Below are positions 1-64,000 of a DNA stretch of 64,000 nucleotides, one piece after another (position 1 is the stretch's first letter; the number at the start of each line of letters is the position of its first letter). The DNA comes from Thermoplasmatales archaeon. GTDB lineage: Archaea; Thermoplasmatota; Thermoplasmata; Thermoplasmatales; Thermoplasmataceae. A program made the position numbers and the translations under genes. The stretch spans positions 62,001 through 126,000 of the forward strand of contig JAJSLM010000005.1 of the NCBI GenBank assembly GCA_026127925.1. Direction: 5' to 3'. The notes under the pieces are model-generated. The model did not search any database, was not told the origin of the DNA, and was given only the letters and a program-made list of their open reading frames with translations.

Positions 1-108
1 GAAGCACAACTGTCCAAGAAAATCCTGGATCAGAGAGTAAGAGATGGGCTCTATATTTCAGCCAAACCGATTGAAGATGTTTCCGAAATACCAAGATTCT
101 TCGAGTGA
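1..108 (+). CDS. 3' end of an unidentified protein (truncated by window edge)
   Basis: The first 36 codons form an open frame that enters from the left edge and stops at TGA 106-108. The visible 35-residue tail is charged (several Lys, Asp and Glu) and ends in Arg-Phe-Phe-Glu. No motif is recognisable in so short a piece, so I give no function. About 70 nt separate it from the next gene, and that gap contains an A/T-rich element (near 146-157) that could be the next gene's own promoter. Confidence 0.5.
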   Translation, partial: EAQLSKKILDQRVRDGLYISAKPIEDVSEIPRFFE

Positions 109-176
109 GTCCAGACCGGCCATACTTCCCTAAGAACACTACAAAAACGAAAAAATTAATCCAAACTTGACGTGTT

Positions 177-1334
177 ATGCAACAGTTTGAAATACATTCC
201 AAGAACGCAAATGGGATAATAAGTATTGAGTATGGTAGAAAATACGTTTATTCCTTCGACCTGGAAGGGAGACTCTTAAATTATATAAATGAGGGTAAAA
301 CTTATAGAAGAACACTCCAGAATCACCTCATATCTTCGAGGATAGTGCCTGGTGAAAGGATTTCGGAAGAAGTTCTTGAGAGAGAGGCACAAAATATTGT
401 GGATAGGGCTTATGATGAAATAAGAAGGATTTCTCCATCGATTCAGGGAAATGACGTAATACCCTTTCTTTCGAAGATAGAATCCATGAATTGGCAAAAG
501 TTACAGTTAGATGCGGCAAAATTAATTAGAATCTACTCCGGCTCGGTTCCCATAGTTCCACCCGACCAATATTTTGCAGTATATATTATGCTAGAAAGGG
601 GATGCAAGTGGAACAGATGCAGTTTTTGTGAATTATATAGGGACAGGGAGTTTCGTATACTTTCATTGGAAGACGTAGCCAAGCAGATTGCAGACTTGGA
701 GAGGTTTTTTGGAAGGGGAATAGAATCTAGAAGATCGATATTCATTGGTGAGGCAAATGCGATGTCTCTTCCGCAGGATCTATTGCTTTCGGCAATCAAG
801 CTCTTGAATAGCCATTTTAGACTTCCCATATATTCTTTTTCGGAGCCGTTCACAGGGCACGGTCCAAAGACAGTTGAAGAATTGGAAGAACTCAGGAGTC
901 ATGGGCTCAAGAGAGTTTACGTAGGATTGGAATCGGGATCAAGAAAAATTTTAAGGTTGATCAACAAACCCATGGACCTCAATGTATTCCGGGATTACGT
1001 GCATCGCCTGAAGGCGTCAGGGATCTCGGTTGGAATAATAGTGATGCTTGGAATTGGCGGCCGTAATTTATATGACGAGCACGTAAGAGAAACTGTTGAC
1101 ATAATCAAAGGCCTTAATCTGGATAATGGCGACATTGTGTACCTGTCGCCTTTCATTCAGTACCCTGGATTCAAATATTCGGACAATACAGAACAAATTA
1201 TTCCTCTTTCCCATGAAGAAGTGATGGGACAAGGAGCAGAAATCCACAAAGTTCTGGTACAACTAAAAGACGACCGGAAAAGTAATCATGGCTTTCCGGT
1301 GGCGCTTTATAATCTTTTAGAGGCCCAGTACTAA
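177..1334 (+). CDS. radical SAM protein
   Basis: A 385-residue radical SAM protein. Cys143, Cys148 and Cys151 (GCKWNRCSFC, CX4CX2C spacing) would bind the 4Fe-4S cluster that cleaves S-adenosylmethionine. Downstream, GLESGS near residue 250 resembles the SAM-contacting GES motif, and IVMLGIGG follows near residue 288. About 130 residues of family-specific sequence precede the cluster motif. The substrate cannot be read from the sequence; the layout resembles radical SAM enzymes of the COG1032/Elp3-like type. A paralogue without the cysteines lies at 10224-11357, and the two align through the barrel. The gene stands alone, with a TATA-like stretch about 25 nt before the ATG. Confidence 0.85.
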   Translation: MQQFEIHSKNANGIISIEYGRKYVYSFDLEGRLLNYINEGKTYRRTLQNHLISSRIVPGERISEEVLEREAQNIVDRAYDEIRRISPSIQGNDVIPFLSKIESMNWQKLQLDAAKLIRIYSGSVPIVPPDQYFAVYIMLERGCKWNRCSFCELYRDREFRILSLEDVAKQIADLERFFGRGIESRRSIFIGEANAMSLPQDLLLSAIKLLNSHFRLPIYSFSEPFTGHGPKTVEELEELRSHGLKRVYVGLESGSRKILRLINKPMDLNVFRDYVHRLKASGISVGIIVMLGIGGRNLYDEHVRETVDIIKGLNLDNGDIVYLSPFIQYPGFKYSDNTEQIIPLSHEEVMGQGAEIHKVLVQLKDDRKSNHGFPVALYNLLEAQY

Positions 1335-1456
1335 TGCTCACTTTATCGATCTATAAATGGGTTATGTTACGGTAATTCAGATTTTGACTATGAGGATCAA
1401 GGCAGAAGTACTTATTTATACTGTTTAACGTTAAATCCTTAAAAAAGGCGAAATCA

Positions 1457-1648
1457 ATGTCCGTAAAGATGTGTGAAGTTTATGGCTGCAAGAACGAGAG
1501 TTTCAAGACCGTTTCTGCTGAATACGCAAGGAAGATTTTTTCCTTCGACGATAAAAAGACCAAGGTCCACCTGTGTAAGGAACATTATAAACAGTACAAA
1601 AAAGCGACAAAGAAGGACAGGGAATTGGACAGGATGGACTGGGTTTAA
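1457..1648 (+). CDS. small cysteine-containing conserved-looking protein
   Basis: A 63-residue basic protein. Cys6 and Cys11 near the N-terminus and a Cys-x-x-His pair (LCKEH) near residue 39 could form one small zinc site; the rest is a Lys-rich helical tail. It lies 5 nt upstream of the glycosyltransferase gene and is probably cotranscribed with it. A TATA-like ATTTATAC about 40 nt upstream fits a promoter. I do not recognise the family, and zinc binding is inferred only from Cys/His spacing. Confidence 0.6.
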   Translation: MSVKMCEVYGCKNESFKTVSAEYARKIFSFDDKKTKVHLCKEHYKQYKKATKKDRELDRMDWV

Positions 1649-1653
1649 TTGGC

Positions 1654-2448
1654 ATGGTATTAGAGATCCCCGGAATTTCAATAGTCATCACTGTTAAGAA
1701 CGAAGGAAATAATATTAAACTGCTGCTTGGAACACTTTCAAAACAAAGAATGCCCTTTGAGGTCGTCATTGTTGATTCCATGAGCAACGATGGCACAGAA
1801 AGTGTAGTTGAAACGTACTCCGGCAACCTTGACTTGAACTACATAAGGAAAGAATGTAGCAGGGGTCAGGGAAGGAATATTGGCGTGGGAGCATCAAAAT
1901 ACCCATATATTGTTTTTACCGATGGGGACACAGAATGGAGTGAAGCTACCCTATCGCACTACTATCGCTTGTTTGAAGCAGGCAACGATCTGATTGCCGG
2001 AGAGGTTATACCGAAGGGAAGAAAGTCATTCTTCCTGGATCGGGTGAAATTAGTTTACGAGGGTTTTGAAGTTACATCACCTTCAGCAAACCTGGGAATA
2101 ACAAAGAAGATATTTTCCAAAATACACGGATTTGACGAAGACTTTGTTACGGCAGAGGATATTGACTTGAATATTAGGGCAATTCAAAACGGAGCCGTTC
2201 ACTCATATTGCAAAAAGTGCGTGGTATACAACAAGGTTCGTGAAAATCTTGGAGGATTTGCAAGACAGGCTTTCTGGAATGGCTATGGCCGCTACCAGTT
2301 AAAAAAGAAGCATAAATCCATCTGGAATGATATAGAAAAGGAAAAGGGAATACATAATTATAGTTTTTATAATATCGTAAGACTTTCGTCCGCGTCAGCT
2401 GGATACATTTACTCGAAGCTGATGGATGGGAAACGTCCAAGAATGTGA
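1654..2448 (+). CDS. family 2 glycosyltransferase
   Basis: A 264-residue GT-A fold glycosyltransferase. The N-terminus SIVITVKNEGNNI is the nucleotide-binding strand-loop of GT2 enzymes; VDSMSNDGT follows, and the metal-binding D-x-D is Asp90-Gly-Asp92 in FTDGDTEW. An acidic TAEDID near residue 167 is in the usual place of the catalytic base. There is no clear membrane helix, so it is probably cytoplasmic or peripheral and adds sugar to a lipid or protein acceptor. The last 23 nt overlap the start of the downstream ABC1 kinase gene, which suggests translational coupling. The acceptor is unknown. Confidence 0.85.
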   Translation: MVLEIPGISIVITVKNEGNNIKLLLGTLSKQRMPFEVVIVDSMSNDGTESVVETYSGNLDLNYIRKECSRGQGRNIGVGASKYPYIVFTDGDTEWSEATLSHYYRLFEAGNDLIAGEVIPKGRKSFFLDRVKLVYEGFEVTSPSANLGITKKIFSKIHGFDEDFVTAEDIDLNIRAIQNGAVHSYCKKCVVYNKVRENLGGFARQAFWNGYGRYQLKKKHKSIWNDIEKEKGIHNYSFYNIVRLSSASAGYIYSKLMDGKRPRM

Positions 2449-4036
2449 ATCTGGAAGCAATTTCATGAATAACAATAATGATAATGAACTCAGAAGAGGG
2501 TTGCGTTGGCAAGAAGTTAAGCTAATCTTTACTCTCTTTCCTGTTTTCAGAAAATACCTTAAAGACAGAGAGACAGCGAAAAGAGACATGGATAATGAAA
2601 ATCCATGGAGCGACAAAAGGGGAAAAAACGGTGAAAAGGCCTTGGATGCATTCGTGAAACTTGGCCCGACCTTCATAAAGCTCGGACAGGTATTATCCGC
2701 AAGGCCTGATCTTCTTCCCAGAGAGTACCTGAGATCGTTTGAGAAACTACAGGACGAGGTCCCACCTGCGCCGTTTGACCAGATGAAACCGATAATTGAG
2801 CGTAATCTCGGAAATATTGACAAGACGTTTCAGGATTTTGATCCTGTACCGGTGTCAGCAGCGTCTCTTGGCCAAGTATACCTTGCAACATATAATGGAA
2901 AACGGGTTGCAATCAAGGTTAACAGGCCGAATATATCTTTTGTAGTTCGGAGGGATCTCCTTGTTCTTTCCAGGACACTGAAACTTCTAAGAGGGAGAAT
3001 TGACAATTTCATTTACGTCAGCGTCGAGAACGTTATAAGTGACTTCAGCGCAAGGATCTACGACGAAATAGACTACACAAAGGAAGCGTCAAACCTTAAG
3101 AAGATCCGAAAAAACATTATGGAGAGGGAAGGAGTCATCATTCCAAACGTGCTGGATGAACTCAGCGGCAAAGAAGTCATGGTCATGGAATATATCCCAG
3201 GAATCAAGATAACTGACGTTGATGCTTTAAAAGGAAAAGGATTTGACTTGAAGTCTCTTTCGTGGAAAGTAGATCTTGTCTTCATGCGGATGCTGCTTCG
3301 CGATGAGATATTCCACGCCGATCCTCACCCCGGAAATATATCTGTGAACGATGAAGGAAAACTTATACTCTACGATTTTGGGATGGTGGGTCAACTTGAT
3401 AAAAAAACAAGATTTGACATGCTCTCCATGTACGATGGACTCCTGAATTCCGATCCTGACGAGATAATGGATTCACTGATATCTATAGGTGCGTTGTCTC
3501 CGGTTGCAAACAGGGCAATAATCAGGAAAGGTATACAGATGGGGATCATGTCTTTTCAGGGAAGAAACCCGGAGGAGACAGAAATAAGCGAGCTCTTGGA
3601 AATAGCAAACGGTGTAATTTTTGAATTTCCCTTTCGGCTGCCGAGATCGCTTGTTCTGTACATGAGGATGTCGTCCATTCTGGAGGGTGTATGTGAACGG
3701 CTGGATCCTGACTTCAAATTCATCAAGGTTCTCAGGGAAATACTGTATAATGAAGGCCTTCTCAACGAGCTCTATAGTGAGCAATTAAAGGAATACTTCC
3801 GTAAGGCCGTAACGTCGGTACAAAAAGGCTTTGACCTGATACCACTTATGAAAGAATATATTGAGGAACGCAAAAACATCATCCCCGAAAAAAGAGATGT
3901 AAAAATACCGATCGCCATTTTCCTTTCTGCGGTTGTTATAAGTGCAACAATATCTGCGAAAAGTTACCCTGTGGAGTCAGTTGCAGCACTGGTTCTGTCA
4001 ATAATAGGTTTTGTTTATATTATATTGAAAAAATAA
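2426..4036 (+). CDS. ABC1/UbiB (AarF) family protein kinase-like protein
   Basis: A 536-residue atypical kinase of the ABC1/UbiB family, which supports quinone synthesis and isoprenoid lipid homeostasis in bacteria and organelles. Family marks are the K-x-G-Q motif (IKLGQVLSARPDLLP, about residue 81), the lysine in VAIKVNRP, the catalytic-loop-like HADPHPGN and the metal-binding YDFGMVG. The C-terminus has two hydrophobic helices (about residues 490-534) separated by a short loop, which would anchor it in the membrane. The start overlaps the glycosyltransferase gene by 23 nt; an in-frame ATG at 2466 is an alternative. A MenA-like prenyltransferase at 61409 could belong to the same pathway, but that link is inferred. 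Confidence 0.9.
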   Translation: MGNVQECESGSNFMNNNNDNELRRGLRWQEVKLIFTLFPVFRKYLKDRETAKRDMDNENPWSDKRGKNGEKALDAFVKLGPTFIKLGQVLSARPDLLPREYLRSFEKLQDEVPPAPFDQMKPIIERNLGNIDKTFQDFDPVPVSAASLGQVYLATYNGKRVAIKVNRPNISFVVRRDLLVLSRTLKLLRGRIDNFIYVSVENVISDFSARIYDEIDYTKEASNLKKIRKNIMEREGVIIPNVLDELSGKEVMVMEYIPGIKITDVDALKGKGFDLKSLSWKVDLVFMRMLLRDEIFHADPHPGNISVNDEGKLILYDFGMVGQLDKKTRFDMLSMYDGLLNSDPDEIMDSLISIGALSPVANRAIIRKGIQMGIMSFQGRNPEETEISELLEIANGVIFEFPFRLPRSLVLYMRMSSILEGVCERLDPDFKFIKVLREILYNEGLLNELYSEQLKEYFRKAVTSVQKGFDLIPLMKEYIEERKNIIPEKRDVKIPIAIFLSAVVISATISAKSYPVESVAALVLSIIGFVYIILKK

Positions 4037-4039
4037 ATA

Positions 4040-4420
4040 TTATTCTATTGTTATGGTGTGGGCACCTTTCTCTGGAATCCTCAAACTGAGAACACCATTA
4101 TTGAACTTTGCCTTGTATTCCGAATTCGGTTCTACTTCGAAAGGCAGTCTGACTCTCTTGAAAACCTTGTCCGGTCTCTGATCAAGGTGGACAATGCCCT
4201 TCTTCTCAACTTTACGCTCTGCAGATATAACCAAACTGTCTTTTTCCAATTTCACCGTGATATCCTTTTTGTTAAATCCGGCAAGATCAGCCTCGATCAC
4301 CACCTCGCTCGCATCCTCATACATCGTAACCGGTGGAAGAGTGAACGATATTACCTCTTTAACTCCTTCCTGCACATTCTTCACGAACTCATCTGTGAAA
4401 TACTTTATCGGGTTATACAT
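4040..4420 (-). CDS. small heat shock protein (Hsp20/alpha-crystallin)
   Basis: A 126-residue ATP-independent holdase that binds unfolding proteins. The alpha-crystallin domain covers about residues 28-118. It includes the A-D-L-A-G-F segment, the DSLVISAERK strand and the NGVLSLRIPEKG signature. The C-terminal TITIE resembles the I-x-I motif that docks subunits into larger oligomers. The N-terminal arm is short. Its stop codon is 3 nt from the stop of the convergent ABC1 gene. No heat-shock operator is evident upstream. Confidence 0.92.
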   Translation of the reverse strand: MYNPIKYFTDEFVKNVQEGVKEVISFTLPPVTMYEDASEVVIEADLAGFNKKDITVKLEKDSLVISAERKVEKKGIVHLDQRPDKVFKRVRLPFEVEPNSEYKAKFNNGVLSLRIPEKGAHTITIE

Positions 4421-4610
4421 ATCTTACCTCTTGCCCTCCCAAAACTGCCCTTCCTTCACAATTAAAGCGCGGAATGTCAGATTTGAGACTGGGTTTGTTA
4501 TCTCTAAATTAATCTCACGTTATTATACTTATTGTGGACTAAATAGAGACTATGTATGATCAGAACAAAAATTGTTATGATTAAGAACAAAGAATCATTA
4601 CATCTTTTGT

Positions 4611-5054
4611 ATGAAGAAAAATGAATACCCCTTTGTAACCTCGATCTGGCTGAGAAAGAACCTCAGCAGTTCGAGAATCTTGATAGCAGACTGCAGGTGG
4701 TCTCTTTCCGACTATGATTTCGGGATGCGAAGTTACACGTAGGCCCATATCCCGGGTGCATTTTTCCTGAGCGTTGACGATGACCTTGCAGGAAAGATTG
4801 AGGGGCATGGGGAGCACCATGCCCTTCCTGATATTGAAAAATTTGAGAAAAAGATGAACAGCACAGGGGTCACGCGAGAAAAGACCGTGGTATGCTACGA
4901 CAATGATTACTATGGTTCTAGAGTGACTGTGCGCGTGAATTTTCTTGGATTATACTCTATAGGAATAAGGCCGAGGTTGTGCGCAGGCAACTGGAGTAAC
5001 TGGATCTCGTTCAAGGACCATCCTGTTGAGACTGTAAGTTACGGTACAAAATAA
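4611..5054 (+). pseudogene. remnant of a thiosulfate sulfurtransferase (rhodanese), N-terminal domain only
   Basis: Reading from ATG 4611 gives a rhodanese N-terminal domain: VTSIWLRKNL, ILIADCRWSLSD, then a TAG at 4740-4742, then AHIPGAFFLSVDDDLAG, the HALPD segment, KTVVCYDND and NWISFKDHPVET. In intact two-domain sulfurtransferases this runs without a break and a Glu or Lys usually precedes the HIPGA motif, so the TAG looks like a one-base nonsense mutation. The C-terminal domain with the catalytic cysteine is absent; the frame ends at TAA 5052 and the VAT gene begins 80 nt later. The gene is therefore both truncated and interrupted. Confidence 0.75.
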
Positions 5055-5133
5055 TGAAGAGATCAGTAAGTATATTATGCCAGTATTGAGAGGACTAAGC
5101 AATTTTCAAATACCAAGTTGAATATACAGTACT

Positions 5134-7371
5134 ATGGCATACGGTGACGGTATAATTCTTAGAGTTTCTGAAGCCAATTCCACCGATCCGGGCATGTCCC
5201 GGGTCAGGCTTGATGAAGAATCCAGAATGGCCTTGAACGCTGAAATAGGCGACGTTGTTGAGATTGAAAAGGAAAAGAGAACTGTAGGAAGAGTCTACAG
5301 GGCGAGACCAGAGGACGAAAATAAGGGTATAGTAAGGATCGACAGTGTAATGAGGAACAATTGCGGCTGTTCCATAGGAGATAAAGTAAGGGTAAGAAAG
5401 GTTATTACTGAAGATGCAAAGAAGGTCGTTCTCGCGCCAATAATAAGAAAAGACCAGAGGCTTAAATTTGGTGAAGGCATCAACGAATTTGTTCAGAGAT
5501 CGCTTATTCGACGGCCATTACTGGAAGGAGATAATATAAGCGTTCCAGGCCTTACTCTGGCAGGACACTCGGGTCTCCTTTTTAAGGTAATAAAAAGCCA
5601 ACCTCCGAAAGTACCGGTTGAGATAGGTGAGGAAACTCGCATCGAAATAAGAGAGGAACCCGCTTCCGAAGTTCTTGAAGACGTTTCCAGAATAAGTTAT
5701 GAAGATATAGGCGGACTGTCGGATCAACTCGGAAAAGTAAGGGAAATTATAGAACTGCCACTTAAACATCCTGAACTGTTCGAACGCCTTGGTATCAGAC
5801 CCCCAAAAGGTGTTCTTCTTCATGGCCCACCTGGAACCGGAAAGACCCTCATAGCTAGGGCTGTTGCAAATGAGTCTGGCGCTAACTTCCTGTCCATAAA
5901 TGGTCCCGAAATTATGAGCAAATATTATGGGCAGAGTGAACAGAAGCTTCGTGAGATCTTTACCAAGGCTGAAGAATCTGAACCATCGATAATATTCATC
6001 GACGAGATCGATTCCATTGCACCAAAACGAGAAGAGGTCCAAGGTGAAGTCGAAAGAAGAGTTGTGGCTCAACTCCTTACCCTCATGGACGGAATGAAGG
6101 AGAGGGGACACGTAATAGTGATAGGAGCTACAAACAGGATCGACGCGGTTGATCCTGCCTTGAGAAGACCTGGAAGATTTGACCGGGAAATCAACATAGG
6201 AGTACCGGATAAAAAAGGAAGAAAGGAGATTCTTGCTATACACACCAGGGGAATGCCACTCGGAATGGATGAGGACAAGAAGAATGAGTTCCTGGATAAG
6301 ATAGCGGACGTAACCTATGGTTTTGTAGGTGCCGATCTTGCAGCTCTTGTGAGAGAATCTGCAATGAATGCTTTAAGAAAATATCTTCCTGAAATAGATC
6401 TAGATAAACCAATTCCAACAGAAATACTTGAAAAGATGCATGTGACGGAAGACGATTTCATGGAGGCTTTGAAGTTTATAGAGCCTAGCAGCTTGAGAGA
6501 AGTCACGGTTGAAATTCCCAATATTACGTGGGATGATATTGGTGGACTGGACGATGTCAAACGCGAATTGAGAGAGACCGTTGAACTGCCCCTCAGCAGA
6601 CCAGATGTGTTCAAGAAGCTGGGAATAAGGCCCGTTAAAGGCTTCCTTCTGTACGGCCCCCCCGGTGTCGGTAAAACACTGCTAGCGAAAGCTGTTGCAA
6701 ATGAGAGCAATGCAAACTTCATCTCCGTTAAAGGACCTGAGGTGCTGAGTAAATGGGTTGGAGAAAGCGAGAAGGCTGTCAGAGAAATCTTCAAGAAGGC
6801 AAAGCAGGTTTCTCCTGCGATAGTATTTCTTGATGAGATTGATTCGATAGCGCCAAAGAGAGGTACTTACGGTGAATCCGGAGTAACGGAGAGAATCGTA
6901 AACCAGCTTCTGACTTCCATGGACGGGATAGAGGTCCTACAGGGTGTCGTTGTCCTCGCTGCCACTAACAGGCCAGATATTCTTGATTCGGGTCTTCTCA
7001 GGGCAGGAAGGATAGATAAAATGATCTATATACCCCCGCCTGACGAAGCCAGTAGACTTAAGATATTCAAGGTTCACACGAAGAACATGCCGCTGAACAA
7101 AGACGTTGATCTATCAGACCTCGCGAAAAAAACAGAGGGTTATGTTGGCGCAGACATAGAAAACCTGTGCAGAGAGGCAGGAATGGTGGCCTTCAGGAAC
7201 GATCCCGATGCTACAAAGGTTACCCAAAGTGACTTTCTGACTGCATTGAGGGCAATAAAACCATCCATTGATCAGGAAGTATTGAAGTTCTATTCGGGCT
7301 TCTCCGAGTATCTCAATAAAAACATAATGGAAAAGAAGAAGAGTGTGGAAGAACTGGGCCTATACCAATAG
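5134..7371 (+). CDS. vat: VAT, CDC48/p97-type AAA ATPase
   Basis: A 745-residue hexameric unfoldase, the archaeal counterpart of CDC48/p97, which feeds substrates to the proteasome. The N-domain (about residues 1-185) has the double-psi barrel start ([16 protein letters not shown]). D1 has Walker A GPPGTGKT near residue 231, Walker B IIFIDEID and the R-finger segment [11 protein letters not shown]2 has Walker A GPPGVGKT near residue 508, Walker B IVFLDEID and RAGRIDKMI. The C-terminal tail ends Gly-Leu-Tyr-Gln, comparable to the hydrophobic-Tyr tails that contact the 20S gate. It is monocistronic. The proteasome beta gene lies about 7 kb downstream. Confidence 0.96.
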
Positions 7372-7558
7372 GTGTATAAGCCCCATCTATCTTTTTTTAT
7401 TTGAAATTCAGTTCGCGTTTCGCTTCATAAAAAGACTTGTGACGGATAGTGGATGTGATAGTAGTTGAGGTTTGGCCCACATTACTCTTTTAGATTTGAC
7501 GAAGGTGGAAAGACCAACAGGAGACAAATGTATAAATTTGCAAATAAATTCACGTTGT

Positions 7559-7903
7559 ATGAGTGAAGAGAAACCAACATCTACTTTTGATTCTTTTTTG
7601 AGCCTTGATATTCGCGTTGGAATAATCCGGAAGGCTGAAGTTTTCGAGAAAGCAAAGAAACCAGCTTATAAGTTACAGATCTTTTTTGGAGATGGAATGG
7701 GATTCAAGAATTCCTCAGCCCAGATCAGGAATTATTCAATTGACGAATTAGAGGGGAGGAAGATAATAGCAATAGTTAATTTTCCTCCAAAACAGGTGGC
7801 GAACTTCATTTCCGAGGTTCTTGTTCTCGGAGCAGTAACAGAAGACGGTATCCAGCTGTTATCTGTATCCGACAAAGCAAAACCAGGCGATCCCGTCGCT
7901 TAG
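7559..7903 (+). CDS. csaA: CsaA-like tRNA-binding domain protein
   Basis: A 114-residue OB-fold protein of the CsaA/EMAP tRNA-binding type. The family core is LSLDIRVGIIRKAEVFEKAKKPAYKLQIFFG, followed by SSAQIRNYS, NFPPKQVANFISEVLVLGA and a C-terminal KPGDPV. CsaA is a dimeric chaperone-like protein described in bacteria, and similar stand-alone domains occur in archaea. I chose ATG 7559 because it opens the family-like region and a TATA element (TATAAATTT, 7531-7539) lies about 25 nt upstream, consistent with a leaderless mRNA. An in-frame start at 7472 would add 29 residues unlike the family. Confidence 0.88.
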   Translation: MSEEKPTSTFDSFLSLDIRVGIIRKAEVFEKAKKPAYKLQIFFGDGMGFKNSSAQIRNYSIDELEGRKIIAIVNFPPKQVANFISEVLVLGAVTEDGIQLLSVSDKAKPGDPVA

Positions 7904-7975
7904 AGGTACTGGAGGCATAGTTTCACAATTGTCTGACGCAAAAAAATATATTATACGATAAGTTACTGTTATAAT

Positions 7976-8245
7976 ATGGTTACTAAGAAATTTGTTTCAG
8001 ACACAATTAAAAAATCTGTAATGACAAGTGAAGGAACCTTGCTCGGAACCGTCAGCAATTATGTGATGGACACGGAATCTGGAGCTGTTAAGACTCTCTT
8101 GGTAAAACCGGTTTCAGGCTCCAAATATGCAGAGTTTCAGACGGACAAAGAAGGGCGCTACATGATCCCACTCAGACAGGTAAAATCCTTAAAAGATGTC
8201 TTTGTCGTTGAAACCAATTTTGTCACACCAAAACCTGAAAAATAA
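7976..8245 (+). CDS. PRC-barrel domain protein
   Basis: An 89-residue protein made of a single PRC-barrel: FVSDTIKKSVMTSEGTLLGTVSNYVMDTESGAVKTLLV followed by a C-terminal strand IPLRQVKSLKDVFVVE. Small archaeal PRC-barrel proteins are widespread and bind RNA or protein partners; some have been linked to cell division and ribosome processing. The function here is not visible. It ends 1 nt before the convergent aRF1 stop. A TATA-like TATTATACG about 25 nt before the ATG suggests its own leaderless transcript. Confidence 0.85.
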   Translation: MVTKKFVSDTIKKSVMTSEGTLLGTVSNYVMDTESGAVKTLLVKPVSGSKYAEFQTDKEGRYMIPLRQVKSLKDVFVVETNFVTPKPEK

Positions 8246-8246
8246 A

Positions 8247-9485
8247 TCAATTTAATACTTTTGGAAGGTACCTCAGGATGGCTGCCATGCCACCAAACGC
8301 TTTTTGCAAGAGTTTCCCCTCATCGCTGTCCTCGGAAATTAGTTCTACTTTGGCGCCCGATTCTTCAGCCAGTTTGTAAAGGGAAGCAACAAGATCATCC
8401 TCATGGTCGAGATCCATTACACTCCCGTCAACGTCACATATCATCTCCGCATCCGGTCCCTCGTTTGTTGACTTTACCTGGCCGCAGGCAGAGCACTTGA
8501 AGAAATACGTTATCTTGTTCAGTCCTTCGGAAAGCAGCAGGAGATCCACAGCCTTCTGCTGAAGAGCAGACCTGATTGTATTTTCACCGTATACTGCGAG
8601 GCCGCCACCAGGCTTCCTGATCTCTGAGGTGAACTTATTCATAAGCTGGCGCTCCCTTGCAATCTGCATCTCCTTCATGCTGTCTGCAGCTTTTTCAACA
8701 AGTTCTCTTAGCCCGGTCTCGTCTGTGTAACCGATGTCGAAAAGATCCTTCGTTTTGTTCTTTATCTCGTTTCTCAGGTAATCTTTTTCGAAAAAGTATT
8801 CTTTCGTTGCGCCCGGTCCTCCTATGAAAACCGCCTTTATGTCTTTAATCATTGGTACGAACGCATTATTTGCGATCTCGCCAACCTTCTTGAAGAACTC
8901 GTGTGCAGCAATCTCTATCAATCGCTCATATCTTCTAGAGGATTGCCCGCCTTGGTGATGTTTGCTCGGAACAAGGGACTGTTCGTTTGCAACCATGGAA
9001 ATGTATGTGCCATTCAGGAAACCAACCGTAGCTTCCTTTCGATCGATTACGATTAAACCATAAATTTCTTTTGTGACCAGCTGTGCCAAGAGTGGCTCGA
9101 GGTGAAAATTCGAATCACATGTATACGAGAATGTCTGGACCGGCTCAGGCGGCTCTATCACCCGGGCATACATCTCTGTTTGATCGCCTCTTATGGCAAT
9201 GTGGCCTACGAAAAAGGCGAGGCCGTTTTCAGGCGCAAATCTATATGATTTGAGGCGGGACATTATACTTTCTATTGCAGCAAGAACGTTTTTGCGCGTT
9301 GATTTTGATTTTATATTGGATGATGTTGAATATTCCCCTCTCAGGTACTGCACTACATCTGAAATCTGTTTTCCCGGTGGAATATACAGAGAAACTAGTT
9401 CTGTTCCCCTTCCCTTTAACTTCTGAAGCTCCTGAAGGGCTTTACGGAACTCGTATTTCCGTATCTGTGATTCATCGTTGTTCAT
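8247..9485 (-). CDS. prf1: peptide chain release factor aRF1
   Basis: A 412-residue class I release factor that recognises all three stop codons and triggers peptide release. Domain 1 carries the N-I-K-S stop-codon loop ([13 protein letters not shown], about residue 57). Domain 2 carries the G-G-Q peptidyl-transferase motif ([15 protein letters not shown], about residue 179). Domain 3 ends with a mini-domain containing KCSACGQ and a later Cys, a zinc-ribbon-like element typical of archaeal members. Length matches the family (about 410-420). It is divergent from the UMP kinase gene, with 47 nt between starts. Confidence 0.96.
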
Positions 9486-9532
9486 CCCAGAGAAAATTTA
9501 TAATCGTATATAACCTTAATTGGAGGAAAAGA

Positions 9533-10210
9533 ATGAAAACTATAGTTATCTCGCTGGGCGGTTCGATAGTTGCATCAGATGGATTGAACACAGAATTCAT
9601 GGGCAGGTTTGCAAAATCCCTGGAAATGATGGATAAGAGGATAAAGTTTGGTATCGTCGTCGGTGGGGGAAGCGTTGCAAGATCTTATATTTCCGCGTTA
9701 AGGAAATACGGTGTGAACGACAATATACTCGATGAGATTGGAATAAATGCAACAAGGATGAACGCTCTTGCTCTTGCTTCATTCTTTGAGGATGCAAATT
9801 CGCGAATACCAACGACCGTGAACGACGCAGTCGAGATGTCCATGATCTACCGGTTTACTATCATGGGTGGAACAGAACCGGGCCATACTACGGATACAGT
9901 ATCAGCATTGCTAGCGGAGAGGATCAATTCAGATATCTTAATAAACGCAACTTCTGTGGACGGGGTTTATACTTCCGATCCAAGAAAGGAAAAGAAGGCC
10001 CGGAAGATTGATGCCCTTGGATATGATGAATCTCTTGTGCTTTCCATGAAAGGCCTTTCCGGGGCAGGATCGAATGTCTTTATGGACCCGACAGCCCTTA
10101 ATATCGCGAAAAGGTCAAAAATAAAGATATTTGTGATAAACGGGCTCGATATAGGAGAATATAGAAACGTGATTGAGAAAGGTGAAACGACCGGCTCTGT
10201 CATTCGCTGA
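9533..10210 (+). CDS. pyrH: uridylate kinase (UMP kinase)
   Basis: A 225-residue amino-acid-kinase-fold enzyme that phosphorylates UMP to UDP. Motifs: VISLGGSIV at the N-terminus (phosphate binding), [51 protein letters not shown] and [21 protein letters not shown]. The length fits archaeal PyrH. ATG 9533 is chosen because the glycine-rich loop begins 8 residues later and GGAGG (9522-9526) is a good Shine-Dalgarno sequence; the longer frame from 9275 runs antisense through aRF1. Other pyrimidine genes, pyrBI, are at 28.4 kb. Confidence 0.94.
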
Positions 10211-10223
10211 TAAAAATAAAACG

Positions 10224-11357
10224 TCAGTTTGGGGGTATTCTGAGATCCCAGTCTATTATTTTCGTCTTGAGCTCGCTCCCATTAACGTCTGCAAAGGAAC
10301 TCAGAATAGTGTTCCGAATATCCTGCATTTGCGCTAATATCTGCTCCATGCTCATGATTCCAAGATTCTCTGTCTCAAGAATTTTATAATAAGTTTGGTC
10401 ACTTTCCTGGATCACCGGACAAATAAGAATCTGGTCGTTAAGGCCAAGCGGAAGCTGTGAGATAAGATTGGCTGTAGAAACAACGTGATCCCTGCTTAAC
10501 TTTAATCCACCGGTGCCTGCCATTATAACAATAGAGACCGGTATCTCGTGATCCTTGATGTTGGATATGTCATTCATGGCTTCTGTTATGTTTATGTTTC
10601 TGTTAAGCACCCTAATTACTTTGTAGCTCCCAGACTCAACGTAGATATACATTCTGGAAAGGCCGTGTTCTTTCAGGTCACGGTAACTTATCATGTTCCT
10701 CTTCTTCGGAGTTGAATATATATCGAATGAACTTGCAACTGGCAGTTCCAGCTCAGCCCGGATAAGATCCATGATACTTATAAGATCTTTTTGATCGATA
10801 TCTATTGCCCTTGCATCCCCGAGATACACCGACTCTCGGGAGGGAAAAGAATCTCCAAAGTACGATTTTACAAGTCGGAGTTCCTTAGAAAAGTCGTCTA
10901 CTGAACGAATGTTATGCGTTATACCTTTATACTCTCCAAAAACATTGCCGTAGTTCCATTCTGAACCGCTGGAGACCGAGAGATATATCGGTCTGGAAAG
11001 CATTGGCGGGAAAATTGGGTTCTCCCCGTATAGCTTAGTGTACTTTTTTGCGTCTTCATCAAGAAAGTTAAAAAATTTATCTAAAGAGTCCAGGCCCAAA
11101 GACTTCGGGCGAACGTTGTTATTGGATTCAAGCGCTTCGTAAAACGTTGAGTTTATTTTGGAAATTTCGTCTGCGCCGAGAATTTTATAAACAAGGTTTC
11201 TGGCAGCGTTAAGTTCGTACCAAACATTGTTAAAAGAACGGAGAAATAAAGAATTTCCAGTATCTAAAGAGAGCGGCCTACAGAGGAAGTCAGCTTCGAT
11301 ATTCCCCAGCTTATCAGAATCTATTTTTATAATTCCCTTCTCTCCAGCTATCCCCAT
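10224..11357 (-). CDS. radical SAM paralogue lacking the Fe-S cluster cysteines
   Basis: A 377-residue protein that aligns along most of its length with the radical SAM protein at 177-1334. Shared blocks are SVYLGDARAIDI versus SIFIGEANAMSL, LKEHGLSRMYIYVESGSYKVIRVLNRNI versus LRSHGLKRVYVGLESGSRKILRLINKPM, and IVIMAGTGGLKLSRDHV versus IVMLGIGGRNLYDEHV. At the cluster site the three cysteines are replaced by Ser132, Gly137 and Phe140 (SGSEWNYGNVF against RGCKWNRCSFC). The frame is intact, so it is likely a functional non-catalytic protein, perhaps a partner of the catalytic paralogue; that role is inference. It stands alone between pyrH (convergent) and the ABC exporter operon. Confidence 0.8.
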   Translation of the reverse strand: MGIAGEKGIIKIDSDKLGNIEADFLCRPLSLDTGNSLFLRSFNNVWYELNAARNLVYKILGADEISKINSTFYEALESNNNVRPKSLGLDSLDKFFNFLDEDAKKYTKLYGENPIFPPMLSRPIYLSVSSGSEWNYGNVFGEYKGITHNIRSVDDFSKELRLVKSYFGDSFPSRESVYLGDARAIDIDQKDLISIMDLIRAELELPVASSFDIYSTPKKRNMISYRDLKEHGLSRMYIYVESGSYKVIRVLNRNINITEAMNDISNIKDHEIPVSIVIMAGTGGLKLSRDHVVSTANLISQLPLGLNDQILICPVIQESDQTYYKILETENLGIMSMEQILAQMQDIRNTILSSFADVNGSELKTKIIDWDLRIPPN

Positions 11358-11513
11358 GATCCTTAATTGTTATGAATCCTTAAAATCTTACGCTACAGAT
11401 CGTGAGATATATTCTCGTCTAAATTAATCCTGCCAAAATGGTTTGAGGGTGGATCCTGCCTCTCGAAAATGCCATATCAGAAATTATAAAAAAAATTTAG
11501 ATAATGTGTACCT

Positions 11514-12320
11514 TCAATCCCTTATCTCTTTTTCAGCCAGGAAGGCTGTGAGTAAAATAAGTGCAACTGCAAGAACGGCAAGGCCCCCTAGCCACTGCCC
11601 AACCTGAGTCCATTGGGATGCAGTCATGGTTGTTCCGTTTATTATGACCATCCTCATAGCTTCTGCGGACCAGGAAACTGGGTTATACTTTGCTACATTG
11701 GAAAGCCAGCTTGCCATCATTCCAGGTGCAAACATGGCATAGCTCACGAACAATAAAGGAAGGTTCACCAGATTGACTATGCCGAATATTGAGTTCATAT
11801 TAGTCATCCTAATTGCGATTGCACTGAATATCGAAGAGAATATGAACGATACAAGAACAATGGCAGTAACTATTACGAGACCATCAAGAACTGTGAAGCC
11901 ATGGATAAATTTCAAACCGTTTGGAATCAACAGCGCTGCGACGATCAGTATGAGCGCCTGTGGTAGTATTCGCAATGTTGCTGACAGAATCTTTGATAGT
12001 ACTATTGAACTTCTCCGTATAGGCGACGATAAGAAGCGTCCCATGGGTCCAAGACGGCGATCAAATATTATGTTTGTTCCTGCAAACATGGCAGTGAAAA
12101 GTCCAGTTATTGTAAGGACTCCTCCAACGATATATGTTATATAATCCGGGGCACCGCCAAGAATCGAATCCCTGGCACCGGGAAAGAACTTCGTGATGTC
12201 AAATGCGCTACCAAACAGTGCTATCCAGAAGAACGGCTGAAGTAGCCCAGTTATAAAGAACACGGGATTTCTGTACCACTTCTTGAGTTCCCTAACCGTT
12301 AGTGGGCCAAGACCGCTCAT
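11514..12320 (-). CDS. ABC-2 type transporter permease
   Basis: A 268-residue membrane subunit of a DrrB-like exporter. It opens with ELKKWYRNPVFFITGLLQPFFW, the usual amphipathic lead into helix 1, and has about six hydrophobic segments (roughly residues 18-40, 56-80, 108-132, 140-165, 172-195 and 235-262). The ABC-2 signature region near residues 175-215 includes VNLPLLFVSYAMFAPGMM. Its start overlaps the stop of the ATPase gene by 4 nt, so the two are translationally coupled. The substrate is unknown; DrrAB relatives export drugs or lipids. Confidence 0.9.
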   Translation of the reverse strand: MSGLGPLTVRELKKWYRNPVFFITGLLQPFFWIALFGSAFDITKFFPGARDSILGGAPDYITYIVGGVLTITGLFTAMFAGTNIIFDRRLGPMGRFLSSPIRRSSIVLSKILSATLRILPQALILIVAALLIPNGLKFIHGFTVLDGLVIVTAIVLVSFIFSSIFSAIAIRMTNMNSIFGIVNLVNLPLLFVSYAMFAPGMMASWLSNVAKYNPVSWSAEAMRMVIINGTTMTASQWTQVGQWLGGLAVLAVALILLTAFLAEKEIRD

Positions 12321-13309
12321 TTTCTCACTCTCCTTAGATTCATCATCATCTTTCTCGCATCTCCTGGTTCTTCCTGTCTAATGTCCTTTCCCGTATATTC
12401 CAGGAATACCTCGTCCAAAGATGGCTTTTGAACTGTCAGCTTAACCGTGGATAGCTTTTTCTTACCAATGAAATTTATAATTTCCGGTAAGGACTTGTCC
12501 GAGTTGGCAACCTTTATCCTGACAGAGTTTGGACCGGCTTCCTTTATCTCTATTGCACCTTCCATTGTTTTCATCGTGTCTGCCTCCTTTTGATTCTTAA
12601 GTGTTATTGTTACAATGTCTCCCTTGAGGGAGGATTTAAGTTCACTCGGCGAGCCTGTTACTAAAACTTTACCGTGATCTATGATCGATACGCGATCAGA
12701 AAGTGCATCTATCTCCTCAAGATAATGAGAAGTAAGAATTATGGTAACATCAAGCTTTTTCTGAATCTCACGTACATAATTCCACATCTGCGTTCTTGTC
12801 TGAACATCTAGACCAAGAGTAGGTTCGTCAAGAAAGAGAATCTTTGGATCATTTACAAGACCCACAATGAGTTCCAGCCTCTTCCTCATACCGCCGGAGT
12901 AACCACGCACATACCTATCAGCAGCTTCTTCCATATCCACCAGGGTGAGAAGATGTTTAATTCGCTCATCTGCAGTTGCCCTGGGAACATCATAAAACTG
13001 AGAGACCATTATGAGATTCTCCCTCCCTGTGAGATCCTCGTCCGTTGTAAGATCCTGGGGAACCACACCAATAGCCTTCCTCACTTCCAACGACTGTTTG
13101 TTAATATCGTATCCTGCTACTGTTGCTGTTCCTGAAGTGGGTGATATCCTTGTAGTAAGCATGTTTATAGTGGTCGTCTTACCGGCACCATTTGGACCCA
13201 GAAGACCATATATTTCACCCTCTTCTATTCCGATATTGAGATCAGATACTGCTTTTATTTTCCCGAGATAAACCTTTGACAGATGCTCCGTTTTTATTAT
13301 TGTTGCCAT
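12317..13309 (-). CDS. ABC transporter ATP-binding protein (DrrA-like)
   Basis: A 330-residue ATPase that powers the adjacent permease. It has Walker A GPNGAGKTT (about residue 39), signature YSGGMRKRLEL, Walker B ILFLDEPTLGLD and the switch histidine in ILTSHYLEE. About 90 C-terminal residues after the ATPase core match the DrrA-type regulatory extension, including VQKPSLDEVFLEYTGKDIR. It sits between padR (11 nt upstream) and the permease (4-nt overlap), giving a three-gene operon read leftward. Confidence 0.93.
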   Translation of the reverse strand: MATIIKTEHLSKVYLGKIKAVSDLNIGIEEGEIYGLLGPNGAGKTTTINMLTTRISPTSGTATVAGYDINKQSLEVRKAIGVVPQDLTTDEDLTGRENLIMVSQFYDVPRATADERIKHLLTLVDMEEAADRYVRGYSGGMRKRLELIVGLVNDPKILFLDEPTLGLDVQTRTQMWNYVREIQKKLDVTIILTSHYLEEIDALSDRVSIIDHGKVLVTGSPSELKSSLKGDIVTITLKNQKEADTMKTMEGAIEIKEAGPNSVRIKVANSDKSLPEIINFIGKKKLSTVKLTVQKPSLDEVFLEYTGKDIRQEEPGDARKMMMNLRRVRK

Positions 13310-13320
13310 TCAATCATCCT

Positions 13321-13794
13321 CTATAGTCTTTTGAGTCGCTCCTCGACTCCCCTCAATCTTTTTCGATGCTCCTCAGAAAGCTTGTCTTTCTCGTCCTCGA
13401 GGTAATCGACATAACCTTCAAGATTTGCTAAAATATTGTCCAGCGAGAGATCAGAATCCTCCCTTGTGGAACCTGTTTTGAATCTAAGACCTATCTCTTC
13501 CAACCCAGATTCCGTGATCTCATATTTTGAATCGGGTTTACGAATAACAAATTTATCCGTTTCCAGTTGATGAAGCAACGGATATATTGTTCCCGGGCTC
13601 GGCTTCCACCAACCCATTGATTGCTGGGCCATAGCTTCAATAATTTCCGACCCGCGTAATGAACGTTCCGAAAGGAGCCACAGAACCCATTTTCTTAACC
13701 CGCCCTGGCGCCTAGAAGAATAAATAGAACTCCACGCGTGGGGACCGAAGAAATCTCCACCCCACTTTTCGCCTCGATCTGATTCTTTTGTCAT
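13321..13794 (-). CDS. PadR family transcriptional regulator
   Basis: A 157-residue winged-helix repressor. The PadR core is about residues 34-110: WVLWLLSERSLRGSEIIEAMAQQSMGWWKPSPGTIYPLLHQLETDKFVIRKP. It is followed by a Glu/Lys-rich coiled coil (about 128-157), probably for dimerisation. As first gene of the exporter operon it most likely represses its own promoter until an exporter substrate binds, as PadR/LmrR proteins do. A perfect 16-bp palindrome lies between the promoter element and the start codon (13803-13818). The 30 N-terminal residues are poorly conserved in type, so the exact start is uncertain. Confidence 0.9.
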   Translation of the reverse strand: MTKESDRGEKWGGDFFGPHAWSSIYSSRRQGGLRKWVLWLLSERSLRGSEIIEAMAQQSMGWWKPSPGTIYPLLHQLETDKFVIRKPDSKYEITESGLEEIGLRFKTGSTREDSDLSLDNILANLEGYVDYLEDEKDKLSEEHRKRLRGVEERLKRL

Positions 13795-13802
13795 TCGATA
13801 TC

Positions 13803-13818
13803 AAATCGATATCGATTT
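13803..13818. promoter_or_regulatory. palindromic candidate PadR operator
   Basis: AAATCGATATCGATTT is a perfect 16-bp palindrome, with an additional partial copy of its core (CGATATCAAATC) toward padR. It lies 9-24 nt upstream of the padR ATG and directly downstream of an A/T-rich TATA-like element (GTATTAATACT on the minus strand), where a bound repressor would block initiation. The dyad is seen directly; the assignment to PadR is inferred from position. Confidence 0.65.
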
Positions 13819-13874
13819 CGAGTATTAATACATACCCCTTGAAACTAAAAAGTTAAAAAGAAAAATAAAAAAAC

Positions 13875-14297
13875 TCAGAAAACACCGAATCTGGCGATGA
13901 CATCTGAAAGGTTATCCATATAATCCCTAAATATTCTCAGTATGTCTCTTGAAGTAATAACGCCTATTAGTTTTCCATTTTCCACAACTGGTAGTCTTCT
14001 GATGCCTTCCTTGTTCATGAGTTCTGTGACCTGATCCGTAGGGGTGTTTGGTGAAACTGACTTAAGAGGAGCATTCATCAAATCGCTCAGTTTCACGTTC
14101 TGTGGTTCAAGATCTTTAGCCACAATCTTGTTGACGTAATCCCACTCTGTAACAATGCCGTACGGCTTTCCATCCTTTTCTACTATTATAAAACCAGTGT
14201 GATCATTGCTCATTATTTTAGCTGCTTCTCTCGCGTTAAGATTACCGTCAAACATGTTCGTGTATTTTTTCATAATATCCTTTGCATAAAGAACCAT
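13875..14297 (-). CDS. CBS-domain pair protein
   Basis: A 140-residue protein consisting of two CBS motifs and little else. The first is AKDIMKKYTNMFDGNLNAREAAKIMSN through GIVTEWDYVNKIV; the second is LSDLMNAPLKSVSPNTPTDQVTELMNK through IGVITSRDILRIF. Such Bateman modules bind adenine nucleotides and signal energy state to partners. No catalytic domain is attached, so the partner is unknown. I chose the ATG at 14297; a start 15 nt earlier adds Met-Leu-Tyr-Tyr-Ile. The gene lies alone beside the convergently read exporter operon region. Confidence 0.88.
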   Translation of the reverse strand: MVLYAKDIMKKYTNMFDGNLNAREAAKIMSNDHTGFIIVEKDGKPYGIVTEWDYVNKIVAKDLEPQNVKLSDLMNAPLKSVSPNTPTDQVTELMNKEGIRRLPVVENGKLIGVITSRDILRIFRDYMDNLSDVIARFGVF

Positions 14298-14346
14298 AAT
14301 ATAGTATAGCAAGGAAATACTTAATTGTCGCTATACATAATTTTTA

Positions 14347-14366
14347 CTCCATATAATAAGATGGAG
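14347..14366. repeat. short inverted repeat between divergent CBS and proteasome genes
   Basis: CTCCAT and ATGGAG form 6-bp arms around an 8-nt A/T-rich spacer. It lies about 50 nt upstream of the CBS gene start. The remaining intergenic sequence 14298-14590 shows A/T-rich promoter-like stretches (for example 14544-14560) but no tRNA fold or other gene. The repeat is short, so a chance occurrence is possible. Confidence 0.3.
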
Positions 14367-14590
14367 GAAAACGCTTATTTTACAGTGTCTGCGATACACG
14401 CCTTAGTTAGCGCTTAAAGTCCTATTACAATCGAACATGCATCTTGACAAAACCTCTTAGTGACTAAACTAGATCACACAATTTCACCATTTCGTAGCAA
14501 ATCTCGCTAAGTAATAGTTAAAATTTTGTCTTCTGTGAATGTATAGAAAATTAAAATAACAGGATTGCCATCATTTGTGGAAGTGAACAG

Positions 14591-15226
14591 ATGACTGAAC
14601 AACTGAGTACAGGAACAACAACACTCGGAATGGTTACCAAAGAGGGTGTTGTAATGGCAACTGAAAGAAGAGTTACAATGGATCATTTTATTATGCATAA
14701 GGATGGAAAGAAACTACACCAGATTGACACAGCAGCTGCAATGACGATCGCAGGACTAGTTGGCGATGCGCAGGTGCTGGTTAGATATATGTCTGCGGAG
14801 CTTGAACTATACCGATTACAGAGAAAAGTCAACATGCCAATTTCGGCTGCTGCAACCCTCCTGTCTAATATACTTAATCAGACAAAGTTCTATCCATACA
14901 TGGTCCAGATTCTAATCGGTGGATATGACACAGAACCACACATTTTCTCGGTTGATGCAGCAGGTGGATCTGTCGAGGATGTGTATGCCAGCACCGGATC
15001 TGGATCGCCTTTCGTATACGGTGTTCTGGAAAACGGATACAGGGAAGGCATAAGTACCGAAGAGGCAATAGAACTTGCAATTAGGGGAGTTTCAGCCGCT
15101 AAGCAGAGAGATTCAGCCTCTGGTGGGATGATCGATATAGCGGTCATAGATAAAGACCATGGATTTCACCAGCTTTCAAAAGATGAAGTGCTGGAAAGAA
15201 TCAAAAAATACAAATTACCCCAATAA
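14591..15226 (+). CDS. psmB: proteasome beta subunit
   Basis: A 211-residue catalytic subunit of the 20S proteasome. The propeptide MTEQLSTG is cleaved before Thr9, giving the mature N-terminus [19 protein letters not shown], with the nucleophilic Thr, the Glu and Asp/Arg residues and the catalytic Lys in family positions. The [13 protein letters not shown] and [13 protein letters not shown] segments are typical. The substrate pathway is VAT unfolding (5134-7371) followed by degradation. A gene for the beta-CASP nuclease follows after 42 nt, an order seen in several archaea. Confidence 0.97.
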
Positions 15227-15268
15227 ATTCCCTATTAAGTTTATTTTTTAAACTCGGAGCTATTTCTC

Positions 15269-17191
15269 ATGTCTTTTAGAGATTACTTAGAAGAAACTAG
15301 GACTGTATTCGACAAACTATATCCTGAGAATCAGATTACTGAGATAGATTACGAAGGACCAACGATCGTAGTTTACACCAAAAACAGTGATCTGTTCGCC
15401 AAAAGGGAAGATCTGGCAAGGCAGATTGCACAGGAAATGAAAAGAAGAATCACGATACGTCCTGATCCTTCGATCATGATGCCCGATGATGAGGCTGAAG
15501 CCATCATAAGAGAGATTATACCTGAATCTGCAGGCCTCAAGGACGTATATTTTGAAGCTGATACTGGCGAAGTAGTGATAGAGGCGGACGAACCAAGCAT
15601 AATAACGTCGAGAATGTCAGATCACATCGTCACGATAAAGGACAAGACAAAATGGTCTCCCAGGATCGTACGCGCACCGCCTATGTACTCAAGAACTGTA
15701 AAAGAGATGAGGGAATTCCTAAGGGATGTAAAGCAGGAGCGGAAAGAATTCCTGCATAATCTTGGGAAGAAATTGAGCATCCCTACGATGCCAGGAGAAA
15801 CATGGATAAGACTCACTGCACTGGGCGGCCACAGGGAAGTTGGAAGAAGCGCTACTCTGATCTCCACAAATAACTCGAAAATTTTAGTTGATTGCGGTAT
15901 GCTGAACACGAATGAACCTGATGATCAACCCTGGGCGAGTGCACCCTACCTCTATGCGCCAGAGATTCAGCCATTCTCGTCCATAGATGCGGTGGTTCTC
16001 ACGCACGCGCATCTTGATCATTCCGGGCTCCTCCCATTGCTGTATAAATATGGATACGACGGTCCGGTATATATGACGCCCCCTACAAGGGACATGATTG
16101 CTCTCCTGCAGAATGATTACATCAAGGTGGCGCATGCCGAGGGGCACAAGGGACCTTACGAATCAAAGCACATCAGGGAGGAATTGAAACATTCAATAGT
16201 GCTTAGATATAACGAAACGACGGACATAACAAGGGATGTGAGGCTTACGTACTACAATGCAGGCCATATCCTTGGATCTGCATCGGTACATCTGCATATT
16301 GGTGATGGCCTTTATAATATAGTCCTTAGCGGGGACGTGAAATTTGAAAAGACATGGCTTTTCAATCCGGCAAATAACGTTTTCCCCAGAGCCGAAGCAT
16401 TTATGACAGAATCAACTTATGCGGGCAGGGAAGACTATCATCACCCGAGAGGCGAAGCTTCGCAACTACTCGTAGACATAATTAACCGAACCTTCGACCG
16501 TGGTGGGTCCGTTCTCGTACCTGTATTTGCTGTGGGCAGAAGCCAGGAGGTAATGCTCGTTCTGGAAGAAGCCGTTAGAAACAAGAAAATAAAGGAAGTA
16601 CCTGTTTATCTGGACGGCATGATAATGGAGGCCACGGCGATTCATGCTGCCTACCCTGAATACCTCAACAAGAATCTCAGGGAATCCATAATGGTTAAAA
16701 GAGAGAACCCCTTTTTGAGTCCCATATTCAAGAGGGTTGAGACAAAACAACAGAGATTGGAAATATGCGATTCGGTGGAAAATAAGGTCGTCCTGGCTAC
16801 CTCGGGAATGATGAATGGAGGACCGGTAATGGAATACTTCAAAAGCTGGGTAAGCTCCCCCGAACATTCCCTCGTTTTTGTGGGTTACCAGGCTGAGGGG
16901 ACGACGGGTAGGAGAATACAGAAAGGCGCTACGGACATCTCTCTCTCAGAAGGGGGAAAACAGGCGAGGTATGACATAAGAATGGCTATCGAGACGGCTG
17001 AGGGATTCTCGGGTCATTCTGACAAGAGGCAGCTTCTGTCCTACATAGCAACGATGAAGCCCAGACCACAGAGGATTCTTGTCAACCACGGTGATGGCGA
17101 GAAAGCGGCCGAATTCGCCAAATTGATAAGATCTAAATTCGGTATTGAAGCCCATGCCCTTAGAAATCTTGAAACAATCCGGTTCTATTAA
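15269..17191 (+). CDS. aCPSF1 beta-CASP ribonuclease
   Basis: A 640-residue homologue of the eukaryotic cleavage factor CPSF73, the archaeal 3'-end processing and transcription-termination nuclease. The N-terminal 150 residues are KH-type RNA-binding domains (including GLKDVYFEADTGEVVIEAD). The metallo-beta-lactamase core carries the zinc motif THAHLDHSGLLP near residue 245, plus YNAGHILGSAS and LSGDVKF. The beta-CASP domain includes VPVFAVGRSQEVMLVL, and the C-terminal histidines lie in FSGHSDKRQLL and VNHGDGEKAA. Length matches aCPSF1 (about 635). It probably shares a transcript with psmB. Confidence 0.95.
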   Translation: MSFRDYLEETRTVFDKLYPENQITEIDYEGPTIVVYTKNSDLFAKREDLARQIAQEMKRRITIRPDPSIMMPDDEAEAIIREIIPESAGLKDVYFEADTGEVVIEADEPSIITSRMSDHIVTIKDKTKWSPRIVRAPPMYSRTVKEMREFLRDVKQERKEFLHNLGKKLSIPTMPGETWIRLTALGGHREVGRSATLISTNNSKILVDCGMLNTNEPDDQPWASAPYLYAPEIQPFSSIDAVVLTHAHLDHSGLLPLLYKYGYDGPVYMTPPTRDMIALLQNDYIKVAHAEGHKGPYESKHIREELKHSIVLRYNETTDITRDVRLTYYNAGHILGSASVHLHIGDGLYNIVLSGDVKFEKTWLFNPANNVFPRAEAFMTESTYAGREDYHHPRGEASQLLVDIINRTFDRGGSVLVPVFAVGRSQEVMLVLEEAVRNKKIKEVPVYLDGMIMEATAIHAAYPEYLNKNLRESIMVKRENPFLSPIFKRVETKQQRLEICDSVENKVVLATSGMMNGGPVMEYFKSWVSSPEHSLVFVGYQAEGTTGRRIQKGATDISLSEGGKQARYDIRMAIETAEGFSGHSDKRQLLSYIATMKPRPQRILVNHGDGEKAAEFAKLIRSKFGIEAHALRNLETIRFY

Positions 17192-17233
17192 GAAAAGGAC
17201 ATTGGACAAATTAATTATAGATATATTGAAAAA

Positions 17234-17905
17234 TTAGATCGGAAAACTCCCGTCTGGAGACACCTTCTTCCAGTCCGAGAGGAACCTGCTAAGTCCTTCT
17301 GATGTTTTTGGATGCTCGGGTAATTTTTTGAGAACATCGAACGGGAGAGTAACAACATCGGCCCCTATAACAGCAGCCCTCAAAACGTGAACTGGATTCC
17401 TTATTGAAGCAACAAGAATCTTTGTCGATATTTCATAATTGTCAAAGATCATCCTGATCTGGTCGATTATCGCCATCCCGTCCTCCCCAATGTCATCAAG
17501 TCTTCCGACAAAGGGTGAAACGTATTCAGCCCCACACTTTGCAGCAAGAAGAGCCTGAATTGGATTGAATATAAGTGTACAGTTTACAGGTATATTCTTC
17601 GATTTTAGGACTTTTATGGCCTTCAGCCCGTCCAGAGTCATGGGTATCTTCACAACTGCATTTGCACCCAACTTAGCGACTCTCTCAGCCTGCTGGATCA
17701 TCTCGCTGTATTCTGTCGCAACAACCTCTACACTGACAGGACCGGGCGTCACTTTCAGGATTTCCTGGATTATCTCTGCAAAGGATCTGCCTTTCTGCGT
17801 TTCCTTCATTGCAAGAGACGGGTTTGTCGTAACTCCGTCAACAATACCCATTGCAACGCCTTCCCTTATCTCTTCAACGTTTGACGTATCAAGAAATATT
17901 TTCAT
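17234..17905 (-). CDS. tal: transaldolase (TalC/fructose-6-phosphate aldolase-like)
   Basis: A 223-residue class I aldolase of the short transaldolase subfamily that moves dihydroxyacetone units in the non-oxidative pentose phosphate pathway. It starts [31 protein letters not shown], and the Schiff-base lysine is in [10 protein letters not shown] near residue 86. [31 protein letters not shown] and [27 protein letters not shown] follow. Its start overlaps the stop of the transketolase C-terminal subunit by 17 nt, so it is the last gene of the tktN-tktC-tal operon. Archaea with no oxidative branch use this set to make ribose phosphate. Confidence 0.95.
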
Positions 17906-18845
17906 AATAAGTCTCCTTCCTAAAGCATTCTTCCGAAACTTTTACTATATCGTTCACGCCCATATGAAAGTAATCGAAGAGCTCCCAAGATTTACCGGAT
18001 TTTCCAAACGTGTCCATCATACCCACACGCTTCAAATGAACAGGATGACTCTCGGAAATTACTTCCGCGACTCTACTGCCAAGACCATTATATATGGAGT
18101 GTTCCTCGACCGTTACTACTCTCCCCGTGTCGTTTGCGGCTTTAATTATTGCCTTCTTGTCAATGGGTTTAATCGATGACATGTTGATCACGCGAACGCC
18201 TATGCCTTTCTGTTTCAGTATTTCAGCCGCCTTCAGAGCAAAGGAGACCATGACACCCATGCCTATTATCGTAATATCGCTGCCATCACGCAAAATGGAC
18301 GCCACCCCTGGGTGAAAACTATAATTATCGTCGTATAAAAGTGGGAATTTTTCCCTTGAGAGTCTAACATAATTCGGTCCAGTTCCAGATTCCACTAGAT
18401 AATCTATAACGCTCTTTGTCTCATAAGAATCTGCTGGTACGATAACTTTCATGTTGGGAAGGCCTGACATTATACCAACATCCTCAACAATCTGGTGTGT
18501 AGCACCGTCTTCGCCCACGGTTATGCCTGCATGAGTTACAACAAAATTTACGTCCAAATTATTGTAGCACACCGATTGCCTCATTTGTTCATATGTTCTC
18601 ATCAGGAATACAGCGAAAGTGGAAGCAAACACCTTCTTACCGCTGAGAGCGAGACCAGCAGCAGCGGTGACCATGGACTGTTCAGAGATGCCCATATTGA
18701 AGAAGCGATCCGGAAATTTCTTCCCGAAAATGGAAGTCTTCGTAGAAGATGAAAGATCTGCGTCAAGAACGACGAGGTTATTGTGCCTCTCACCCAAAAC
18801 TGCTAGTTCTTCTCCGTATGTTTCGCGCAAGCTCTCGGAGATCAT
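17889..18845 (-). CDS. tktB: transketolase, C-terminal subunit
   Basis: A 318-residue subunit with the pyrimidine-binding and C-terminal transketolase domains. [27 protein letters not shown] opens the Pyr domain; the activating Glu lies in [47 protein letters not shown] and [10 protein letters not shown] are typical of the family. The last third ([37 protein letters not shown]) is the C-terminal domain. Transketolase is split here, as in many archaea, and must pair with the product of 18851-19678 to bind thiamine diphosphate. Confidence 0.95.
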
Positions 18846-18850
18846 TTGAA

Positions 18851-19678
18851 TTATTCACCACCAGAAAGTTCGGATAGGGCAAGCCTGTATTCTTCCTCTG
18901 AAGCGGGCGGCGAACCATGATACTTCGGATTATTTTCCATGTAGCTTACGCCTTTACCTTTAACTGTATTCGCCACTATAAAAGTAGGTTTTTCCAGCGA
19001 TTCCTTTGCCTCTTCTATCGCTGAAATAATCTGGTTATAATCATGGCCGTCTATCTCAAGGACATTCCACCCGAAACTCGCGATCATGTCGGGTATATTA
19101 TTGAGAGGCATTATGTCCCGAGTGAAGCCATCAAGCTGTATCCTGTTCCGGTCGAGTATCGCTACGAGGTTATTCAGGTGATACTTATTAGCAGCCATTA
19201 TCGACTCCCATATATTTCCTTCCTCAATTTCGCCATCCCCGACCAGTACGAAAACCCTGTATGAACGCTGATCAAGTTTACCGGCAAGTGCCATTCCGAC
19301 GCCTACGCCAAGACCCTGCCCAAGTGATCCCGTGGATACTTCAACGCCCGGAACACCCCTGTGGACATGTCCTTCAAGTTTAGAATTCAATTTTCTGAAA
19401 CCGGAGAGGAAAGATTCTGGAAAAAATCCCCTTACGGAAAGTGTTGCATAGAGACCTGGAGATGCATGACCCTTACTCATGATAAACCGATCCCTGTCCG
19501 GATCATCGGAATGAAGGGGATCGATGTTCATCTCTTTAAAATAAAGGACAGTCAGTATATCTGCCGCGCTCAGAGATCCACCAGGATGGCCGCTTTTCGC
19601 AGAATAGACCATTTCAATAACCTTTCGCCTGATCACGTTAGAAACGCGTTTGAGGTCGATAATATCATAGGCTTCCAT
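18851..19678 (-). CDS. tktA: transketolase, N-terminal (PP-domain) subunit
   Basis: A 275-residue subunit holding the diphosphate-binding half of transketolase. It has KSGHPGGSLSAADILTVLYF, the histidines of SKGHASPGLYA and HVHRGVPGVEVSTGSLGQGLGVGVGMA, and the ThDP/Mg motif GDGEIEEGNIWESIMAANKYHLNNLVAILDRNRIQLDG. Five nucleotides separate it from the C-terminal subunit gene, and it is the first gene of the pentose-phosphate operon. The upstream gap to ftsZ (about 100 nt) holds A/T-rich promoter-like sequence. Confidence 0.95.
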   Translation of the reverse strand: MEAYDIIDLKRVSNVIRRKVIEMVYSAKSGHPGGSLSAADILTVLYFKEMNIDPLHSDDPDRDRFIMSKGHASPGLYATLSVRGFFPESFLSGFRKLNSKLEGHVHRGVPGVEVSTGSLGQGLGVGVGMALAGKLDQRSYRVFVLVGDGEIEEGNIWESIMAANKYHLNNLVAILDRNRIQLDGFTRDIMPLNNIPDMIASFGWNVLEIDGHDYNQIISAIEEAKESLEKPTFIVANTVKGKGVSYMENNPKYHGSPPASEEEYRLALSELSGGE

Positions 19679-19778
19679 TATTTTTACACCGCACCACTAT
19701 AGATTTTCAAATCTATACGCCAAGTAGGCTTATTGCAGTAAGAATAAAAATGTTTTTTATTGTGATTGTCGACAAAGA

Positions 19779-20858
19779 TCAGGAGATCATGTCCATGCCA
19801 TGATCGCTTTCAACTTCTCCAGCCATCTCGGGATAAACACTTGTAGTTAAGCCCGTGGCGACGACGAGAACCTGAACCGTTCCACTCTCCACTCTGTTAT
19901 CCACGGTTGTTCCCCATATGATCCTTGTATTTTTGCCAACTCTCTTACGTATCATATCGGAAGCATTGCTTGTTTCCTCAAGCTGGAGGTCCTTTCCACC
20001 AATAACGTTAACGATGACACCTGAAGCTTTAGACATGTCAAGCTGAAGGAATGGAGATGCTAACGCTTTCTGGACCGCGTCGCTCACCCTTGTCCCAGGT
20101 TCTCCCATGCCCTGCCCCATGCCTATCATAGCAAGGCCAGTGTCTTTCATTACTGTTCTGAGATCGTTAAAGTCAAGGTTAATCAGACCGGGTTTAGTAA
20201 TTAAGTCTGATATACCTGTTATTGCCCTAACCATAACCTCGTCGGCGAATCTAAAAGCCTTTTCCATTGGCATATCGGGGACAAGTTCAACAAGCTTGTC
20301 ATTTGGTATGAGTATAACGCAATCTGATGCTCTAATAAGTTTTCTCAGGCCCCACATCGCGTTCTTTAGCCTCACAGAACCCTCTGAAGTAAAGGGCATG
20401 GAAACTACTGAGATTGTCAAAGATCCACCTTCTTTGGCTCGGGAGGCGATATAATATGCTGATCCAGTTCCAGTTCCACCGCCAAGGCCTGCAGCCACAA
20501 ATGCAATGTCGACGCCAGATGTGTATTTTACGATCTCCTGATCGGATTCCTTTGCGGCTTGTTCACCGACCTTTGGATCGGCGCCTGAACCAAGACCCCT
20601 GGTGAGATTCTTTCCGAGCAGTACTTTATGATTCGCCTTTATTTTGAGCAAATGCGCAGCGTCAGTATTGCAAGCAATGAGAGTTACACCAACTACACCC
20701 TCTTTCATGAGTCGGTTGATCGTATTCGATCCGGCGCCACCCGCTCCGAATACTCTTATCTTTACCTTTAATTTATCTAAATATTCCTGTAATTCTTCTT
20801 CGGAAGTACCTATCTTTTCCTCTTCTTCTTCAAAATCAGACATGCTTGGTGTTACCAT
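19779..20858 (-). CDS. ftsZ: cell division GTPase FtsZ
   Basis: A 359-residue tubulin-superfamily GTPase that forms the division ring. An acidic leader of about 30 residues precedes the core IRVFGAGGAGSNTINRL. The tubulin signature GGGTGTG is at about residues 126-132, and the catalytic T7 loop is NLDFNDLRTVM near residue 220. The C-terminal domain runs to VLVVATGL, followed by a short tail without an obvious bacterial-type FtsA-binding peptide. All nucleotide-binding loops look intact, in contrast to the FtsZ-like protein at 29805-30584. It is monocistronic, with the transketolase operon downstream on the same strand. Confidence 0.96.
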   Translation of the reverse strand: MVTPSMSDFEEEEEKIGTSEEELQEYLDKLKVKIRVFGAGGAGSNTINRLMKEGVVGVTLIACNTDAAHLLKIKANHKVLLGKNLTRGLGSGADPKVGEQAAKESDQEIVKYTSGVDIAFVAAGLGGGTGTGSAYYIASRAKEGGSLTISVVSMPFTSEGSVRLKNAMWGLRKLIRASDCVILIPNDKLVELVPDMPMEKAFRFADEVMVRAITGISDLITKPGLINLDFNDLRTVMKDTGLAMIGMGQGMGEPGTRVSDAVQKALASPFLQLDMSKASGVIVNVIGGKDLQLEETSNASDMIRKRVGKNTRIIWGTTVDNRVESGTVQVLVVATGLTTSVYPEMAGEVESDHGMDMIS

Positions 20859-20929
20859 AATTACTTACAGATAACACGTACTTGGTTTTAAAATTTATCA
20901 TACCAGGAAAAAAATTGGAAGATATCGGA

Positions 20930-22084
20930 CTATCTTGTGAGCCAGTCTGTCCTCTTCCAAAATGTTAGAAGTCCATAAATGGTCGAACAGAACATTATTA
21001 GCAGGGCTATCGATCCATAAGCAATGGTTCTTAGCCTCTGTCCAGGCGTAATCTGCGATGCAACCCTTGTGAGAAATAGTGCGCTCCCGGCATATCCGAT
21101 AACCCCTATGCCTATTCTTCCTGACATATGGTGCGCGAATCTCTCGAGAGCCGTGAAATCTAAGAAATTACCGGGTTTCAATGGATCGAAAAAGTACGGG
21201 TGGAAATTTATGAATATTCCTACTCTGATGAGAGCCATTACCAATGTAAAGACAGGCAAAATATAAACATAAGATAATTCAAAACTGTAAAATTTTCCTG
21301 CCTTTGTCATAGTGCCGTCCCTGATCTCCCTGCCTAATCGAACCCAACCGGATCTCCCCCACCTGACGCTCTGCCTCCAGAATTTTTTCAGAGACCCCTG
21401 AGGATACGTCTCAACCTTTGTATCAAAGTCCTTAACAGCGAGCAATCCTTTTCTGATTATATAATTAGTCATCAACCAATCCTCGCCAAGCTGGCTAGGT
21501 CTGCCGAGAACCCTGGAATGAACGAACTCGTCAGAAAGTACGAATGGTTTTATGACTTTCGTGTCATACATAGCGCAGGGCCCATCAAGATTCATGACGC
21601 TCCCGTGGTGAGCCATCGCTTTATAAACCACTTCTTTAGAACGCTCTATGAACTCAGACATATATCCTATTCTGCTATCCGTTCTCCTGACCGTTATGTT
21701 TGCACCGACGCCACCAACACCATCAGTAAATCTGCTCAAAAGGCTTTTTGCTGCGTTGTCTGGAAGAACCGTGTCGCTATCTACAAACATGACATATTCA
21801 GTTTCGACATAAGACATACCTGTTGCGATTGTGCCTTTTTGCCCCAAATGCTTTTCCTGATAAATGAAGGTTCCACCAAGTGATTCTACTATAGAGCGAT
21901 AAGGATCATCATTGGAATCGCCAACAACGACAAATTTACATCCCTGTTTGGCAACGGAATTTATGGATTCGGTGAATATGGGAATGCTCTCATTGTAAAC
22001 CGGCATAAGGATAGTAACTTTGTTCAAGTCGATATCCGACAAAGTAGATTTGGCTTTATATTTCGCAGAATCGAATGTGTTCAT
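20930..22084 (-). CDS. processive family 2 glycosyltransferase, membrane-bound
   Basis: A 384-residue glycosyltransferase like hyaluronan or cellulose synthases. Seen are the N-terminal ILMPVYNES, the metal-binding D-S-D in VMFVDSDTVLPD near residue 103, an E-D-W in LGEDWLM and the acceptor-gripping Q-x-x-R-W (RQSVRWGRSGW) near residue 236. Three or four hydrophobic helices follow (about 270-295, 325-345, 355-375). It would extrude or build a surface glycan. The ATG at 22084 is the only standard start in frame, yet the same frame continues 48 codons upstream to TAA 22229-22231 and encodes a convincing membrane helix, so the real start may lie near 22204 (see finding). Confidence 0.88.
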   Translation of the reverse strand: MNTFDSAKYKAKSTLSDIDLNKVTILMPVYNESIPIFTESINSVAKQGCKFVVVGDSNDDPYRSIVESLGGTFIYQEKHLGQKGTIATGMSYVETEYVMFVDSDTVLPDNAAKSLLSRFTDGVGGVGANITVRRTDSRIGYMSEFIERSKEVVYKAMAHHGSVMNLDGPCAMYDTKVIKPFVLSDEFVHSRVLGRPSQLGEDWLMTNYIIRKGLLAVKDFDTKVETYPQGSLKKFWRQSVRWGRSGWVRLGREIRDGTMTKAGKFYSFELSYVYILPVFTLVMALIRVGIFINFHPYFFDPLKPGNFLDFTALERFAHHMSGRIGIGVIGYAGSALFLTRVASQITPGQRLRTIAYGSIALLIMFCSTIYGLLTFWKRTDWLTR

Positions 22085-22228
22085 GAAGTAATAAAGTAAG
22101 GATACACCTGTAAAAACTGCGATCAGTATCGCAGAAATTCCAATTAATAATATTAGAGCACTAAAATTCGTAACAACGAATTCTACACAGATATATATGT
22201 CTATTGGTACAATCTTGCGGAGAATACG
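22085..22228 (-). other. in-frame upstream extension of the glycosyltransferase encoding a membrane helix
   Basis: Upstream of ATG 22084 the frame stays open to TAA at 22229-22231. It reads through NFSALILLIGISAILIAV and FTGVSLLYYF directly into the annotated Met. This is a typical single N-terminal membrane anchor for this class of glycosyltransferase. No ATG, GTG or TTG occurs in these 48 codons; ATA 22204 and ATT 22213 are the nearest candidates, and a TATA-like TATTTAACG (centre near 22233) lies 20-29 nt before them. The helix is seen directly; use of a non-standard start is inference. Confidence 0.5.
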
Positions 22229-22231
22229 TTA

Positions 22232-22484
22232 AATACTCACTCCCTGAGCCGCAACACACTATTTACTGGAAACCGTATTTTCACAGTTTTTCTATTATCG
22301 GCAATATCCATGATTCAATCTACTACCGTCCGAATCGTACCGTTGCCCAAATATGAGGTAAGTACGAACTTAGAAATCATTCGTATTTTGCCATTGATAA
22401 GCCACAAAATACTGGTCTTCACGTTCATTTTATTAAACAAAACGTGAGGGAAAAGATTTTTCAAAAGATATCGGATATGCCTTC
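22232..22484. other. intergenic region upstream of purB
   Basis: About 250 nt without a recognisable gene between the divergent glycosyltransferase and purB. An A/T-rich stretch ATTTTATTAAAC (22427-22438) about 50 nt before the purB ATG is promoter-like. I see no tRNA, no strong hairpin and no repeat here. Confidence 0.4.
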
Positions 22485-23867
22485 ATGCCAGTATCACCGA
22501 TTGAGTTCCGTTATGGTCGTGATGAAGTCAAGAATATCTTCTCCGAAGAATCGAGATTTGAGTATTTTCTGAAGGTCGAAAGAGCCATTGCACAGGCAGA
22601 ATCCGAATTCAAAGTCATTCCAAAGGATGCTTATGAATCTATTAAGGCAGTTGTCGATTCAGGAAATGTTACGCTGAACAGAATGAAGGAAATCGAAAGG
22701 GAGACAAGACATGATATTGCCGCTCTCGTAAAGGCAATTTCTGAGCAATGCCCTGAAAATGGAGACTATGTTCACTTTGGGGCTACATCTAACGATATTG
22801 ACGATAGTGCAACAGCGTTGCAAATAAAAGACTTCCTTTCTTATCTCGAGGATGATCTCTTGAGATTTCAGGAAGTGCTCGCCACTCTAGTTCTGAAATA
22901 CAAAAATACACCCATGCTAGGAAGAACGCACGGTCAGCATGCCAGTCCGATAACGTTTGGCCTAAAATTATCGGTTTACCTGACAGAGATGAATCGCAAC
23001 GTAGAAAGACTTTTGGAGTCCCGCAAAAGGATAATTGCTGGAAAATTATCTGGTCCGGTTGGGACTGGGGCTTCCCTGGGACCTGATTTTTTAAGGATCC
23101 AAGAAAGGGCAATGGAAATCCTGGGAATTTCCGTAGACGTACCTGCAAATCAGGTCGTTGATCGTGACAGATACATAGAATTCCTGTCTTTGATTAACCT
23201 TATTGCTACGCTCTTAGAAAAAATTGGAACAGAAATAAGGAATCTACAACGTCCAGAAATCGGTGAGGTTTCGGAATACTTTGATGCAACGAGGCAGATC
23301 GGATCAAGTTCAATGCCCAGCAAGGTGAATCCCGTAAATTCAGAGAATGTTGTAAGCCTTGCGCGATTCATAAGAAGCCTCATCGTCTCCGAGTACGAGG
23401 CTGCCGTTACCTGGCACGAAAGAGACCTCACAAACAGTGCATCGGAGCGTTTTGTTATTCCCTACGCATGTATTCTCACCGATCATATCCTGACAAAGAT
23501 GACATCTGTGCTTGAAACCCTGAAAGTTGACGATAAGAGAATGCTCGACAACCTTCTTGCAGATGACTTTACTCTTTCGGAAGAGTATGTTACCGAACTC
23601 ACCACTCTAGGCGTTCCGAGGCAGACTGCACACGAACTTGTAAGATCAAGTGCTATGTATGCGGCCGACCGTGGAATTTCCTTAACACAAGCTATTTTAA
23701 AGAATCGAGATGTACCCGAAAATGTGATCAAACGTTTACCCAAAATTGATGATCCAACAAAATTCGTTGGACATTCGCGTGAATTGTGCGATCTTGCGCT
23801 CAGGGACTGGATAAGGACAAAATCTGCTCTGGTGGAGGGGAAGAAAGTTGGAAAGATTCAAAGATGA
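22485..23867 (+). CDS. purB: adenylosuccinate lyase
   Basis: A 460-residue fumarase/aspartase-superfamily lyase. It cleaves SAICAR to AICAR and adenylosuccinate to AMP during purine synthesis. The signature SSSMPSKVNPVNSEN (about residue 267) holds the flexible catalytic loop, and TRHDIAALVKAI and GRTHGQHASPITFG carry the substrate-binding histidines. Length is normal. Its stop overlaps the next gene by 20 nt. Other purine genes, purS and purL, are at 33.3-35.8 kb. Confidence 0.96.
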   Translation: MPVSPIEFRYGRDEVKNIFSEESRFEYFLKVERAIAQAESEFKVIPKDAYESIKAVVDSGNVTLNRMKEIERETRHDIAALVKAISEQCPENGDYVHFGATSNDIDDSATALQIKDFLSYLEDDLLRFQEVLATLVLKYKNTPMLGRTHGQHASPITFGLKLSVYLTEMNRNVERLLESRKRIIAGKLSGPVGTGASLGPDFLRIQERAMEILGISVDVPANQVVDRDRYIEFLSLINLIATLLEKIGTEIRNLQRPEIGEVSEYFDATRQIGSSSMPSKVNPVNSENVVSLARFIRSLIVSEYEAAVTWHERDLTNSASERFVIPYACILTDHILTKMTSVLETLKVDDKRMLDNLLADDFTLSEEYVTELTTLGVPRQTAHELVRSSAMYAADRGISLTQAILKNRDVPENVIKRLPKIDDPTKFVGHSRELCDLALRDWIRTKSALVEGKKVGKIQR

Positions 23868-24432
23868 GAAGCATCTGCTAAATGATATACTATCGATACT
23901 TTTCAAGGAGGAAAATAGTATCTCTGGTTTACACAAGAAGCTTGCAGAACACGGTAACGCAGTACACAGACTCATTTTGACTGGATATCTTGATGCGCTC
24001 GTTGATCAAGGTATCCTTAAGAGAAGAGAAGTTAAGCCTTCCAGGATTTACTCCCTCAACACTCAGTCTGGCAGGGATGTATATGATATTGTCGGAACCA
24101 TAGCAAGAAAAATATCGTCTGATAACAGTGGGGATGATGCCTTATTGCTTCTCTGTTATATTTTTAACAGGCCGATATTCTCTCGGGAACTTGAAAGATG
24201 TAACGTTGACCTTCCTGTTTCTTACAAAAAAGTTAATTCACAGAATAGAGCGGAATATTTGAGTATTCTTGAAAAGCAAGGTATAAAAATTGCTCCTTCA
24301 AATATGTTGATGGAACCGATTAAGGTTGATCAAGAGAGACTTTTAAGATTGCTAAGGGAACTCACGAACATAACTCTTGACGCAAAGAAGTATACTCCAA
24401 TGGATAATGAAGTTAATCAAAAAACACTCTAG
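23848..24432 (+). CDS. winged-helix-like protein of unknown function
   Basis: A 194-residue protein that I do not recognise as a named family. The first 65 residues (HLLNDILSILFKEENSISGL through LVDQGILKRREVKPSRIYSLN) look like a winged helix: three predicted helices then a basic wing. A second helical region (about 90-125) and a Leu/Arg-rich tail follow. It overlaps purB by 20 nt, so it is probably translated with it and may regulate or assist that pathway; this is inference from position only. Confidence 0.7.
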   Translation: MERFKDEKHLLNDILSILFKEENSISGLHKKLAEHGNAVHRLILTGYLDALVDQGILKRREVKPSRIYSLNTQSGRDVYDIVGTIARKISSDNSGDDALLLLCYIFNRPIFSRELERCNVDLPVSYKKVNSQNRAEYLSILEKQGIKIAPSNMLMEPIKVDQERLLRLLRELTNITLDAKKYTPMDNEVNQKTL

Positions 24433-24443
24433 TCAGAAGACGG

Positions 24444-25082
24444 TTAACCTATCTCGTCGAGTAAAAGATAACCGTGAGAACCTTCCCACAAAATGTGCGA
24501 TTTCATAATACTAAGGCGCTTCCCGTAACCTGGATAGGTTACGAATGTCTCGTATTCTCCTCCCTCACCACTTATGTTAATCCCAAACTTTTCTTCTTTT
24601 TTCTCTAATTCAGCCAGATAATCTTCGTCGATTACATGCCCAAGGTCCTCTTTTGTGAACCCGTCCGCGGAAACAGATACAATTACTGGCAATATGCCTC
24701 GTCTGATGATCTCCATTAAAACAGCTTTCTGATCCTTTCGCCAAAGTGGCGTAAAGGAGCGCATATTTAAAATGGTACACAATTTCTCAATTCTTGTCTT
24801 CTGATAGTCAGACGCTATTGCCCCAGAGATCAGTGTGCTAACACCGGATTCCGACAAATTTTTTAGCTTCAGGACAAGATCGTTCTCATTCATATATTCA
24901 GATCGGAGATTAAGCAGACCGGATACATATGAAGCCCTGTCTGCGTTTGGAAAATGATACATGTAGGAGAATTCCTCGGGAATTATGGTTAAAGCTTCAA
25001 CAATGTCCATCCCCTGTTCTATTGCTAGCACGGTTGAGAGAAACGAATCCTTTCCTCCTGACAACAATGTTACGGCTTTCAA
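24444..25082 (-). CDS. diphthine-ammonia ligase-like ATP pyrophosphatase (Dph6 family)
   Basis: A 212-residue N-type ATP pyrophosphatase. The PP-loop SGGKDS is near the N-terminus (VTLLSGGKDSFLS), and the family motifs GAIASDYQKTRIE, FTPLWRKDQ and NISGEGGEYETFV identify the Dph6/MJ0570 group. Dph6 converts diphthine to diphthamide on elongation factor 2. TTG 25082 is my preferred start because family members begin two or three residues before the PP-loop strand and a TATA element (TTTTTAATATG on the minus strand) lies about 30 nt upstream. ATG 25121 and ATG 25163 are in-frame alternatives. Confidence 0.87.
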   Translation of the reverse strand: MKAVTLLSGGKDSFLSTVLAIEQGMDIVEALTIIPEEFSYMYHFPNADRASYVSGLLNLRSEYMNENDLVLKLKNLSESGVSTLISGAIASDYQKTRIEKLCTILNMRSFTPLWRKDQKAVLMEIIRRGILPVIVSVSADGFTKEDLGHVIDEDYLAELEKKEEKFGINISGEGGEYETFVTYPGYGKRLSIMKSHILWEGSHGYLLLDEIG

Positions 25083-25213
25083 GAAGTTCCTGTTCCTTAG
25101 TATCGCGCATATTAAAAACATTTCATCCCAGGAAGATGTATGAAAAGAGCATGATTTGCTCAAAGAGCGACATTCATATTAAATAACGTGGATATATTGT
25201 TGATGGATTTAAT

Positions 25214-25687
25214 ATGACAGTTGAAGTTGGAGAACGCGCACCAGAATTTGAAGCGCTGGATCAAAATCTGAAACAGAGAAAGCTATCGGAGTTTAAAGGT
25301 AATAAATTGGTTCTTGCATTTTTCCCAGGTGCTTTTACAGGCGTATGCACTAAGGAGATGTGCAGATTCAGGGATTCAATGGCAGGATTCAATAATCTTG
25401 GGGCAAAAGTTGTTGGTATAAGCGTTGATACGCCGTTTTCTCTTGCTGAATTTGCAAAGGCTAACAAACTAAACTTCGATCTGCTCAGTGACGCGGAAAA
25501 GAACGTCTCAAAAAAATATGGTGTCCTCTATGAGAACTTTGTGAACATCCATGGTCTCAGAGCTTCCAAAAGATCGGTTTTTGTACTGGACAAGGAAGGC
25601 AATGTCAGATACAAGTGGGTTTCCGAAGATCCCGGTGTAGAACCTGACTACGAGAAAGTCAAAGAAGAAGTATCAAAACTAAAATAA
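25214..25687 (+). CDS. peroxiredoxin (BCP/AhpE-like)
   Basis: A 157-residue thiol peroxidase that reduces hydrogen and alkyl peroxides. The peroxidatic Cys45 lies in FFPGAFTGVCTKEMC, followed by Cys50 in a C-x4-C arrangement that may serve as resolving cysteine. GISVDTPFSLAEFAKAN, FDLLSDAEK and SVFVLDKEGNVRY are typical peroxiredoxin strands. It is divergent from the Dph6 gene, with an A/T-rich TTTAATATG just before its ATG. It suits an aerobic acidophile. Confidence 0.93.
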   Translation: MTVEVGERAPEFEALDQNLKQRKLSEFKGNKLVLAFFPGAFTGVCTKEMCRFRDSMAGFNNLGAKVVGISVDTPFSLAEFAKANKLNFDLLSDAEKNVSKKYGVLYENFVNIHGLRASKRSVFVLDKEGNVRYKWVSEDPGVEPDYEKVKEEVSKLK

Positions 25688-25739
25688 GTGTTACTTAATT
25701 AAAGCATATTTCTTTATATTTCTCAGTGATGGGATTGTA

Positions 25740-26228
25740 ATGAATATAGACCTTTCCAAGAAGTTGATAACAGCAGCATTTTCTGTTAAAAAGGGGGCAA
25801 AAGGTTTGACCCTCCAGGATTTTATTAGTACACTTTCTTTTAAGAAGAACCTCCTTGATCCAGAGACTGTTACAGAGTTTGTAAAGGCCGCCAGCAATGC
25901 TGGAATTCTGGTTGAGCGTGACGATCTTTATATCCCGAATTTCAGTGTATCGGGCATAATTGTTCCACTGGATTTCTCTGTGACCCGGGATGAGCTCTTT
26001 TCTTCGCCTGTGGAGCGGCCAGTCGTTGACCGGATCCTCGATTCCATGGTCGTTAACGGAAAATTCAGCAAAAAAGAGATCATTGAAAAGGCAAGAGAAA
26101 TTATGTCAGGATCTAAGTTCATGACCTTTGAGATAGCGCTTCTTGCCTTAATGTCAGATCAGGGATATGATACAAAACAATTCTGCGATGAACTCCTTGC
26201 TGGTCTCGGTTCCTCACATTCAGTCTGA
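25740..26228 (+). CDS. DUF2240-like archaeal protein
   Basis: A 162-residue protein resembling the archaeal DUF2240 (COG3612) group: an N-terminal helical part (LTLQDFISTLSFKKNLLDPETVTEFVKAASNAGILVERDD) that could be a winged helix, a linker with PVERPVVDRILDSM, and a C-terminal helical segment. The function is unknown. Its stop codon overlaps the convergent TPR gene by 9 nt. The family assignment is from memory of the pattern and is only moderately certain. Confidence 0.7.
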   Translation: MNIDLSKKLITAAFSVKKGAKGLTLQDFISTLSFKKNLLDPETVTEFVKAASNAGILVERDDLYIPNFSVSGIIVPLDFSVTRDELFSSPVERPVVDRILDSMVVNGKFSKKEIIEKAREIMSGSKFMTFEIALLALMSDQGYDTKQFCDELLAGLGSSHSV

Positions 26229-26963
26229 CTTTGATCTTTGGGCTATTTTTATTGCAAGATCAACATTTTCCATGGACATTGCAATGTCCGCAAGAACATC
26301 GTAAAGAAAAATTATTGATTCCCTGAAATTCTTCCTGTCTCTCTTGTTCTTGATTTTTTTGGCGATATCGTCCGCTTGATCCATTGCGGAATTCCCTAGT
26401 CTTAGTGCTTCGTCTGCATCTTTATCCTCGCTGATTATGCTTATCTTATTGGTAAGGGCCTCAAAATAATCATCCCAGTCCTCGTTCTCCTTTGACAGTG
26501 CAATTACTTCATCAAATATCTTGAGAGCCTCATTCTTGCTTTTCTTTGAATCCATTTTCAAGCTACCCAGTGAATTAAGGCTCATTGCTATGAAAACGGG
26601 GTCATTCATTTTTTTCGATAAATCCAGTGCCCTATTGGCAAAGGCTTCGGCTTCTTGATTTTTCCCCGCACTTGAAACAGCTGAAGCCAGGCTGAGCAGG
26701 TCTAAAACCACAAGATCCTGATCATCGATTTTTTCGTGAATGTGAAGAGAAATCTCACCGAATTTCTTTGCCTCCTCATACCCTTCCTTTCCGAGCAAAG
26801 AATATACAGTTGACAGACGTTGACAGAAATCCGCAGTATCTTGGTTCTCCTTGTCCTTCAGCATCTCGTATCCTTTCAGGTATTCCCTTATGCTATCAAT
26901 GTTCTTTCCTTTTCCAAGTAGCTGATCGCCAGTTTTCATATAGTTTTCAAGTTCCGGATCCAT
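26220..26963 (-). CDS. TPR repeat protein
   Basis: A 247-residue all-helical protein with about five degenerate tetratricopeptide repeats. Examples are GDQLLGKGKNIDSIREYLKGYEM, TADFCQRLSTVYSLLGKEGYEEAKKFGE and AMSLNSLGSLKMDSKKSKNEALKIFDEVI. Such proteins are scaffolds for protein-protein contacts. There is no signal peptide or membrane helix, so it should be cytoplasmic. It is strongly acidic/lysine-rich. The partner is unknown. It lies just downstream of HMG-CoA reductase on the opposite reading direction from DUF2240. Confidence 0.8.
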   Translation of the reverse strand: MDPELENYMKTGDQLLGKGKNIDSIREYLKGYEMLKDKENQDTADFCQRLSTVYSLLGKEGYEEAKKFGEISLHIHEKIDDQDLVVLDLLSLASAVSSAGKNQEAEAFANRALDLSKKMNDPVFIAMSLNSLGSLKMDSKKSKNEALKIFDEVIALSKENEDWDDYFEALTNKISIISEDKDADEALRLGNSAMDQADDIAKKIKNKRDRKNFRESIIFLYDVLADIAMSMENVDLAIKIAQRSKSD

Positions 26964-27000
26964 CTAGATTCGCCCATCTGTAATAATTCAGGGACTATTA

Positions 27001-28260
27001 TTAATTCTTCTTTCTCATTTCATCGTAAAGAGATGCTGCCCTTGACATACTTATGTCCTTTTCCCGTATCATTATCTTCGATATTGTTTCGATCAACTCA
27101 CCAGTAGCACCGACCGAAGCCGCCAATGATCTGGCGTGAAGCCTCATGTGGCCCTCCTGAATTCCTTCGGAGCAAAGCGCTCGAAGTGCAGCGAAATTCT
27201 GCGCCAAGCCTATAGAAGCCAAAAGATTAGAGAATTCCCTTGAATCACTGACGTTCAATATTTTCCGAAATATCGCCGCTTTCCTTACGGAATTTGTAGA
27301 ACCACCGACAGTGCCGACAGCAAGCGGAATCTCTATCTCACCTAGAAGATTATCCGAACTATCCAGTGAATATTTGGAGATCGAAAGATTCCCACTGAAA
27401 TGATAATAGGTATGGGCGTTGGCTTCTGCTGCCCTCCAATCATTCAAAGTTGCAAGAAGGACCGCATCGATGCCGTTCATAATGCCTTTGTTATGAGTGG
27501 CTGCTCTGAATGGATCGACATTGGCCATCTCATATGCCTTCACAATGCGTTTTGAAACTTCGCTTCCGCCAATCAGATCACTTCTGAAAACCGCACTGCT
27601 TTTCGTCACCCTGTTTGGTGTCAGGTTACTGAGAATGCGAAGGTTCGTCTCAATATCGAACTGCTCCGTCAAAAAAGACGCAACAGCTTCGCACATACTG
27701 TTAATGACGTTTGCCCCCATTGCATCCCTGACATCAACGTAAATCTCCAGCAGAACACTTCTTCCAGGGTCATTCAGAACACGTGTGCGTATGTCTTTTG
27801 CACCGGCATTGAGTTTTTTGAGAGTTCGGCTTCTTGAATTTGCAATATCCAAAATCTCTTCGCGTGCTTTTGTAATATGATCTATAACTTTCTCAGGGTC
27901 TTTCACATTTATGATCTGGATCTGACCGATCATGACGGGATCTGATGAGTCGGCAGTAAAACCCCCGGATTCATTTGCTATCCTGGAAGAGTTTGAGCAT
28001 GCTGCAACAACAGAGGCTTCTTCTATGGCCATTGGAACAAAATGTGATTTCCCGTTAACGATAAAATTTGGGACTATTCCTACTGGTATTTCCAACGTGG
28101 AAATAACGTTCTCTACAAGTTTTCCTGCGAGGTCCGTGTTGAGGCTCCCAGTCTTATAAAGTTCCTCTATTTCTTCACTGCTAAGATTTGTTTCTTTGGC
28201 AACTATTGAGAGCCTCTCGCTTGGAGTGCGTTTATAAAATCCCGAGAATCGATTTAGCAT
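27001..28260 (-). CDS. mvaA: hydroxymethylglutaryl-CoA reductase, class II
   Basis: A 419-residue HMG-CoA reductase of the bacterial (class II) type, making mevalonate for archaeal isoprenoid lipids. Catalytic features are the Glu of AIEEASVVAACS near residue 81, the Lys of ATHNKGIMNGIDAV near 263 with its Asp, and the C-terminal His in QEGHMRLHARSLA near 378. NRFSGFYKRTPSERL at the N-terminus is typical of class II and absent from class I. The start is placed at the second Met because a TATA-like TTTTAAA is centred 24 nt upstream; ATG 28266 adds two residues. Thermoplasmatales are known to carry this bacterial-type form. Confidence 0.93.
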   Translation of the reverse strand: MLNRFSGFYKRTPSERLSIVAKETNLSSEEIEELYKTGSLNTDLAGKLVENVISTLEIPVGIVPNFIVNGKSHFVPMAIEEASVVAACSNSSRIANESGGFTADSSDPVMIGQIQIINVKDPEKVIDHITKAREEILDIANSRSRTLKKLNAGAKDIRTRVLNDPGRSVLLEIYVDVRDAMGANVINSMCEAVASFLTEQFDIETNLRILSNLTPNRVTKSSAVFRSDLIGGSEVSKRIVKAYEMANVDPFRAATHNKGIMNGIDAVLLATLNDWRAAEANAHTYYHFSGNLSISKYSLDSSDNLLGEIEIPLAVGTVGGSTNSVRKAAIFRKILNVSDSREFSNLLASIGLAQNFAALRALCSEGIQEGHMRLHARSLAASVGATGELIETISKIMIREKDISMSRAASLYDEMRKKN

Positions 28261-28403
28261 AAGCATGTGATTCCGTAAGGTTTAAAATACTATTCAGATA
28301 ACAAGTTTAAGACAAAACACACGCAACCGTGATGCTCGATCACTCATTAGTTGAATCATCATGGTCTCAGCAAATTTTTATCTCTCCTTGAGTTAACTCG
28401 TTG

Positions 28404-29318
28404 ATGTTAAAGAACAAGAGCCTTGTTTCAATTGAGGATGTAACAACCACGGAACTTGAGGAAATATTCAAAATCGCTGGCGAAATGGAGAATTCTCTGG
28501 CTTCAGGCAAACCGCTTAAAACCATGGATGGAAAGATCATGGTTACAATATTTTACGAACCAAGCACGAGAACTAGACTGTCTTTTGAAAGCGCAATGCA
28601 CAGGCTTGGCGGGAGTGTTCTTTCGATTTCTGAAATTAAATCCTCATCCGTTGCAAAGGGAGAGACACTTGCAGATACAGTCAGGATGGCAGAAGGCTAC
28701 GCGGACATCATTGTGGTTCGCCATCCGATGGAAGGGGCCGCAAGACTTGCATCCCGCTTTTCAAGCAAACCGGTGATAAACGCAGGAGATGGTTCCGGAC
28801 AGCACCCGACACAGACAATTCTTGATCTGTATACCATAAGAAAGGAAATAGGGGATCTTAATGGGAAGGAGATAACCATTGTTGGCGACCTGAAATATGG
28901 GAGAACTGTACATTCTCTCCTCATAGCCCTTAGTAAATACGATGTTTCCGTAAACCTCGTTTCCCCCCAACTCCTTAGACTCCCAAATTATGTGTATTCA
29001 AGAATTGAGAACAGTATGAAGGTGAAGATGACTGAGGATCTTAACAGAGTTATAGAGACGACTGATGTGCTCTATGTTACGAGAATACAGAAAGAAAGGT
29101 TTTCTGATCCAAACGAATATAAGAGTGTTATCGGTTCCTACTCGATAAACATGAATACGGTCTCGGCGATGAAGGAAAAATCGATAATTATGCATCCGCT
29201 CCCAAGGATCGACGAGATCTCACCTGAAGTTGACCGATCGCCTAAAGCTGTTTACTTCAGGCAGGCCAATAACGGGGTACCGGTTAGAATGGCGCTTATT
29301 TCTGAGATACTGGGGTGA
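28404..29318 (+). CDS. pyrB: aspartate carbamoyltransferase catalytic subunit
   Basis: A 304-residue enzyme joining carbamoyl phosphate and aspartate, the committed step of pyrimidine synthesis. The carbamoyl-phosphate motif STRTRLSFE is near residue 52, [20 protein letters not shown] carries the HPTQ loop, and [10 protein letters not shown] is the C-terminal loop. It begins at ATG 28404 (a TTG directly in front is in frame) and is followed after 7 nt by pyrI. TATA-like AATTTTTAT lies about 25 nt upstream. Confidence 0.97.
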
Positions 29319-29325
29319 AAATACA

Positions 29326-29787
29326 ATGGAAAGAACATTAAAAATTTCAAAGATCAAAGATGGAACTGTGATTGATCATATACCTGCTGGGAAAGCACTG
29401 AAGGTTCTCGATATACTTGGTATCGACGAACGAAACATGAACTCCATCAGTATAGGGATTCGTGTTCCAAGCCACAAAATTGCTCTCAAAGACGTTATCA
29501 AGATAGAAAACCGCGATCTGGAGAGATTTGAAGTCGACAAGATATCTCTGATAGCTCCAACCGCAACTATAACAATAGTTAAGGATTACGAAATTGAAGA
29601 GAAATTTATCGTTGAGATGCCAAAGAGAGTTGTCGGAATTCTCAAATGCGTAAATGGCAACTGTATCACGAACCAAAAGGAACCGGTTGAGAGCGAATTC
29701 ACGATTGTGACAAAGAGCCCGCTTACGATAAAATGCGTATTTTGCGAAAGAACCATGGATGAAAAAGAAATAACCAATGAACTATAG
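29326..29787 (+). CDS. pyrI: aspartate carbamoyltransferase regulatory subunit
   Basis: A 153-residue allosteric subunit that binds CTP/ATP and holds PyrB trimers together. The N-terminal allosteric domain (about 1-95) includes [19 protein letters not shown]. The C-terminal zinc domain has Cys pairs CVNGNC and CVFC, giving the four-Cys zinc site. The start is ATG 29326, eight nucleotides after pyrB's stop; a longer frame that begins inside pyrB is not supported. This is the usual archaeal pyrBI operon. Confidence 0.97.
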
Positions 29788-29804
29788 AAAGAATAATTAA
29801 AAAA

Positions 29805-30584
29805 TCAATATGTTAATTTGTAAACGTTTATGCTTGATCGATTAGCAAGTTTCGCAGAGAAAACACCTACATCGCTTGCTATTCGTTCATTTATCTTGCT
29901 CAACGTTCTCGTGTTATAAGGATTTCCGGAATCTAGTCCAAGTTTCTCAATCACTTTGTCATTATCGTAGACTACGGTTCCTTTAGATACATTTTTCAAG
30001 ACTCTTAAGGCCTTGCGTGCCCTCTGTTTCTTATTTCCATCTATTTCGAAAGGTACAACTGCAACGTCCAGATGTGGGAGGCCAACCTCGTTAAGGAGCG
30101 ATGCAAAAGATATGTGCATTGCCTGGGAAAATGTTCCACCGAGGGCGCTCATCAATATGTAGGAATTGCTCTTTGGAAACGTATTGAATATTTCTTTTGA
30201 CATTAGGTACCAGTTCTTTCGTAGGTCTATAAATTGCATACTTATTGATCTGGAATCGATGAAGCCTTCCGAATTGTCTACATGTTCCCTTGTTCTCCTG
30301 TATTCGAATTCCTCCTTGGACATGAGGGAAACCCTGACTTCTTCTGGTCCTTCTAGCGATATTTCAGAGAATCTTTCTGAGAATTTTTCCACGGAATCCT
30401 TCTCCTTCTTCGACTGAACTGAAATATAACTCGTCTTACGAGTCTGAAGTGGCTTTACACTCGCTAAAATCCTGTATCCTGTTGAACCGAATGCTATGAC
30501 GATGTTGTCCAAACGTTCGTTATAATATTTTTTGACTTTTTGTCCAACAATTCCTTTCATGTACTGTTCTTCTACCGCTTCCAT
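29805..30584 (-). CDS. divergent FtsZ/tubulin-superfamily protein with degenerate nucleotide loops
   Basis: A 259-residue protein whose order of motifs matches FtsZ although the loops are altered. IVIAFGSTGYRILASV (residues 28-43) stands where FtsZ has IRVFGAGGAGSNTINRL. SALGGTFSQAMHISFASLL (146-164) stands at the GGGTGTG tubulin signature. VAVVPFEIDGNKKQRARKALRVLKN and VVYDNDKVIEKLG match the strand-helix-strand of FtsZ up to its PNDKL. INERIASDVGVFSAKL fits the next helix. The T7 catalytic loop and the C-terminal domain are missing. GTP hydrolysis is unlikely; it may cap, regulate or co-assemble with FtsZ (inference). Its ATG is 21 nt downstream of the RHH regulator's stop. Confidence 0.7.
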   Translation of the reverse strand: MEAVEEQYMKGIVGQKVKKYYNERLDNIVIAFGSTGYRILASVKPLQTRKTSYISVQSKKEKDSVEKFSERFSEISLEGPEEVRVSLMSKEEFEYRRTREHVDNSEGFIDSRSISMQFIDLRKNWYLMSKEIFNTFPKSNSYILMSALGGTFSQAMHISFASLLNEVGLPHLDVAVVPFEIDGNKKQRARKALRVLKNVSKGTVVYDNDKVIEKLGLDSGNPYNTRTLSKINERIASDVGVFSAKLANRSSINVYKLTY

Positions 30585-30605
30585 TTTTTTAACTCCTTCT
30601 CTATA

Positions 30606-31022
30606 TTAGTATCTCCCTTTGGCCGAGTCATATTCACGTTTATCCGTGGTCGTCTCAAATTTCCTAAGATCGTTCATTATAGAGTTGTAACTCTTGATTC
30701 TCTGCTCTATAACCCGACGAAGCACGCCCGAATCTATCGCAGTTTTCAGCAATTCCTCTATTACCTCATCTCTTGTCTTAAAGAATCCTCTCTCGATGAC
30801 TGACGATATTATATTGTCGAGATTCCTGCTTAGTTTTACACCGCTATTCTGCTCTTCAACTACCCCTACTCTTGTCCTAGCAATGTAATCCATGGCAGAG
30901 TGCCTGATGAATTCCGACCTGCTTGCAAATCTAGGATTAACTTCCAGGAATTCGTCTATCTCTGAAAGATCATCCTCCGATATCCGTAGTGTGAGTTTTG
31001 TATCTTTTGATTCTGTTACCAC
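30606..31022 (-). CDS. double ribbon-helix-helix transcriptional regulator
   Basis: A 138-residue regulator with two ribbon-helix-helix units. The first is KLTLRISEDDLSEIDEFLEVNPRFASRSEFIRHSAMDYI (about 8-47). The second is VKLSRNLDNIISSVIERGFFKTRDEVIEELLKTAI (about 62-96), followed by a basic helical tail. A two-unit chain can form a pseudo-dimer on one operator. It is the first gene of a pair with the FtsZ-like protein. Dyad repeats at 31196-31213 and 31219-31241, and a matching half-site TGTATGTA at 31070-31077 next to its own TATA element, are candidate binding sites. Short RHH proteins control ftsZ in halophilic archaea (CdrS), a useful comparison. Confidence 0.85.
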   Translation of the reverse strand: MVTESKDTKLTLRISEDDLSEIDEFLEVNPRFASRSEFIRHSAMDYIARTRVGVVEEQNSGVKLSRNLDNIISSVIERGFFKTRDEVIEELLKTAIDSGVLRRVIEQRIKSYNSIMNDLRKFETTTDKREYDSAKGRY

Positions 31023-31069
31023 AGTGCGTCTAAAGATAATGCGTTGAGATATATTTAAATCTTTCCTAT

Positions 31070-31077
31070 TGTATGTA
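31070..31077. promoter_or_regulatory. candidate half-site beside the RHH gene promoter
   Basis: TGTATGTA, the same octamer as in the dyad at 31196-31213, lies just upstream of the A/T-rich promoter element of the RHH gene (ATATTTAAATC, 31050-31061), itself about 33 nt before the start codon. It could be an autoregulatory site. The octamer is A/T-rich and also occurs once near 39350, so chance is possible. Confidence 0.35.
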
Positions 31078-31195
31078 CGTTCCTTTTTAATTGTACTGAC
31101 AAATTAAAAAGCTGTGCTATTCATACAACCCCATATTTAATGAGGTTTATAGAATGTAATAAAGTTAAATGTATTTAAGGAATGGGAAACTGTGT

Positions 31196-31213
31196 CTTAC
31201 ATATGTATGTAAG
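31196..31213. promoter_or_regulatory. 18-bp inverted repeat, candidate RHH operator
   Basis: CTTACATA and TATGTAAG are perfect 8-bp complementary arms separated by TG. The repeat lies in the divergent region between the RHH regulator and aIF2 beta, immediately upstream of the aIF2 beta promoter. The symmetry is seen directly; the link to the RHH protein is inferred from position. Confidence 0.5.
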
Positions 31214-31218
31214 TATTT

Positions 31219-31241
31219 TACATATTAAATTTAAATATGTA
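31219..31241. promoter_or_regulatory. second inverted repeat overlapping the aIF2 beta TATA element
   Basis: TACATATT and AATATGTA form perfect 8-bp arms around a 7-nt A/T core that contains the likely TATA box of the aIF2 beta gene (TTTAAATA, 31230-31237). The arms share TACATA with the neighbouring dyad at 31196-31213, so a repressor could occupy both. The low complexity of the sequence is a caution. Confidence 0.45.
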
Positions 31242-31275
31242 TCAACCTTATTAGAAAGTTTGTAATGCAGTCTTT

Positions 31276-31905
31276 ATGGGCATAGACAGTTATGAAGCGC
31301 TTTTGAAGAGAAGCGAGAACGTGTTATCCAAATCCAACTTGAGCCAGCAAAGATTACAGGTTCCAGAACCAGATGTGATCCAAGAGGGAAAGGTAACAAT
31401 AGTTAGAAATTTCGCCGATATTGCAGACATGATAAACAGGGACCCAAGGCACATAGCAAAATTCTTGATGACCGAATTTGGAATCGGAGTTACAATAGAT
31501 GGAAGAAGACTGATCATTAACAGAAAGATATCACCTGATCAGATTTCAAAGAAGATCCAAAAATACATGGATTCCTTCGTGAAGTGCTATGAGTGCGGTT
31601 CCCCGGATACAGAAATTCAAAAGGTAGGGAGGACTTATCTGCTTGTGTGCAAAGCCTGTGGTGCACAGCACCCAATTAGAGTTGCCACCGAAATGCAGAA
31701 AGAGGAGAATACAGTCGAGGAGGGGAAGACCTACACTGTAGAAATAACGAAGATAGGAAATTCTGGGGAAGGCCGTGCATTTCTAAGAGGTGTAAACATA
31801 GTCGTACCTGGAGCGAAACGAAGAGAAACTGTTAAGGTAGTTATAAAAAGGATAAGAAACAATACTGCAATTGCAGAAATTGTGGAGCGCGAACAGCAGT
31901 CCTGA
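31276..31905 (+). CDS. translation initiation factor aIF2 beta with C-terminal TRAM domain
   Basis: A 209-residue initiation factor subunit. Residues about 1-135 are the aIF2 beta/eIF5 fold, with the core NRDPRHIAKFLMTEFGIGVTIDGRRLII and the zinc ribbon CYECGSPDTEIQKVGRTYLLVCKACGA. Residues about 150-205 are an added TRAM domain (VEEGKTYTVEITKIGNSGEGRAFLRGVNIVVPGAKRRETVKVVIKRI), an RNA-binding beta barrel. The beta-TRAM fusion is known from some euryarchaea. The leader is about 40 nt from the TATA element. A PIN nuclease and RibK genes follow on the same strand. Confidence 0.93.
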   Translation: MGIDSYEALLKRSENVLSKSNLSQQRLQVPEPDVIQEGKVTIVRNFADIADMINRDPRHIAKFLMTEFGIGVTIDGRRLIINRKISPDQISKKIQKYMDSFVKCYECGSPDTEIQKVGRTYLLVCKACGAQHPIRVATEMQKEENTVEEGKTYTVEITKIGNSGEGRAFLRGVNIVVPGAKRRETVKVVIKRIRNNTAIAEIVEREQQS

Positions 31906-31935
31906 TCGATTTTACATAAAAGATTCCTGCTGCTA

Positions 31936-32292
31936 ATGTCTAAAATTATACTTGATACAAATTCCCTCATCTATGCTGTCAAAAAACACATTGATTTAAG
32001 CAACGCTCTGTTTGGAATTGACGAAATAAATGGTATTATCGTACCTGAATGTGTTGCATCGGAATTGAGAGGCCTTTCGATAAGGAATCCACATGCGAGA
32101 GCAGCTTTGGAACTGATTTCCCGCTTTGAAATAATAAACTCTGAAGGAAGGGGTGATGACTGTATTCTGGAAACCGCCCGGAGATTAGGCGCATTCATTT
32201 TGACAAATGACAGGGGGCTTCTTACCCGTGCGAAATCACTCGGGATAAGGAATGCTTCCATCCGTTCAAACGGAACCGTAAGGATGAATTGA
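31936..32292 (+). CDS. PIN-domain nuclease (Fcf1/COG1412-like)
   Basis: A 118-residue single-domain PIN protein. Metal-binding acids are Asp7 in ILDTNSLIYA, Glu in VPECVASELRGL, Asp in GDDCILETARRLGAFILTNDRGLLTRAKSLG. It resembles the stand-alone archaeal PIN proteins related to rRNA-processing Fcf1 more than VapC toxins. No antitoxin gene is adjacent, and the position behind aIF2 beta also favours a translation or ribosome role over a toxin. Confidence 0.87.
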   Translation: MSKIILDTNSLIYAVKKHIDLSNALFGIDEINGIIVPECVASELRGLSIRNPHARAALELISRFEIINSEGRGDDCILETARRLGAFILTNDRGLLTRAKSLGIRNASIRSNGTVRMN

Positions 32293-32313
32293 TCGGTATG
32301 ATTTATTACAGAC

Positions 32314-33030
32314 ATGACGTTATCTTACTGCGAGACGAACCTCATGAAGTCAAGACTTTCGAATGGAACGGATGATTCTTATTTTGCTGTAAAGGCCATA
32401 AAGGCAATTAGCGGAGTTAAAAACAAGGTTACAATAACATCGTTGGATCTAGCGAAGTACCTCAACATCTCCCAGCAATCGGCTTCGGAACTAATATTAA
32501 GATTGCTGAAAGATGGTCTAATTTCGAGGCAGATTGTAGGCCGTAAGCAGGAGATCTCAATAACAGATAAAGGAATGAATGTCTTACTGAAGGAGTACGT
32601 CGATCTCGGAACCATCTTTGAGACCCAGAAGTCAATGAAACTGACCGGCGATCTGATAACTGGGATGGGGGAGGGGAGATATTATATCTCGAGAAAATTT
32701 TATGTTATACAGATTAAGGAAAAATTGGGCTTCATGCCATATTTTGGGACGCTAAACCTAAAAATTTTGCCTGAATTTTCCTTGGCGCTGAGAAAACTAA
32801 GGAGCATGGACGGGATACATATTGAAGGCTTCGTGACAGACGACAGAACATTTGGGGCAGTTAAGGCATTTCGTGCAAAGTTAAAGGGCATAGACTGCGC
32901 CGTGATTTTTCCGGAGAGGTCAATTTATACAGATGTAGTAGAAATAATATCGGAGGTCTATCTCAGGGAAAACCTGAAACTTCGGGACCATGACCTTGTA
33001 GAGTTTGAGGTAACCGGTCCATTCATTTAG
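32314..33030 (+). CDS. ribK: CTP-dependent riboflavin kinase with N-terminal HTH
   Basis: A 238-residue archaeal riboflavin kinase that makes FMN using CTP. The N-terminal 110 residues are a winged helix (ITSLDLAKYLNISQQSASELILRLLKDGLISRQIVGRKQEISITDKG). The kinase domain follows: LITGMGEGRYYISRKFYVIQIKEKLGFMPYFGTLNLKI and the C-terminal DVVEIISEVYLRENLKLRDHDLVEFEV. A fused HTH suggests it may regulate riboflavin genes directly, as other RibK-HTH (RbkR) proteins do. ATG 32344 is an alternative start giving 228 residues. Its stop overlaps the convergent small gene by 4 nt. Confidence 0.92.
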   Translation: MTLSYCETNLMKSRLSNGTDDSYFAVKAIKAISGVKNKVTITSLDLAKYLNISQQSASELILRLLKDGLISRQIVGRKQEISITDKGMNVLLKEYVDLGTIFETQKSMKLTGDLITGMGEGRYYISRKFYVIQIKEKLGFMPYFGTLNLKILPEFSLALRKLRSMDGIHIEGFVTDDRTFGAVKAFRAKLKGIDCAVIFPERSIYTDVVEIISEVYLRENLKLRDHDLVEFEVTGPFI

Positions 33031-33308
33031 AAAGTGACGTCAAGCTTTCCTTTTTCTATCTCCTCTATTACTTTATGATGGCGTTGTTCTACTTCTTCCT
33101 TACTTATTCCGCACTCTATGAGTTCCTTGTACATCTCAAAAACATCTTCGCCGTCTTTTGGATCCCCATCAACAACCTGGACAAAGCCGCAGCTTTTCTC
33201 TCCAGAAAACCCTAGCCTATAGAATGTGTTTACAGTGAGATTCTTTTCTTTCAGGTATGTCTTCTTGCTAAAATGATCGCTTTCATCACCATTATATGAT
33301 TCCGTCAA
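33027..33308 (-). CDS. small unidentified protein at the end of the purS-purL operon
   Basis: A 93-residue charged protein with no family I recognise. It has a central strand-like TVNTFYRLGFSGEKSCGFVQVV and a helical C-terminal half rich in Glu and Lys (DVFEMYKELIECGISKEEVEQRHHKVIEEIEKG). Its start overlaps purL's end by 17 nt, so it is probably cotranslated with purL. A role in purine synthesis is inferred only from that coupling. Confidence 0.65.
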   Translation of the reverse strand: MTESYNGDESDHFSKKTYLKEKNLTVNTFYRLGFSGEKSCGFVQVVDGDPKDGEDVFEMYKELIECGISKEEVEQRHHKVIEEIEKGKLDVTF

Positions 33309-35610
33309 GTCCAGTCACCCATCTCTCCCTGAATTCGTCAACTTTACCGTCCAAAAGCCCTATATCCTGATCGGATATAGAGATACGCTCTTTTATTGTC
33401 CTGCCAATCTGCCTGCATGGGATACCTTTCATTATATCTTCGAACCCTTTTTTTTCTGAGAGCTTCACTTCGACAACTATTCGCTGCCCACCCTCAGAAA
33501 ACAATTTCTCGACGTATCGAGCACCCGACAAATAGGAAAGGTCAACATCAAAACCGATGTTTGATCCGAAGGACATTTCCATAAGTGTCTGGATTAATCC
33601 TCCAGACGAAACATCGTGCGCAGATAAGATCATTCCAGATTTTGCTGCCACAAGATATACCTCCGACATCTTTGAAAGTTCTTCGACACTGAATGAAGGG
33701 ATCGACCTGCTTTGTTTTCCCAAAAATTTCAGGAACTGGCTCCCACCCAGATTTGATGACTCGCTTCCAATCACATATATTATGTTGCCTTCCTCTTTGA
33801 AATTGACCGTTATTGCCCTGGACGCGTCATCTATGATTCCGGCCATCATAATTGATGGTACCGGTTTAATGTTCTTTCCGTCAAACTGATTATAAAGGCT
33901 GATGTTGCCGGCCACAACTGGCAGTTTCATCTTCACACAGAAATCGGAAATTGCCGAAAATATACTTACCATCTGGCCCATGATTTCCTTCGATTCCGGG
34001 TTCCCAAGATTTACGCAATCGACAACAGAATTTGGCATGGCACCTGTGACAAGAATGTTCAGGTAAGCTTCGATCATAGTAGCCGTTGTTCCATTTGATG
34101 GATCAATTTCTACCATTCCTATTCTGCTGCCTGACGTGATAGCCAAACCTTTCGGGGATTCTGGAACAGGATGTATAAGTGTTGCGTCAGAATGCGTCTC
34201 AAAATTAGGGATTCCGCATTGCGGTCGGATGAATGTTTCTCCCCGTACCGTATGATCATACTGTCTTGTTATATTGAAACGCGAACAGTTTTCCTTATCG
34301 TGAAGAAAATCCAGAAGAAAGTCCTTAAGATTGAAATCATCTTTTACAAGAACATATTCTGCTGGACCCCGAGGAGGTAGTTCATATGGGCGACAATACA
34401 TTGGGCCGGATGTTACAAAGGAAAGTTCAAGGTTGAAGACCTCTTCACCTTTGAAGTGGATTATCAGATCCCTACCTTCTGTGACGGTACCGATAGATGA
34501 ATATTCAATGTCCCATTTTTTAAATATATCTCCTAGCGTGTTCAAATTTTCCGGAGAAACGGCAAGAAGCATACGTTCCTGGCTTTCGCTGACCCAGATC
34601 TCCCATGGCTTCATGTTTGATTCTTTAAGCAGGACTTTATCAAGATCGACAACTGCAGAAGTACCCCCGGAGAAGCACATTTCACCTAATGAGCTGGAAA
34701 GGCCGCCCCCTCCAAGATCCTTCATTCCATCAATGAGGTTCAGATCATTGGCATCCAGAATCGCATGTATTAGCGGTTCCTTGATGATAGGGTTTCCAAG
34801 TTGAACCGCAGAACGCAATGTTTCGCTTTTCTCGGTCAACTCAGCTGAAGCAAAATTTACACCATGTATGCCGTCTCTTCCCGTCCTTCCTCCCGCAAGA
34901 ACAAGAATGTCTCCGACCTTCGAAACGAAGCTCCTGACTATCTCCGACTTTTTCGCAATACCAACACAGCCGGCATTCACCAGCGGTGAATGGTTAAAAG
35001 AAGGATCAAAATCAACAGAACCAGCAACATTCGGTATACCGACCCTATTTCCATAGTCTCGTATGCCGGCAACAACGTTTGAGAGGATAAATCTTGGGTG
35101 CAGGGCATTGTCATTCCACTCAGTTTTTTCTACTTCTCCGAAGTAAAGAGAATCAAGTAGAGCGACAGGCTGTGCCCCCATGCACAAGATATCCCTGATT
35201 ATGCCTCCGATTCCTGTTGCCGCACCACCGTAAGGTTCAATCGCACTGGGATGATTGTGGCTTTCCATCTTGACAACATAAGCATAATCCTCGTCGAAAG
35301 ATACTACACCTGCATCGTCCTCCATCGCAAGGATGGCATCATGCTTCTCGAGTGAAGAAAAATATTTCTTTAGATAAAATTTCGATGATTTATAACAGCA
35401 ATGCTCACTCCAGGCCTGTGCTATTGCATGAAGTTCAATGTCCGTCGGGTTTCTGTTAAGCCCCTTGAAGTACTCTCTAAGCTTGAGCATCTCGTCAACC
35501 GTTAACCCGAGTTGCATTGTTTCGCTTATCTTTCTGAGTTGATCTTCGTTCACTCCAATCAGGCTAACACGCTGAACAGAGACTTCTTCGTGATTACTCA
35601 TTTTATTCAC
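33292..35610 (-). CDS. purL: phosphoribosylformylglycinamidine synthase subunit PurL
   Basis: A 772-residue small-type PurL that converts FGAR to FGAM with PurQ and PurS. The substrate and ATP regions are AIAQAWSEHCCYKSSKFYLKK, VVKMESHNHPSAIEPYGGAATGIGGIIRDILCMGAQP, GRTGRDGIHGVNFASAEL and GDGG-like DLGGGGLSSSLGEM. The C-terminal half repeats the AIR-synthase fold (LPVVAGNISLYNQ, ISAHDVSSGGLIQTLMEM type sequences). No glutaminase domain is fused, and no purQ is seen in the window. It overlaps purS by 8 nt. Confidence 0.96.
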   Translation of the reverse strand: MNKMSNHEEVSVQRVSLIGVNEDQLRKISETMQLGLTVDEMLKLREYFKGLNRNPTDIELHAIAQAWSEHCCYKSSKFYLKKYFSSLEKHDAILAMEDDAGVVSFDEDYAYVVKMESHNHPSAIEPYGGAATGIGGIIRDILCMGAQPVALLDSLYFGEVEKTEWNDNALHPRFILSNVVAGIRDYGNRVGIPNVAGSVDFDPSFNHSPLVNAGCVGIAKKSEIVRSFVSKVGDILVLAGGRTGRDGIHGVNFASAELTEKSETLRSAVQLGNPIIKEPLIHAILDANDLNLIDGMKDLGGGGLSSSLGEMCFSGGTSAVVDLDKVLLKESNMKPWEIWVSESQERMLLAVSPENLNTLGDIFKKWDIEYSSIGTVTEGRDLIIHFKGEEVFNLELSFVTSGPMYCRPYELPPRGPAEYVLVKDDFNLKDFLLDFLHDKENCSRFNITRQYDHTVRGETFIRPQCGIPNFETHSDATLIHPVPESPKGLAITSGSRIGMVEIDPSNGTTATMIEAYLNILVTGAMPNSVVDCVNLGNPESKEIMGQMVSIFSAISDFCVKMKLPVVAGNISLYNQFDGKNIKPVPSIMMAGIIDDASRAITVNFKEEGNIIYVIGSESSNLGGSQFLKFLGKQSRSIPSFSVEELSKMSEVYLVAAKSGMILSAHDVSSGGLIQTLMEMSFGSNIGFDVDLSYLSGARYVEKLFSEGGQRIVVEVKLSEKKGFEDIMKGIPCRQIGRTIKERISISDQDIGLLDGKVDEFRERWVTGLDGII

Positions 35611-35836
35611 TTAATGTATACGATTGTATTATCGGATTTGTGAGTATTCTGGATGCTATTTCCTCTATCATTTTCCTCTTATCTTCGGTACCATCCTCAA
35701 GTTCGAATTCATAAGTCTTGGATATTGCAAGTTTTTCTATGCCCTTAAAACCGAGTATGTCGAGATTTTTCTTGATTGTCAGAGCTTCAGGATCCTCTAC
35801 ACCGCTGAGGTATTTTACACTAACACTGATTTTCAT
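35603..35836 (-). CDS. purS: PurS subunit of FGAM synthase
   Basis: A 77-residue PurS, the small dimeric bridge that lets PurQ pass ammonia to PurL. The family pattern is clear: ISVSVKYLSGVEDPEALTIKKNLDILGFKGIEKLAISKTYEFELE and ASRILTNPIIQSYTL. ATG 35836 (MKISVSV) is the family start; the track-length frame from 35854 adds six residues. The 8-nt overlap with purL indicates coupling. Confidence 0.93.
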   Translation of the reverse strand: MKISVSVKYLSGVEDPEALTIKKNLDILGFKGIEKLAISKTYEFELEDGTEDKRKMIEEIASRILTNPIIQSYTLSE

Positions 35837-35872
35837 TCGATTAGGGTAGATCAATGCCCATTAAAAAGTCAT

Positions 35873-36616
35873 CTATTTATCCATTCTAAGCGAAGCAATC
35901 AACGGTTCCAGTGCACTGGTAACATTGTCAACCTGTTCCACAATTGTACCTGTAACGACTATATCTGCGCCAGCTTCGGATACCGCCCTTACGCTTTCTC
36001 TGGATCTTATGCCCCCTCCAACTATCAAGGGCAAGCCTATATTTTGCCTTACAGCCTTTATAATTTTAGGGTTAACTATCTGAGAAGCCCCACTTCCGGC
36101 CTCAAGATAAATCATTTTTAGTCCCAGCATCTCCGCCGCTATAGAATAACCAACTGCTTCATCAACACCCTCGTTTGGGATTAACTTTGCTTTTCCTACC
36201 CTTCCAACGGTCATCCCTGGCGAGAAAACGATATATCCCATGGAAATGGTCTCTATGCCCATCTTCTTAAGCAATGGAGCCGCTTTAACTTGGTGACCAA
36301 TTATATATTCGGGATCGGAGGAGTTTAGAAGGGTCATGAAGTAAATGGCATCGGCCAACGGACTTATTGTCTCGGAAGAGCCGGGAAAAATTATGACCTT
36401 AAGCTTAGAATCGACTTTTATTTTTTTGATCGTTTCATCAAGCTTTTCTCTTGTGACGCTCGTTGATCCGCCGATCATGATATAGTCCGTTCCGGCTGCT
36501 TCAGCATTCCTTGCGATCTCCCCTGCCTTTTCAGGGCTCTGAAATGCTGGATCAATCAGCGTCATATGCAGTTTCTTCTTGCGGATGGACGATACAATTT
36601 CTGAATATATGCTCAA
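35873..36616 (-). CDS. geranylgeranylglyceryl phosphate synthase
   Basis: A 247-residue TIM-barrel prenyltransferase that attaches geranylgeranyl to sn-glycerol-1-phosphate, the first committed step of archaeal ether-lipid synthesis. Motifs are HMTLIDPAFQSPEKAGEIA near residue 17, MIGGSTSVTREKLDE, IIFPGSSETISPLADAIYF, MIYLEAGSGASQIV and LIVGGGIRSRESVRA (phosphate-binding). Sequence type is close to group II. Its start overlaps the DGGGP synthase stop by 4 nt. Confidence 0.95.
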   Translation of the reverse strand: MSIYSEIVSSIRKKKLHMTLIDPAFQSPEKAGEIARNAEAAGTDYIMIGGSTSVTREKLDETIKKIKVDSKLKVIIFPGSSETISPLADAIYFMTLLNSSDPEYIIGHQVKAAPLLKKMGIETISMGYIVFSPGMTVGRVGKAKLIPNEGVDEAVGYSIAAEMLGLKMIYLEAGSGASQIVNPKIIKAVRQNIGLPLIVGGGIRSRESVRAVSEAGADIVVTGTIVEQVDNVTSALEPLIASLRMDK

Positions 36617-37437
36617 ACTAACTCACCGATCACGAATGATGCAAGTGCAATAATCATGGCGTACTTAGATATTTGTTGACCTTTTGTTGGACTCTTGAAG
36701 GTAATGGATACGGATAAGAGGAAGACAATATCTGCCAGAATGACTATATAAAGATAGAATACGCTCAGTATGCCTAGATAATAAGGCAAGAACGAGATAG
36801 CAATCAACACCACAACCACGACGAAAGCAAGGTAATCAGCCACTTTTATGCCATACTTCTTTGGCAAGGTCTTTCTGTTAACATCCCCAGATATGTCTTC
36901 TACATCTTTTATTATCTCACGCGAGAATATTGCGAGAAAAGCTAGGACAAATAATATGAGCATTTTGCTCCCCGCATTGACTGAAACCCCTCCAAAAATA
37001 AACAGTAGACCAACAAGCAGACTTATAGTTAGATTTTTGCTCAGACCAAATCGTTTGATTCTCAACTCATACATTGCGAGAAGTATAGAGGCGATAACTG
37101 CAATTATTATAGATATTAAATGCAAAGTCAAAATAGATACGATAATCGCTACCCCGAAAAATGCGATGGATACCGAACGTGCACTGTTCTTATTTATCTG
37201 GCCTGCGGGAATTGGCCTTGCTGGATGATTCACTTTATCTATTTCTACATCTACAACGTCATTCAGAACATTGCCAGCACAGGTTATCAGAAATGCAACT
37301 ATGACTGCGAAAAGTATATATTTCCAATTAAAGAAATATATTATTGCGGTTCCAAGACCAATAAAACCGGACACACTTGTAGCAACTATACTCATCAGCC
37401 CGTTTATTGGCCTTATAATCCTGATCCAAGGATTCAT
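36613..37437 (-). CDS. digeranylgeranylglyceryl phosphate synthase (UbiA family)
   Basis: A 274-residue integral membrane prenyltransferase that adds the second geranylgeranyl chain to make DGGGP. The first Asp-rich motif is NVLNDVVDVEIDKVNHPARPIPAG near residue 61; the second is REIIKDVEDISGDVNRKTLP near residue 172. About eight or nine hydrophobic helices fill the rest. It precedes GGGP synthase in a two-gene operon. CDP-archaeol synthase, the next step, is at 54.2 kb. Confidence 0.94.
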   Translation of the reverse strand: MNPWIRIIRPINGLMSIVATSVSGFIGLGTAIIYFFNWKYILFAVIVAFLITCAGNVLNDVVDVEIDKVNHPARPIPAGQINKNSARSVSIAFFGVAIIVSILTLHLISIIIAVIASILLAMYELRIKRFGLSKNLTISLLVGLLFIFGGVSVNAGSKMLILFVLAFLAIFSREIIKDVEDISGDVNRKTLPKKYGIKVADYLAFVVVVVLIAISFLPYYLGILSVFYLYIVILADIVFLLSVSITFKSPTKGQQISKYAMIIALASFVIGELV

Positions 37438-37587
37438 CTGTCTTGGTGAACATTTAGACGATTATTATGTTTGTCTAACTGAAAATGTATTATACCACGC
37501 ATTTAAAAATAATGAAATCGTGTAAAGTCAAATGAACCATAAAGCTGTATGCGGGTTTAAATACTATAAGATAGATAGAGGAATGAA

Positions 37588-38472
37588 ATGTCTATTCTGT
37601 CATCAATAGAATCGTTTCAGTATTTTTACGCTATTCTGGACACCGCATTTGTGGTCATTATTTCATCGATCATTTATTTAATTTTTGCTAAATTTATTGA
37701 AAAGATTTCAAAAATAAAGACGAGATACACCATGAAGAAGTTTATTGCCCTTGTCATTATTTTGATTGACTTCATCATTGTAGTATCAATTTTTGTAAAG
37801 AATACAAGCATAGTTATTGTCTCCGCTGGCCTGTTTTCGGCGGGCATTGCATTTTCTCTTAGAGATCCAATTACAAGTCTTATAGCGTGGTTTGTAATAA
37901 TATTTCTCAGACCTTTCAGCATAGGAGAGCGGATAAAGATCGGAAATGAAGAGGGGGACGTTGTTGACATAAACGCCTTTTTCTTTACCTTGATGGAAAT
38001 CAATCAATGGACGTCTGCAGATTTATATACCGGAAGATTAGTCGAGGTACCAAACAATCAAATAATGACGGCACAGATAGTCAATTTTTCAAAAGGATTT
38101 AATTATCTTTGGGACAACATTGATGTCCCTGTATTTTACAATTCAGATATTGATCAAATTTCATCAATGCTCAAGGAAATAGCAAAAAGCGTTACAGAAA
38201 AATATTTTGAGAAAGCCACAAAAGAATACACGCGCCTTAAGAAAAAATACTTTATAGAAAGGGGGATATTTGAACCAAGAATATTTGTTTCATTCAATGA
38301 TAATTATGCTCTTCTAAGTCTCAGATACATAACAGATCTTTGGGAACGAAAGACAACAGAAACTGAAATTAGCACAGAAATACTCCGTAAATTTAAGCTC
38401 AAAGGAATACAAATAGCATCATCATCACTTATAGTTAGTAATAAGTCAGATTTAGAAAATGGTCGAAATTAA
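37588..38472 (+). CDS. MscS-family mechanosensitive channel
   Basis: A 294-residue small-conductance mechanosensitive channel. Three membrane helices lie at about 15-38, 52-70 and 76-104. The pore helix region is GLFSAGIAFSLRDPITSLIAWFVIIFLRPFSIGERIKIG, followed by the beta domain with EVPNNQIMTAQIVNFSKG and a long cytoplasmic part. It would release osmolytes on hypo-osmotic shock. It is divergent from the DGGGP synthase gene, 150 nt apart, and the upstream TATA-like TTTAAATAC (37557-37565) is about 25 nt from the ATG. Confidence 0.92.
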   Translation: MSILSSIESFQYFYAILDTAFVVIISSIIYLIFAKFIEKISKIKTRYTMKKFIALVIILIDFIIVVSIFVKNTSIVIVSAGLFSAGIAFSLRDPITSLIAWFVIIFLRPFSIGERIKIGNEEGDVVDINAFFFTLMEINQWTSADLYTGRLVEVPNNQIMTAQIVNFSKGFNYLWDNIDVPVFYNSDIDQISSMLKEIAKSVTEKYFEKATKEYTRLKKKYFIERGIFEPRIFVSFNDNYALLSLRYITDLWERKTTETEISTEILRKFKLKGIQIASSSLIVSNKSDLENGRN

Positions 38473-38599
38473 TAATGATGTGGCCGAGAACTGTCAACGC
38501 GTTCAATAATCGCTTTTTTGGACAGAAATTGTTAATTATGTAATGAACCACAGAAAATTTTTTATTTCTTCCAAAAGGTAAAATTTACTTACCCCTATC

Positions 38600-39328
38600 C
38601 TAAATAGTGTTAAGTCCCCTGTCAACCGTAATGCACTGCCCGTCTATGCCCGAAGACATGTTACTTGACAGAAATACTGTAGTCATAGCAACCTCAATAG
38701 GCTCAACGACTATCCTTTCAGCTAGCCTCGGGTAACTGAACGGAAACACGTTAAAGTATGTGTCTTCACCTAGCACCGAACCTGGAGCCACGGCATTCAC
38801 ACGTATATTATATTGACGCAACTTTTCTGCGGCAATCCTAGTCAACTCCTCGACTGATGATTTGCTAACCGAATAAGGCAGAGTATTTCCTTTGTATATG
38901 AGTCTCGAAGCACCGACCAGAACAATCGTACCGCCATCTTCCTTCATAGCTTCAGAAAAGACATTTATGGCTATAACGTGTGCTTCGACATTCACCTTGA
39001 AGTTTCTTTCCAATTCGTGCAGTGATCCGAAAGTGCCTGTGACAGGCTCCCAAATACCTGTATTGGACACAACAGAATTGATTACACCAAAGTCATCCAG
39101 GATTTCCTTCTTGAGACGAATCACAGCGGCCTCATCTGTGGCATCACACTTATAGACCTTTGTATTATCGGATTCCTTTAGTCCAAAACTACTTCCGCTC
39201 CTGTTAACAATCGCAACTTTTGCACCGAAGTTAAGGAACATTCTTACTGTAGACATGCCCTGCCCTGGACCGACACCCATTACAATTACTGTTCTTCCAT
39301 TCAACGATTCGTTCAATAAATCAACCAT
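38600..39328 (-). CDS. short-chain dehydrogenase/reductase
   Basis: A 242-residue Rossmann oxidoreductase. The nucleotide motif is VIVMGVGPGQGMSTVRMFL (GxGxGxG-like), the second strand ends in VNRSG, and CDATDE contacts adenine. NTG follows at SNTGIW; the catalytic residues are Ser in VGASRLIY and the pair YSVSKSS (Tyr-x-x-x-Lys). The substrate is unknown. Val-Asn-Arg after the second strand suggests NADP preference. ATG 39328 is chosen because GGTGAGG just upstream is a Shine-Dalgarno sequence; GTG 39337 is the alternative. Confidence 0.9.
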   Translation of the reverse strand: MVDLLNESLNGRTVIVMGVGPGQGMSTVRMFLNFGAKVAIVNRSGSSFGLKESDNTKVYKCDATDEAAVIRLKKEILDDFGVINSVVSNTGIWEPVTGTFGSLHELERNFKVNVEAHVIAINVFSEAMKEDGGTIVLVGASRLIYKGNTLPYSVSKSSVEELTRIAAEKLRQYNIRVNAVAPGSVLGEDTYFNVFPFSYPRLAERIVVEPIEVAMTTVFLSSNMSSGIDGQCITVDRGLNTI

Positions 39329-39337
39329 TTTCCTCAC

Positions 39338-39893
39338 CCAATTATTTTATGTATGTATTAAGCACTTACAACGCGGTGCATCTCGTAGCACTGGAATTCA
39401 GGTACTTCCTACGTGTTTAAGTACATATTTCGGGTTATTTAAGGTTATGATCTCCATTTACTATAGTAAGGCTCGCTTTAGGAAGTTGGGGGCTGCCTTA
39501 TGATTGAACTCTTTGAGTAAAATACTCACCATCTATCTCGTTGAAAAAACTTTTATAGATTACTTTTTTTATTATGCTATCTGATGTGTTGAGATCGAGA
39601 TGAATAAGAATATCGTTGAAGATCGAAGTATATCTCTCACTACTCTCTTTTCGGGACCTATTTCATAATGTTCTATTTCTTCCTCGTCAAGAAATGAACA
39701 CTTGATTCCTCGAAGTAATTGCAACTCCTGCTAGACATACCCATGTATCATATGCCACTGGATTTGACATAGACATGAAACATTTCTGCAACATTTGCAG
39801 AAATGTGCAACTCAGAGAATTAGCCTAAATAAAATATATATTTTACTAAAACTATATAGCAATATTATTAGATGCTCCGCTCTATGAGGACCT
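39338..39893. other. 550-nt intergenic region with a perfect hairpin
   Basis: No convincing gene is present between the divergent SDR and MFS genes. Short open frames occur (for example a 22-codon frame from 39601) but none has a recognisable product. The stretch contains a perfect 11-bp stem-loop at 39781-39805 and A/T-rich promoter-like sequence at 39828-39860 ahead of the MFS gene. Its length is unusual for this compact window and decayed coding sequence is possible. Confidence 0.35.
39781..39805. repeat. perfect 11-bp inverted repeat upstream of the MFS gene
   Basis: Arms CATTTCTGCAA and TTGCAGAAATG are exactly complementary and are separated by the trinucleotide CAT. The element ends 89 nt before the MFS start codon and just upstream of its TATA-like region, so a repressor or activator site is more likely than a terminator (no T run follows). 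Confidence 0.5.
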
Positions 39894-41204
39894 GTGTTCG
39901 ATGCATTGGACGAAAGCTCATTAAAGAAGGTGCATTTAAGAATAACTGCACTTTCTTCAGGAGGTAGTTTTCTTGACGGATATGATATATCCATAATATC
40001 AGTTGCCATTCTCATATTGCAACCACAATTCTCCTTAACTTCGACCGAAATCACGCTTCTCCTTGGTTCAACAATCCTGGGAATGATTTTTGGGGGAGTC
40101 TTTATTGGATACATTACTGATATAAAGGGAAGAAGATATGTGTATCTTTGGGACATGGCATTTTTCATACTTTTCACTGTACTTTCTGCACTCGCCGCCA
40201 ATTATATTCAACTTCTTATCTACAGGCTTCTCCTTGGCGTTGCAATTGGCGCAGATTATGCCATAACGCCCACAATCATTGCCGAATTCTCACCTGTGAA
40301 ACACAGGGGAAAACTCCTTAGTTTCTCGGGTGCTGCTTGGTTCATAGGGGCGTTTGCATCTTACGGCATAGGCACCGTTCTCATTCCACTTGGAAACACA
40401 TCATGGCGTTACATGTTTCTGATTGGGATCATACCAGCAATAATTATTCTCCTGCTGAGACGCGACGTACCGGAATCCCCCAGATGGCTCCTTTCACACG
40501 GAGAGAATGAGAGGGCCAACGCTTCAATGAAAGAGATCGATAGCAACGCCCGTATAGAGGCACCAGTGACGTACAGCAAGACAAGGATTGGTGATCTTTT
40601 CAGGAAAAAATACATGGCCGCTACTGCCTTCGTATCCATTTTCTGGTTTGCGCTGGATGCGGTCGCTTATGTGATAGCTTTAGATGGACCGTCTATTCTT
40701 CACGATCTTGGCATATCCACTGTTGCAGCATCTGGATACGCTACGGTCATTGCTCTACTTGCAATAATTGGTGCCGTAATCGCCATTCTATTTATCGATA
40801 CCAAAGGAAGAAAAAGCCTTACTATGATAGGTTTCGCTGGTATGGTGATCACTCTCATGCTTGCGGCAATCCTTTTTCATTATTACCCTATCGTTATATA
40901 TATTGTTCTGCTGTTTGTTGTATTTGAGATCAGTCAGGAACTTGGACCCGGCATCACCAACTCGGTATATCCACAAGAGCTTTATCCCACGGAGATAAGA
41001 TCCACAGCACAGGGTTTTGGAACTACAATCAGCAGAGTCGGAGCTCTCTTCGGAATATTCGTATTTGCGTTCGTGTCTGATGCCTATGGAATCAGTATTG
41101 GTTTGATATTACTTGCGATAATCTCTGCAGTGGGTCTTATAGTAACTCTGTCACTTGGGAAGGAAACTGCTGGGAAATCTCTGGAAGAATTAAGTGAGCT
41201 CTAG
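39894..41204 (+). CDS. MFS transporter of the sugar/metabolite porter type
   Basis: A 436-residue transporter with twelve predicted membrane helices. Family marks are GGVFIGYITDIKGRRYVYL between helices 2 and 3, the loop RRDVPESPRWLLSHGE after helix 6 (the sugar-porter PESPRWL motif) and IDTKGRKSLTMIG between helices 8 and 9. It begins with GTG at 39894; no upstream ATG is in frame. The substrate may be a sugar or an organic acid. Convergent with the GDPD gene, their ends overlapping by 4 nt. Confidence 0.9.
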   Translation: MFDALDESSLKKVHLRITALSSGGSFLDGYDISIISVAILILQPQFSLTSTEITLLLGSTILGMIFGGVFIGYITDIKGRRYVYLWDMAFFILFTVLSALAANYIQLLIYRLLLGVAIGADYAITPTIIAEFSPVKHRGKLLSFSGAAWFIGAFASYGIGTVLIPLGNTSWRYMFLIGIIPAIIILLLRRDVPESPRWLLSHGENERANASMKEIDSNARIEAPVTYSKTRIGDLFRKKYMAATAFVSIFWFALDAVAYVIALDGPSILHDLGISTVAASGYATVIALLAIIGAVIAILFIDTKGRKSLTMIGFAGMVITLMLAAILFHYYPIVIYIVLLFVVFEISQELGPGITNSVYPQELYPTEIRSTAQGFGTTISRVGALFGIFVFAFVSDAYGISIGLILLAIISAVGLIVTLSLGKETAGKSLEELSEL

Positions 41205-41917
41205 ATTTCCCTACCGGAGTTAATCATGCTGATCACAAGGTCAGGACGATCTGAACCTATGGCATCTACACCAGCATCTAATGAACTCAGGATTCCCGCT
41301 CGATCGCTGGGCGCCCAGACGCTCACCCTCAAGCCGCCATTATGGCATCTGTTAACGTACGATGTCGTCAAACCTTCATAATTTATCGCGATGGTATCGC
41401 AACCACACTGTTTCACCATTGACACTGGATCAACTGGAAATCCCGCAATTAGCGCTCCACAGATAACAGTAGGAAATTTCTGCTTTATCTCGAGAAGTGC
41501 ATCATGAAAGAAGGATATGAGCACACTCCTCTTAAGTACATCCGGCCTTTTTTGGAATAGATTTGCAATCGAGATGACCGTCTCCATGGATTTCAGTTCT
41601 ATCACCACAGTAATATGTATCGCATCCAGCACCTCCTCCAGCGTTGGAATGATTTCTCCTCCTTCTAATCTAATCCTTTTCAGCTCCTCTGTGTCGAGAT
41701 CACTAACCTTGAGATCGATTCCAGCCGTTCTCCTCAAATCTGGATCGTGTATGACCGCTAGGTTCCCATCTTTCGTAGCCTGAACATCACATTCGACGGC
41801 ATCAACTCCAAGTTTCTCAACACTTCTGAATGCTGAAAGGGTGTTTTCCCTGAAAAGGTCTCCACCGCCCCTGTGGGCTATCACGAAAATTTCCTTTCCT
41901 TTGTATAGGTGGGTCAT
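41201..41917 (-). CDS. glycerophosphodiester phosphodiesterase
   Basis: A 238-residue TIM-barrel phosphodiesterase that releases glycerol phosphate from glycerophosphodiesters. It has the N-terminal VIAHRGGGDLFRENTLSAFRSVEKLGVDAVECDVQATKDGNLAVIHDPDLRRT, with His-Arg, Glu-Asn-Thr, Glu-x-Asp and His-Asp metal and catalytic residues. IELKSM supplies the later acidic residue and VSVWAPSD the tryptophan. ATG 41917 is preferred because only 8 residues precede the VIAHRG strand; the frame extends to 41965. A palindrome at 41969-41987 lies just upstream. Confidence 0.92.
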   Translation of the reverse strand: MTHLYKGKEIFVIAHRGGGDLFRENTLSAFRSVEKLGVDAVECDVQATKDGNLAVIHDPDLRRTAGIDLKVSDLDTEELKRIRLEGGEIIPTLEEVLDAIHITVVIELKSMETVISIANLFQKRPDVLKRSVLISFFHDALLEIKQKFPTVICGALIAGFPVDPVSMVKQCGCDTIAINYEGLTTSYVNRCHNGGLRVSVWAPSDRAGILSSLDAGVDAIGSDRPDLVISMINSGREI

Positions 41918-41968
41918 AAAAACATAATGCAAATTCTTAATATATAGGATTGCAGAAGGTTCCAATTT

Positions 41969-41987
41969 AATAATTCGATGAATTATT
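41969..41987. promoter_or_regulatory. inverted repeat upstream of the GDPD gene
   Basis: AATAATTC and GAATTATT are perfect 8-bp arms around GAT. The element lies 52 nt upstream of the preferred GDPD start, on the upstream side of the likely promoter. It is A/T-rich, so regulatory function is only a suggestion. Confidence 0.4.
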
Positions 41988-42209
41988 GACGGAGGATTGG
42001 AAGCGGTAGTATATTCCTGACATCTTCTTCATCGTACGCATTGAGAATTCCCGATTCGTGGATTCATGATTCAAGCACACCTTTTTGAGTGCTTTACCAC
42101 CGTTCCACTCTCCATAAAGTTAGATTCGAGAATTACACTATCTCTTTTCTCTAAATGCATGGAAATGAAATGGAGAGTAAGTACTATAATTTGCTTGAAT
42201 CTGACGCCT

Positions 42210-42235
42210 TTACCTTTGTAGATACCAAAAGGTAA
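42210..42235. repeat. inverted repeat upstream of msrA
   Basis: TTACCTTT and AAAGGTAA are perfect 8-bp arms separated by 10 nt, 54 nt before the msrA start. Position suits an operator for a stress-induced gene. The rest of the 41988-42288 intergenic sequence shows no gene. Confidence 0.35.
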
Positions 42236-42288
42236 TCAACATTTACGGAATTGTGTTTCACGGGATCTTGTTGAGTTTGGTGAGTGAT

Positions 42289-42846
42289 ATGAAAAATACA
42301 GATGTTGAAGTTGCAGTACTTGCTGGTGGTTGTTTCTGGTGCATGGAGGCCGTATTTATAGAAGTAAAAGGCGTTCTTAAAGTGGATCCCGGGTATTCTG
42401 GCGGCAAGGTTGACGATCCATCATACGAAGAAGTGTGTACCGGAAAAACAGGACATGCAGAAGCTGTAAGAATCACATATGATCCTTCGATGATTTCCTA
42501 CAATGATATTCTCGAAATATTCTTTTCAACCCATGATCCTACGTCGCTCAATAAGCAAGGGAATGATGTTGGAACCCAGTACAGATCCTCCATATTTTTC
42601 ATAGATAACAATCAGGAATCCATTGCGATTGAAACTATAAAAAAACTTGAAGAGGAAAAGCGCTTTCCGAGGCCTATAGTGACTAAGGTCGAGAAATTTT
42701 CGAATTTTTATCCTGCAGAGGATTACCACAAGAATTACTTTAGGAATAACCCTAATTCACCCTACTGCGCGTTTGTAATATCTCCGAAAATTGAAAAATT
42801 CCGGAAATCACACGCCGTGTTCTTGGTTAACCGAAAAGATTCATGA
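42289..42846 (+). CDS. msrA: peptide methionine-S-sulfoxide reductase
   Basis: A 185-residue repair enzyme reducing methionine-S-sulfoxide. The active site is AGGCFWCMEAVF with catalytic Cys15 and a second Cys18. GYSGGKVDDPSYEEVCTGKTGHAEAVRITYDP and FFSTHDPTSLNKQGNDVGTQYRSSIF are family signatures. ATG 42289 is preferred, with GGTGA 8 nt upstream as Shine-Dalgarno; GTG 42253 is in frame. With the peroxiredoxin at 25.2 kb it gives an oxidative-damage defence. Confidence 0.94.
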   Translation: MKNTDVEVAVLAGGCFWCMEAVFIEVKGVLKVDPGYSGGKVDDPSYEEVCTGKTGHAEAVRITYDPSMISYNDILEIFFSTHDPTSLNKQGNDVGTQYRSSIFFIDNNQESIAIETIKKLEEEKRFPRPIVTKVEKFSNFYPAEDYHKNYFRNNPNSPYCAFVISPKIEKFRKSHAVFLVNRKDS

Positions 42847-43002
42847 CTTAGTCAGTTGAAGCACCCAGATTCATATTCCAATATTTTGAGCAAAAAACCA
42901 CTGAGTTTGCGATGGAGAGGACCTCAGAAAGATGGAGGGACAAAGAACATCCTGCAGCGTTGGACAAAACGAAGAAAAGAAGGAAAATTGAATTCATTTT
43001 AT

Positions 43003-44190
43003 TTACGTTGAATAGGAATCATCTGTTTCTAAATTGGATGCCTTATTTTCTAAGTTTATTAGAAGATTTTCGATTTTTTCTTTAAGGTCGCTAACATTGA
43101 AGCTTATTTCTTCAGGTTTAGTCCGATCCCAAAAATTCCCATTTTCATAACTCACTACAACAGAAGGATGGAGCATTAATAGAAAATCATGCATATTGTT
43201 TTTTAAAAAACCGTTATCCAAAGTAAAAATAATCGATAACGATCCATTTTTAAAGACCATTTCGAAATGCTTCCCTATCTCTTTAATTTCTGTCGTGGTA
43301 GTGCATTTCGCACATTTCCCAACTTCTCTTGCATATTCTTGGTCTGTCATACCCAGAAAATAAGCAATTCTAGAACAGGATTCGCACAACTGGACGGTTT
43401 CAGTTGTCGTTGCGTCAAGAACGTGTCTAATCTGCACATCCCCTGGATTGGCGATTTTCATTACGCGGACGAGAACTTCATTAAAATAGGCGCGTGACTC
43501 ACCTGCATTGTAGGTCTTTATTTGAAAGAGCTTCAGCAAGATAAATAGCAACGGAATCGGATCCTTTATGGCCACCTCCTCATATTTTAGAAGAAGGTCC
43601 TTAACTTTTTTAGTCTGGCCTAGCATTTTGTCTTTTCGTCTTTTTTCGAGTGTCTGCTTCGCCTTTGCTGCTCGCTCGAGAGTTCTCTTTGATGCGTTAA
43701 CAGCATCAGGATTTTCTTCTTGCCATTTTTTTAGTTCGGACATTCTGATGAGTACCATAGGCCCCGAGTTCTTGTAGTATGGATTTGGTTCCTTAAGCAC
43801 ATGTAGCGTACCATTTTCCACAAGTCTGCGTACCATAGCATTATCCAAACCACACATTCTAGCTGCAACTGGAATAGTTCGATAAGAATCAGATAATGCG
43901 ATTTTCATTCGCTCTACCTCAGATTCTGTGATCGTTTGCATAATATTATCTATCTCTGGAGTTAACTTTTGGATATCTGAAACCAATCTTCGATAATGCA
44001 TACTGTAAAAATTCTTGCCTTCCCAATAAAATCTGAAGGCATTCCTAAAATTAGCCTCGCTTATTTCAACATGCATTTTGAGGAAGAAGGCAAGCGTACG
44101 AATATAGAGCAATTGATAATTATTAGGTTTAGGCACCTTTATGCACTGGAAATAGATTCCTTCATAAGAGATATTCTTTTGCGATCTCAC
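43003..44190 (-). CDS. orphan protein with excisionase-like HTH and Cys4 zinc ribbon
   Basis: A 395-residue protein of no family that I recognise. An excisionase/MerR-like helix-turn-helix lies at about 108-160 (YRTIPVAARMCGLDNAMVRRLVENG through IRMSELKKW). A basic coiled coil follows (KRTLERAAKAKQTLEKRRKDKM), then a Cys4 site, CESC at about 276-279 and CAKC about 18 residues later, and a mixed C-terminal part. It reads as a DNA-binding protein of a mobile or plasmid-derived type, but no integrase or transposase is adjacent. The start is GTG 44190; ATG 44076 is an alternative. Confidence 0.7.
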   Translation of the reverse strand: MRSQKNISYEGIYFQCIKVPKPNNYQLLYIRTLAFFLKMHVEISEANFRNAFRFYWEGKNFYSMHYRRLVSDIQKLTPEIDNIMQTITESEVERMKIALSDSYRTIPVAARMCGLDNAMVRRLVENGTLHVLKEPNPYYKNSGPMVLIRMSELKKWQEENPDAVNASKRTLERAAKAKQTLEKRRKDKMLGQTKKVKDLLLKYEEVAIKDPIPLLFILLKLFQIKTYNAGESRAYFNEVLVRVMKIANPGDVQIRHVLDATTTETVQLCESCSRIAYFLGMTDQEYAREVGKCAKCTTTTEIKEIGKHFEMVFKNGSLSIIFTLDNGFLKNNMHDFLLMLHPSVVVSYENGNFWDRTKPEEISFNVSDLKEKIENLLINLENKASNLETDDSYST

Positions 44191-44197
44191 ACAGTGA

Positions 44198-44264
44198 GGA
44201 AAAGTAGATTTCGAGTAAAACAGAGTTTTGAAGCTTTTCCTGCGATCTTATCTACTACTTTTCC
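44198..44264. repeat. imperfect inverted repeat upstream of the orphan HTH gene
   Basis: GGAAAAGTAGAT (44198-44209) is matched on the other strand by ATCTACTACTTTTCC (44249-44263), which has a three-base insertion relative to perfect symmetry. The pair brackets the probable promoter of the orphan HTH gene and could be its operator or the trace of an element end. The rest of 44265-44435 shows nothing recognisable. Confidence 0.35.
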
Positions 44265-44435
44265 CTTACTTTTTTATGGGAACTAGACAATAACAAAATA
44301 TCACAAATATCACGCCAAAAAATTCTTGCTGCATTTTGTTAATCAATCACATTAAAATTATCTTAAAAATTTAGACCGGCGGTCGTGAAAAGGATTAAAA
44401 TTATGAAATTGAACCAGCATTGTTACCTGGCTTGA

Positions 44436-45368
44436 TCAAATCGACACTTTTCCTGGGATCTTCGGAAACGGATGTACCATCTCAATCCTCGGGTACCCAC
44501 ATATATATCGGATGAGCCTCTCTACACCTATACCGAATCCTGCAGATGGTTTAAGATCATATTTTGCAGCTTCTAAAAACCATTTAAACTGCTCTGTGGT
44601 TTGCTTCTTCTTACTGATTCTCTCTAAAATTTTTGAGTATTCATACTCGCGTTCTCCTCCAGACAAGGCTTCGCCGAATCCTTCGGGGTAAATCATGTCC
44701 ATGTCTGAAAGAATCCCCGGTTCGTCTTCCTTTTCCCTATCATAGAATTCTCTTTTTTCAAGTGGAATATCTACGATCCAGAACGGATCCTTTTCAAGTT
44801 CTGAAAGCACCTGTTCCCAATCTGGACCATATTTTGCCTCTGCCTCGAGGAGCTTAAATTTCTTGTAGGGCATGGACGGAATCTTTAGTTCTCTTCCGAT
44901 TTCAGACAATTGCTTCGAATACTTTTCCTTCACGAATCTCATCAATGAGGAAAACATCTCCTCTCCAAGCTTCATGACATCTTCCCTTGAAGCACCCTGC
45001 TGTTCTAGATCCAGTTGAGTGAATTCGAGCAAATGCCTTCCTGTGGCCGCCTTTTCAGCTAATTCCAGTCTTATGTTTGGAGAAAATGTATAGATTTTTG
45101 GAAATTTTTGCACCAATATCTGTTTGTGAAATATCATGCTCTTTGTCAGAGAATACCGTGTCCCTTCGTAATCAAACGAAGGATCATAAACTGGATGGTT
45201 GAGTGGATCTGTAACCGTTGAGAAAATTACTGGTGGCACTTCGACAAAACCTCGGGATCTTAAAAATTCACCCAAAAATGCCCTAACTGGACCGTTTAGT
45301 TCGAGCGCAATCCTCAATTGCTTACTAGATAACCGCTCTTCAAGTTCTGATACTATTTCTGTTTCCAT
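44436..45368 (-). CDS. asnA: archaeal asparagine synthetase (AsnRS/AspRS paralogue without anticodon domain)
   Basis: A 310-residue class II synthetase catalytic core with no OB-fold anticodon-binding domain, the form that makes asparagine from aspartate, ammonia and ATP. Class II motif 2 is TFSPNIRLELAEKAATGRHLLEFTQLDLEQ; motif 3 is SAGFGIGVERLIRYICG near residue 282. FGEALSGGEREYEY corresponds to the region that reads the substrate in AspRS. It resembles the AS-AR protein of Pyrococcus. It is divergent from an Lrp-type regulator, with a palindrome between them, so asparagine supply may be regulated by amino acid level (inference). Confidence 0.88.
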   Translation of the reverse strand: METEIVSELEERLSSKQLRIALELNGPVRAFLGEFLRSRGFVEVPPVIFSTVTDPLNHPVYDPSFDYEGTRYSLTKSMIFHKQILVQKFPKIYTFSPNIRLELAEKAATGRHLLEFTQLDLEQQGASREDVMKLGEEMFSSLMRFVKEKYSKQLSEIGRELKIPSMPYKKFKLLEAEAKYGPDWEQVLSELEKDPFWIVDIPLEKREFYDREKEDEPGILSDMDMIYPEGFGEALSGGEREYEYSKILERISKKKQTTEQFKWFLEAAKYDLKPSAGFGIGVERLIRYICGYPRIEMVHPFPKIPGKVSI

Positions 45369-45455
45369 AAATTACAAATATCTTCCAAGAATAAGAACTA
45401 TTACATGAATAATTGGACAAGTTGCCTACATAACAACGTATATAATGATTTATAG

Positions 45456-45470
45456 TAGACATTTTGTCTA
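45456..45470. promoter_or_regulatory. 15-bp palindrome, candidate Lrp operator
   Basis: TAGACA and TGTCTA are perfect arms around TTT. The element directly abuts the TATA-like sequence (TTTTATATA, 45472-45480) of the Lrp gene and sits 88 nt upstream of asnA. Auto-regulation and control of asnA are plausible, both inferred from position. Confidence 0.55.
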
Positions 45471-45502
45471 ATTTTATATACATGTTTGTTATTACTATCG
45501 CA

Positions 45503-45934
45503 ATGAATGAAAAAGATCGGCGCATTTATGAGTACCTGGTTGACCATGGAAGAGACAAGATTTCGGACATATCAAAGGAACTGGACATCCCCAGAGTGAC
45601 GGTATATGAGAGAATAATGAATATGGTGTCTCAAGGAGTGATTAAGAAATTTACTGTAATACCTGATTATGGGGCAATAGGGCTTCCCGTTGTTTCTTTC
45701 ATTTTCCTTTCTTTTGATCGAAACGCAAAGATCGGACAGAGAGAACTCGCAGAAAAAATTGCAAGATTCAAAGAAGTTGAAGAGGTTTACATTGTTGCGG
45801 GTGAATGGGACCTTTTTATAAAAATCAGATCTGCAACAGTAAAAGACATAGGAGATTTCGTATTGGACAAACTTAGGTCGGTAGAAGGGGTTGAAAGAAC
45901 AGAAACTATAACCGTTTTTTCAGCTGTCAAGTGA
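45503..45934 (+). CDS. Lrp/AsnC family transcriptional regulator
   Basis: A 143-residue regulator. The N-terminal helix-turn-helix is DRRIYEYLVDHGRDKISDISKELDIPRVTVYERIMNMVSQGVIKKFT; the RAM/AsnC ligand domain includes VYIVAGEWDLFIKIRSATVKDIGDFVLDKLRSVEGVERTETITVF. It senses an amino acid and oligomerises. The start is ATG 45503, giving about 25-30 nt to the TATA element; the frame from 45464 overlaps the palindrome and is less likely. It faces asnA on the opposite strand. Confidence 0.9.
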   Translation: MNEKDRRIYEYLVDHGRDKISDISKELDIPRVTVYERIMNMVSQGVIKKFTVIPDYGAIGLPVVSFIFLSFDRNAKIGQRELAEKIARFKEVEEVYIVAGEWDLFIKIRSATVKDIGDFVLDKLRSVEGVERTETITVFSAVK

Positions 45935-45947
45935 TGTCGAGTTTTCA

Positions 45948-46337
45948 TCATATTCCTAATCTCAAGAAAAGGAGGATTATACCCACCACTATGATCACTA
46001 TCCCTACAAGATACAACCACCTGTACCTATCCGGCTTTCTGGAATCCATGTAAGCAACTTCGTACCCGGATGTATCAGCATCTGATGAGCCCTTGGTTTT
46101 CTTTCGATTTGTTTCGTCCATTTCAGATTCTCCGTCTCCCGGAGGCCTACTAGAAGCTGGGGTATTATTGTTTTTAGACCGATTCCTTCCAAAGAAAAAA
46201 GGGAAAAAGAAGAAAAAAGGAATAAAGCCAAAAGAATATCCATGGATATTTATTAGCGGCAAGACTAAGAAAAAGACCAGGAATATTGATAGATAGAATA
46301 AAAGGATGAATAGATATATCCTATTTTGTTTGACCAT
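45948..46337 (-). CDS. small membrane protein of unknown function
   Basis: A 129-residue protein with a hydrophobic N-terminal region (about 8-50, two helices, the second exceptionally Phe-rich), a hydrophilic Ser/Pro/Asp-rich middle (about 51-103) and a C-terminal helix YRWLYLVGIVIIVVGIILLFLRL. No family is recognised. It ends 14 nt from the stop of the Lrp gene (convergent). The low-complexity middle limits confidence, but the topology is clear. Confidence 0.6.
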   Translation of the reverse strand: MVKQNRIYLFILLFYLSIFLVFFLVLPLINIHGYSFGFIPFFFFFPFFFGRNRSKNNNTPASSRPPGDGESEMDETNRKKTKGSSDADTSGYEVAYMDSRKPDRYRWLYLVGIVIIVVGIILLFLRLGI

Positions 46338-46446
46338 TATAAGATAAAGAAGTATAATCTAGAATTTAAAACTTATATTGAATTCGCACAGAGCCGATCT
46401 TGCAGTTTGTTGAATAATTTATAATAGTCAAAATGATAACCTCACA

Positions 46447-47358
46447 ATGAAAAATAAGAAGATAATAGTTACAGGCGGATCCGGCTTTATAGGATCAAAT
46501 TTGGTGCAAAAGCTTTCCGATGATAATGAGATATTTGTAATTGATAATCTGAATTCCGGCTCTAATGCAAATCTCAAGGACCTTGAAGGGGACAGTCTTC
46601 GCGTAGTGAACGATGATGTCAAGAATATAAGGAATTATCACTTTGAAGCCGACTATGTGTTTCATCTTGGATTTTATTCAGCTTCTCCTATGTATAGAAA
46701 CAATCCCTCGCTTGTGGGGGAAGTAGTCTCTGGTATGATAAGTGTTCTTGAGTACGCCAAGGAACAGCAATGCCCTGTCGTATTCTCGTCTACTTCGTCA
46801 ATATATAACGGTGTCAAACCCCCGCACAGAGAGGATATAATTCCCAGCGTGACTGATCTTTATACCGAGGGACGAATAGCATCTGAACGGCTTTCTGAGC
46901 TCTACAATAAATTGTACGACCTCAACGTTTCGGCCCTCAGATTCTTTTCTGTTTACGGGTACAGGGAATCTGCCAAGAAAGAATTTGCTAATCTGGCCAC
47001 GCAATTCATGTGGGCCATGAAGAGAAATGAGCAGCCCGTAATATATGGCAATGGAGAGCAGAGGAGGGATTTTATCTTTGTCACCGATGTTGTGGATGCG
47101 ATCATCAGGGCCGCTGATTCAAAAGGTTTCCAGGTGTACAATGTGGGTTACGGCAAAAACTACAGCCTGAATGAACTTGTTGCCAAGATCAACAAACTTC
47201 TCGAAAAAAATGTAGAACCGAAGTATATCGAGATGCCAGTCAAAAACTATGTAATGGAGACATTGGCGGATACATCCAAGATAAAGAAATATCTTGGGTT
47301 TGATCCAAAGATAAATCTTGACAGGGGGCTGGAACTCCTAAATGAATACTACCGATGA
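46447..47358 (+). CDS. NAD-dependent sugar epimerase/dehydratase
   Basis: A 303-residue extended-SDR enzyme acting on nucleotide sugars. The NAD-binding start is KIIVTGGSGFIGSNLVQKL, with the acidic residue in VIDNLNSGSNANL. Catalytic elements are SSTSSIYNG and the region TDLYTEGRIASERL, and FFSVYGYRES and NGEQRRDFIFVTDVVDAI are typical of GalE-like proteins. In place of the usual Y-x-x-x-K the sequence reads YTEGR, a departure worth checking. The stop overlaps the sugar kinase start by 17 nt; the two form an operon. Confidence 0.87.
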   Translation: MKNKKIIVTGGSGFIGSNLVQKLSDDNEIFVIDNLNSGSNANLKDLEGDSLRVVNDDVKNIRNYHFEADYVFHLGFYSASPMYRNNPSLVGEVVSGMISVLEYAKEQQCPVVFSSTSSIYNGVKPPHREDIIPSVTDLYTEGRIASERLSELYNKLYDLNVSALRFFSVYGYRESAKKEFANLATQFMWAMKRNEQPVIYGNGEQRRDFIFVTDVVDAIIRAADSKGFQVYNVGYGKNYSLNELVAKINKLLEKNVEPKYIEMPVKNYVMETLADTSKIKKYLGFDPKINLDRGLELLNEYYR

Positions 47359-48349
47359 AGATAAGAAACGAATGATCATGTCGAGAACACCGCTGCGATT
47401 ATCATTCGTTGGCGGTGGTACCGATCTTCCAGCATTTTATAGATCTTTTGGGAAAGGTGCAGTTGTTTCTGCAGCAATCAACCGATACATATACATCGCT
47501 GTGAACAGAAAATTCGATTCAAAAATACGGGCCAGTTACTCTGTGACTGAGATAGTTGACAACGTGAATCAAATCAAACACAATGCGATACGTGAGTGTC
47601 TGAGATTTCTCGGCATTGACGGTGGAATAGAAATAGTTAGCATATCCGATATTCCTTCACATGGGACGGGGCTTGGTTCAAGCAGCACATTTGTCGTCGG
47701 TCTTCTGAATGCCCTGCATGCATACAAAGGAGAGCATGTGTCGGCAAAGCAACTTGCAGAGGAATCTGTAAGGGTTGAGCGCGAAATACTAATGGAACCT
47801 GGAGGGAAGCAAGATCAGTACCTGGCATCTTTTGGCGGTGTGCAACTCCTTGAGTTCTTTGATGATGAGAAGGTACTGGTTTCTCCGGTAATAATGAAAG
47901 AGAGCGTAAGGAAGAAACTGCGAGAGAACCTTCTGTTGCTTTACACAGGGAAGGAAAGAAATTCAACAACTATAATTGAAGACCAATCAAAGCAGGTGCA
48001 GGAACATTTGGAAAGTTACAAAAAAATGCGTGATCTTTCCTATTCATTCCTTGAGGCTGTAAACAAGGAGGACATCGATGCCATCGGAAACATAATGGAC
48101 CAGAATTGGCAGGAGAAGAGGAAATTGTCTCCAAACATCTCGAATAGCTGGATAGATGAAATGTACAGCAAGGCTAAGGAAAATGGAGCACTTGGAGGGA
48201 AGATAGTTGGTGCTGGTGGTGGTGGATTTTTATTTCTAGTTGCGAAGCCAGAAAACCACCAAAAAATTATCTCCGGTTTGAATGAGCTTAAGCCAGTAGA
48301 CTTTTCATTCGACTACAGCGGAAGCAAAATAATATTTATCGGCGAATAA
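47342..48349 (+). CDS. GHMP-family sugar kinase (heptose/fucose kinase-like)
   Basis: A 335-residue GHMP kinase. It opens SRTPLRLSFVGGGTDLPAFYRSFGKGAVVSAAINRYIYI, a HddA/FGGY-like substrate end. The ATP motif is SDIPSHGTGLGSSSTFVVGLLNAL, and the C-terminal motif is KENGALGGKIVGAGGGGFLFLVAKP. Similar proteins phosphorylate heptose or fucose at C1 in cell-surface glycan pathways. No nucleotidyltransferase or isomerase gene accompanies it, so the pathway is incomplete here. It is coupled to the upstream epimerase gene. Confidence 0.9.
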   Translation: MNTTDEDKKRMIMSRTPLRLSFVGGGTDLPAFYRSFGKGAVVSAAINRYIYIAVNRKFDSKIRASYSVTEIVDNVNQIKHNAIRECLRFLGIDGGIEIVSISDIPSHGTGLGSSSTFVVGLLNALHAYKGEHVSAKQLAEESVRVEREILMEPGGKQDQYLASFGGVQLLEFFDDEKVLVSPVIMKESVRKKLRENLLLLYTGKERNSTTIIEDQSKQVQEHLESYKKMRDLSYSFLEAVNKEDIDAIGNIMDQNWQEKRKLSPNISNSWIDEMYSKAKENGALGGKIVGAGGGGFLFLVAKPENHQKIISGLNELKPVDFSFDYSGSKIIFIGE

Positions 48350-48475
48350 TACGATTATATTCTATGTTCATTAATTTCTCGAGTTTTTCAAAAAAAATTT
48401 TATATTGGCGATATTTTGAACGGAAACGTACAACTTTGACAGAATAATAAATATACGGGTATTACATTTAAAATT

Positions 48476-49105
48476 GTGACTCTCACCCCTGCTCAAATAG
48501 ACAAAGTTTCCGATGAAATTCGATCAATGATAAGAGCAGAGATAAGATCAAGAAAGATCAGGAAGATAGATCCTTCTTTTTATAAAAACATAAACAGCGC
48601 ACTTTACACCTTGCGAACTGAGGCAGAAGTTTACCTGAAGAACCAGGATATTGGTAAATACATACAGATAAAGAATCGTGCAGACGATCTAGAACGGGAC
48701 TTCAAGTCCTTTTTCCAAAGGCGCTTTGAAAAAATAGCAACAAGATCGATATACGATCTTGAAGGGGAACTGATGAACGCCCTCACCCCCGAGGAAAAGG
48801 AATTCATAACCGAGCTCCATAATGCTATGAGGGATGAATACAATGCTCTCCTTTCGGAATCCAAACAAGTTGCTGAGCAAGAGAGTGAAGAAACACCTAG
48901 CGTTGTTGAAAAAGAAATCGTAGCTGTAAAACCTGAATCCAAAGCAGATAAGAAGGTGATAGTTATGATTACCACTGATCTCCCTCCAATAGCTCAGCCT
49001 GACAGGGATTATTTCTTACACAAGAATGATATTTTGTATTTACCAGAATCCTTTGCAGATATGCTTACTAAAAGGAACTCTGCAATGAGGCTGAATATAC
49101 ATTAG
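48476..49105 (+). CDS. gins51: DNA replication factor GINS (Gins51-like)
   Basis: A 209-residue GINS subunit that joins MCM helicase and primase at the replication fork. Residues about 1-120 are the helical A domain (IDPSFYKNINSALYTLRTEAEVYL, RSIYDLEGELMNALTPEEKEFITELHNAM). After a charged linker comes the C-terminal B domain (VIVMITTDLPPIAQPDRDYFLHKNDILYLPESFADML). The A-then-B order is that of Gins51/Sld5. It begins with GTG at 48476, with a TATA-like AATAAATATAC about 30 nt upstream. No Gins23 gene is present; Thermoplasmata have a single GINS type forming homotetramers. Confidence 0.9.
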   Translation: MTLTPAQIDKVSDEIRSMIRAEIRSRKIRKIDPSFYKNINSALYTLRTEAEVYLKNQDIGKYIQIKNRADDLERDFKSFFQRRFEKIATRSIYDLEGELMNALTPEEKEFITELHNAMRDEYNALLSESKQVAEQESEETPSVVEKEIVAVKPESKADKKVIVMITTDLPPIAQPDRDYFLHKNDILYLPESFADMLTKRNSAMRLNIH

Positions 49106-49133
49106 GGCTGGCCTTATATTCGTAATGAAAAAT

Positions 49134-49712
49134 TCAGAAAATGCGCCCCCTGAACTTATAAACGTGAACTGAGGGGGATCTCCATGCATCTTTACGCAAT
49201 CCCGCCTTCTGACACGTCTCATCGAGGAACGCGAGAATGTCGAGGTTATACTCCGTAGCAACCTGAGGCAGAAGGAGCCCGGATCGATATCCATCCGATA
49301 CTATCAACCCATCTTCCCCTATGTTGATTTTGATAAGTTCCTCTTTATTTCGGGGATTAAATTCAAGTATGTCACCAAGAACCGTGACTTCTACTTTTAT
49401 TTCACCAAGTTCTTCAGGGGTTATAGGTGGGAACCGTGGATCCTCAACGGCAGCTTCAACTGCTGCTTCTTTTGTAGTGTTGATCAGAGAATCTGTAGGG
49501 TAAACATGCCCGATACATCCCCGAAGTTGACCCTTCTCTAGAACGGTAACAAATACACCCGCTTTGTGATTTAGAATTGGATCGTTAGCGTCAAATTCTT
49601 GCGGTTTTTTCAGGATGTGCGATCTTATCGCTGATTCGGCTATCTGTTTAATCACTTCCCCCTGCTGTTCGGTTATTTTTTCTATGAATTTGTCCTGCTC
49701 GTTTTTCTCCAT
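49134..49712 (-). CDS. AMMECR1-domain protein (AmmeMemoRadiSam protein A)
   Basis: A 192-residue AMMECR1 protein. The family signature is LRGCIGHV near residue 79, and KEAAVEAAVEDPRFPPITPEELGEIKVEVTVLGDI and GEDGLIVSDGYRSGLLLPQVATEYNLD follow. The biochemical role of the domain is unknown. It lies 0.6 kb from MEMO and 1.6 kb from a dedicated radical SAM gene, the three making the AmmeMemoRadiSam set. It is divergent from those genes, and a TnpB remnant now lies between. Confidence 0.93.
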   Translation of the reverse strand: MEKNEQDKFIEKITEQQGEVIKQIAESAIRSHILKKPQEFDANDPILNHKAGVFVTVLEKGQLRGCIGHVYPTDSLINTTKEAAVEAAVEDPRFPPITPEELGEIKVEVTVLGDILEFNPRNKEELIKINIGEDGLIVSDGYRSGLLLPQVATEYNLDILAFLDETCQKAGLRKDAWRSPSVHVYKFRGRIF

Positions 49713-49854
49713 ATGTTTAATATCACTTAGCAGGATATATATTTGAAGATAGGCCGATAAGGAGTCTGATGCCAGAATATGATTAAATCAAAGGGAAGGG
49801 TTCATTGGCCAGATGGTAGCATTTTTGCAACTACAATTGCATGGAGTGACATTC

Positions 49855-50210
49855 TCCCCCAACTAACGCAGGGAGCTTCCTATTTCAACGATGCATGGCT
49901 AATGCCTTCACGAATCAGGCATCTCGTGAGAGATATCTCCATAGGCGTAACTTCTTCACTGTCCGTGGGTACCCTGGTCTGTATGAGACCAGATTTCTTT
50001 ATGTTTATTGCGGCATTCAGATCATGGTCGATGATGAGATCGCATTCATTGCATTGATATGTGTGATCTGAGAGTTTCAGATCATGCTTTATGTTCCAGC
50101 ATTTTGAACACATCTTCGATGAAGGATCGAATCTTCCGATCTCTATTATGTTCTTTCCTCTTGACAATGCCTTGGTTCTGAGCATTGTCATGAAAGGTGA
50201 CCATCCTGCA
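49855..50210 (-). pseudogene. remnant of an IS200/IS605-type TnpB (OrfB), C-terminal part
   Basis: The frame WSPFMTMLRTKALSRGKNIIEIGRFDPSSKMCSKCWNIKHDLKLSDHTYQCNECDLIIDHDLNAAINIKKSGL is the C-terminal RuvC-III region plus Cys4 zinc finger of TnpB. The open stretch 49880-50191 is bounded by in-frame stops that appear to be mutations: upstream a TAG precedes GAGWSPF, and the TAG at 49880-49882 precedes EAPCVSWG, the usual last residues of archaeal TnpB. No N-terminal nuclease lobe and no tnpA are present, so this is a dead fragment of an insertion between AMMECR1 and MEMO. Confidence 0.8.
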
Positions 50211-50284
50211 CCCTAATCTTGCGAAAGAGGAGTCCTCGCTCACATATGTTAAATAACATATTTAGGATCTATAATGGTGTAATA

Positions 50285-51106
50285 ATGACTGGGCACACGA
50301 TTAGAAATCCAGAAGTGAGTGGAACTTTCTATCCGAGTAATGGGAAGGAACTGAAAAATATGATTATGCACCTTCTCAACGGAGTCCATACTGATATTAA
50401 TTTTAAGAAGATCATAGGAGTTATTGTTCCACACGCAGGATATGTATACTCGGGTAAAACAGCAGCCTATTCGTACTCTATCCTGATGAAGAGCAGTGCC
50501 AGAAAATTTATCATTGTAGGACCTAACCACAGAACATTTCCCTTTTATGCCGCAGTTAGCACTACCGGCTACTGGAGGACCCCTTTGGGAGACGCTAGGA
50601 TCGATGAGGATTTGGCTAATTCGATAGTTTCAGAAGGTGATATCTTTGCGGACGACCCTACGGTGCATGAGAACGAACACTCCGTTGAGGTACAGATACC
50701 ATTCCTTCAATATATTTTTCAGGACAATTTTTCTTTTGTCCCAATTATTCTTGGGGAGCAGGAAGAAAAGAGGGCAATTGCTGTCAGCAAGGCTCTAAAA
50801 CCATACCTTGATGATACTGTTCTAATCGCTTCTTCAGATCTCACACATTACGAGCCCAAAGGGGTGGCCGAGTCGAAAGATTCTAAGCTTATAGAAGACG
50901 TTCTAAGCCTCGACACGGAGAAATTTTATGAAACATTGAAGGCCAGGAGAATAAGTGCTTGCGGATACGGGGCCATAGCAATCTTAATGGAACTCACGAA
51001 AAGCCTTGGTGGTAATATTAAATTACTCAACTATTCCACATCATTCGACTATTCAAAAGATGACTCTTTCGTTGTAGGGTATTCGTCCTTTGTATCCTAT
51101 CTGTAG
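50285..51106 (+). CDS. MEMO family protein (AmmeMemoRadiSam protein B)
   Basis: A 273-residue protein related to human MEMO1 and class III dioxygenases. Metal-type histidines are in VIVPHAGYVYSGKTAA near residue 49 and VHENEHSVEVQIPFLQ near 120, and ASSDLTHYEPKG follows near 194. A Cys in ISACGYGA near 223 completes the family's site. The start ATG 50285 is the one giving the family N-terminus (RNPEVSGTFYPSNGKEL); the longer frame begins inside the TnpB remnant. It is followed by the radical SAM partner 195 nt downstream. Confidence 0.93.
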   Translation: MTGHTIRNPEVSGTFYPSNGKELKNMIMHLLNGVHTDINFKKIIGVIVPHAGYVYSGKTAAYSYSILMKSSARKFIIVGPNHRTFPFYAAVSTTGYWRTPLGDARIDEDLANSIVSEGDIFADDPTVHENEHSVEVQIPFLQYIFQDNFSFVPIILGEQEEKRAIAVSKALKPYLDDTVLIASSDLTHYEPKGVAESKDSKLIEDVLSLDTEKFYETLKARRISACGYGAIAILMELTKSLGGNIKLLNYSTSFDYSKDDSFVVGYSSFVSYL

Positions 51107-51301
51107 ATTCGTGGTCGTATGATACTTTATTTTTAGTTGAAGAAGATACCTTTAAAAAAAAAGCAACGTGATCTTCAACGTGTTCGGATCTCGACAATTA
51201 TTGTGAACATCACAATGAGTATTACTATGAAAAAAGGAAGGTGGTGTGGTAGACTATATATCCTTGAAATGGATAGATAATTGAAGTAGAGATAATAAAC
51301 G
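51107..51301. other. intergenic region between MEMO and radical SAM genes
   Basis: A 195-nt gap with A/T-rich promoter-like sequence (for example 51251-51262, ACTATATATCC) about 40-50 nt before the radical SAM start and a 17-bp palindrome at 51200-51216. No gene is visible. The radical SAM gene therefore probably has its own promoter. Confidence 0.4.
51200..51216. promoter_or_regulatory. 17-bp inverted repeat upstream of the AmmeMemoRadiSam radical SAM gene
   Basis: ATTGTGA and TCACAAT are perfect 7-bp arms around ACA. It lies 86 nt before the start codon and about 40 nt upstream of the TATA-like element, where an activator or repressor could act. Confidence 0.45.
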
Positions 51302-52342
51302 ATGAAAGCTGCTGTTCTATTTCGTGAAAATGAAGATGGGTCAATAACGTGTACTGCCTGTAGAAGGTATTGTAGGCTTAAGAACGATCAGATAGGATTC
51401 TGCGGAGTGAGAGAGAACATTGATGGGGTTCTTCAGTTACTCGTTTACGGCAGACCATTCGCAGTCAATATAGATCCCATCGAAAAAAAACCTGTACTTC
51501 ACGCGTACCCTGGAACTAGAGTATATTCTTTGAGTACGGCAGGATGTGACTTCGCGTGTAAGTTTTGTCAGAACTATGAGATCAGCCAACGAAGGGAGGT
51601 TATCGGCGAACACATGGAACCATACGAGATTGTTGACGAAGCAGTTCGTTTTGGATGCGAAGGTATCGCGTACACTTACAATGAACCGACAATATTTACT
51701 GAATATGCAATGGACATTGGAAAAGAGGCGCATAAACGTGGCCTTTTTAATATATATGTCACAAATGGCTATGAGACCGTTGAAACTGTTGATCTCCTCA
51801 AGGAATTCCTTGATTTCGCCACTGTCGATTTCAAGGGAAATGCATCAATAGAATTCTACAGAAAGTACATTCTTGTTCCTGATTCGCACAAGATTTTTGA
51901 TACTCTTGAGCTTTTGAAAGATACTAGAATTCACACGGAGGTAACTGACCTGGTCGTACCAGAAATAGGCGAAAACCTTGATGAAGCTGCTTACATGATT
52001 CAACGTGTTAGGGAGATATTCGGCGAGGAAATGCCCATAAGTTTTCTCAGATTTCATCCCGATTATTTGCTAAATTATCTCCCGAGCACGCCTGTTGATG
52101 TATTGATTAAGCATTATAAACTTGCAAGGAAAATGGGAATGAAGTATGTATATATCGGTAACGTGCCTGGTTTAAAGGAGCAGAATACATATTGCCCTGA
52201 ATGCGGCACACTGCTTATTAAAAGGGACAATTTGAACACACAAGTTGTGAATCTCAAAGATGACTCAAGGTGCCCTAGGTGTGGAACAAAGATACCTATA
52301 CTGATGGGTAAATTCAAAGAAGCCAGTTTCAGTCCCGCATAG
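51302..52342 (+). CDS. AmmeMemoRadiSam-system radical SAM enzyme
   Basis: A 346-residue radical SAM enzyme. An N-terminal Cys group (CTACRRYCRLKNDQIGFCGVR) precedes the cluster motif CDFACKFCQNYEIS (C-x3-C-x2-C, near residue 82). GIAYTYNEPTIFTEYAMDIGKEAHKRGLFNIYVTNG is the segment typical of pyruvate formate-lyase activase-like proteins of this subfamily. A C-terminal Cys4 ribbon CPECG...CPRCG is at about 300-330. Family partners are the AMMECR1 and MEMO genes nearby. The reaction is unknown; a substrate modification by radical chemistry is inferred. Confidence 0.93.
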   Translation: MKAAVLFRENEDGSITCTACRRYCRLKNDQIGFCGVRENIDGVLQLLVYGRPFAVNIDPIEKKPVLHAYPGTRVYSLSTAGCDFACKFCQNYEISQRREVIGEHMEPYEIVDEAVRFGCEGIAYTYNEPTIFTEYAMDIGKEAHKRGLFNIYVTNGYETVETVDLLKEFLDFATVDFKGNASIEFYRKYILVPDSHKIFDTLELLKDTRIHTEVTDLVVPEIGENLDEAAYMIQRVREIFGEEMPISFLRFHPDYLLNYLPSTPVDVLIKHYKLARKMGMKYVYIGNVPGLKEQNTYCPECGTLLIKRDNLNTQVVNLKDDSRCPRCGTKIPILMGKFKEASFSPA

Positions 52343-52352
52343 CAGTGGGCTT

Positions 52353-52880
52353 TTATCCCACCAAATTCAGGAAAAATCCAAGGAACGTTATTATAACACC
52401 AACAAGTATCATAGTAATGATCCAGAATACGTACTTTCCCTGAACGGACCTGGCCAATCCTGCCCCAAGAAGTGCCAGTGCTATCCATGCAACGAGTTCT
52501 GGTATTATCCTACTTCCGCTGAATAACGCAGAGAATGTAAGAGGAATTAGCGCCCCGATGAATCCAGTCAAAACCGAAAGGGATGTTGCGAGCACAGCTT
52601 CTGCAAGGATGTCCCTGCCTATCTTCCCTTTGACTAGTTTATCTGGGGAACGCATTATCAGCATCTTTGATGTTCTTGCTATTTCCTCTCTCAACCTTGA
52701 GTACTCCGCTATAAAGAAGCTGAAACCACCCACAAAAGATGCACCAAAAGCGATTCTGAAAATAAGATCGGTGGCTATAGACCCTCCGGTTAAGAGAATT
52801 CTTGACGTCAACATCAATGTTGTTATGATTCCATCAGAAAGGCCAAGCGTTATCGGGAAAAGCAGGTTATTTTTATTCAT
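52353..52880 (-). CDS. VIT/CCC1-like membrane transporter
   Basis: A 175-residue protein with about five hydrophobic helices (about 6-28, 42-60, 95-115, 120-140, 148-172). LSDGIITTLMLTSRILL resembles the first helix of VIT1/CCC1 iron/manganese transporters, which pump divalent metal out of the cytosol. Its start overlaps the DUF211 gene's stop by 8 nt, so the pair is coupled. The family assignment rests on the helix pattern and is moderately certain. Confidence 0.75.
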   Translation of the reverse strand: MNKNNLLFPITLGLSDGIITTLMLTSRILLTGGSIATDLIFRIAFGASFVGGFSFFIAEYSRLREEIARTSKMLIMRSPDKLVKGKIGRDILAEAVLATSLSVLTGFIGALIPLTFSALFSGSRIIPELVAWIALALLGAGLARSVQGKYVFWIITMILVGVIITFLGFFLNLVG

Positions 52881-53157
52881 TGCCTCTGGAGCTCTCTACC
52901 ATCTTTTTCCCAGACACGACCTCGTCTACAGAATGGATTACACAACCCGTTTCCTCTATACTATTAACAAGAGCATCAAATTCGATATTTACACCTTCAA
53001 CTGTCATGATAAGACCCATTGTCTCAATGTCCATATCAGTAACCCGTATGTTAACGCCTTCCACACCTTGGACTGCTTCTACTGCAGAAGCAAGCTCCAT
53101 TAGTGTTGGTCGATTCAAGCCTTTTCCAACGTCCAGGACCAATTTTCGTAAACCCAT
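52873..53157 (-). CDS. DUF211 protein
   Basis: A 94-residue protein of the DUF211 family: LRKLVLDVGKGLNRPTLMELASAVEAVQGVEGVNIRVTDMDIETMGLIMTVEGVNIEFDALVNSIEETGCVIHSVDEVV. The fold is ferredoxin-like with a repeated beta-alpha-beta pattern. It is the first gene of a two-gene operon with the VIT-like transporter, and DUF211 is often found beside membrane transport genes. It may sense a ligand for the transporter (inference). Confidence 0.88.
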   Translation of the reverse strand: MGLRKLVLDVGKGLNRPTLMELASAVEAVQGVEGVNIRVTDMDIETMGLIMTVEGVNIEFDALVNSIEETGCVIHSVDEVVSGKKMVESSRGNE

Positions 53158-53441
53158 TTTTTTCTACCTTTATCTAATAATTAGAGATTAATAAATCACA
53201 GGGCAATTGTTTTACGCACCGAAAAGATACGCAACTCAAGTCCGTTGATCTATGTACCTTTATCCATTTTATATTTATCATTTTTTCCTTTGACTCTATC
53301 ATTCAAGGTTTGTTCAATTTAATCATAATTAGATTCTCTGTCTCTCGATATCAAAATTTCCACCGGAATTATGATTAAACCAAGTTTTTTCAAATGGAAA
53401 AAATAAATCGTGTTTAAATACCTTTCAGAATTATCCTTTAT
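53158..53441. other. A/T-rich intergenic region
   Basis: About 280 nt with no recognisable gene. It contains A/T-rich tracts and, at its right end, a TATA element TTTAAATA (53413-53420) centred 26 nt before the GTG of the tiny membrane ORF. No tRNA or strong hairpin is seen. Confidence 0.4.
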
Positions 53442-53537
53442 GTGGAAAACCGGAAACGCACGTTCACCATCGTTATATTGATCATTGTAGTTTATACGAT
53501 ACTATTAATTCTCATTTCATTGATGAATGTAATTTAA
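53442..53537 (+). CDS. 31-residue putative single-helix membrane peptide
   Basis: GTG 53442 opens a 32-codon frame that ends at TAA 53535. The peptide has a short basic head (ENRKRTF) and a single long hydrophobic helix (TIVILIIVVYTILLILISL), ending in Met-Asn-Val-Ile. A clean TATA element, TTTAAATA, is centred 26 nt upstream, the distance typical for leaderless archaeal messages. No homologue is known to me. Single-helix peptides of this size often modulate transporters or other membrane complexes; that is inference only. Confidence 0.5.
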   Translation: MENRKRTFTIVILIIVVYTILLILISLMNVI

Positions 53538-53634
53538 TTTTGTGTTATTTCTGTTTCGTATAACGAGCATATAATACTAGCGGTAATCGTGCGGAAGAGT
53601 AAATTTATATTTCTGGTAATACTTTACATCCTGC

Positions 53635-54213
53635 ATGCTTCCTACTATTGAAGAGATAAGGAAATTGCGTAAAAACCTTGGTATATCTCAAAAGGAACTG
53701 TCTAGTGCAGTTGGGGTCAGTCAATCGTATGTAGCAAGACTCGAAAAAGGCAGCTTAAACCCCACGTATAATAAAGTGAAGAAGATATACGAGTTTCTTA
53801 ACCAATCAACAGAGAAATTGCACTCAATATCGCTAACTGTGGAAAAAATAATGAATCGACCGGTTGTGACTTGTCTCCCCTACGATACCCTTATAGCTGC
53901 ACTCGATGTGATGAGAACTAGAGGATTTTCCCAGCTTCCTGTCGCAAACGATGATGGAAACATAATAGGCGTGATATCGGAAAGCGATATAAATGACCTT
54001 CTGATGAAGGGCAATTCCATAGAATCACTAAGAAATATGTCAGTCAGGAAGGTCATGACTGGAACTTTGCCGCAACTCGACAAATTATCGCAGATTTCAA
54101 TGACATATCCATTGCTGAAATTTTCAAATGCCGTGATCATTGTAGATTCCGGAAGACCTGTTGGAATAGTAACAAAAGCAGATATACTGAAGGCTATTGA
54201 GGATCATGCCTAA
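53635..54213 (+). CDS. HTH (XRE) regulator with two CBS domains
   Basis: A 192-residue regulator. Residues about 1-60 are an XRE helix-turn-helix: PTIEEIRKLRKNLGISQKELSSAVGVSQSYVARLEKGSLNPTYNKVKKIYEFL. Two CBS motifs follow, MNRPVVTCLPYDTLIAALDVMRTRGFSQLPVANDDGNIIGVISESDI and VRKVMTGTLPQLDKLSQI through VGIVTKADILKAI. It could change gene expression with adenylate level. Its stop overlaps CarS's start by 8 nt, so the regulator and lipid gene are coupled. Confidence 0.92.
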   Translation: MLPTIEEIRKLRKNLGISQKELSSAVGVSQSYVARLEKGSLNPTYNKVKKIYEFLNQSTEKLHSISLTVEKIMNRPVVTCLPYDTLIAALDVMRTRGFSQLPVANDDGNIIGVISESDINDLLMKGNSIESLRNMSVRKVMTGTLPQLDKLSQISMTYPLLKFSNAVIIVDSGRPVGIVTKADILKAIEDHA

Positions 54214-54769
54214 TATTATTTTTGAGATCATATTTGCTTTCATACTCTTTCTTCCAGCCTACATAGCTAATCCCGCTGCTGTGATTTTTGGTGGATACTT
54301 CCCCATGGATTTTGGGAAAACATTTTTTGGTAAAGGAAGAATTTTTGGCAAAGGGAAAACATGGAGCGGTTTCATAGGGGGATCGCTATCCGGGGCTGCT
54401 CTGGGGTATCTCATGATGATCATATTCCTTGCTACCGGATGGATAGGCGGTTATCCCTATGGATCTACTATCATAACTGCAAGCATAACCATTTTCTCCA
54501 TGTCTATTGGTTCTCTCGTGGGTGACGCAACTGGATCATTCATCAAACGGAGAATTGGACTAAAAAGTGGGACAAACGCCTTTCTCCTGGATCAATGGCC
54601 ATTTGTTCTCGTTGCTTTTCTTTTCCTTTTCATATTTTCCAGAGGATTTTTTATGCAGTACTATGGCAACGTCATAGGAACTTTAACAATACTGATAGTT
54701 ACGCCGCCTTTACACAGAGCAGTGAACATAATAGGATTTAAAACAAAAAGGAAGAATGTACCATGGTAG
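54206..54769 (+). CDS. carS: CDP-archaeol synthase
   Basis: A 187-residue membrane cytidylyltransferase that activates DGGGP to CDP-archaeol, the precursor of all polar head groups. Motifs are NPAAVIFGGYFPMDFGKTFFGKGRIFGKGKTWSGFIGG near residue 23 and the metal-binding GDATGSFIKRRIGLKSGTNAFLLDQWPFV near residue 109, with about five membrane helices. ATG 54206 is preferred; TTG 54197 is in frame. It completes the lipid genes of the window (GGGPS and DGGGPS at 36-37 kb). Confidence 0.92.
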   Translation: MPNIIFEIIFAFILFLPAYIANPAAVIFGGYFPMDFGKTFFGKGRIFGKGKTWSGFIGGSLSGAALGYLMMIIFLATGWIGGYPYGSTIITASITIFSMSIGSLVGDATGSFIKRRIGLKSGTNAFLLDQWPFVLVAFLFLFIFSRGFFMQYYGNVIGTLTILIVTPPLHRAVNIIGFKTKRKNVPW

Positions 54770-55122
54770 ATCCAGTAAAAATGGTAATAGCAGTGCGAAA
54801 AGATCTTGACATGGGGAAAGGTAAGATAGCAGGCCAGGTTGCGCATGCCGCTGTTGAATGTGCTCTCAAAAGCGAGAAATACAACAAGAAGATCTTTAAA
54901 GAATGGATAGACACAAACCAAAAAAAAGTGGTTATAAAAGTGAATGGAGAGGAGGAACTTGAGAAATTGCTTGAGTCTTGCCGATTAAACGGATTTATTT
55001 ATGCGGATATACATGATGCTGGCTATACTCAGGTAGAACCCGGCTCTTTTACTTGTCTTGGCATAGGACCTGCGAAGTCCTCAGAGCTTGATCCGATAAC
55101 TGGTGATTATAGCCTTCTCTGA
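54763..55122 (+). CDS. pth2: peptidyl-tRNA hydrolase (Pth2)
   Basis: A 119-residue archaeal/eukaryotic-type hydrolase that recycles peptidyl-tRNA. The core is KMVIAVRKDLDMGKGKIAGQVAHAAVECAL with the catalytic Lys/Asp-Met-Gly-Lys-Gly-Lys segment, then KVVIKVNGEEELEKLLESC and the C-terminal DAGYTQVEPGSFTCLGIGPAKSSELDPITG. Length is typical (about 115-120). The start overlaps the carS stop by 7 nt, so it is part of the HTH-CBS/carS/pth2 operon. Confidence 0.96.
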   Translation: MVDPVKMVIAVRKDLDMGKGKIAGQVAHAAVECALKSEKYNKKIFKEWIDTNQKKVVIKVNGEEELEKLLESCRLNGFIYADIHDAGYTQVEPGSFTCLGIGPAKSSELDPITGDYSLL

Positions 55123-55185
55123 GAATTTAATAGCAAAGAGTTTTGATTATCGGTGTGATACATCGTCAACTGGAATGTTGTGAGC

Positions 55186-56787
55186 ATGATTTTCAAAAAC
55201 GAACAAACAGACGGGATCTTTGATGCCATTCAGGATGGTTCATCGTTACTGATTTCAGGATTTAACTTGGCAAATACGCCTGAATTTCTGATACTTGGTC
55301 TTTATGATCACTTTAAGAAAACTGGACATCCAAACAACCTGTTTTTAATGTCTGATGCCTTACCAGCTACCCCTGGACGTGCATTGGACAAAGTGCTAAA
55401 GGATGTTTACGAAAATAATGAGAAAGATTTCCTGAACGGCGTGCTGATACCTTTTCTCGGTTTTTCGCCCTGGTTGCAGAGGATCACTCTTGAGAACTTT
55501 ACACGAGTATACAGTTGGCCAATTGGAACAATGGCATACTGGATACGTGAAACCGCATCCGGACGGCCTGGACTCTTGACAAAGATAGGAATAGATACGT
55601 TCCTTGATCCGAGACGCGAGGAGGGGCGCCTTAACGACTTCGCCTCAGATGGGCAGATATGCACGGTGTCGCTTATGAGAATAAACGATGACGAATACTT
55701 GTTTTATCAGGCACCGAAGCCGGACTGGAGCTTCATTAGGGGTACGGTGGCAGATCGCTATGGGAATATCTCGCTCACAAGGGAGCCAATAAAGGGCACG
55801 GTTATGGAAATTGCACAGTGCACTAAAGCCTCAGGAAGGAACGGGAAGGTGGTTGCACAGGTAATCGAATTCATGGAAGAAGGGCGTCTGCCTCCAAAGG
55901 ATGTTGATGTTCCTTGGCCCTTTGTGGATTTCGTCGTGAAATCTCCATCAAAATTCCATTGGCAGACGAGCTCTTTTGAATTCGATGAAAGCACTTGTCC
56001 GGGATATGTACCGATTGATGAAAAAAACAATCAAATGAAGCTTGGATCTTCTGACATAGCCACAAAGATAATTGTGGGAAGGGCACAGGAAGAAATAGAA
56101 AATATGCTCAAAGCAAAAAAGGATTACATATTGATTAACATTGGTGTGGGAATTCCGACGGGACTTTCGGACAGGATAAGAGAGAGAAATCTCGGGAATA
56201 ATGTAATTACCATGCTCGAGTCTGGTCCCTGGGGTGGAGAAGCTCTTGCTGGCTCCGATTTTGGAGTTGCAAGGAACTATTTCGCCCTTTCAAGCATTCC
56301 GGATATGTTCTCTAACTATGAAAGTGGGATTGTAGACATGGCGGCCCTCGGATTCCTTCAAGTGGACAGATTGGGAAATGTCAACTCGTCAATACTCCCA
56401 GACAGGATAACGGGGCCCGGTGGATTCCCAGTTATATCCGGTGGATCCCCCACAACCATGTTTATGGGAAAATTTACGGCGGGCAATTCCGACTTCTCCG
56501 TACAGAATGGTAACCTGAAGATCAACCTGGAAGGAAAAACTATAAAATTTGTATACAAAGCTTATCGCGTTCTTTTTAGCGGAAAACAGGGGTATCAGGA
56601 ACGGAAAAAAATTCTATACATAACAGAAAGGGCGGTATTCAGGTTATCAGAGGACGGTATAGAGCTGATTGAGATAGCACCAGGTGTGGACCTGAAGAAG
56701 GACATACTTCAACGGATGGAATTTACTCCAGTGATTTCTCAAGACCTGAAGGAGATGGATTTAGACAAGTATTTGGGTTCCGGATAA
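55186..56787 (+). CDS. family I CoA-transferase (fused alpha/beta)
   Basis: A 533-residue class I CoA-transferase, probably an acetate/propionate or acetoacetate type. The N-terminal half (SLLISGFNLANTPEFLILGLYDHF, PIGTMAYWIRE) matches the alpha part and the C-terminal half the beta part. INIGVGIPTGLSDRI precedes the catalytic Glu in MLESGPWGGEALAGSDFGVARN near residue 347, followed by MFSNYESGIVDMAALGFLQVDRLGNVN. The acyl substrate is not readable. GTG 55180 would add two residues. It may feed acyl-CoA use in an organotrophic cell (inference). Confidence 0.88.
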   Translation: MIFKNEQTDGIFDAIQDGSSLLISGFNLANTPEFLILGLYDHFKKTGHPNNLFLMSDALPATPGRALDKVLKDVYENNEKDFLNGVLIPFLGFSPWLQRITLENFTRVYSWPIGTMAYWIRETASGRPGLLTKIGIDTFLDPRREEGRLNDFASDGQICTVSLMRINDDEYLFYQAPKPDWSFIRGTVADRYGNISLTREPIKGTVMEIAQCTKASGRNGKVVAQVIEFMEEGRLPPKDVDVPWPFVDFVVKSPSKFHWQTSSFEFDESTCPGYVPIDEKNNQMKLGSSDIATKIIVGRAQEEIENMLKAKKDYILINIGVGIPTGLSDRIRERNLGNNVITMLESGPWGGEALAGSDFGVARNYFALSSIPDMFSNYESGIVDMAALGFLQVDRLGNVNSSILPDRITGPGGFPVISGGSPTTMFMGKFTAGNSDFSVQNGNLKINLEGKTIKFVYKAYRVLFSGKQGYQERKKILYITERAVFRLSEDGIELIEIAPGVDLKKDILQRMEFTPVISQDLKEMDLDKYLGSG

Positions 56788-56827
56788 GTGCAAAAATACT
56801 TTTTATAATGAGTTAACATCGACATTT

Positions 56828-57718
56828 GTGAGCAGATACGTTGATGCCGGACTATTTGTCCTTATGGCATTCTTTTGGGGACTTAATTATCCTCTCGTTA
56901 AAATCGCATTGCAGTATCAGTCATTTGCTACTCTAACGCTGTTTCGAGTTATTTTCGCGATAATTTTTTCCTTCGCTATTTTTGGCAGGAGAATACGGTT
57001 TCCAAAGGATAAGACCGATAATTTCAACATTTTCATATTCGCAGTTCTCAACATTGTAATCTTTTTCACAATGTGGTTCATGGGCGAAAGCACAGTGAGT
57101 TCTGGCCTTTCCTCGATCATAATATACACGTATCCTATACTTTCTATCCTGTTCTCTTTCATATTTCTTAGAGAGGGACTGAACAATTACAAGATCGCTG
57201 GTTTGATTTTTGGCTTCATAGGATTAGTGCTGATTTTTGCAAATCAAGTAATAACGAGACCAAACGTTGGTCTAGTTTTTCTGATTATAGCCGCCATTTC
57301 CTGGTCATTTGGAATCGTTTTCCTGAGAAAATACCTGACACTTGTTGGCAGCTATACGGTGAACGCAATGCAATTCCTCTATGCTCTTCCGTTAGTACTA
57401 GTTATATCAATTCCATATCATGTTGTTAATATCTCATCATTCAACCTAGAATTCCTTCTGATTACGTTGTATATGGGATCATTGGGAACGGCTGTCGCTT
57501 ATTTTATTTTCGTTCACCTTTACTCAAAATACAGAGCATCGGAGATTTCCGGGTTTTTCTTTCTTGTTCCAGCAATCTCACTCATATTAGGCTATTTCAT
57601 TCTTGGCGAAACCATGTCTCTTGTTACATACGTTGGATTTGCGGTCATTGGAGCGGGAATATACCTTACATCAGTTAATATATCCAGGAACAATATTCAT
57701 AGTGAAATAACACATTGA
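56828..57718 (+). CDS. DMT superfamily transporter (EamA type)
   Basis: A 296-residue membrane protein with ten predicted helices arranged as two EamA repeats. Repeat 1 starts LMAFFWGLNYPLVKIALQYQ and ends with the LNIVIFFTMWFMGESTVSSGLSSIIIYTYPILSILFSFIFLREG segment; repeat 2 contains AAISWSFGIVFLRKYL and the matching YLRMGSLGT-like region. It exports or imports metabolites such as amino acids. GTG 56828 follows a TATA-like CTTTTTATAATG about 25 nt upstream. Confidence 0.88.
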   Translation: MSRYVDAGLFVLMAFFWGLNYPLVKIALQYQSFATLTLFRVIFAIIFSFAIFGRRIRFPKDKTDNFNIFIFAVLNIVIFFTMWFMGESTVSSGLSSIIIYTYPILSILFSFIFLREGLNNYKIAGLIFGFIGLVLIFANQVITRPNVGLVFLIIAAISWSFGIVFLRKYLTLVGSYTVNAMQFLYALPLVLVISIPYHVVNISSFNLEFLLITLYMGSLGTAVAYFIFVHLYSKYRASEISGFFFLVPAISLILGYFILGETMSLVTYVGFAVIGAGIYLTSVNISRNNIHSEITH

Positions 57719-57781
57719 TTATTTTAAAACAACAACTACCTGGCAGCTACCGAGCAATTTTTATATCAATAAATAAGAGAA

Positions 57782-58996
57782 CTAATTAACGCCTTCGCGG
57801 CCAGATCGTCTGAGTATAGGCCCATACGAATAAACAACAGCTGAAACCGTGGCGCCAATGGCAAAAATGATACCCCACAAAATAAGTGGAGAATGCAGGT
57901 AGTATGTCAATAGGACCGAGCCCAGGACTGGTGCAAGAGGCATTATCATTCCGGAGATCAACTGAAATGTTCCGAAGTACTGTCCCCTTCTCTCTGAGGG
58001 GGCCATCTTACTGACAATGGTGTAGAATGCAGGTGTGAGCACGTTCTCCCCGACGGTAAGAATTACAACGTCAACTACAAGAAATGCAAAATTTGAGCTG
58101 AAAGCAAGGATCAGAAAACCAAAAGCGTAGAACAACCCTCCAATGGACAAGCGCGTTGTTGATCGCACCCTATCGAGCAATCTATTGACAGGAAGTTGTA
58201 GAAGAACAACACCCAAACCGTTTACTGAGTATAGAATCCCAATTAAAGGATTGGATACAAGATCAAAGCGACTCCAGAATAGAGTCAGAGTGGTGCCCCA
58301 CTGACCGCTTGCGAAAAAGATGGAGCCCATGAGAATTGCCATGATTAGAAATGCCCTATCGGATTTTGGAATCTCCATCTTCGCTCTATGGACTTCTTTT
58401 GATTTTCCAGTTTCCTTGATGTATTTTAGGTAAATACCCCATTCAACGAAGGTTAAGAGTGCAGGAAACAGAAACACCCATATGTATCCTATGCCAGAAA
58501 GAAAACCGCCGACAGCGGGGCCAACTGCAAAACCGAGATTTGCTGCTATCCTGATAAAACTGAAAGCGTCTAACCTCTCTGCCTCAGCTGTTGAATCAGT
58601 TGTGACAACGTTATCCAGTATACCCTCCATGCTTGAGACTGGTCCTTCGAAAACAAACGCAAGATATACAACAAAAATGCTTAAGTCTAGACCCACTCCA
58701 AGCAACATTATGATTAAGAGAAGAGCTCCAAAAAGAGGCAACCAAACAGCAAGCGGTCGTCTCCCAATGCTATCGATCAAATTCCCGCCGTAGAGAGAAA
58801 AAGGGACAGACAAGATAGCGGTAGCGAAGAATAATATCCCTATGTATTCATAAGGAACATGTCGCACAAGTAGCAGATAAAGTGGAGTGAACACCCATAT
58901 CTGTGATCTCCCAAGTGTGCGTATCATCTGCACCATACTTATTGGGAACACGAACTTGTTTGAGAAAAGTTTTGAATACCTTTGTAGAAACGGCAT
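57782..58996 (-). CDS. MFS transporter (drug-exporter-like)
   Basis: A 404-residue protein with twelve predicted helices. GGNLIDSIGRRPLAVWLP after helix 2 is the MFS motif A, and the second half has LDRVRSTTRLSIGGLFY. Unlike the transporter at 39894 it has no PESPRWL loop, so it is more like drug or metabolite exporters. It is convergent with the EamA gene (63 nt apart), and the promoter region toward tmk is A/T-rich. Confidence 0.88.
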   Translation of the reverse strand: MPFLQRYSKLFSNKFVFPISMVQMIRTLGRSQIWVFTPLYLLLVRHVPYEYIGILFFATAILSVPFSLYGGNLIDSIGRRPLAVWLPLFGALLLIIMLLGVGLDLSIFVVYLAFVFEGPVSSMEGILDNVVTTDSTAEAERLDAFSFIRIAANLGFAVGPAVGGFLSGIGYIWVFLFPALLTFVEWGIYLKYIKETGKSKEVHRAKMEIPKSDRAFLIMAILMGSIFFASGQWGTTLTLFWSRFDLVSNPLIGILYSVNGLGVVLLQLPVNRLLDRVRSTTRLSIGGLFYAFGFLILAFSSNFAFLVVDVVILTVGENVLTPAFYTIVSKMAPSERRGQYFGTFQLISGMIMPLAPVLGSVLLTYYLHSPLILWGIIFAIGATVSAVVYSYGPILRRSGREGVN

Positions 58997-59133
58997 AAAT
59001 AGATTCCAATTCTCGGCGGTATTTGATTGAAGGATTTAGATTATTCCTTTAGCCCAGGTTAAAATATGGATGTTTATCGTAGTCCGATAAACTTTCAATC
59101 ATTCAATTTTTAAGGACATAAGATATAATCGTG

Positions 59134-59736
59134 ATGATGTTCATAGCTCTTGAAGGCATAGACGGTTCTGGAAAATCCACGATAACCAGATTGGTTGCAG
59201 AAAGGTTGAAGAAAGATGGATTTAAGGTATTTACAACCCACGAGCCTACAAATGACAAGGTGGCCATTGACGACCTCGTTAGAGACCGGAATGTTGAGTC
59301 TTATCTCAAACTGTTCTTCTCTTTCACGGAGGATAGATTTTCCCATCAGTTAAAGATAAAGGAACACCTAGATAATGGAGAAATAGTGCTCTGTGATCGT
59401 TACCTTCTCTCATCGTATGCATATCAGGGGCAGGTAATACAAGGGTTATTTGGGAATAAGCATGAAGCAATTCAATGGATGACCAATGTTTCCCGCATCA
59501 TTACAGTTAGGCCAGACATGAATTTCTTGCTGGATATAGATCCTGACATTGCTCTGAAAAGAATTTCCGAAAGAAAGCAGGTTACGTCTTTTGAAGACCT
59601 TGGCTACCTGAAATCCGTTCGTGATTTCTACACTTCATTGGTTTCCAGTGATACGATACTGATTGACGCTTCTAAATCTACAAAAGATGTAACGGAAGAT
59701 GTTTATAAAATTCTCCAATCAAGGATTACGCAGTAG
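59134..59736 (+). CDS. tmk: thymidylate kinase
   Basis: A 200-residue P-loop kinase that phosphorylates dTMP to dTDP. Motifs are ALEGIDGSGKSTITRLVAERL (Walker A), FTTHEPT (the TMP-binding region), LCDRYLLSSYAYQGQVIQG with the catalytic DRY, and a LID region IALKRISERK. Start ATG 59134 has a TATA-like ATTTTTAAGG centred about 26 nt upstream; the adjacent GTG and second ATG are in frame. Its stop overlaps the convergent MetAP gene by 11 nt. Confidence 0.95.
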   Translation: MMFIALEGIDGSGKSTITRLVAERLKKDGFKVFTTHEPTNDKVAIDDLVRDRNVESYLKLFFSFTEDRFSHQLKIKEHLDNGEIVLCDRYLLSSYAYQGQVIQGLFGNKHEAIQWMTNVSRIITVRPDMNFLLDIDPDIALKRISERKQVTSFEDLGYLKSVRDFYTSLVSSDTILIDASKSTKDVTEDVYKILQSRITQ

Positions 59737-60607
59737 TTACGATAACCTCATCCGGGAGTATAAGTAAAGTGTGCTCCGCCTGAGAAATAAATACACCTTT
59801 ATGTTCCCTTAGCACGGGAAACTCTGAAAGCTCCCGGTTTTTCTTCATTGTGTCAATGTATTTTTGGTAATCAGGGATAATCTTTGATACTGCCCGTTGA
59901 GAAAAAGGAACAGTGTTGAAATTCTGGTACAGTAGCTCATCTTTCCTAATCTTTGTACCGTCTAATATGTAAATGTTTCCTCCCGACCCATTGTGAATCA
60001 TTCCGATCCCTGTGCTTGCGAACGGTTCAATTGCAATAGCCATATTGGTTCCAAGTAACTGACCATTACCGTCGTCATAGTTGGGTATAAATAATCTTGA
60101 ATGGAGATCGAATCGGTCTATGCCATGACCTCCGAGATTCCGCACAGGACGAAAGCCTCTTTCACCGATGACTCTTCCAATTTCTGCGCCTATCTCGTTT
60201 ATCGGTATCATTGGCCTAACTTTCTTTATGGCAGCATTGAGAGCTTCACGAGTTGCATCAATTAGATCCGAATGCTCTCCCAATTCCCCTACCTCTACTG
60301 TTAAGGCGTTATCAGAAAGGTAGCCGTCAATTTCTGCCCCGACATCAATTTTCAGAACGTCTCCTCTCTGCAATTTTGTTCTGTCACCAACAGATGGTGA
60401 ATAATGAGCAGCATTGTTATTTATAGAAAGATTAACAGGAAAGGCTAACTTAGCCCCCTCTCCCATTATAAAATTTTCTATTCCTTCAGCGACGTCGAGC
60501 ATCAATGCACCGGACTCGGCCAGTGACTTGCCTACTTCAAGAGCCTTTTTTCCGATAACCCCTGCTTGTTTGTATTTCTCAACAATAGAGTGATCCAAAT
60601 ATAACAC
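59726..60607 (-). CDS. map: methionine aminopeptidase (type II)
   Basis: A 293-residue enzyme that removes initiator Met from nascent proteins. The dinuclear metal site is formed by Asp residues of LKIDVGAEIDGYLSDNALTV, His in NLGGHGIDRFDLH, Glu in AIAIEPFAST and Glu in FISQAEHTLLI. The type II insertion is in the second half, and the length fits archaeal MetAP2. It opens YLDHSIVEKYKQAGVIGKKAL. Confidence 0.96.
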   Translation of the reverse strand: MLYLDHSIVEKYKQAGVIGKKALEVGKSLAESGALMLDVAEGIENFIMGEGAKLAFPVNLSINNNAAHYSPSVGDRTKLQRGDVLKIDVGAEIDGYLSDNALTVEVGELGEHSDLIDATREALNAAIKKVRPMIPINEIGAEIGRVIGERGFRPVRNLGGHGIDRFDLHSRLFIPNYDDGNGQLLGTNMAIAIEPFASTGIGMIHNGSGGNIYILDGTKIRKDELLYQNFNTVPFSQRAVSKIIPDYQKYIDTMKKNRELSEFPVLREHKGVFISQAEHTLLILPDEVIVTTA

Positions 60608-60979
60608 CAGTTTAGATTCTATATTCGTGCTTCACTAATATTTATTGCGCAAGGGTTGATAAGCCAATAATCGGCATTAATTTTCTCTATTCGTAAAAAC
60701 ATAATTATTCGCGAATTTGAGGAAAGGAGAAAACAGAGATCATAACAATGGAAATCCTGACAGTACATTTTTTTCCAGTTTGATTTTACTCCACAATTGT
60801 GCTTCTCAAATCCAGTTTCGTCGCCTAATGTAAGTACTGTCCCAAATCGATAGTCTACCATAGTCTGCGACAATAAGGAACAAAACTAAAAACGAAAATT
60901 AGATCACGCTACACAAAAGTGAATAAAACCTTATCGCTTATTCAGATTCATTTTTTTCCGTATCCAAAATTCAGTGAAC
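60608..60979. other. intergenic region between map and a small gene
   Basis: About 370 nt with no gene that I can support. An 84-codon frame on the minus strand (60619-60873) is open but has no recognisable domain, and its cysteine-rich, low-complexity end looks spurious. A/T-rich stretches near 60630-60650 may serve the map promoter. Confidence 0.35.
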
Positions 60980-61258
60980 CTACCGTATCCGCCTCATTGC
61001 ATAGCGAACCTCATGGCTTCTCGGAAACTCTCTTGCGAATGCTGTTTTCATAAGCCGATCGAGATCTCCTTCTTCAATTTTCATATCAATTGCCGAAAAT
61101 CCAAATTCTCGAAGTGTCATATCGCCATTTTCATTTTTTATTACCGTGAATCCCCTGTCTTTTTTGAACGTCTTAAATTCAATTTCATATCCGGGCTTCA
61201 TCTTCCTTATCATACCGACTGCAACTTTTAACGAACCATCGGAAGAGATCATAGGCAT
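60980..61258 (-). CDS. small unidentified protein
   Basis: A 92-residue protein with a mixed beta/alpha pattern: KVAVGMIRKMKPGYEIEFKTFKKDRGFTVIKNENGDMTLREFGF, then a helix-rich basic tail ending in EVRYAMRRIR. The segment VAVGMIRKMKPGYEIEFKTF followed by a Gly-turn recalls a small SHS2 or KH-like fold, but I recognise no family. It has codon use like its neighbours. Real gene status is likely; function is unknown. Confidence 0.6.
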   Translation of the reverse strand: MPMISSDGSLKVAVGMIRKMKPGYEIEFKTFKKDRGFTVIKNENGDMTLREFGFSAIDMKIEEGDLDRLMKTAFAREFPRSHEVRYAMRRIR

Positions 61259-61408
61259 ACATCATAGATTCCAAGAATCTAATTAAAACTTATTAGAGCA
61301 CATAAAGTTTGGCCAAGCTTTTCACGTTAATGAACGCTATTGATTTATCACTAAAAAATAGCAACATTTTCCCTGTATAGATTATGTATGCAATGGAAAT
61401 AGCAAATA

Positions 61409-62302
61409 ATGAAGATCACCGGGATCATTGACAGTATTGTAAGAGGTGGCCCCGGCATAGGAATAATGGTTACTTATTCGCTACTCGCAATCTTCGGTTA
61501 CATTTTTGGATACAGAAGTGGAGGCAATTTCCAAATAACCATAATTGTGCTCTTGGCTGTTTCTTCAATTTTCACGCTTGGTGCAACTAATATATTAGAC
61601 GATTACTTTGATTATTCAAATGGAATAGACGCAATAGGAGATGCGAACAGCGAGACCAGGACACACCTAATCATACATGGATATCTAAGTCCAAGAAAAA
61701 CCCTGATCCTGGGCCTATCTCTCATCGGTATTCCGGCTGCCTTTATGTTCTATCTCATATTTGTTGAAAATAGGCCTTTTGTTCTTTTTTATGCCATTGT
61801 TTCAGTTTTTATATTGATTGAGTATGCAGGCCCACCGCTAAAATATAGGTACCACTATTTTGGTGAACTTGGCGTGTTCGCCTCAAATGTAATAACAATC
61901 TCCGGATCATTTTATGTATCTACGGGACATTTGAATATAGTTCCTATAATAATTTCTCTGCCACTGGCACTTGTTATCTCTCCACTTGCGTTTTTAGGTA
62001 ACACCCGGGACATAAACACCGACATAAAGAAAGGGATACACACAATATCAATGAGACTTGGAGAAAGAAAGAGTGACATTGTTTACGGTACTTTATTCTT
62101 AATTGGTTATATCTTAGTTTTTATCGATGTTGCCGAGAAAATATTTCCTTTTGCGTCCCTTATAGTACTACTTACTTTTCCATTTGCTTTGTGGCACATT
62201 CATAAGATCATAACAAAAGGCGCACCCCCTAATGCAGAAAAGATAGGTGGTTTGGTATCCATGTTTTTTACTGCAGCCTTGATAGCCTCAATCGCAGTCT
62301 GA
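61409..62302 (+). CDS. UbiA-family prenyltransferase (MenA-like)
   Basis: A 297-residue integral membrane prenyltransferase, most like 1,4-dihydroxy-2-naphthoate prenyltransferase, which adds the isoprenoid tail to menaquinone precursors. The first Asp-rich motif is TNILDDYFDYSNGIDAIGDANSETRTHL near residue 66; the second is AFLGNTRDINTDIKKGIHTISMRLGERKS near residue 195; YAGPPLKYRYHYFGELGVF is the MenA-type loop. Eight or nine helices are predicted. Thermoplasma make menaquinone and thermoplasmaquinone, consistent with this. A Rieske-type protein gene follows 76 nt downstream. Confidence 0.88.
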   Translation: MKITGIIDSIVRGGPGIGIMVTYSLLAIFGYIFGYRSGGNFQITIIVLLAVSSIFTLGATNILDDYFDYSNGIDAIGDANSETRTHLIIHGYLSPRKTLILGLSLIGIPAAFMFYLIFVENRPFVLFYAIVSVFILIEYAGPPLKYRYHYFGELGVFASNVITISGSFYVSTGHLNIVPIIISLPLALVISPLAFLGNTRDINTDIKKGIHTISMRLGERKSDIVYGTLFLIGYILVFIDVAEKIFPFASLIVLLTFPFALWHIHKIITKGAPPNAEKIGGLVSMFFTAALIASIAV

Positions 62303-62378
62303 GCCTCTTGTCTTCTTTTTATTAGCTGTAGCGGAGAACAAAACAAATAATAATGTGTATGAATAGAGGTACGATAAT

Positions 62379-62699
62379 ATGACATGGTACAACGTTATAA
62401 AAGACGGAAAATTGAAAGACGGCGATCTCTTCAAAGCCTCAATCAACGGAAACGAGGTCCTGGTAATTAAGGACGGGGACAGATACTATGCTACTTCCTT
62501 GCACTGCACGCACGAACAGTACGATCTTTCTGAGGGATTTATGGACGAACATCACCTGATTTGCCCAAATCATTTTGCAACTTTCAACCCTTCTGATGGT
62601 TCCGTAATAAGTCCACCTGAAGGTGTCGAAGAAATACCTCCACTTAAGTCCTATAAGACTAAGGTTGAAGACGGAAATTTACTGGTAGATTTTCCGTAA
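62379..62699 (+). CDS. Rieske-type [2Fe-2S] ferredoxin
   Basis: A 106-residue soluble Rieske protein. Cluster ligands are Cys-Thr-His (LHCTHEQYD) and Cys-Pro-Asn-His (LICPNHFATFN), giving two Cys and two His. This is like the small electron carriers of oxygenases and assimilatory nitrite reductases (NirD/BphF), not the membrane cytochrome bc1 subunit. No signal peptide is present. The electron acceptor is unknown. Confidence 0.92.
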   Translation: MTWYNVIKDGKLKDGDLFKASINGNEVLVIKDGDRYYATSLHCTHEQYDLSEGFMDEHHLICPNHFATFNPSDGSVISPPEGVEEIPPLKSYKTKVEDGNLLVDFP

Positions 62700-62801
62700 A
62701 TTACACTAAATTAGGTTTTAAGAAACTAGATTTAAAATTAAGGAAATCGCAGTTTTTCTGCGAACATTTTTGTTCAGTTAAAATGAATTTTAAAGTAAAG
62801 A

Positions 62802-63332
62802 TTATTCTACATAGTTGCAAGCGGGATTGTCGCACTGGAATACAGTTATCTCGCCCTTTGAATTGTAGACTGGTCTAAGTACCCCCGTTTTACACTTTGG
62901 ACATATGTGCTCGTATTCTTTCGTTTTGTGCGAGAAAAGAACATCGTGAAGAGTCTCAGAAGAGAGGTATCTTGAAAGGTCGGTTACTGTTACTACACCC
63001 AATAATTTCTCATTCTTATCAAAAACAGCGCAGCGACTTAGACCATTTTCGGATAGATAAGCCGCAACATCCTTTATGTCATCTTCAGAAGATACGCGAG
63101 GTAACGGTTTTCTCATCACTGCTTTAACTGTAACCTGATCCGGGCGTAAATTACGCAAAATGAATCTTCTTATTATACTCCTCTCGCTCAATAGACCAAC
63201 ATACTTATTAAGATCGTCAACAACAAGAAGACCGTATAGATTGTTCTTATTCATCTCGGAAACTGCATCAAAGATAGTGGCCTTTTCACTTATTGTCTTG
63301 AAATTTCTGTCGACAAGTTTTTCGACTTTCAT
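62802..63332 (-). CDS. CBS-domain pair protein with C-terminal zinc ribbon
   Basis: A 176-residue protein. The first CBS motif is VDRNFKTISEKATIFDAVSEMNKNNLYGLLVVDDLNKYVGLLSERSIIRRF; the second is VKAVMRKPLPRVSSEDDIKDVAAYLSENGLSRCAVFDKNEKLLGVVTVTDLSRY. The tail is a Cys4 ribbon, CPKC and CDNPAC (ICPKCKTGVLRPVYNSKGE and the following strand). Archaea have many such CBS-Zn proteins of unknown target. The start at 63332 has a TATA-like CAATTTTTAAG centred about 26 nt upstream; the longer frame from 63374 is less likely. Confidence 0.88.
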   Translation of the reverse strand: MKVEKLVDRNFKTISEKATIFDAVSEMNKNNLYGLLVVDDLNKYVGLLSERSIIRRFILRNLRPDQVTVKAVMRKPLPRVSSEDDIKDVAAYLSENGLSRCAVFDKNEKLLGVVTVTDLSRYLSSETLHDVLFSHKTKEYEHICPKCKTGVLRPVYNSKGEITVFQCDNPACNYVE

Positions 63333-63574
63333 AAGGGGATTATTATTTTCTGACTTAAAAATTGTTCGCCACATTAATGATACAAAATTATCGACTTAAT
63401 TTTAAGTTGAGATCTTTCAGCAATGTGTGAATTCGGAAAGCAAAATGGACAAAACCAAAGGGAGAATAGAACGATTTCTCAATATATTTGATAAATTCAG
63501 ATCAATACGAGTGAACAAAAACCGCAATTGTGAAATTACGAAAACGTATATAGTTCCAAATACTAAAACAATTC

Positions 63575-64000
63575 ATGATCCATCGACCTTCTGAGGAAAC
63601 CGACTCCTTTTATTCCTTCCCAAAGGAATCTGGAAATGTTGAGTATTGTTCTGGAACTGCATGTTTTGTTGCTCGAAACCTAGATCTTAGCTTGTTCGAA
63701 ATGTCAGAAAAAAGCGAGACAAAAACATACTGCCTCGGAAAATGTTATTTGTCACCCACTTCATCGAGAAAGACTGACAAACCAAGAATAGAAATACGAT
63801 CAAAAGAGGCAATAATCCTTGATAATGCTGTGCATGGGAGCATTCTTGATTTAGACTCCTATATCAGAAATGGAGGATTTTCAGCACTAAGAAAGGCCCT
63901 TTCAATGAAGCCGGAAGATGTTATTAATGAAGTAGAACATTCATCTTTAAGGGGAAGAGGAGGAGCGGGATTTCCAACGGGAAAGAAATGGAAATCTGTC
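63575..64000 (+). CDS. NuoE/NuoF-like NAD(P)-linked flavoprotein, N-terminal part (truncated by window edge)
   Basis: The first 142 residues of a protein that continues beyond the window. An N-terminal thioredoxin-like region carries a candidate [2Fe-2S] cysteine set: CSGTAC near residue 27 and CLGKC near residue 57, as in NuoE. After it comes SALRKALSMKPEDVINEVEHSSLRGRGGAGFPTGKKW, the NuoF/HoxF/FdhB FMN-binding start (LRGRGGAGFPTG). Fused NuoE-NuoF-type chains occur in bidirectional hydrogenases, NADP-reducing hydrogenases and formate dehydrogenases. ATG 63575 has a TATA-like GTATATAG about 25 nt upstream. Confidence 0.85.
   Translation, partial: MIHRPSEETDSFYSFPKESGNVEYCSGTACFVARNLDLSLFEMSEKSETKTYCLGKCYLSPTSSRKTDKPRIEIRSKEAIILDNAVHGSILDLDSYIRNGGFSALRKALSMKPEDVINEVEHSSLRGRGGAGFPTGKKWKSV

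Follow-up and report, generated by a model that had tools for sequence, protein, structure and literature searches.

A CdrS-like double ribbon-helix-helix gene and a truncated FtsZ-like gene form a conserved pair in the class Thermoplasmata

The two-gene locus and its products

The window, by which we mean the whole 64,000-nucleotide stretch of DNA analysed here, carries two adjacent genes for a ribbon-helix-helix (RHH) regulator and for a short FtsZ-like protein, referred to below as mini-FtsZ. Both are read from the minus strand and separated by 21 bp, and an AAGGAG ribosome-binding site precedes the start of the second ORF, that of mini-FtsZ. The ORFs occupy exactly the interval, 29805-31022, in which a sequence-only reading of this DNA had placed a two-gene operon. 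The features of the locus, and the canonical FtsZ gene elsewhere in the window, are as follows.

29805..30584, minus strand: mini-FtsZ, 259 aa; FtsZ N-terminal domain S1-S6 plus H7, from profile, fold and motifs
30606..31022, minus strand: CdrS-like RHH regulator of 138 aa, starting with GTG; a long C-terminal helix follows its two RHH units
31197..31212, no strand: candidate operator, palindrome TTACATATGTATGTAA, in the 253-bp intergenic region between the divergent RHH and aIF2-beta genes
31276..31905, plus strand: aIF2-beta with a TRAM-like tail, the divergent neighbour, identified from sequence features
19779..20858, minus strand: canonical FtsZ, 359 aa, outside the operon; TIGR00065 372 bits

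The TIGR00065 score agrees with the earlier description of the gene at 19779-20858 as an intact ftsZ. The window corresponds to C5:62001-126000 of the 1.73-Mb assembly; a second canonical FtsZ is encoded on another contig (C11) and SepF on a third (C2). The closest named relatives by DNA, nine named MAGs having been matched, are uncultured Thermoplasmata MAGs.

Taken alone, the 259-aa protein matches Pfam Tubulin at 20 bits (E 9e-4) and TIGR00065 at 18 bits, the first below cut-off and the second below the curated cut-off, and its top PDB sequence match is FtsZ 2r6r (E 0.0017). A family profile built from the window protein and 25 relatives matches FtsZ in hhalign with 98% probability and E 6e-14 over 162 columns. 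The AlphaFold model (pLDDT 78, pTM 0.73) has the strand and helix order of FtsZ with a long terminal H7, and the best PDB matches listed for it by Foldseek are FtsZ chains and one CetZ2 (best E 1e-7, TM ~0.5). The resemblance to FtsZ claimed from the sequence is thus borne out: structure prediction, Foldseek and profiles, each of which might have pointed to another fold or family, all gave FtsZ. It has to be asked whether the protein is an unrelated Rossmann-type protein that resembles FtsZ by chance, as the low single-sequence scores would allow. The family profile and the fold matches speak against this, as do outgroup members of the same RHH operon that carry full FtsZ GTPase motifs; we consider such a coincidence exceedingly improbable and set it aside.

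The motifs claimed earlier also fall where they should. GGTFSQA (residues 149-155) aligns with the T4 loop of FtsZ (GGGTGTG) and NDK (residues 208-210) with T6. The chain stops at H7, and our motif table agrees with the earlier claim that T7 and the C-terminal domain are missing; PF12327, the FtsZ C-terminal domain, gave no match at E<=10 in the window protein and none in the relatives scanned. At the fold level the protein belongs to the FtsZ/tubulin superfamily, having the Rossmann N-terminal domain (S1-S6) and H7, while of the features of the FtsZ functional family (the GGGTGTG T4 loop, T7 NxDxxD and PF12327) it has none. On profiles and predicted structure it is confirmed as a degenerate FtsZ-superfamily member with altered GTP loops. 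The most conserved residues in the window's family include G33, G36, G149, Q154, H157, P178, D207 and N232, and the nucleotide-pocket face is the better conserved one (shift test 0.01, for a pocket-face residue set of our own choice).

The companion was said to contain two RHH units, and two do appear. Separate profile models match residues 6-51 and 62-109, and the predicted structure has helices at 16-28 and 35-51 and at 66-77 and 84-98, with a low-confidence break between the units at residues 57-60, followed by a 36-residue helix at 100-135. The protein therefore has the strand-helix-helix unit of the RHH superfamily twice, by profile and by model. The Foldseek list for the model is headed by RHH proteins (Arc, ParD), although for a chain of this size no E-value reaches significance. 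Haloarchaeal CdrS had been named as a parallel, and this holds in that CdrS is the best NCBIfam model for the RHH companions of outgroup mini-FtsZs (E 4.7e-7 at L059, 3.8e-4 at L116). Against the CdrS equivalog NF058555, whose cut-off is 100 bits, the window regulator scores 17.5 bits, two mini-FtsZ-linked relatives 20.4 and 29.7, and an RHH protein beside a full-length FtsZ-like gene 44.3.

The palindrome TTACATATGTATGTAA sits ~64 bp before aIF2-beta, at a distance of 175 bp from the start of the RHH gene. It is the sole perfect copy in the window genome, and a 14-bp core is found at the same place in a sister species; a further inverted half-site lies beside it at 31218-31224. As it is confined to the genus, we reject it as a general operator, and as a sign of autoregulation it is only suggestive. 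The same element would be the candidate site if the pair served DNA partition or tethering, with the RHH protein as a ParR- or TubR-like binder of a centromere or other site and mini-FtsZ as an adaptor to division or membrane. A DNA-binding protein beside a tubulin-family protein follows the logic of TubRZ and ParRM, and the RHH protein has a weak match (E 8e-4) to a plasmid ParR model. This match is far below cut-off, however, the site is not repeated perfectly anywhere else in the genome and mini-FtsZ has no filament-forming parts, so that we consider a partition role improbable.

Occurrence of the pair and its relation to canonical FtsZ

To see how widely the pair occurs, 203 Thermoplasmata genomes were searched with the mini-FtsZ family profile and an RHH profile, and the coordinates were compared. 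A short FtsZ-like ORF is present in at least 100 of the 203 genomes, with a length among the paired ones of 192-312 aa (median 271), the shortest, near 192 aa, being possibly clipped by a contig end. At least 87 of 100 such ORFs are preceded by an RHH gene that lies on the same strand and no more than 1 kb away. Among the unpaired 13, 11 had no RHH gene among the matches listed; at one of the remaining two (L121), reading the DNA revealed an RHH gene immediately upstream. No mini-FtsZ was found for family f11, and none was clearly seen in sampled genomes outside Thermoplasmata, among the matches listed. The genome-neighbourhood search proposed in the earlier reading thus recovers the pair throughout much of the class. 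What that reading had missed is that the window protein is no oddity of one genome but belongs to a class-wide family, at whose degenerate end it stands. In the open-access literature we found no published description of an RHH gene with a truncated FtsZ in Thermoplasmata.

Within the window's family aIF2-beta is a constant neighbour of the pair, accompanied by pyrB/pyrI in most loci read; in other lineages the neighbours are a dCTP-deaminase-like gene, or leuS and NAD kinase. This variation argues against any significance of the neighbours themselves. That the RHH gene and mini-FtsZ stay together while their neighbours change suggests a functional unit of two genes, though the linkage could also be mere co-expression. 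Gene order, small size and an RHH companion are also what one would see in a ParD-type toxin-antitoxin pair, for which there is a weak TIGR02606 match, with the RHH protein as antitoxin and mini-FtsZ as a toxin poisoning the division ring. Mobile toxin-antitoxin loci differ, however, from a pair that is vertically conserved over a class, has fixed synteny within families and is near-universal in several of them, and mini-FtsZ matches no toxin family. We regard this explanation as very unlikely and set it aside.

The FtsZ C-terminal domain is undetectable in 56 of the 203 genomes, comprising every one of the 12 genomes sampled from genera g10, g18 and g19, together with 44 of 45 in family f16. 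Mini-FtsZ is nevertheless present in 57 of 61 f16 genomes. A longer, divergent FtsZ-family paralog that goes unmatched by PF12327 is often present in them (L155-L160), so the absence of FtsZ in f16 means the absence of canonical FtsZ. The pair accordingly does not depend on canonical FtsZ, which suggests that the firm partner of mini-FtsZ is the RHH regulator and not FtsZ. Many of the f16 genomes (G128-G172) are also without detectable SepF.

SepF is missing as well from g10, g18 and g19. This fits the reported absence of FtsZ, SepF and PRC from Picrophilus, Acidiplasma and Ferroplasma (PMC10936438), to which the three genera presumably correspond. The RHH gene of these FtsZ-less genera has kept its place beside aIF2-beta and is followed by a conserved ORF of 157-179 aa, as at these loci:

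L092, 1752-2291: short ORF after the RHH gene
L093, 1692-2207: short ORF after the RHH gene
L094, 2374-2847: short ORF after the RHH gene
L101, 2584-3081: short ORF after the RHH gene
L102, 2758-3249: short ORF after the RHH gene

Compared with the mini-FtsZ family in hhalign, these ORFs give E 0.004 over 47 columns at a probability of 8%, and profile comparison with FtsZ gives no similarity. With so weak a profile similarity, homology to mini-FtsZ is argued mainly from position, and the ORF is possibly a mini-FtsZ remnant. If it is, the second half of the domain vanished along with FtsZ. Mini-FtsZ also decays in the FtsZ-bearing genera g3 and g13, which makes the correlation between FtsZ loss and mini-FtsZ shrinkage a loose one. 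At one g3 locus (L095, 2449-3163), in a genus that has kept both FtsZs, mini-FtsZ consists of two overlapping frames of 155 and 111 aa; either a frameshift or an assembly error would account for this.

These distributions bear on the suggestion of the earlier reading that the protein is a regulatory or structural partner of the division ring, of which a more specific form is that mini-FtsZ acts directly on the FtsZ ring as a capper or assembly inhibitor. Its top face would dock onto the exposed T7 face at a filament end and block growth, its dose being set by the RHH regulator. Mini-FtsZ retains the top interface only, and this is the conserved face; in the window's family, two FtsZs and SepF generally accompany a full-length mini-FtsZ, while the genera that have lost FtsZ and SepF retain only the much shortened partner ORF; and ARC3 provides a precedent, its degenerate FtsZ domain having an effect on FtsZ. 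One loss event may, however, underlie all three FtsZ-less genera, in which case the correlation is not independent evidence. The persistence of mini-FtsZ in f16 without canonical FtsZ and its decay in FtsZ-bearing g3 and g13 also count against a ring effector, and we consider direct action on the ring possible but doubtful.

Origin and proposed function

The loop and motif states of mini-FtsZs suggest an order of events. The GGGTGTG-type loop is intact in all 13 outgroup mini-FtsZs and in none of 24 members of the window's family, most of which have GGxFxQxxH instead, while T7 is found in none of 37 mini-FtsZs and in 14 of 16 full-length FtsZs. Three outgroup mini-FtsZs scanned with curated models are FtsZ GTPase domains, with Tubulin E-values down to 3e-39; that of L059 scores 136 bits against Tubulin and 197 bits against TIGR00065 over model positions 16-209 of 353. 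The match of outgroup mini-FtsZs to the FtsZ model ends at position 200-209 of 353, before T7. Since the loop is intact in the outgroup and T7 is gone from all mini-FtsZs, we conclude that truncation preceded the loss of the GTP loop, which falls on a very long stem.

In our tree mini-FtsZs are split from full-length FtsZs with an SH-aLRT of ~83. Branches are long, the stem of the window's family (f1) alone amounting to 3.4 changes per column, and taken together these values make a single origin of the mini-FtsZs likely but do not prove it. At four loci of the same order, in sister families (L103, L104, L106 and L109), a double RHH gene also lies directly upstream of a full-length FtsZ-like gene. 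The FtsZs there are 343-353 aa long, have the C-terminal part and form a clade of their own (SH-aLRT 96). Such an operon is a plausible source architecture for the mini-FtsZ pair. Some genomes of these sister families have 5-7 FtsZ-family genes.

Each FtsZ subunit contributes its T7 loop to the GTP site of the adjoining subunit, which is thereby completed, and both domains and the T7 loop are thought to be required for function. Lacking T7 and the C-terminal domain, mini-FtsZ would be expected neither to form a canonical head-to-tail filament nor to complete GTP hydrolysis. We propose that it acts as a protein partner to the RHH regulator, in an operon descended from a CdrS/FtsZ2-like ancestor, a reading to which we give a probability of about 0.5. 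Mini-FtsZ would be a co-regulator or anti-regulator that contacts the RHH protein, perhaps through the C-terminal helix of the latter, and the operon an autoregulated transcription switch; the ancestral RHH-FtsZ operon was probably CdrS/FtsZ2-like and lost the C-terminal half of its FtsZ. Where the loop is intact, as it is in most lineages, the switch may sense GTP through it, whereas the binding of nucleotide has probably been abandoned in the window's family. As the pocket face is conserved there although the GTP loop is lost, it probably still contacts something; selection on this face, with its new signature GGxFxQxxH, may reflect another ligand or a protein, FtsZ being one candidate. We favour this switch over its strongest competitor, capping of FtsZ filament ends, because the RHH regulator is the sole partner with independent support. 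A bolder and rather speculative version is that the pair is an ancient DNA-bound switch independent of division, in which an RHH protein and a non-polymerising FtsZ domain acted as a GTP-reading transcription factor and later did without GTP.

If the proposed partnership with the RHH regulator is true, a domain of a cytoskeletal GTPase has been co-opted throughout an archaeal class to help control transcription, as a regulatory subunit whose nucleotide domain is nearly always beside a DNA-binding regulator and outlives canonical FtsZ. The natural series of full-length FtsZ with RHH, intact-loop mini-FtsZ, degenerate mini-FtsZ and residual ORF may indicate which part of FtsZ serves regulation. 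The question is testable, as the family likely includes cultured members (Thermoplasma, Cuniculiplasma and gut methanogens). Matches to the FtsZ domain alone may also be miscounted as FtsZ in surveys.

Comparison with known systems

ARC3 of plant chloroplast division has an FtsZ-like domain with a degenerate GTPase and regulates FtsZ, but it is a multidomain eukaryotic protein without an RHH partner, and for mini-FtsZ an action on FtsZ is a candidate role. In the TubRZC and ParMRC partition systems a DNA-binding protein stands beside a cytoskeletal NTPase, and TubZ and ParM polymerise; mini-FtsZ differs in lacking T7 and the C-terminal domain, and no centromere-like repeats were noticed. FtsZl1 and FtsZl2 (Makarova & Koonin 2010, PMC2875224) are likewise divergent FtsZ-superfamily proteins, and in FtsZl1 neither an S6-T7 region nor the FtsZ C-terminal domain can be recognised. 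The founder of FtsZl1 has 1051 aa, and the family has coiled coil and helical domains after an N-terminal FtsZ-like domain, with neighbours of vWA, GTPase and OmpA type and no RHH gene (PMC2875224). The window protein has 259 aa, and neither the coiled coil and helical domain nor vWA neighbours appear in the loci read; T6 and H7 are recognisable in it, with nothing after H7.

The closest likenesses are operons of an RHH gene and an FtsZ gene. Those at L103, L104, L106 and L109, of the same order, have the double RHH gene directly upstream of a full-length FtsZ-like gene. In the haloarchaeal cdrS-ftsZ2 operon (Darnell et al. 2020, PMC7439475) a small RHH gene is immediately followed by an FtsZ-family gene, and that paper reports co-occurrence of the two in all archaeal clades except DPANN. 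CdrS has 55 aa and one RHH unit, and its partner FtsZ2 is a full-length protein that includes both the GTPase and the C-terminal domain, whereas the window regulator is a doubled RHH and its FtsZ the nucleotide domain only; in the place of an adjacent downstream full-length FtsZ2 stands mini-FtsZ. No truncated FtsZ is described for cdrS-ftsZ2 in the portions of PMC7439475 drawn on here, and the cdrS-ftsZ2 pairs counted in that paper may include some from Thermoplasmata whose truncation went unremarked. We class the operon in the window as a variant of the cdrS-ftsZ2 kind that may work in a similar way.

Follow-up and report, generated by a model that had tools for sequence, protein, structure and literature searches.

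The AMMECR1, MEMO and dedicated radical SAM genes of the archaeal locus analysed here represent, as we conclude with high confidence, a standard and intact AmmeMemoRadiSam set in the usual layout of its family, with an internally deleted TnpB element in the divergent intergenic region that leaves the genes whole; a promoter of the radical SAM gene's own is probable, but not one that works via the neighbouring palindrome. The locus itself is ordinary, a further instance of a known three-gene system, and the transposon and the palindrome are incidental to it. It lies in a stretch of 64,000 nt, referred to here as the window, from a Thermoplasmatales archaeon (GCA_026127925.1, JAJSLM010000005.1, positions 62,001 to 126,000, forward strand), whose genome of 1.73 Mb on 17 contigs is 98% complete. 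Order-wide profile searches, one for each of the AMMECR1, MEMO and radical SAM families, were run on 117 Thermoplasmatales genomes, many of which are incomplete; a near-complete set comprised 51 genomes (completeness of ≥90%, contamination of ≤5%). The window's own family, f1, is represented by 77 genomes and the other families of the order by 40.

The three genes and their arrangement

AMMECR1 (AmmeMemoSam_A; 49,134 to 49,712, reverse strand) encodes 192 aa with an LRGC.G motif at residues 63 to 68, MEMO (AmmeMemoSam_B; 50,285 to 51,106, forward strand) 273 aa from the ATG at 50,285, most likely its start, and the radical SAM gene (AmmeMemoSam_rS; 51,302 to 52,342, forward strand) 346 aa. That the three occur together, close to where the initial annotation had placed them, was confirmed by curated models: AMMECR1 scores 172.8 bits against TIGR04335 (cut-off 99), MEMO 285.6 bits against TIGR04336 (cut-off 26) and the radical SAM protein 309 bits against TIGR04337 (cut-off 220). 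Pfam concurs with AMMECR1, Memo and Radical_SAM matches, and the host genome contains a single match per family. All three open reading frames are whole and have kept the family-conserved residues, including the LRGC.G motif, which is invariant in the family alignment of AMMECR1. None of the MEMO residues H50, H82 and C226 varies among 39 family sequences, D185 and H188 are also present, and the aligned motifs suggest that the former three correspond to H49, H81 and C244, given as the iron ligands of human MEMO1 in the available part of PMC11081632. The radical SAM protein carries the cluster motif CX3CX2C (C82-x3-C86-x2-C89), four N-terminal cysteines (C17/C20/C24/C34) and a C-terminal ribbon with the cysteines C298/C301/C324/C327. 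The window thus agrees with the AmmeMemoRadiSam system (TIGR04335/04336/04337) in the scores, the metal and cluster residues and the adjacency of the genes, and differs from relatives in a wider MEMO-radical SAM gap (195 nt) and in the transposon remnant between AMMECR1 and MEMO. Its MEMO belongs to the same protein family as human MEMO1 (PDB 7kq8, 3bcz) and the LigB-type dioxygenases, but its phmmer score against the human protein is 84 bits, and unlike the latter it is encoded next to a radical SAM gene.

The divergence of AMMECR1 from the other two genes, correctly described beforehand (strands -, +, +), is the normal state of family f1. MEMO and the radical SAM gene are both above the cut-off in 47 f1 genomes and follow each other in this order, at most 2 kb apart, in 42 of them; AMMECR1 is divergent and at most 3 kb away in 36 of these 42, and the remaining five of the 47, with a more distant radical SAM gene, make up genus g15. 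The transposon did not create the divergent layout, because relatives without the element share it, and it is ruled out as the cause by the same 36 of 42 genomes; the idea of a set split by transposon debris therefore had to be abandoned. The AMMECR1-MEMO distance, 651 between profile matches in the window, becomes 248 when the 403-bp element is subtracted and so falls inside the main range of relatives (57 to 346), and it is variable, since it reaches about 2 kb in the outliers G047 and G094. An FAD-dependent oxidase-like gene, which resembles protoporphyrinogen oxidase by eye, is situated between AMMECR1 and MEMO in G047 (L130:2145-3599).

All three genes were found in 30 of the 40 genomes from other families, with MEMO and the radical SAM gene within 2 kb of each other in none of the 30, so that separate transcription would be the rule elsewhere in the order. 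The earlier proposal that the set tolerates independent expression is plausible in the light of these scattered genes, which make a stronger argument than the window locus itself, on which the proposal had been based and which says little about it.

A wider contig scan, in which 80 loci were kept, included 53 whose radical SAM match was strong, exceeding 200 bits with the profile constructed for this analysis. Both AMMECR1 and MEMO lie within the sequence covered at 31 of the 53, MEMO only at three, and neither at 19, a number to be read as an upper bound, since the flanks reached no further than 8 kb and contigs were cut. AMMECR1 and MEMO are fused in one reading frame at 18 of the 31 loci (18/53 of the strong radical SAM loci), and in 17 of the 18, mostly from Thalassospira, the fused frame is opposite in strand to the radical SAM gene, so divergent layouts exist elsewhere too; L016, L025, L026, L029, L030 and L021 are among the fused loci.

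As for the neighbours, VIT1-like and DUF211 genes at 52,353 to 53,157 are convergent with the radical SAM gene, and homologues occur near the cluster in 6/39 (VIT1-like) and 7/39 (DUF211) loci; a link to iron is possible. Upstream, at 46,447 to 48,349, are sugar epimerase and heptose-phosphate-kinase-like genes, with a homologue of the kinase also near the cluster in genus g17.

The TnpB remnant, the promoters and the palindrome

The debris assigned to TnpB in the initial annotation is real: a 103-aa open reading frame (49,880 to 50,191, reverse strand) between AMMECR1 and MEMO matches the C-terminal TnpB domain PF07282 with 56.5 bits. It is part of an internally deleted, 403-bp element of the IS605-type TnpB-only kind (49,846 to 50,248, reverse strand), delimited by a DNA search of its own genome and a comparison of ends, whose left end (50,211 to 50,248, reverse strand) borders immediately on the tnpB 3' part, with the junction at 50,210/50,211. 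The right end is GTCAC at 49,846, the left end follows TTTAA, read on the reverse strand, at 50,248, and the ends agree across the genome (four left and six right ends, including the window's own). In the same DNA search, a copy on contig 7 was 92% identical over about 366 bp, and it has, from the left end to the tnpB 3' part, about 930 bp that the window element lacks. The sister species (G088; contig of L010 and L162) has an empty site, TTTAA followed by the uninterrupted homologous flank, seen in a few tens of well-aligned bases on a contig that stops before AMMECR1.

Conserved ends, a TTTAA-adjacent insertion, the TnpB 3' part and a stem that is still predicted near the right end are shared with the IS605-family TnpB-only insertion sequences, which we take to be those of the IS1341 type; unlike these, the window element is cut to 403 bp and, with a C-terminal fragment in place of a full-length TnpB, is a remnant. 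The Y1 transposase profile PF01797 had no match in the host genome, where such a gene is possibly unassembled, as several of the element's ends coincide with the termini of contigs. Further unassembled copies of the TnpB-type element are suggested by its ends near the termini of contigs C1, C3, C11 and C16 of the host assembly (G000). Long TnpB reading frames on contigs 1 and 6 were considered as parents, but no shared ends were found. The TnpB-only element would have been shortened by internal deletion, before or after its arrival; it now lies beside the TATA-like box of MEMO, with all three genes left whole.

This box (TTAAATAAC; 50,249 to 50,257, forward strand) is conserved in the sister and a putative promoter element; a candidate box of AMMECR1, picked by eye, is at 49,735 to 49,744 (reverse strand), and that of the radical SAM gene, at 51,255 to 51,261 (forward strand), lies where the sequence is conserved in the sister. 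Since the element abuts the MEMO box, only sequence upstream of the box has been displaced. The insertion might nevertheless have rewired the locus, its left end now supplying the upstream part of MEMO's promoter and uncoupling MEMO from AMMECR1. Such a change would fit the direct contact between the element and position 50,249 and the fact that, upstream of the conserved box, the sequence differs from that of the sister, but the box itself is untouched, and in relatives AMMECR1 and MEMO stand apart and face away from each other in any case, so a coupling is no more than presumed; we regard rewiring as unlikely. Far less probable still is a retention of the element as something useful, e.g., with its right end providing a trans-acting TnpB with a guide-RNA scaffold: the predicted stem and the 92%-identical copy on contig 7 would be in keeping with it, but the TnpB of the element is a C-terminal fragment, the two long genomic TnpB frames lack these ends in the stretches examined, the Y1 search of the genome was negative, and the sister does without the element at this site.

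The gap between MEMO and the radical SAM gene measures 195 nt in the window, 374 nt in the sister and -4 to 146 nt in those other relatives where it was determined, one of which (L148) has an unresolved MEMO end. The 60 nt that precede the radical SAM start match the sister at 45 positions (75%), the TATA-like box included, compared with 62% at the third codon positions of the gene, and the rest of the gap is unalignable. The length of the gap here and in the sister makes a separate promoter plausible in the genus, and judging from the conserved stretch, the radical SAM gene probably has one there.

The initial annotation had combined this promoter with a 17-bp palindrome, ATTGTGA-ACA-TCACAAT, which is indeed present at 51,200 to 51,216; the promoter is likely to stand, but the palindrome is probably not part of its control. 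As a shared or regulon operator it was rejected, being a single site that the sister lacks and that does not rise above the background of the window (eight perfect 7-3-7 palindromes versus 5.85 expected from Markov shuffles, no clear enrichment). The perfect 7-3-7 symmetry of the palindrome and its position, about 40 nt ahead of the TATA-like box, would suit an operator at which a locus-specific repressor controls the radical SAM gene. This part of the gap does not align with the sister, though, from whose contig the palindrome is absent, and its 15-bp core has no second copy in the 1.73-Mb genome; as a single genomic site with no counterpart in the sister it is probably no operator, and together with the background count this makes the repressor site highly improbable.

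Co-occurrence of the three families and possible function

The initial annotation had staked its interpretation on the co-occurrence of the three families in this lineage, and they do co-occur: above the cut-offs, 76 of the order's 117 genomes contain all three, 20 contain none and 21 have a mixture. The same six of the 51 near-complete genomes lack both AMMECR1 and the radical SAM gene (G048, G049, G060, G061, G070 and G080; Fisher p 5.6e-8, or 3.9e-7 at the cut-off, where G020 also counts as lacking the radical SAM gene, with kinship ignored in both values). MEMO is absent from four of these six and kept in G060 and G061. In a phylum sample of 284 genomes (completeness of ≥90%), MEMO was detected in 224, the radical SAM gene in 230 (225 above the cut-off) and AMMECR1 in 215 (212 above the cut-off). 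Seven near-complete genomes of genus g60 (G281, G284, G285, G287, G288, G289 and G291) have a strong radical SAM match without an AMMECR1 or MEMO match, and Thermus, used as a control, has MEMO and radical SAM matches without AMMECR1; the three are therefore not strictly obligate partners. The terminal oxidase gene COX1 is present in all six near-complete genomes in which AMMECR1 and the radical SAM gene are both lacking (Fisher p = 0.07, kinship ignored), and the direction of this tentative association, of the system with absence of the terminal oxidase, agrees with a table in the accessible part of PMC13386939, which gives AMMECR1 as 50.66 for anaerobes and 3.38 for aerobes.

The structure model of the radical SAM protein (pLDDT of 93.1) has its closest solved fold in the pyruvate formate-lyase activating enzyme 3cb8 (E 5.1e-13, target TM of 0.82), from which it differs by an identity of only 17%, the extra N-terminal four-cysteine motif and the C-terminal ribbon. 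The target of the activating enzyme is a glycine within a protein loop. No glycyl-radical enzyme was found among the annotated neighbours of the window gene, and the modelled likeness does not give the substrate.

To our knowledge, the chemistry of the three-protein set is unsolved, and experimental work on the archaeal set was not found in the literature searched, as far as its texts were available. Tentatively, and with the details rather doubtful, we propose that the radical SAM protein would generate a 5'-deoxyadenosyl radical, to be used in a step whose substrate is handled by AMMECR1, and that MEMO, an iron-site protein, would do a linked step needing the Asp185 side of its pocket; in general terms, one substrate would undergo a radical step and a MEMO step while AMMECR1 is bound to MEMO. 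MEMO was reportedly linked to nucleotide-base and isoprenoid modification by Burroughs et al. in 2019 (JBC). This study is among those cited in the available parts of PMC7159879 and PMC7694686. The LRGC.G motif of AMMECR1 may be a contact or substrate loop; the human AMMECR1 variant p.G177D falls in LRGCIG, according to the accessible part of PMC5502304.

MEMO proteins without partners

The residue change in orphan MEMO proteins is the one lead worth following from this locus. The genomes G060 and G061 were counted as one event because they are nearly identical over the region (9479/9495 aligned bases). Their flanking genes match those of genus relatives, potassium-transport genes (Kdp-type, named by eye) take AMMECR1's place, and the interval from MEMO to the next conserved stretch contains no radical SAM gene. 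Their MEMO (L171/L172) has kept H50, H82 and C226 and shows the exchanges A51G, G52Q and D185N. Genus g4 lacks AMMECR1 and radical SAM matches above the cut-off in all 12 genomes, three of which (G055, G058 and G059; L173 to L175; 86 to 89% complete) encode a diverged MEMO with A51G, D185N and either G52K or G52N. The MEMO tree nests the pair G060/G061 in its genus g5 (support of 0.9 and 1.0), with the g4 trio in another place, indicating two lineages with changes and not five independent events.

Position 185 is Asp in all 86 MEMOs from genomes or loci with a radical SAM gene, a fetched subset of existing MEMOs made up of 39 from family f1, 29 from the phylum and 18 bacterial ones, and position 51 is Ala in all 85 that were readable there. 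MEMOs without one partner have Asp185 and Ala51 in five of five cases each, in one of which the radical SAM match is weak and not absent; those showing neither partner have Asn185 and Gly51 in five of six. The sixth, from G093 (79% complete), has kept Asp185, Ala51 and Gly52, with no partners beside MEMO, and may be a counterexample or an incomplete genome with unassembled partners. Human MEMO1 has an Asp (D189) at the place aligned with D185. A rough dN/dS of 0.050 was obtained for the orphan MEMO against its nearest relative, similar to the 0.036 to 0.060 for paired relatives where computable, at synonymous sites near saturation; the MEMOs of G060 and G061 differ by five codons, too few for a comparison of selection.

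With somewhat less than even confidence, we suggest that MEMO has two separable roles and that, after the loss of AMMECR1 and the radical SAM gene in archaea of the Thermoplasmatales type, it was kept under purifying selection with its three metal ligands, with D185N and A51G arising in two lineages. If this is true, Asp185, Ala51 and Gly52 would mark the region of the MEMO pocket used in the three-protein reaction, and the metal site would have a further use besides. Genomes that keep MEMO after losing its two partners represent a natural experiment that names residues for testing, and both MEMO1 and AMMECR1 of humans are relevant to disease.
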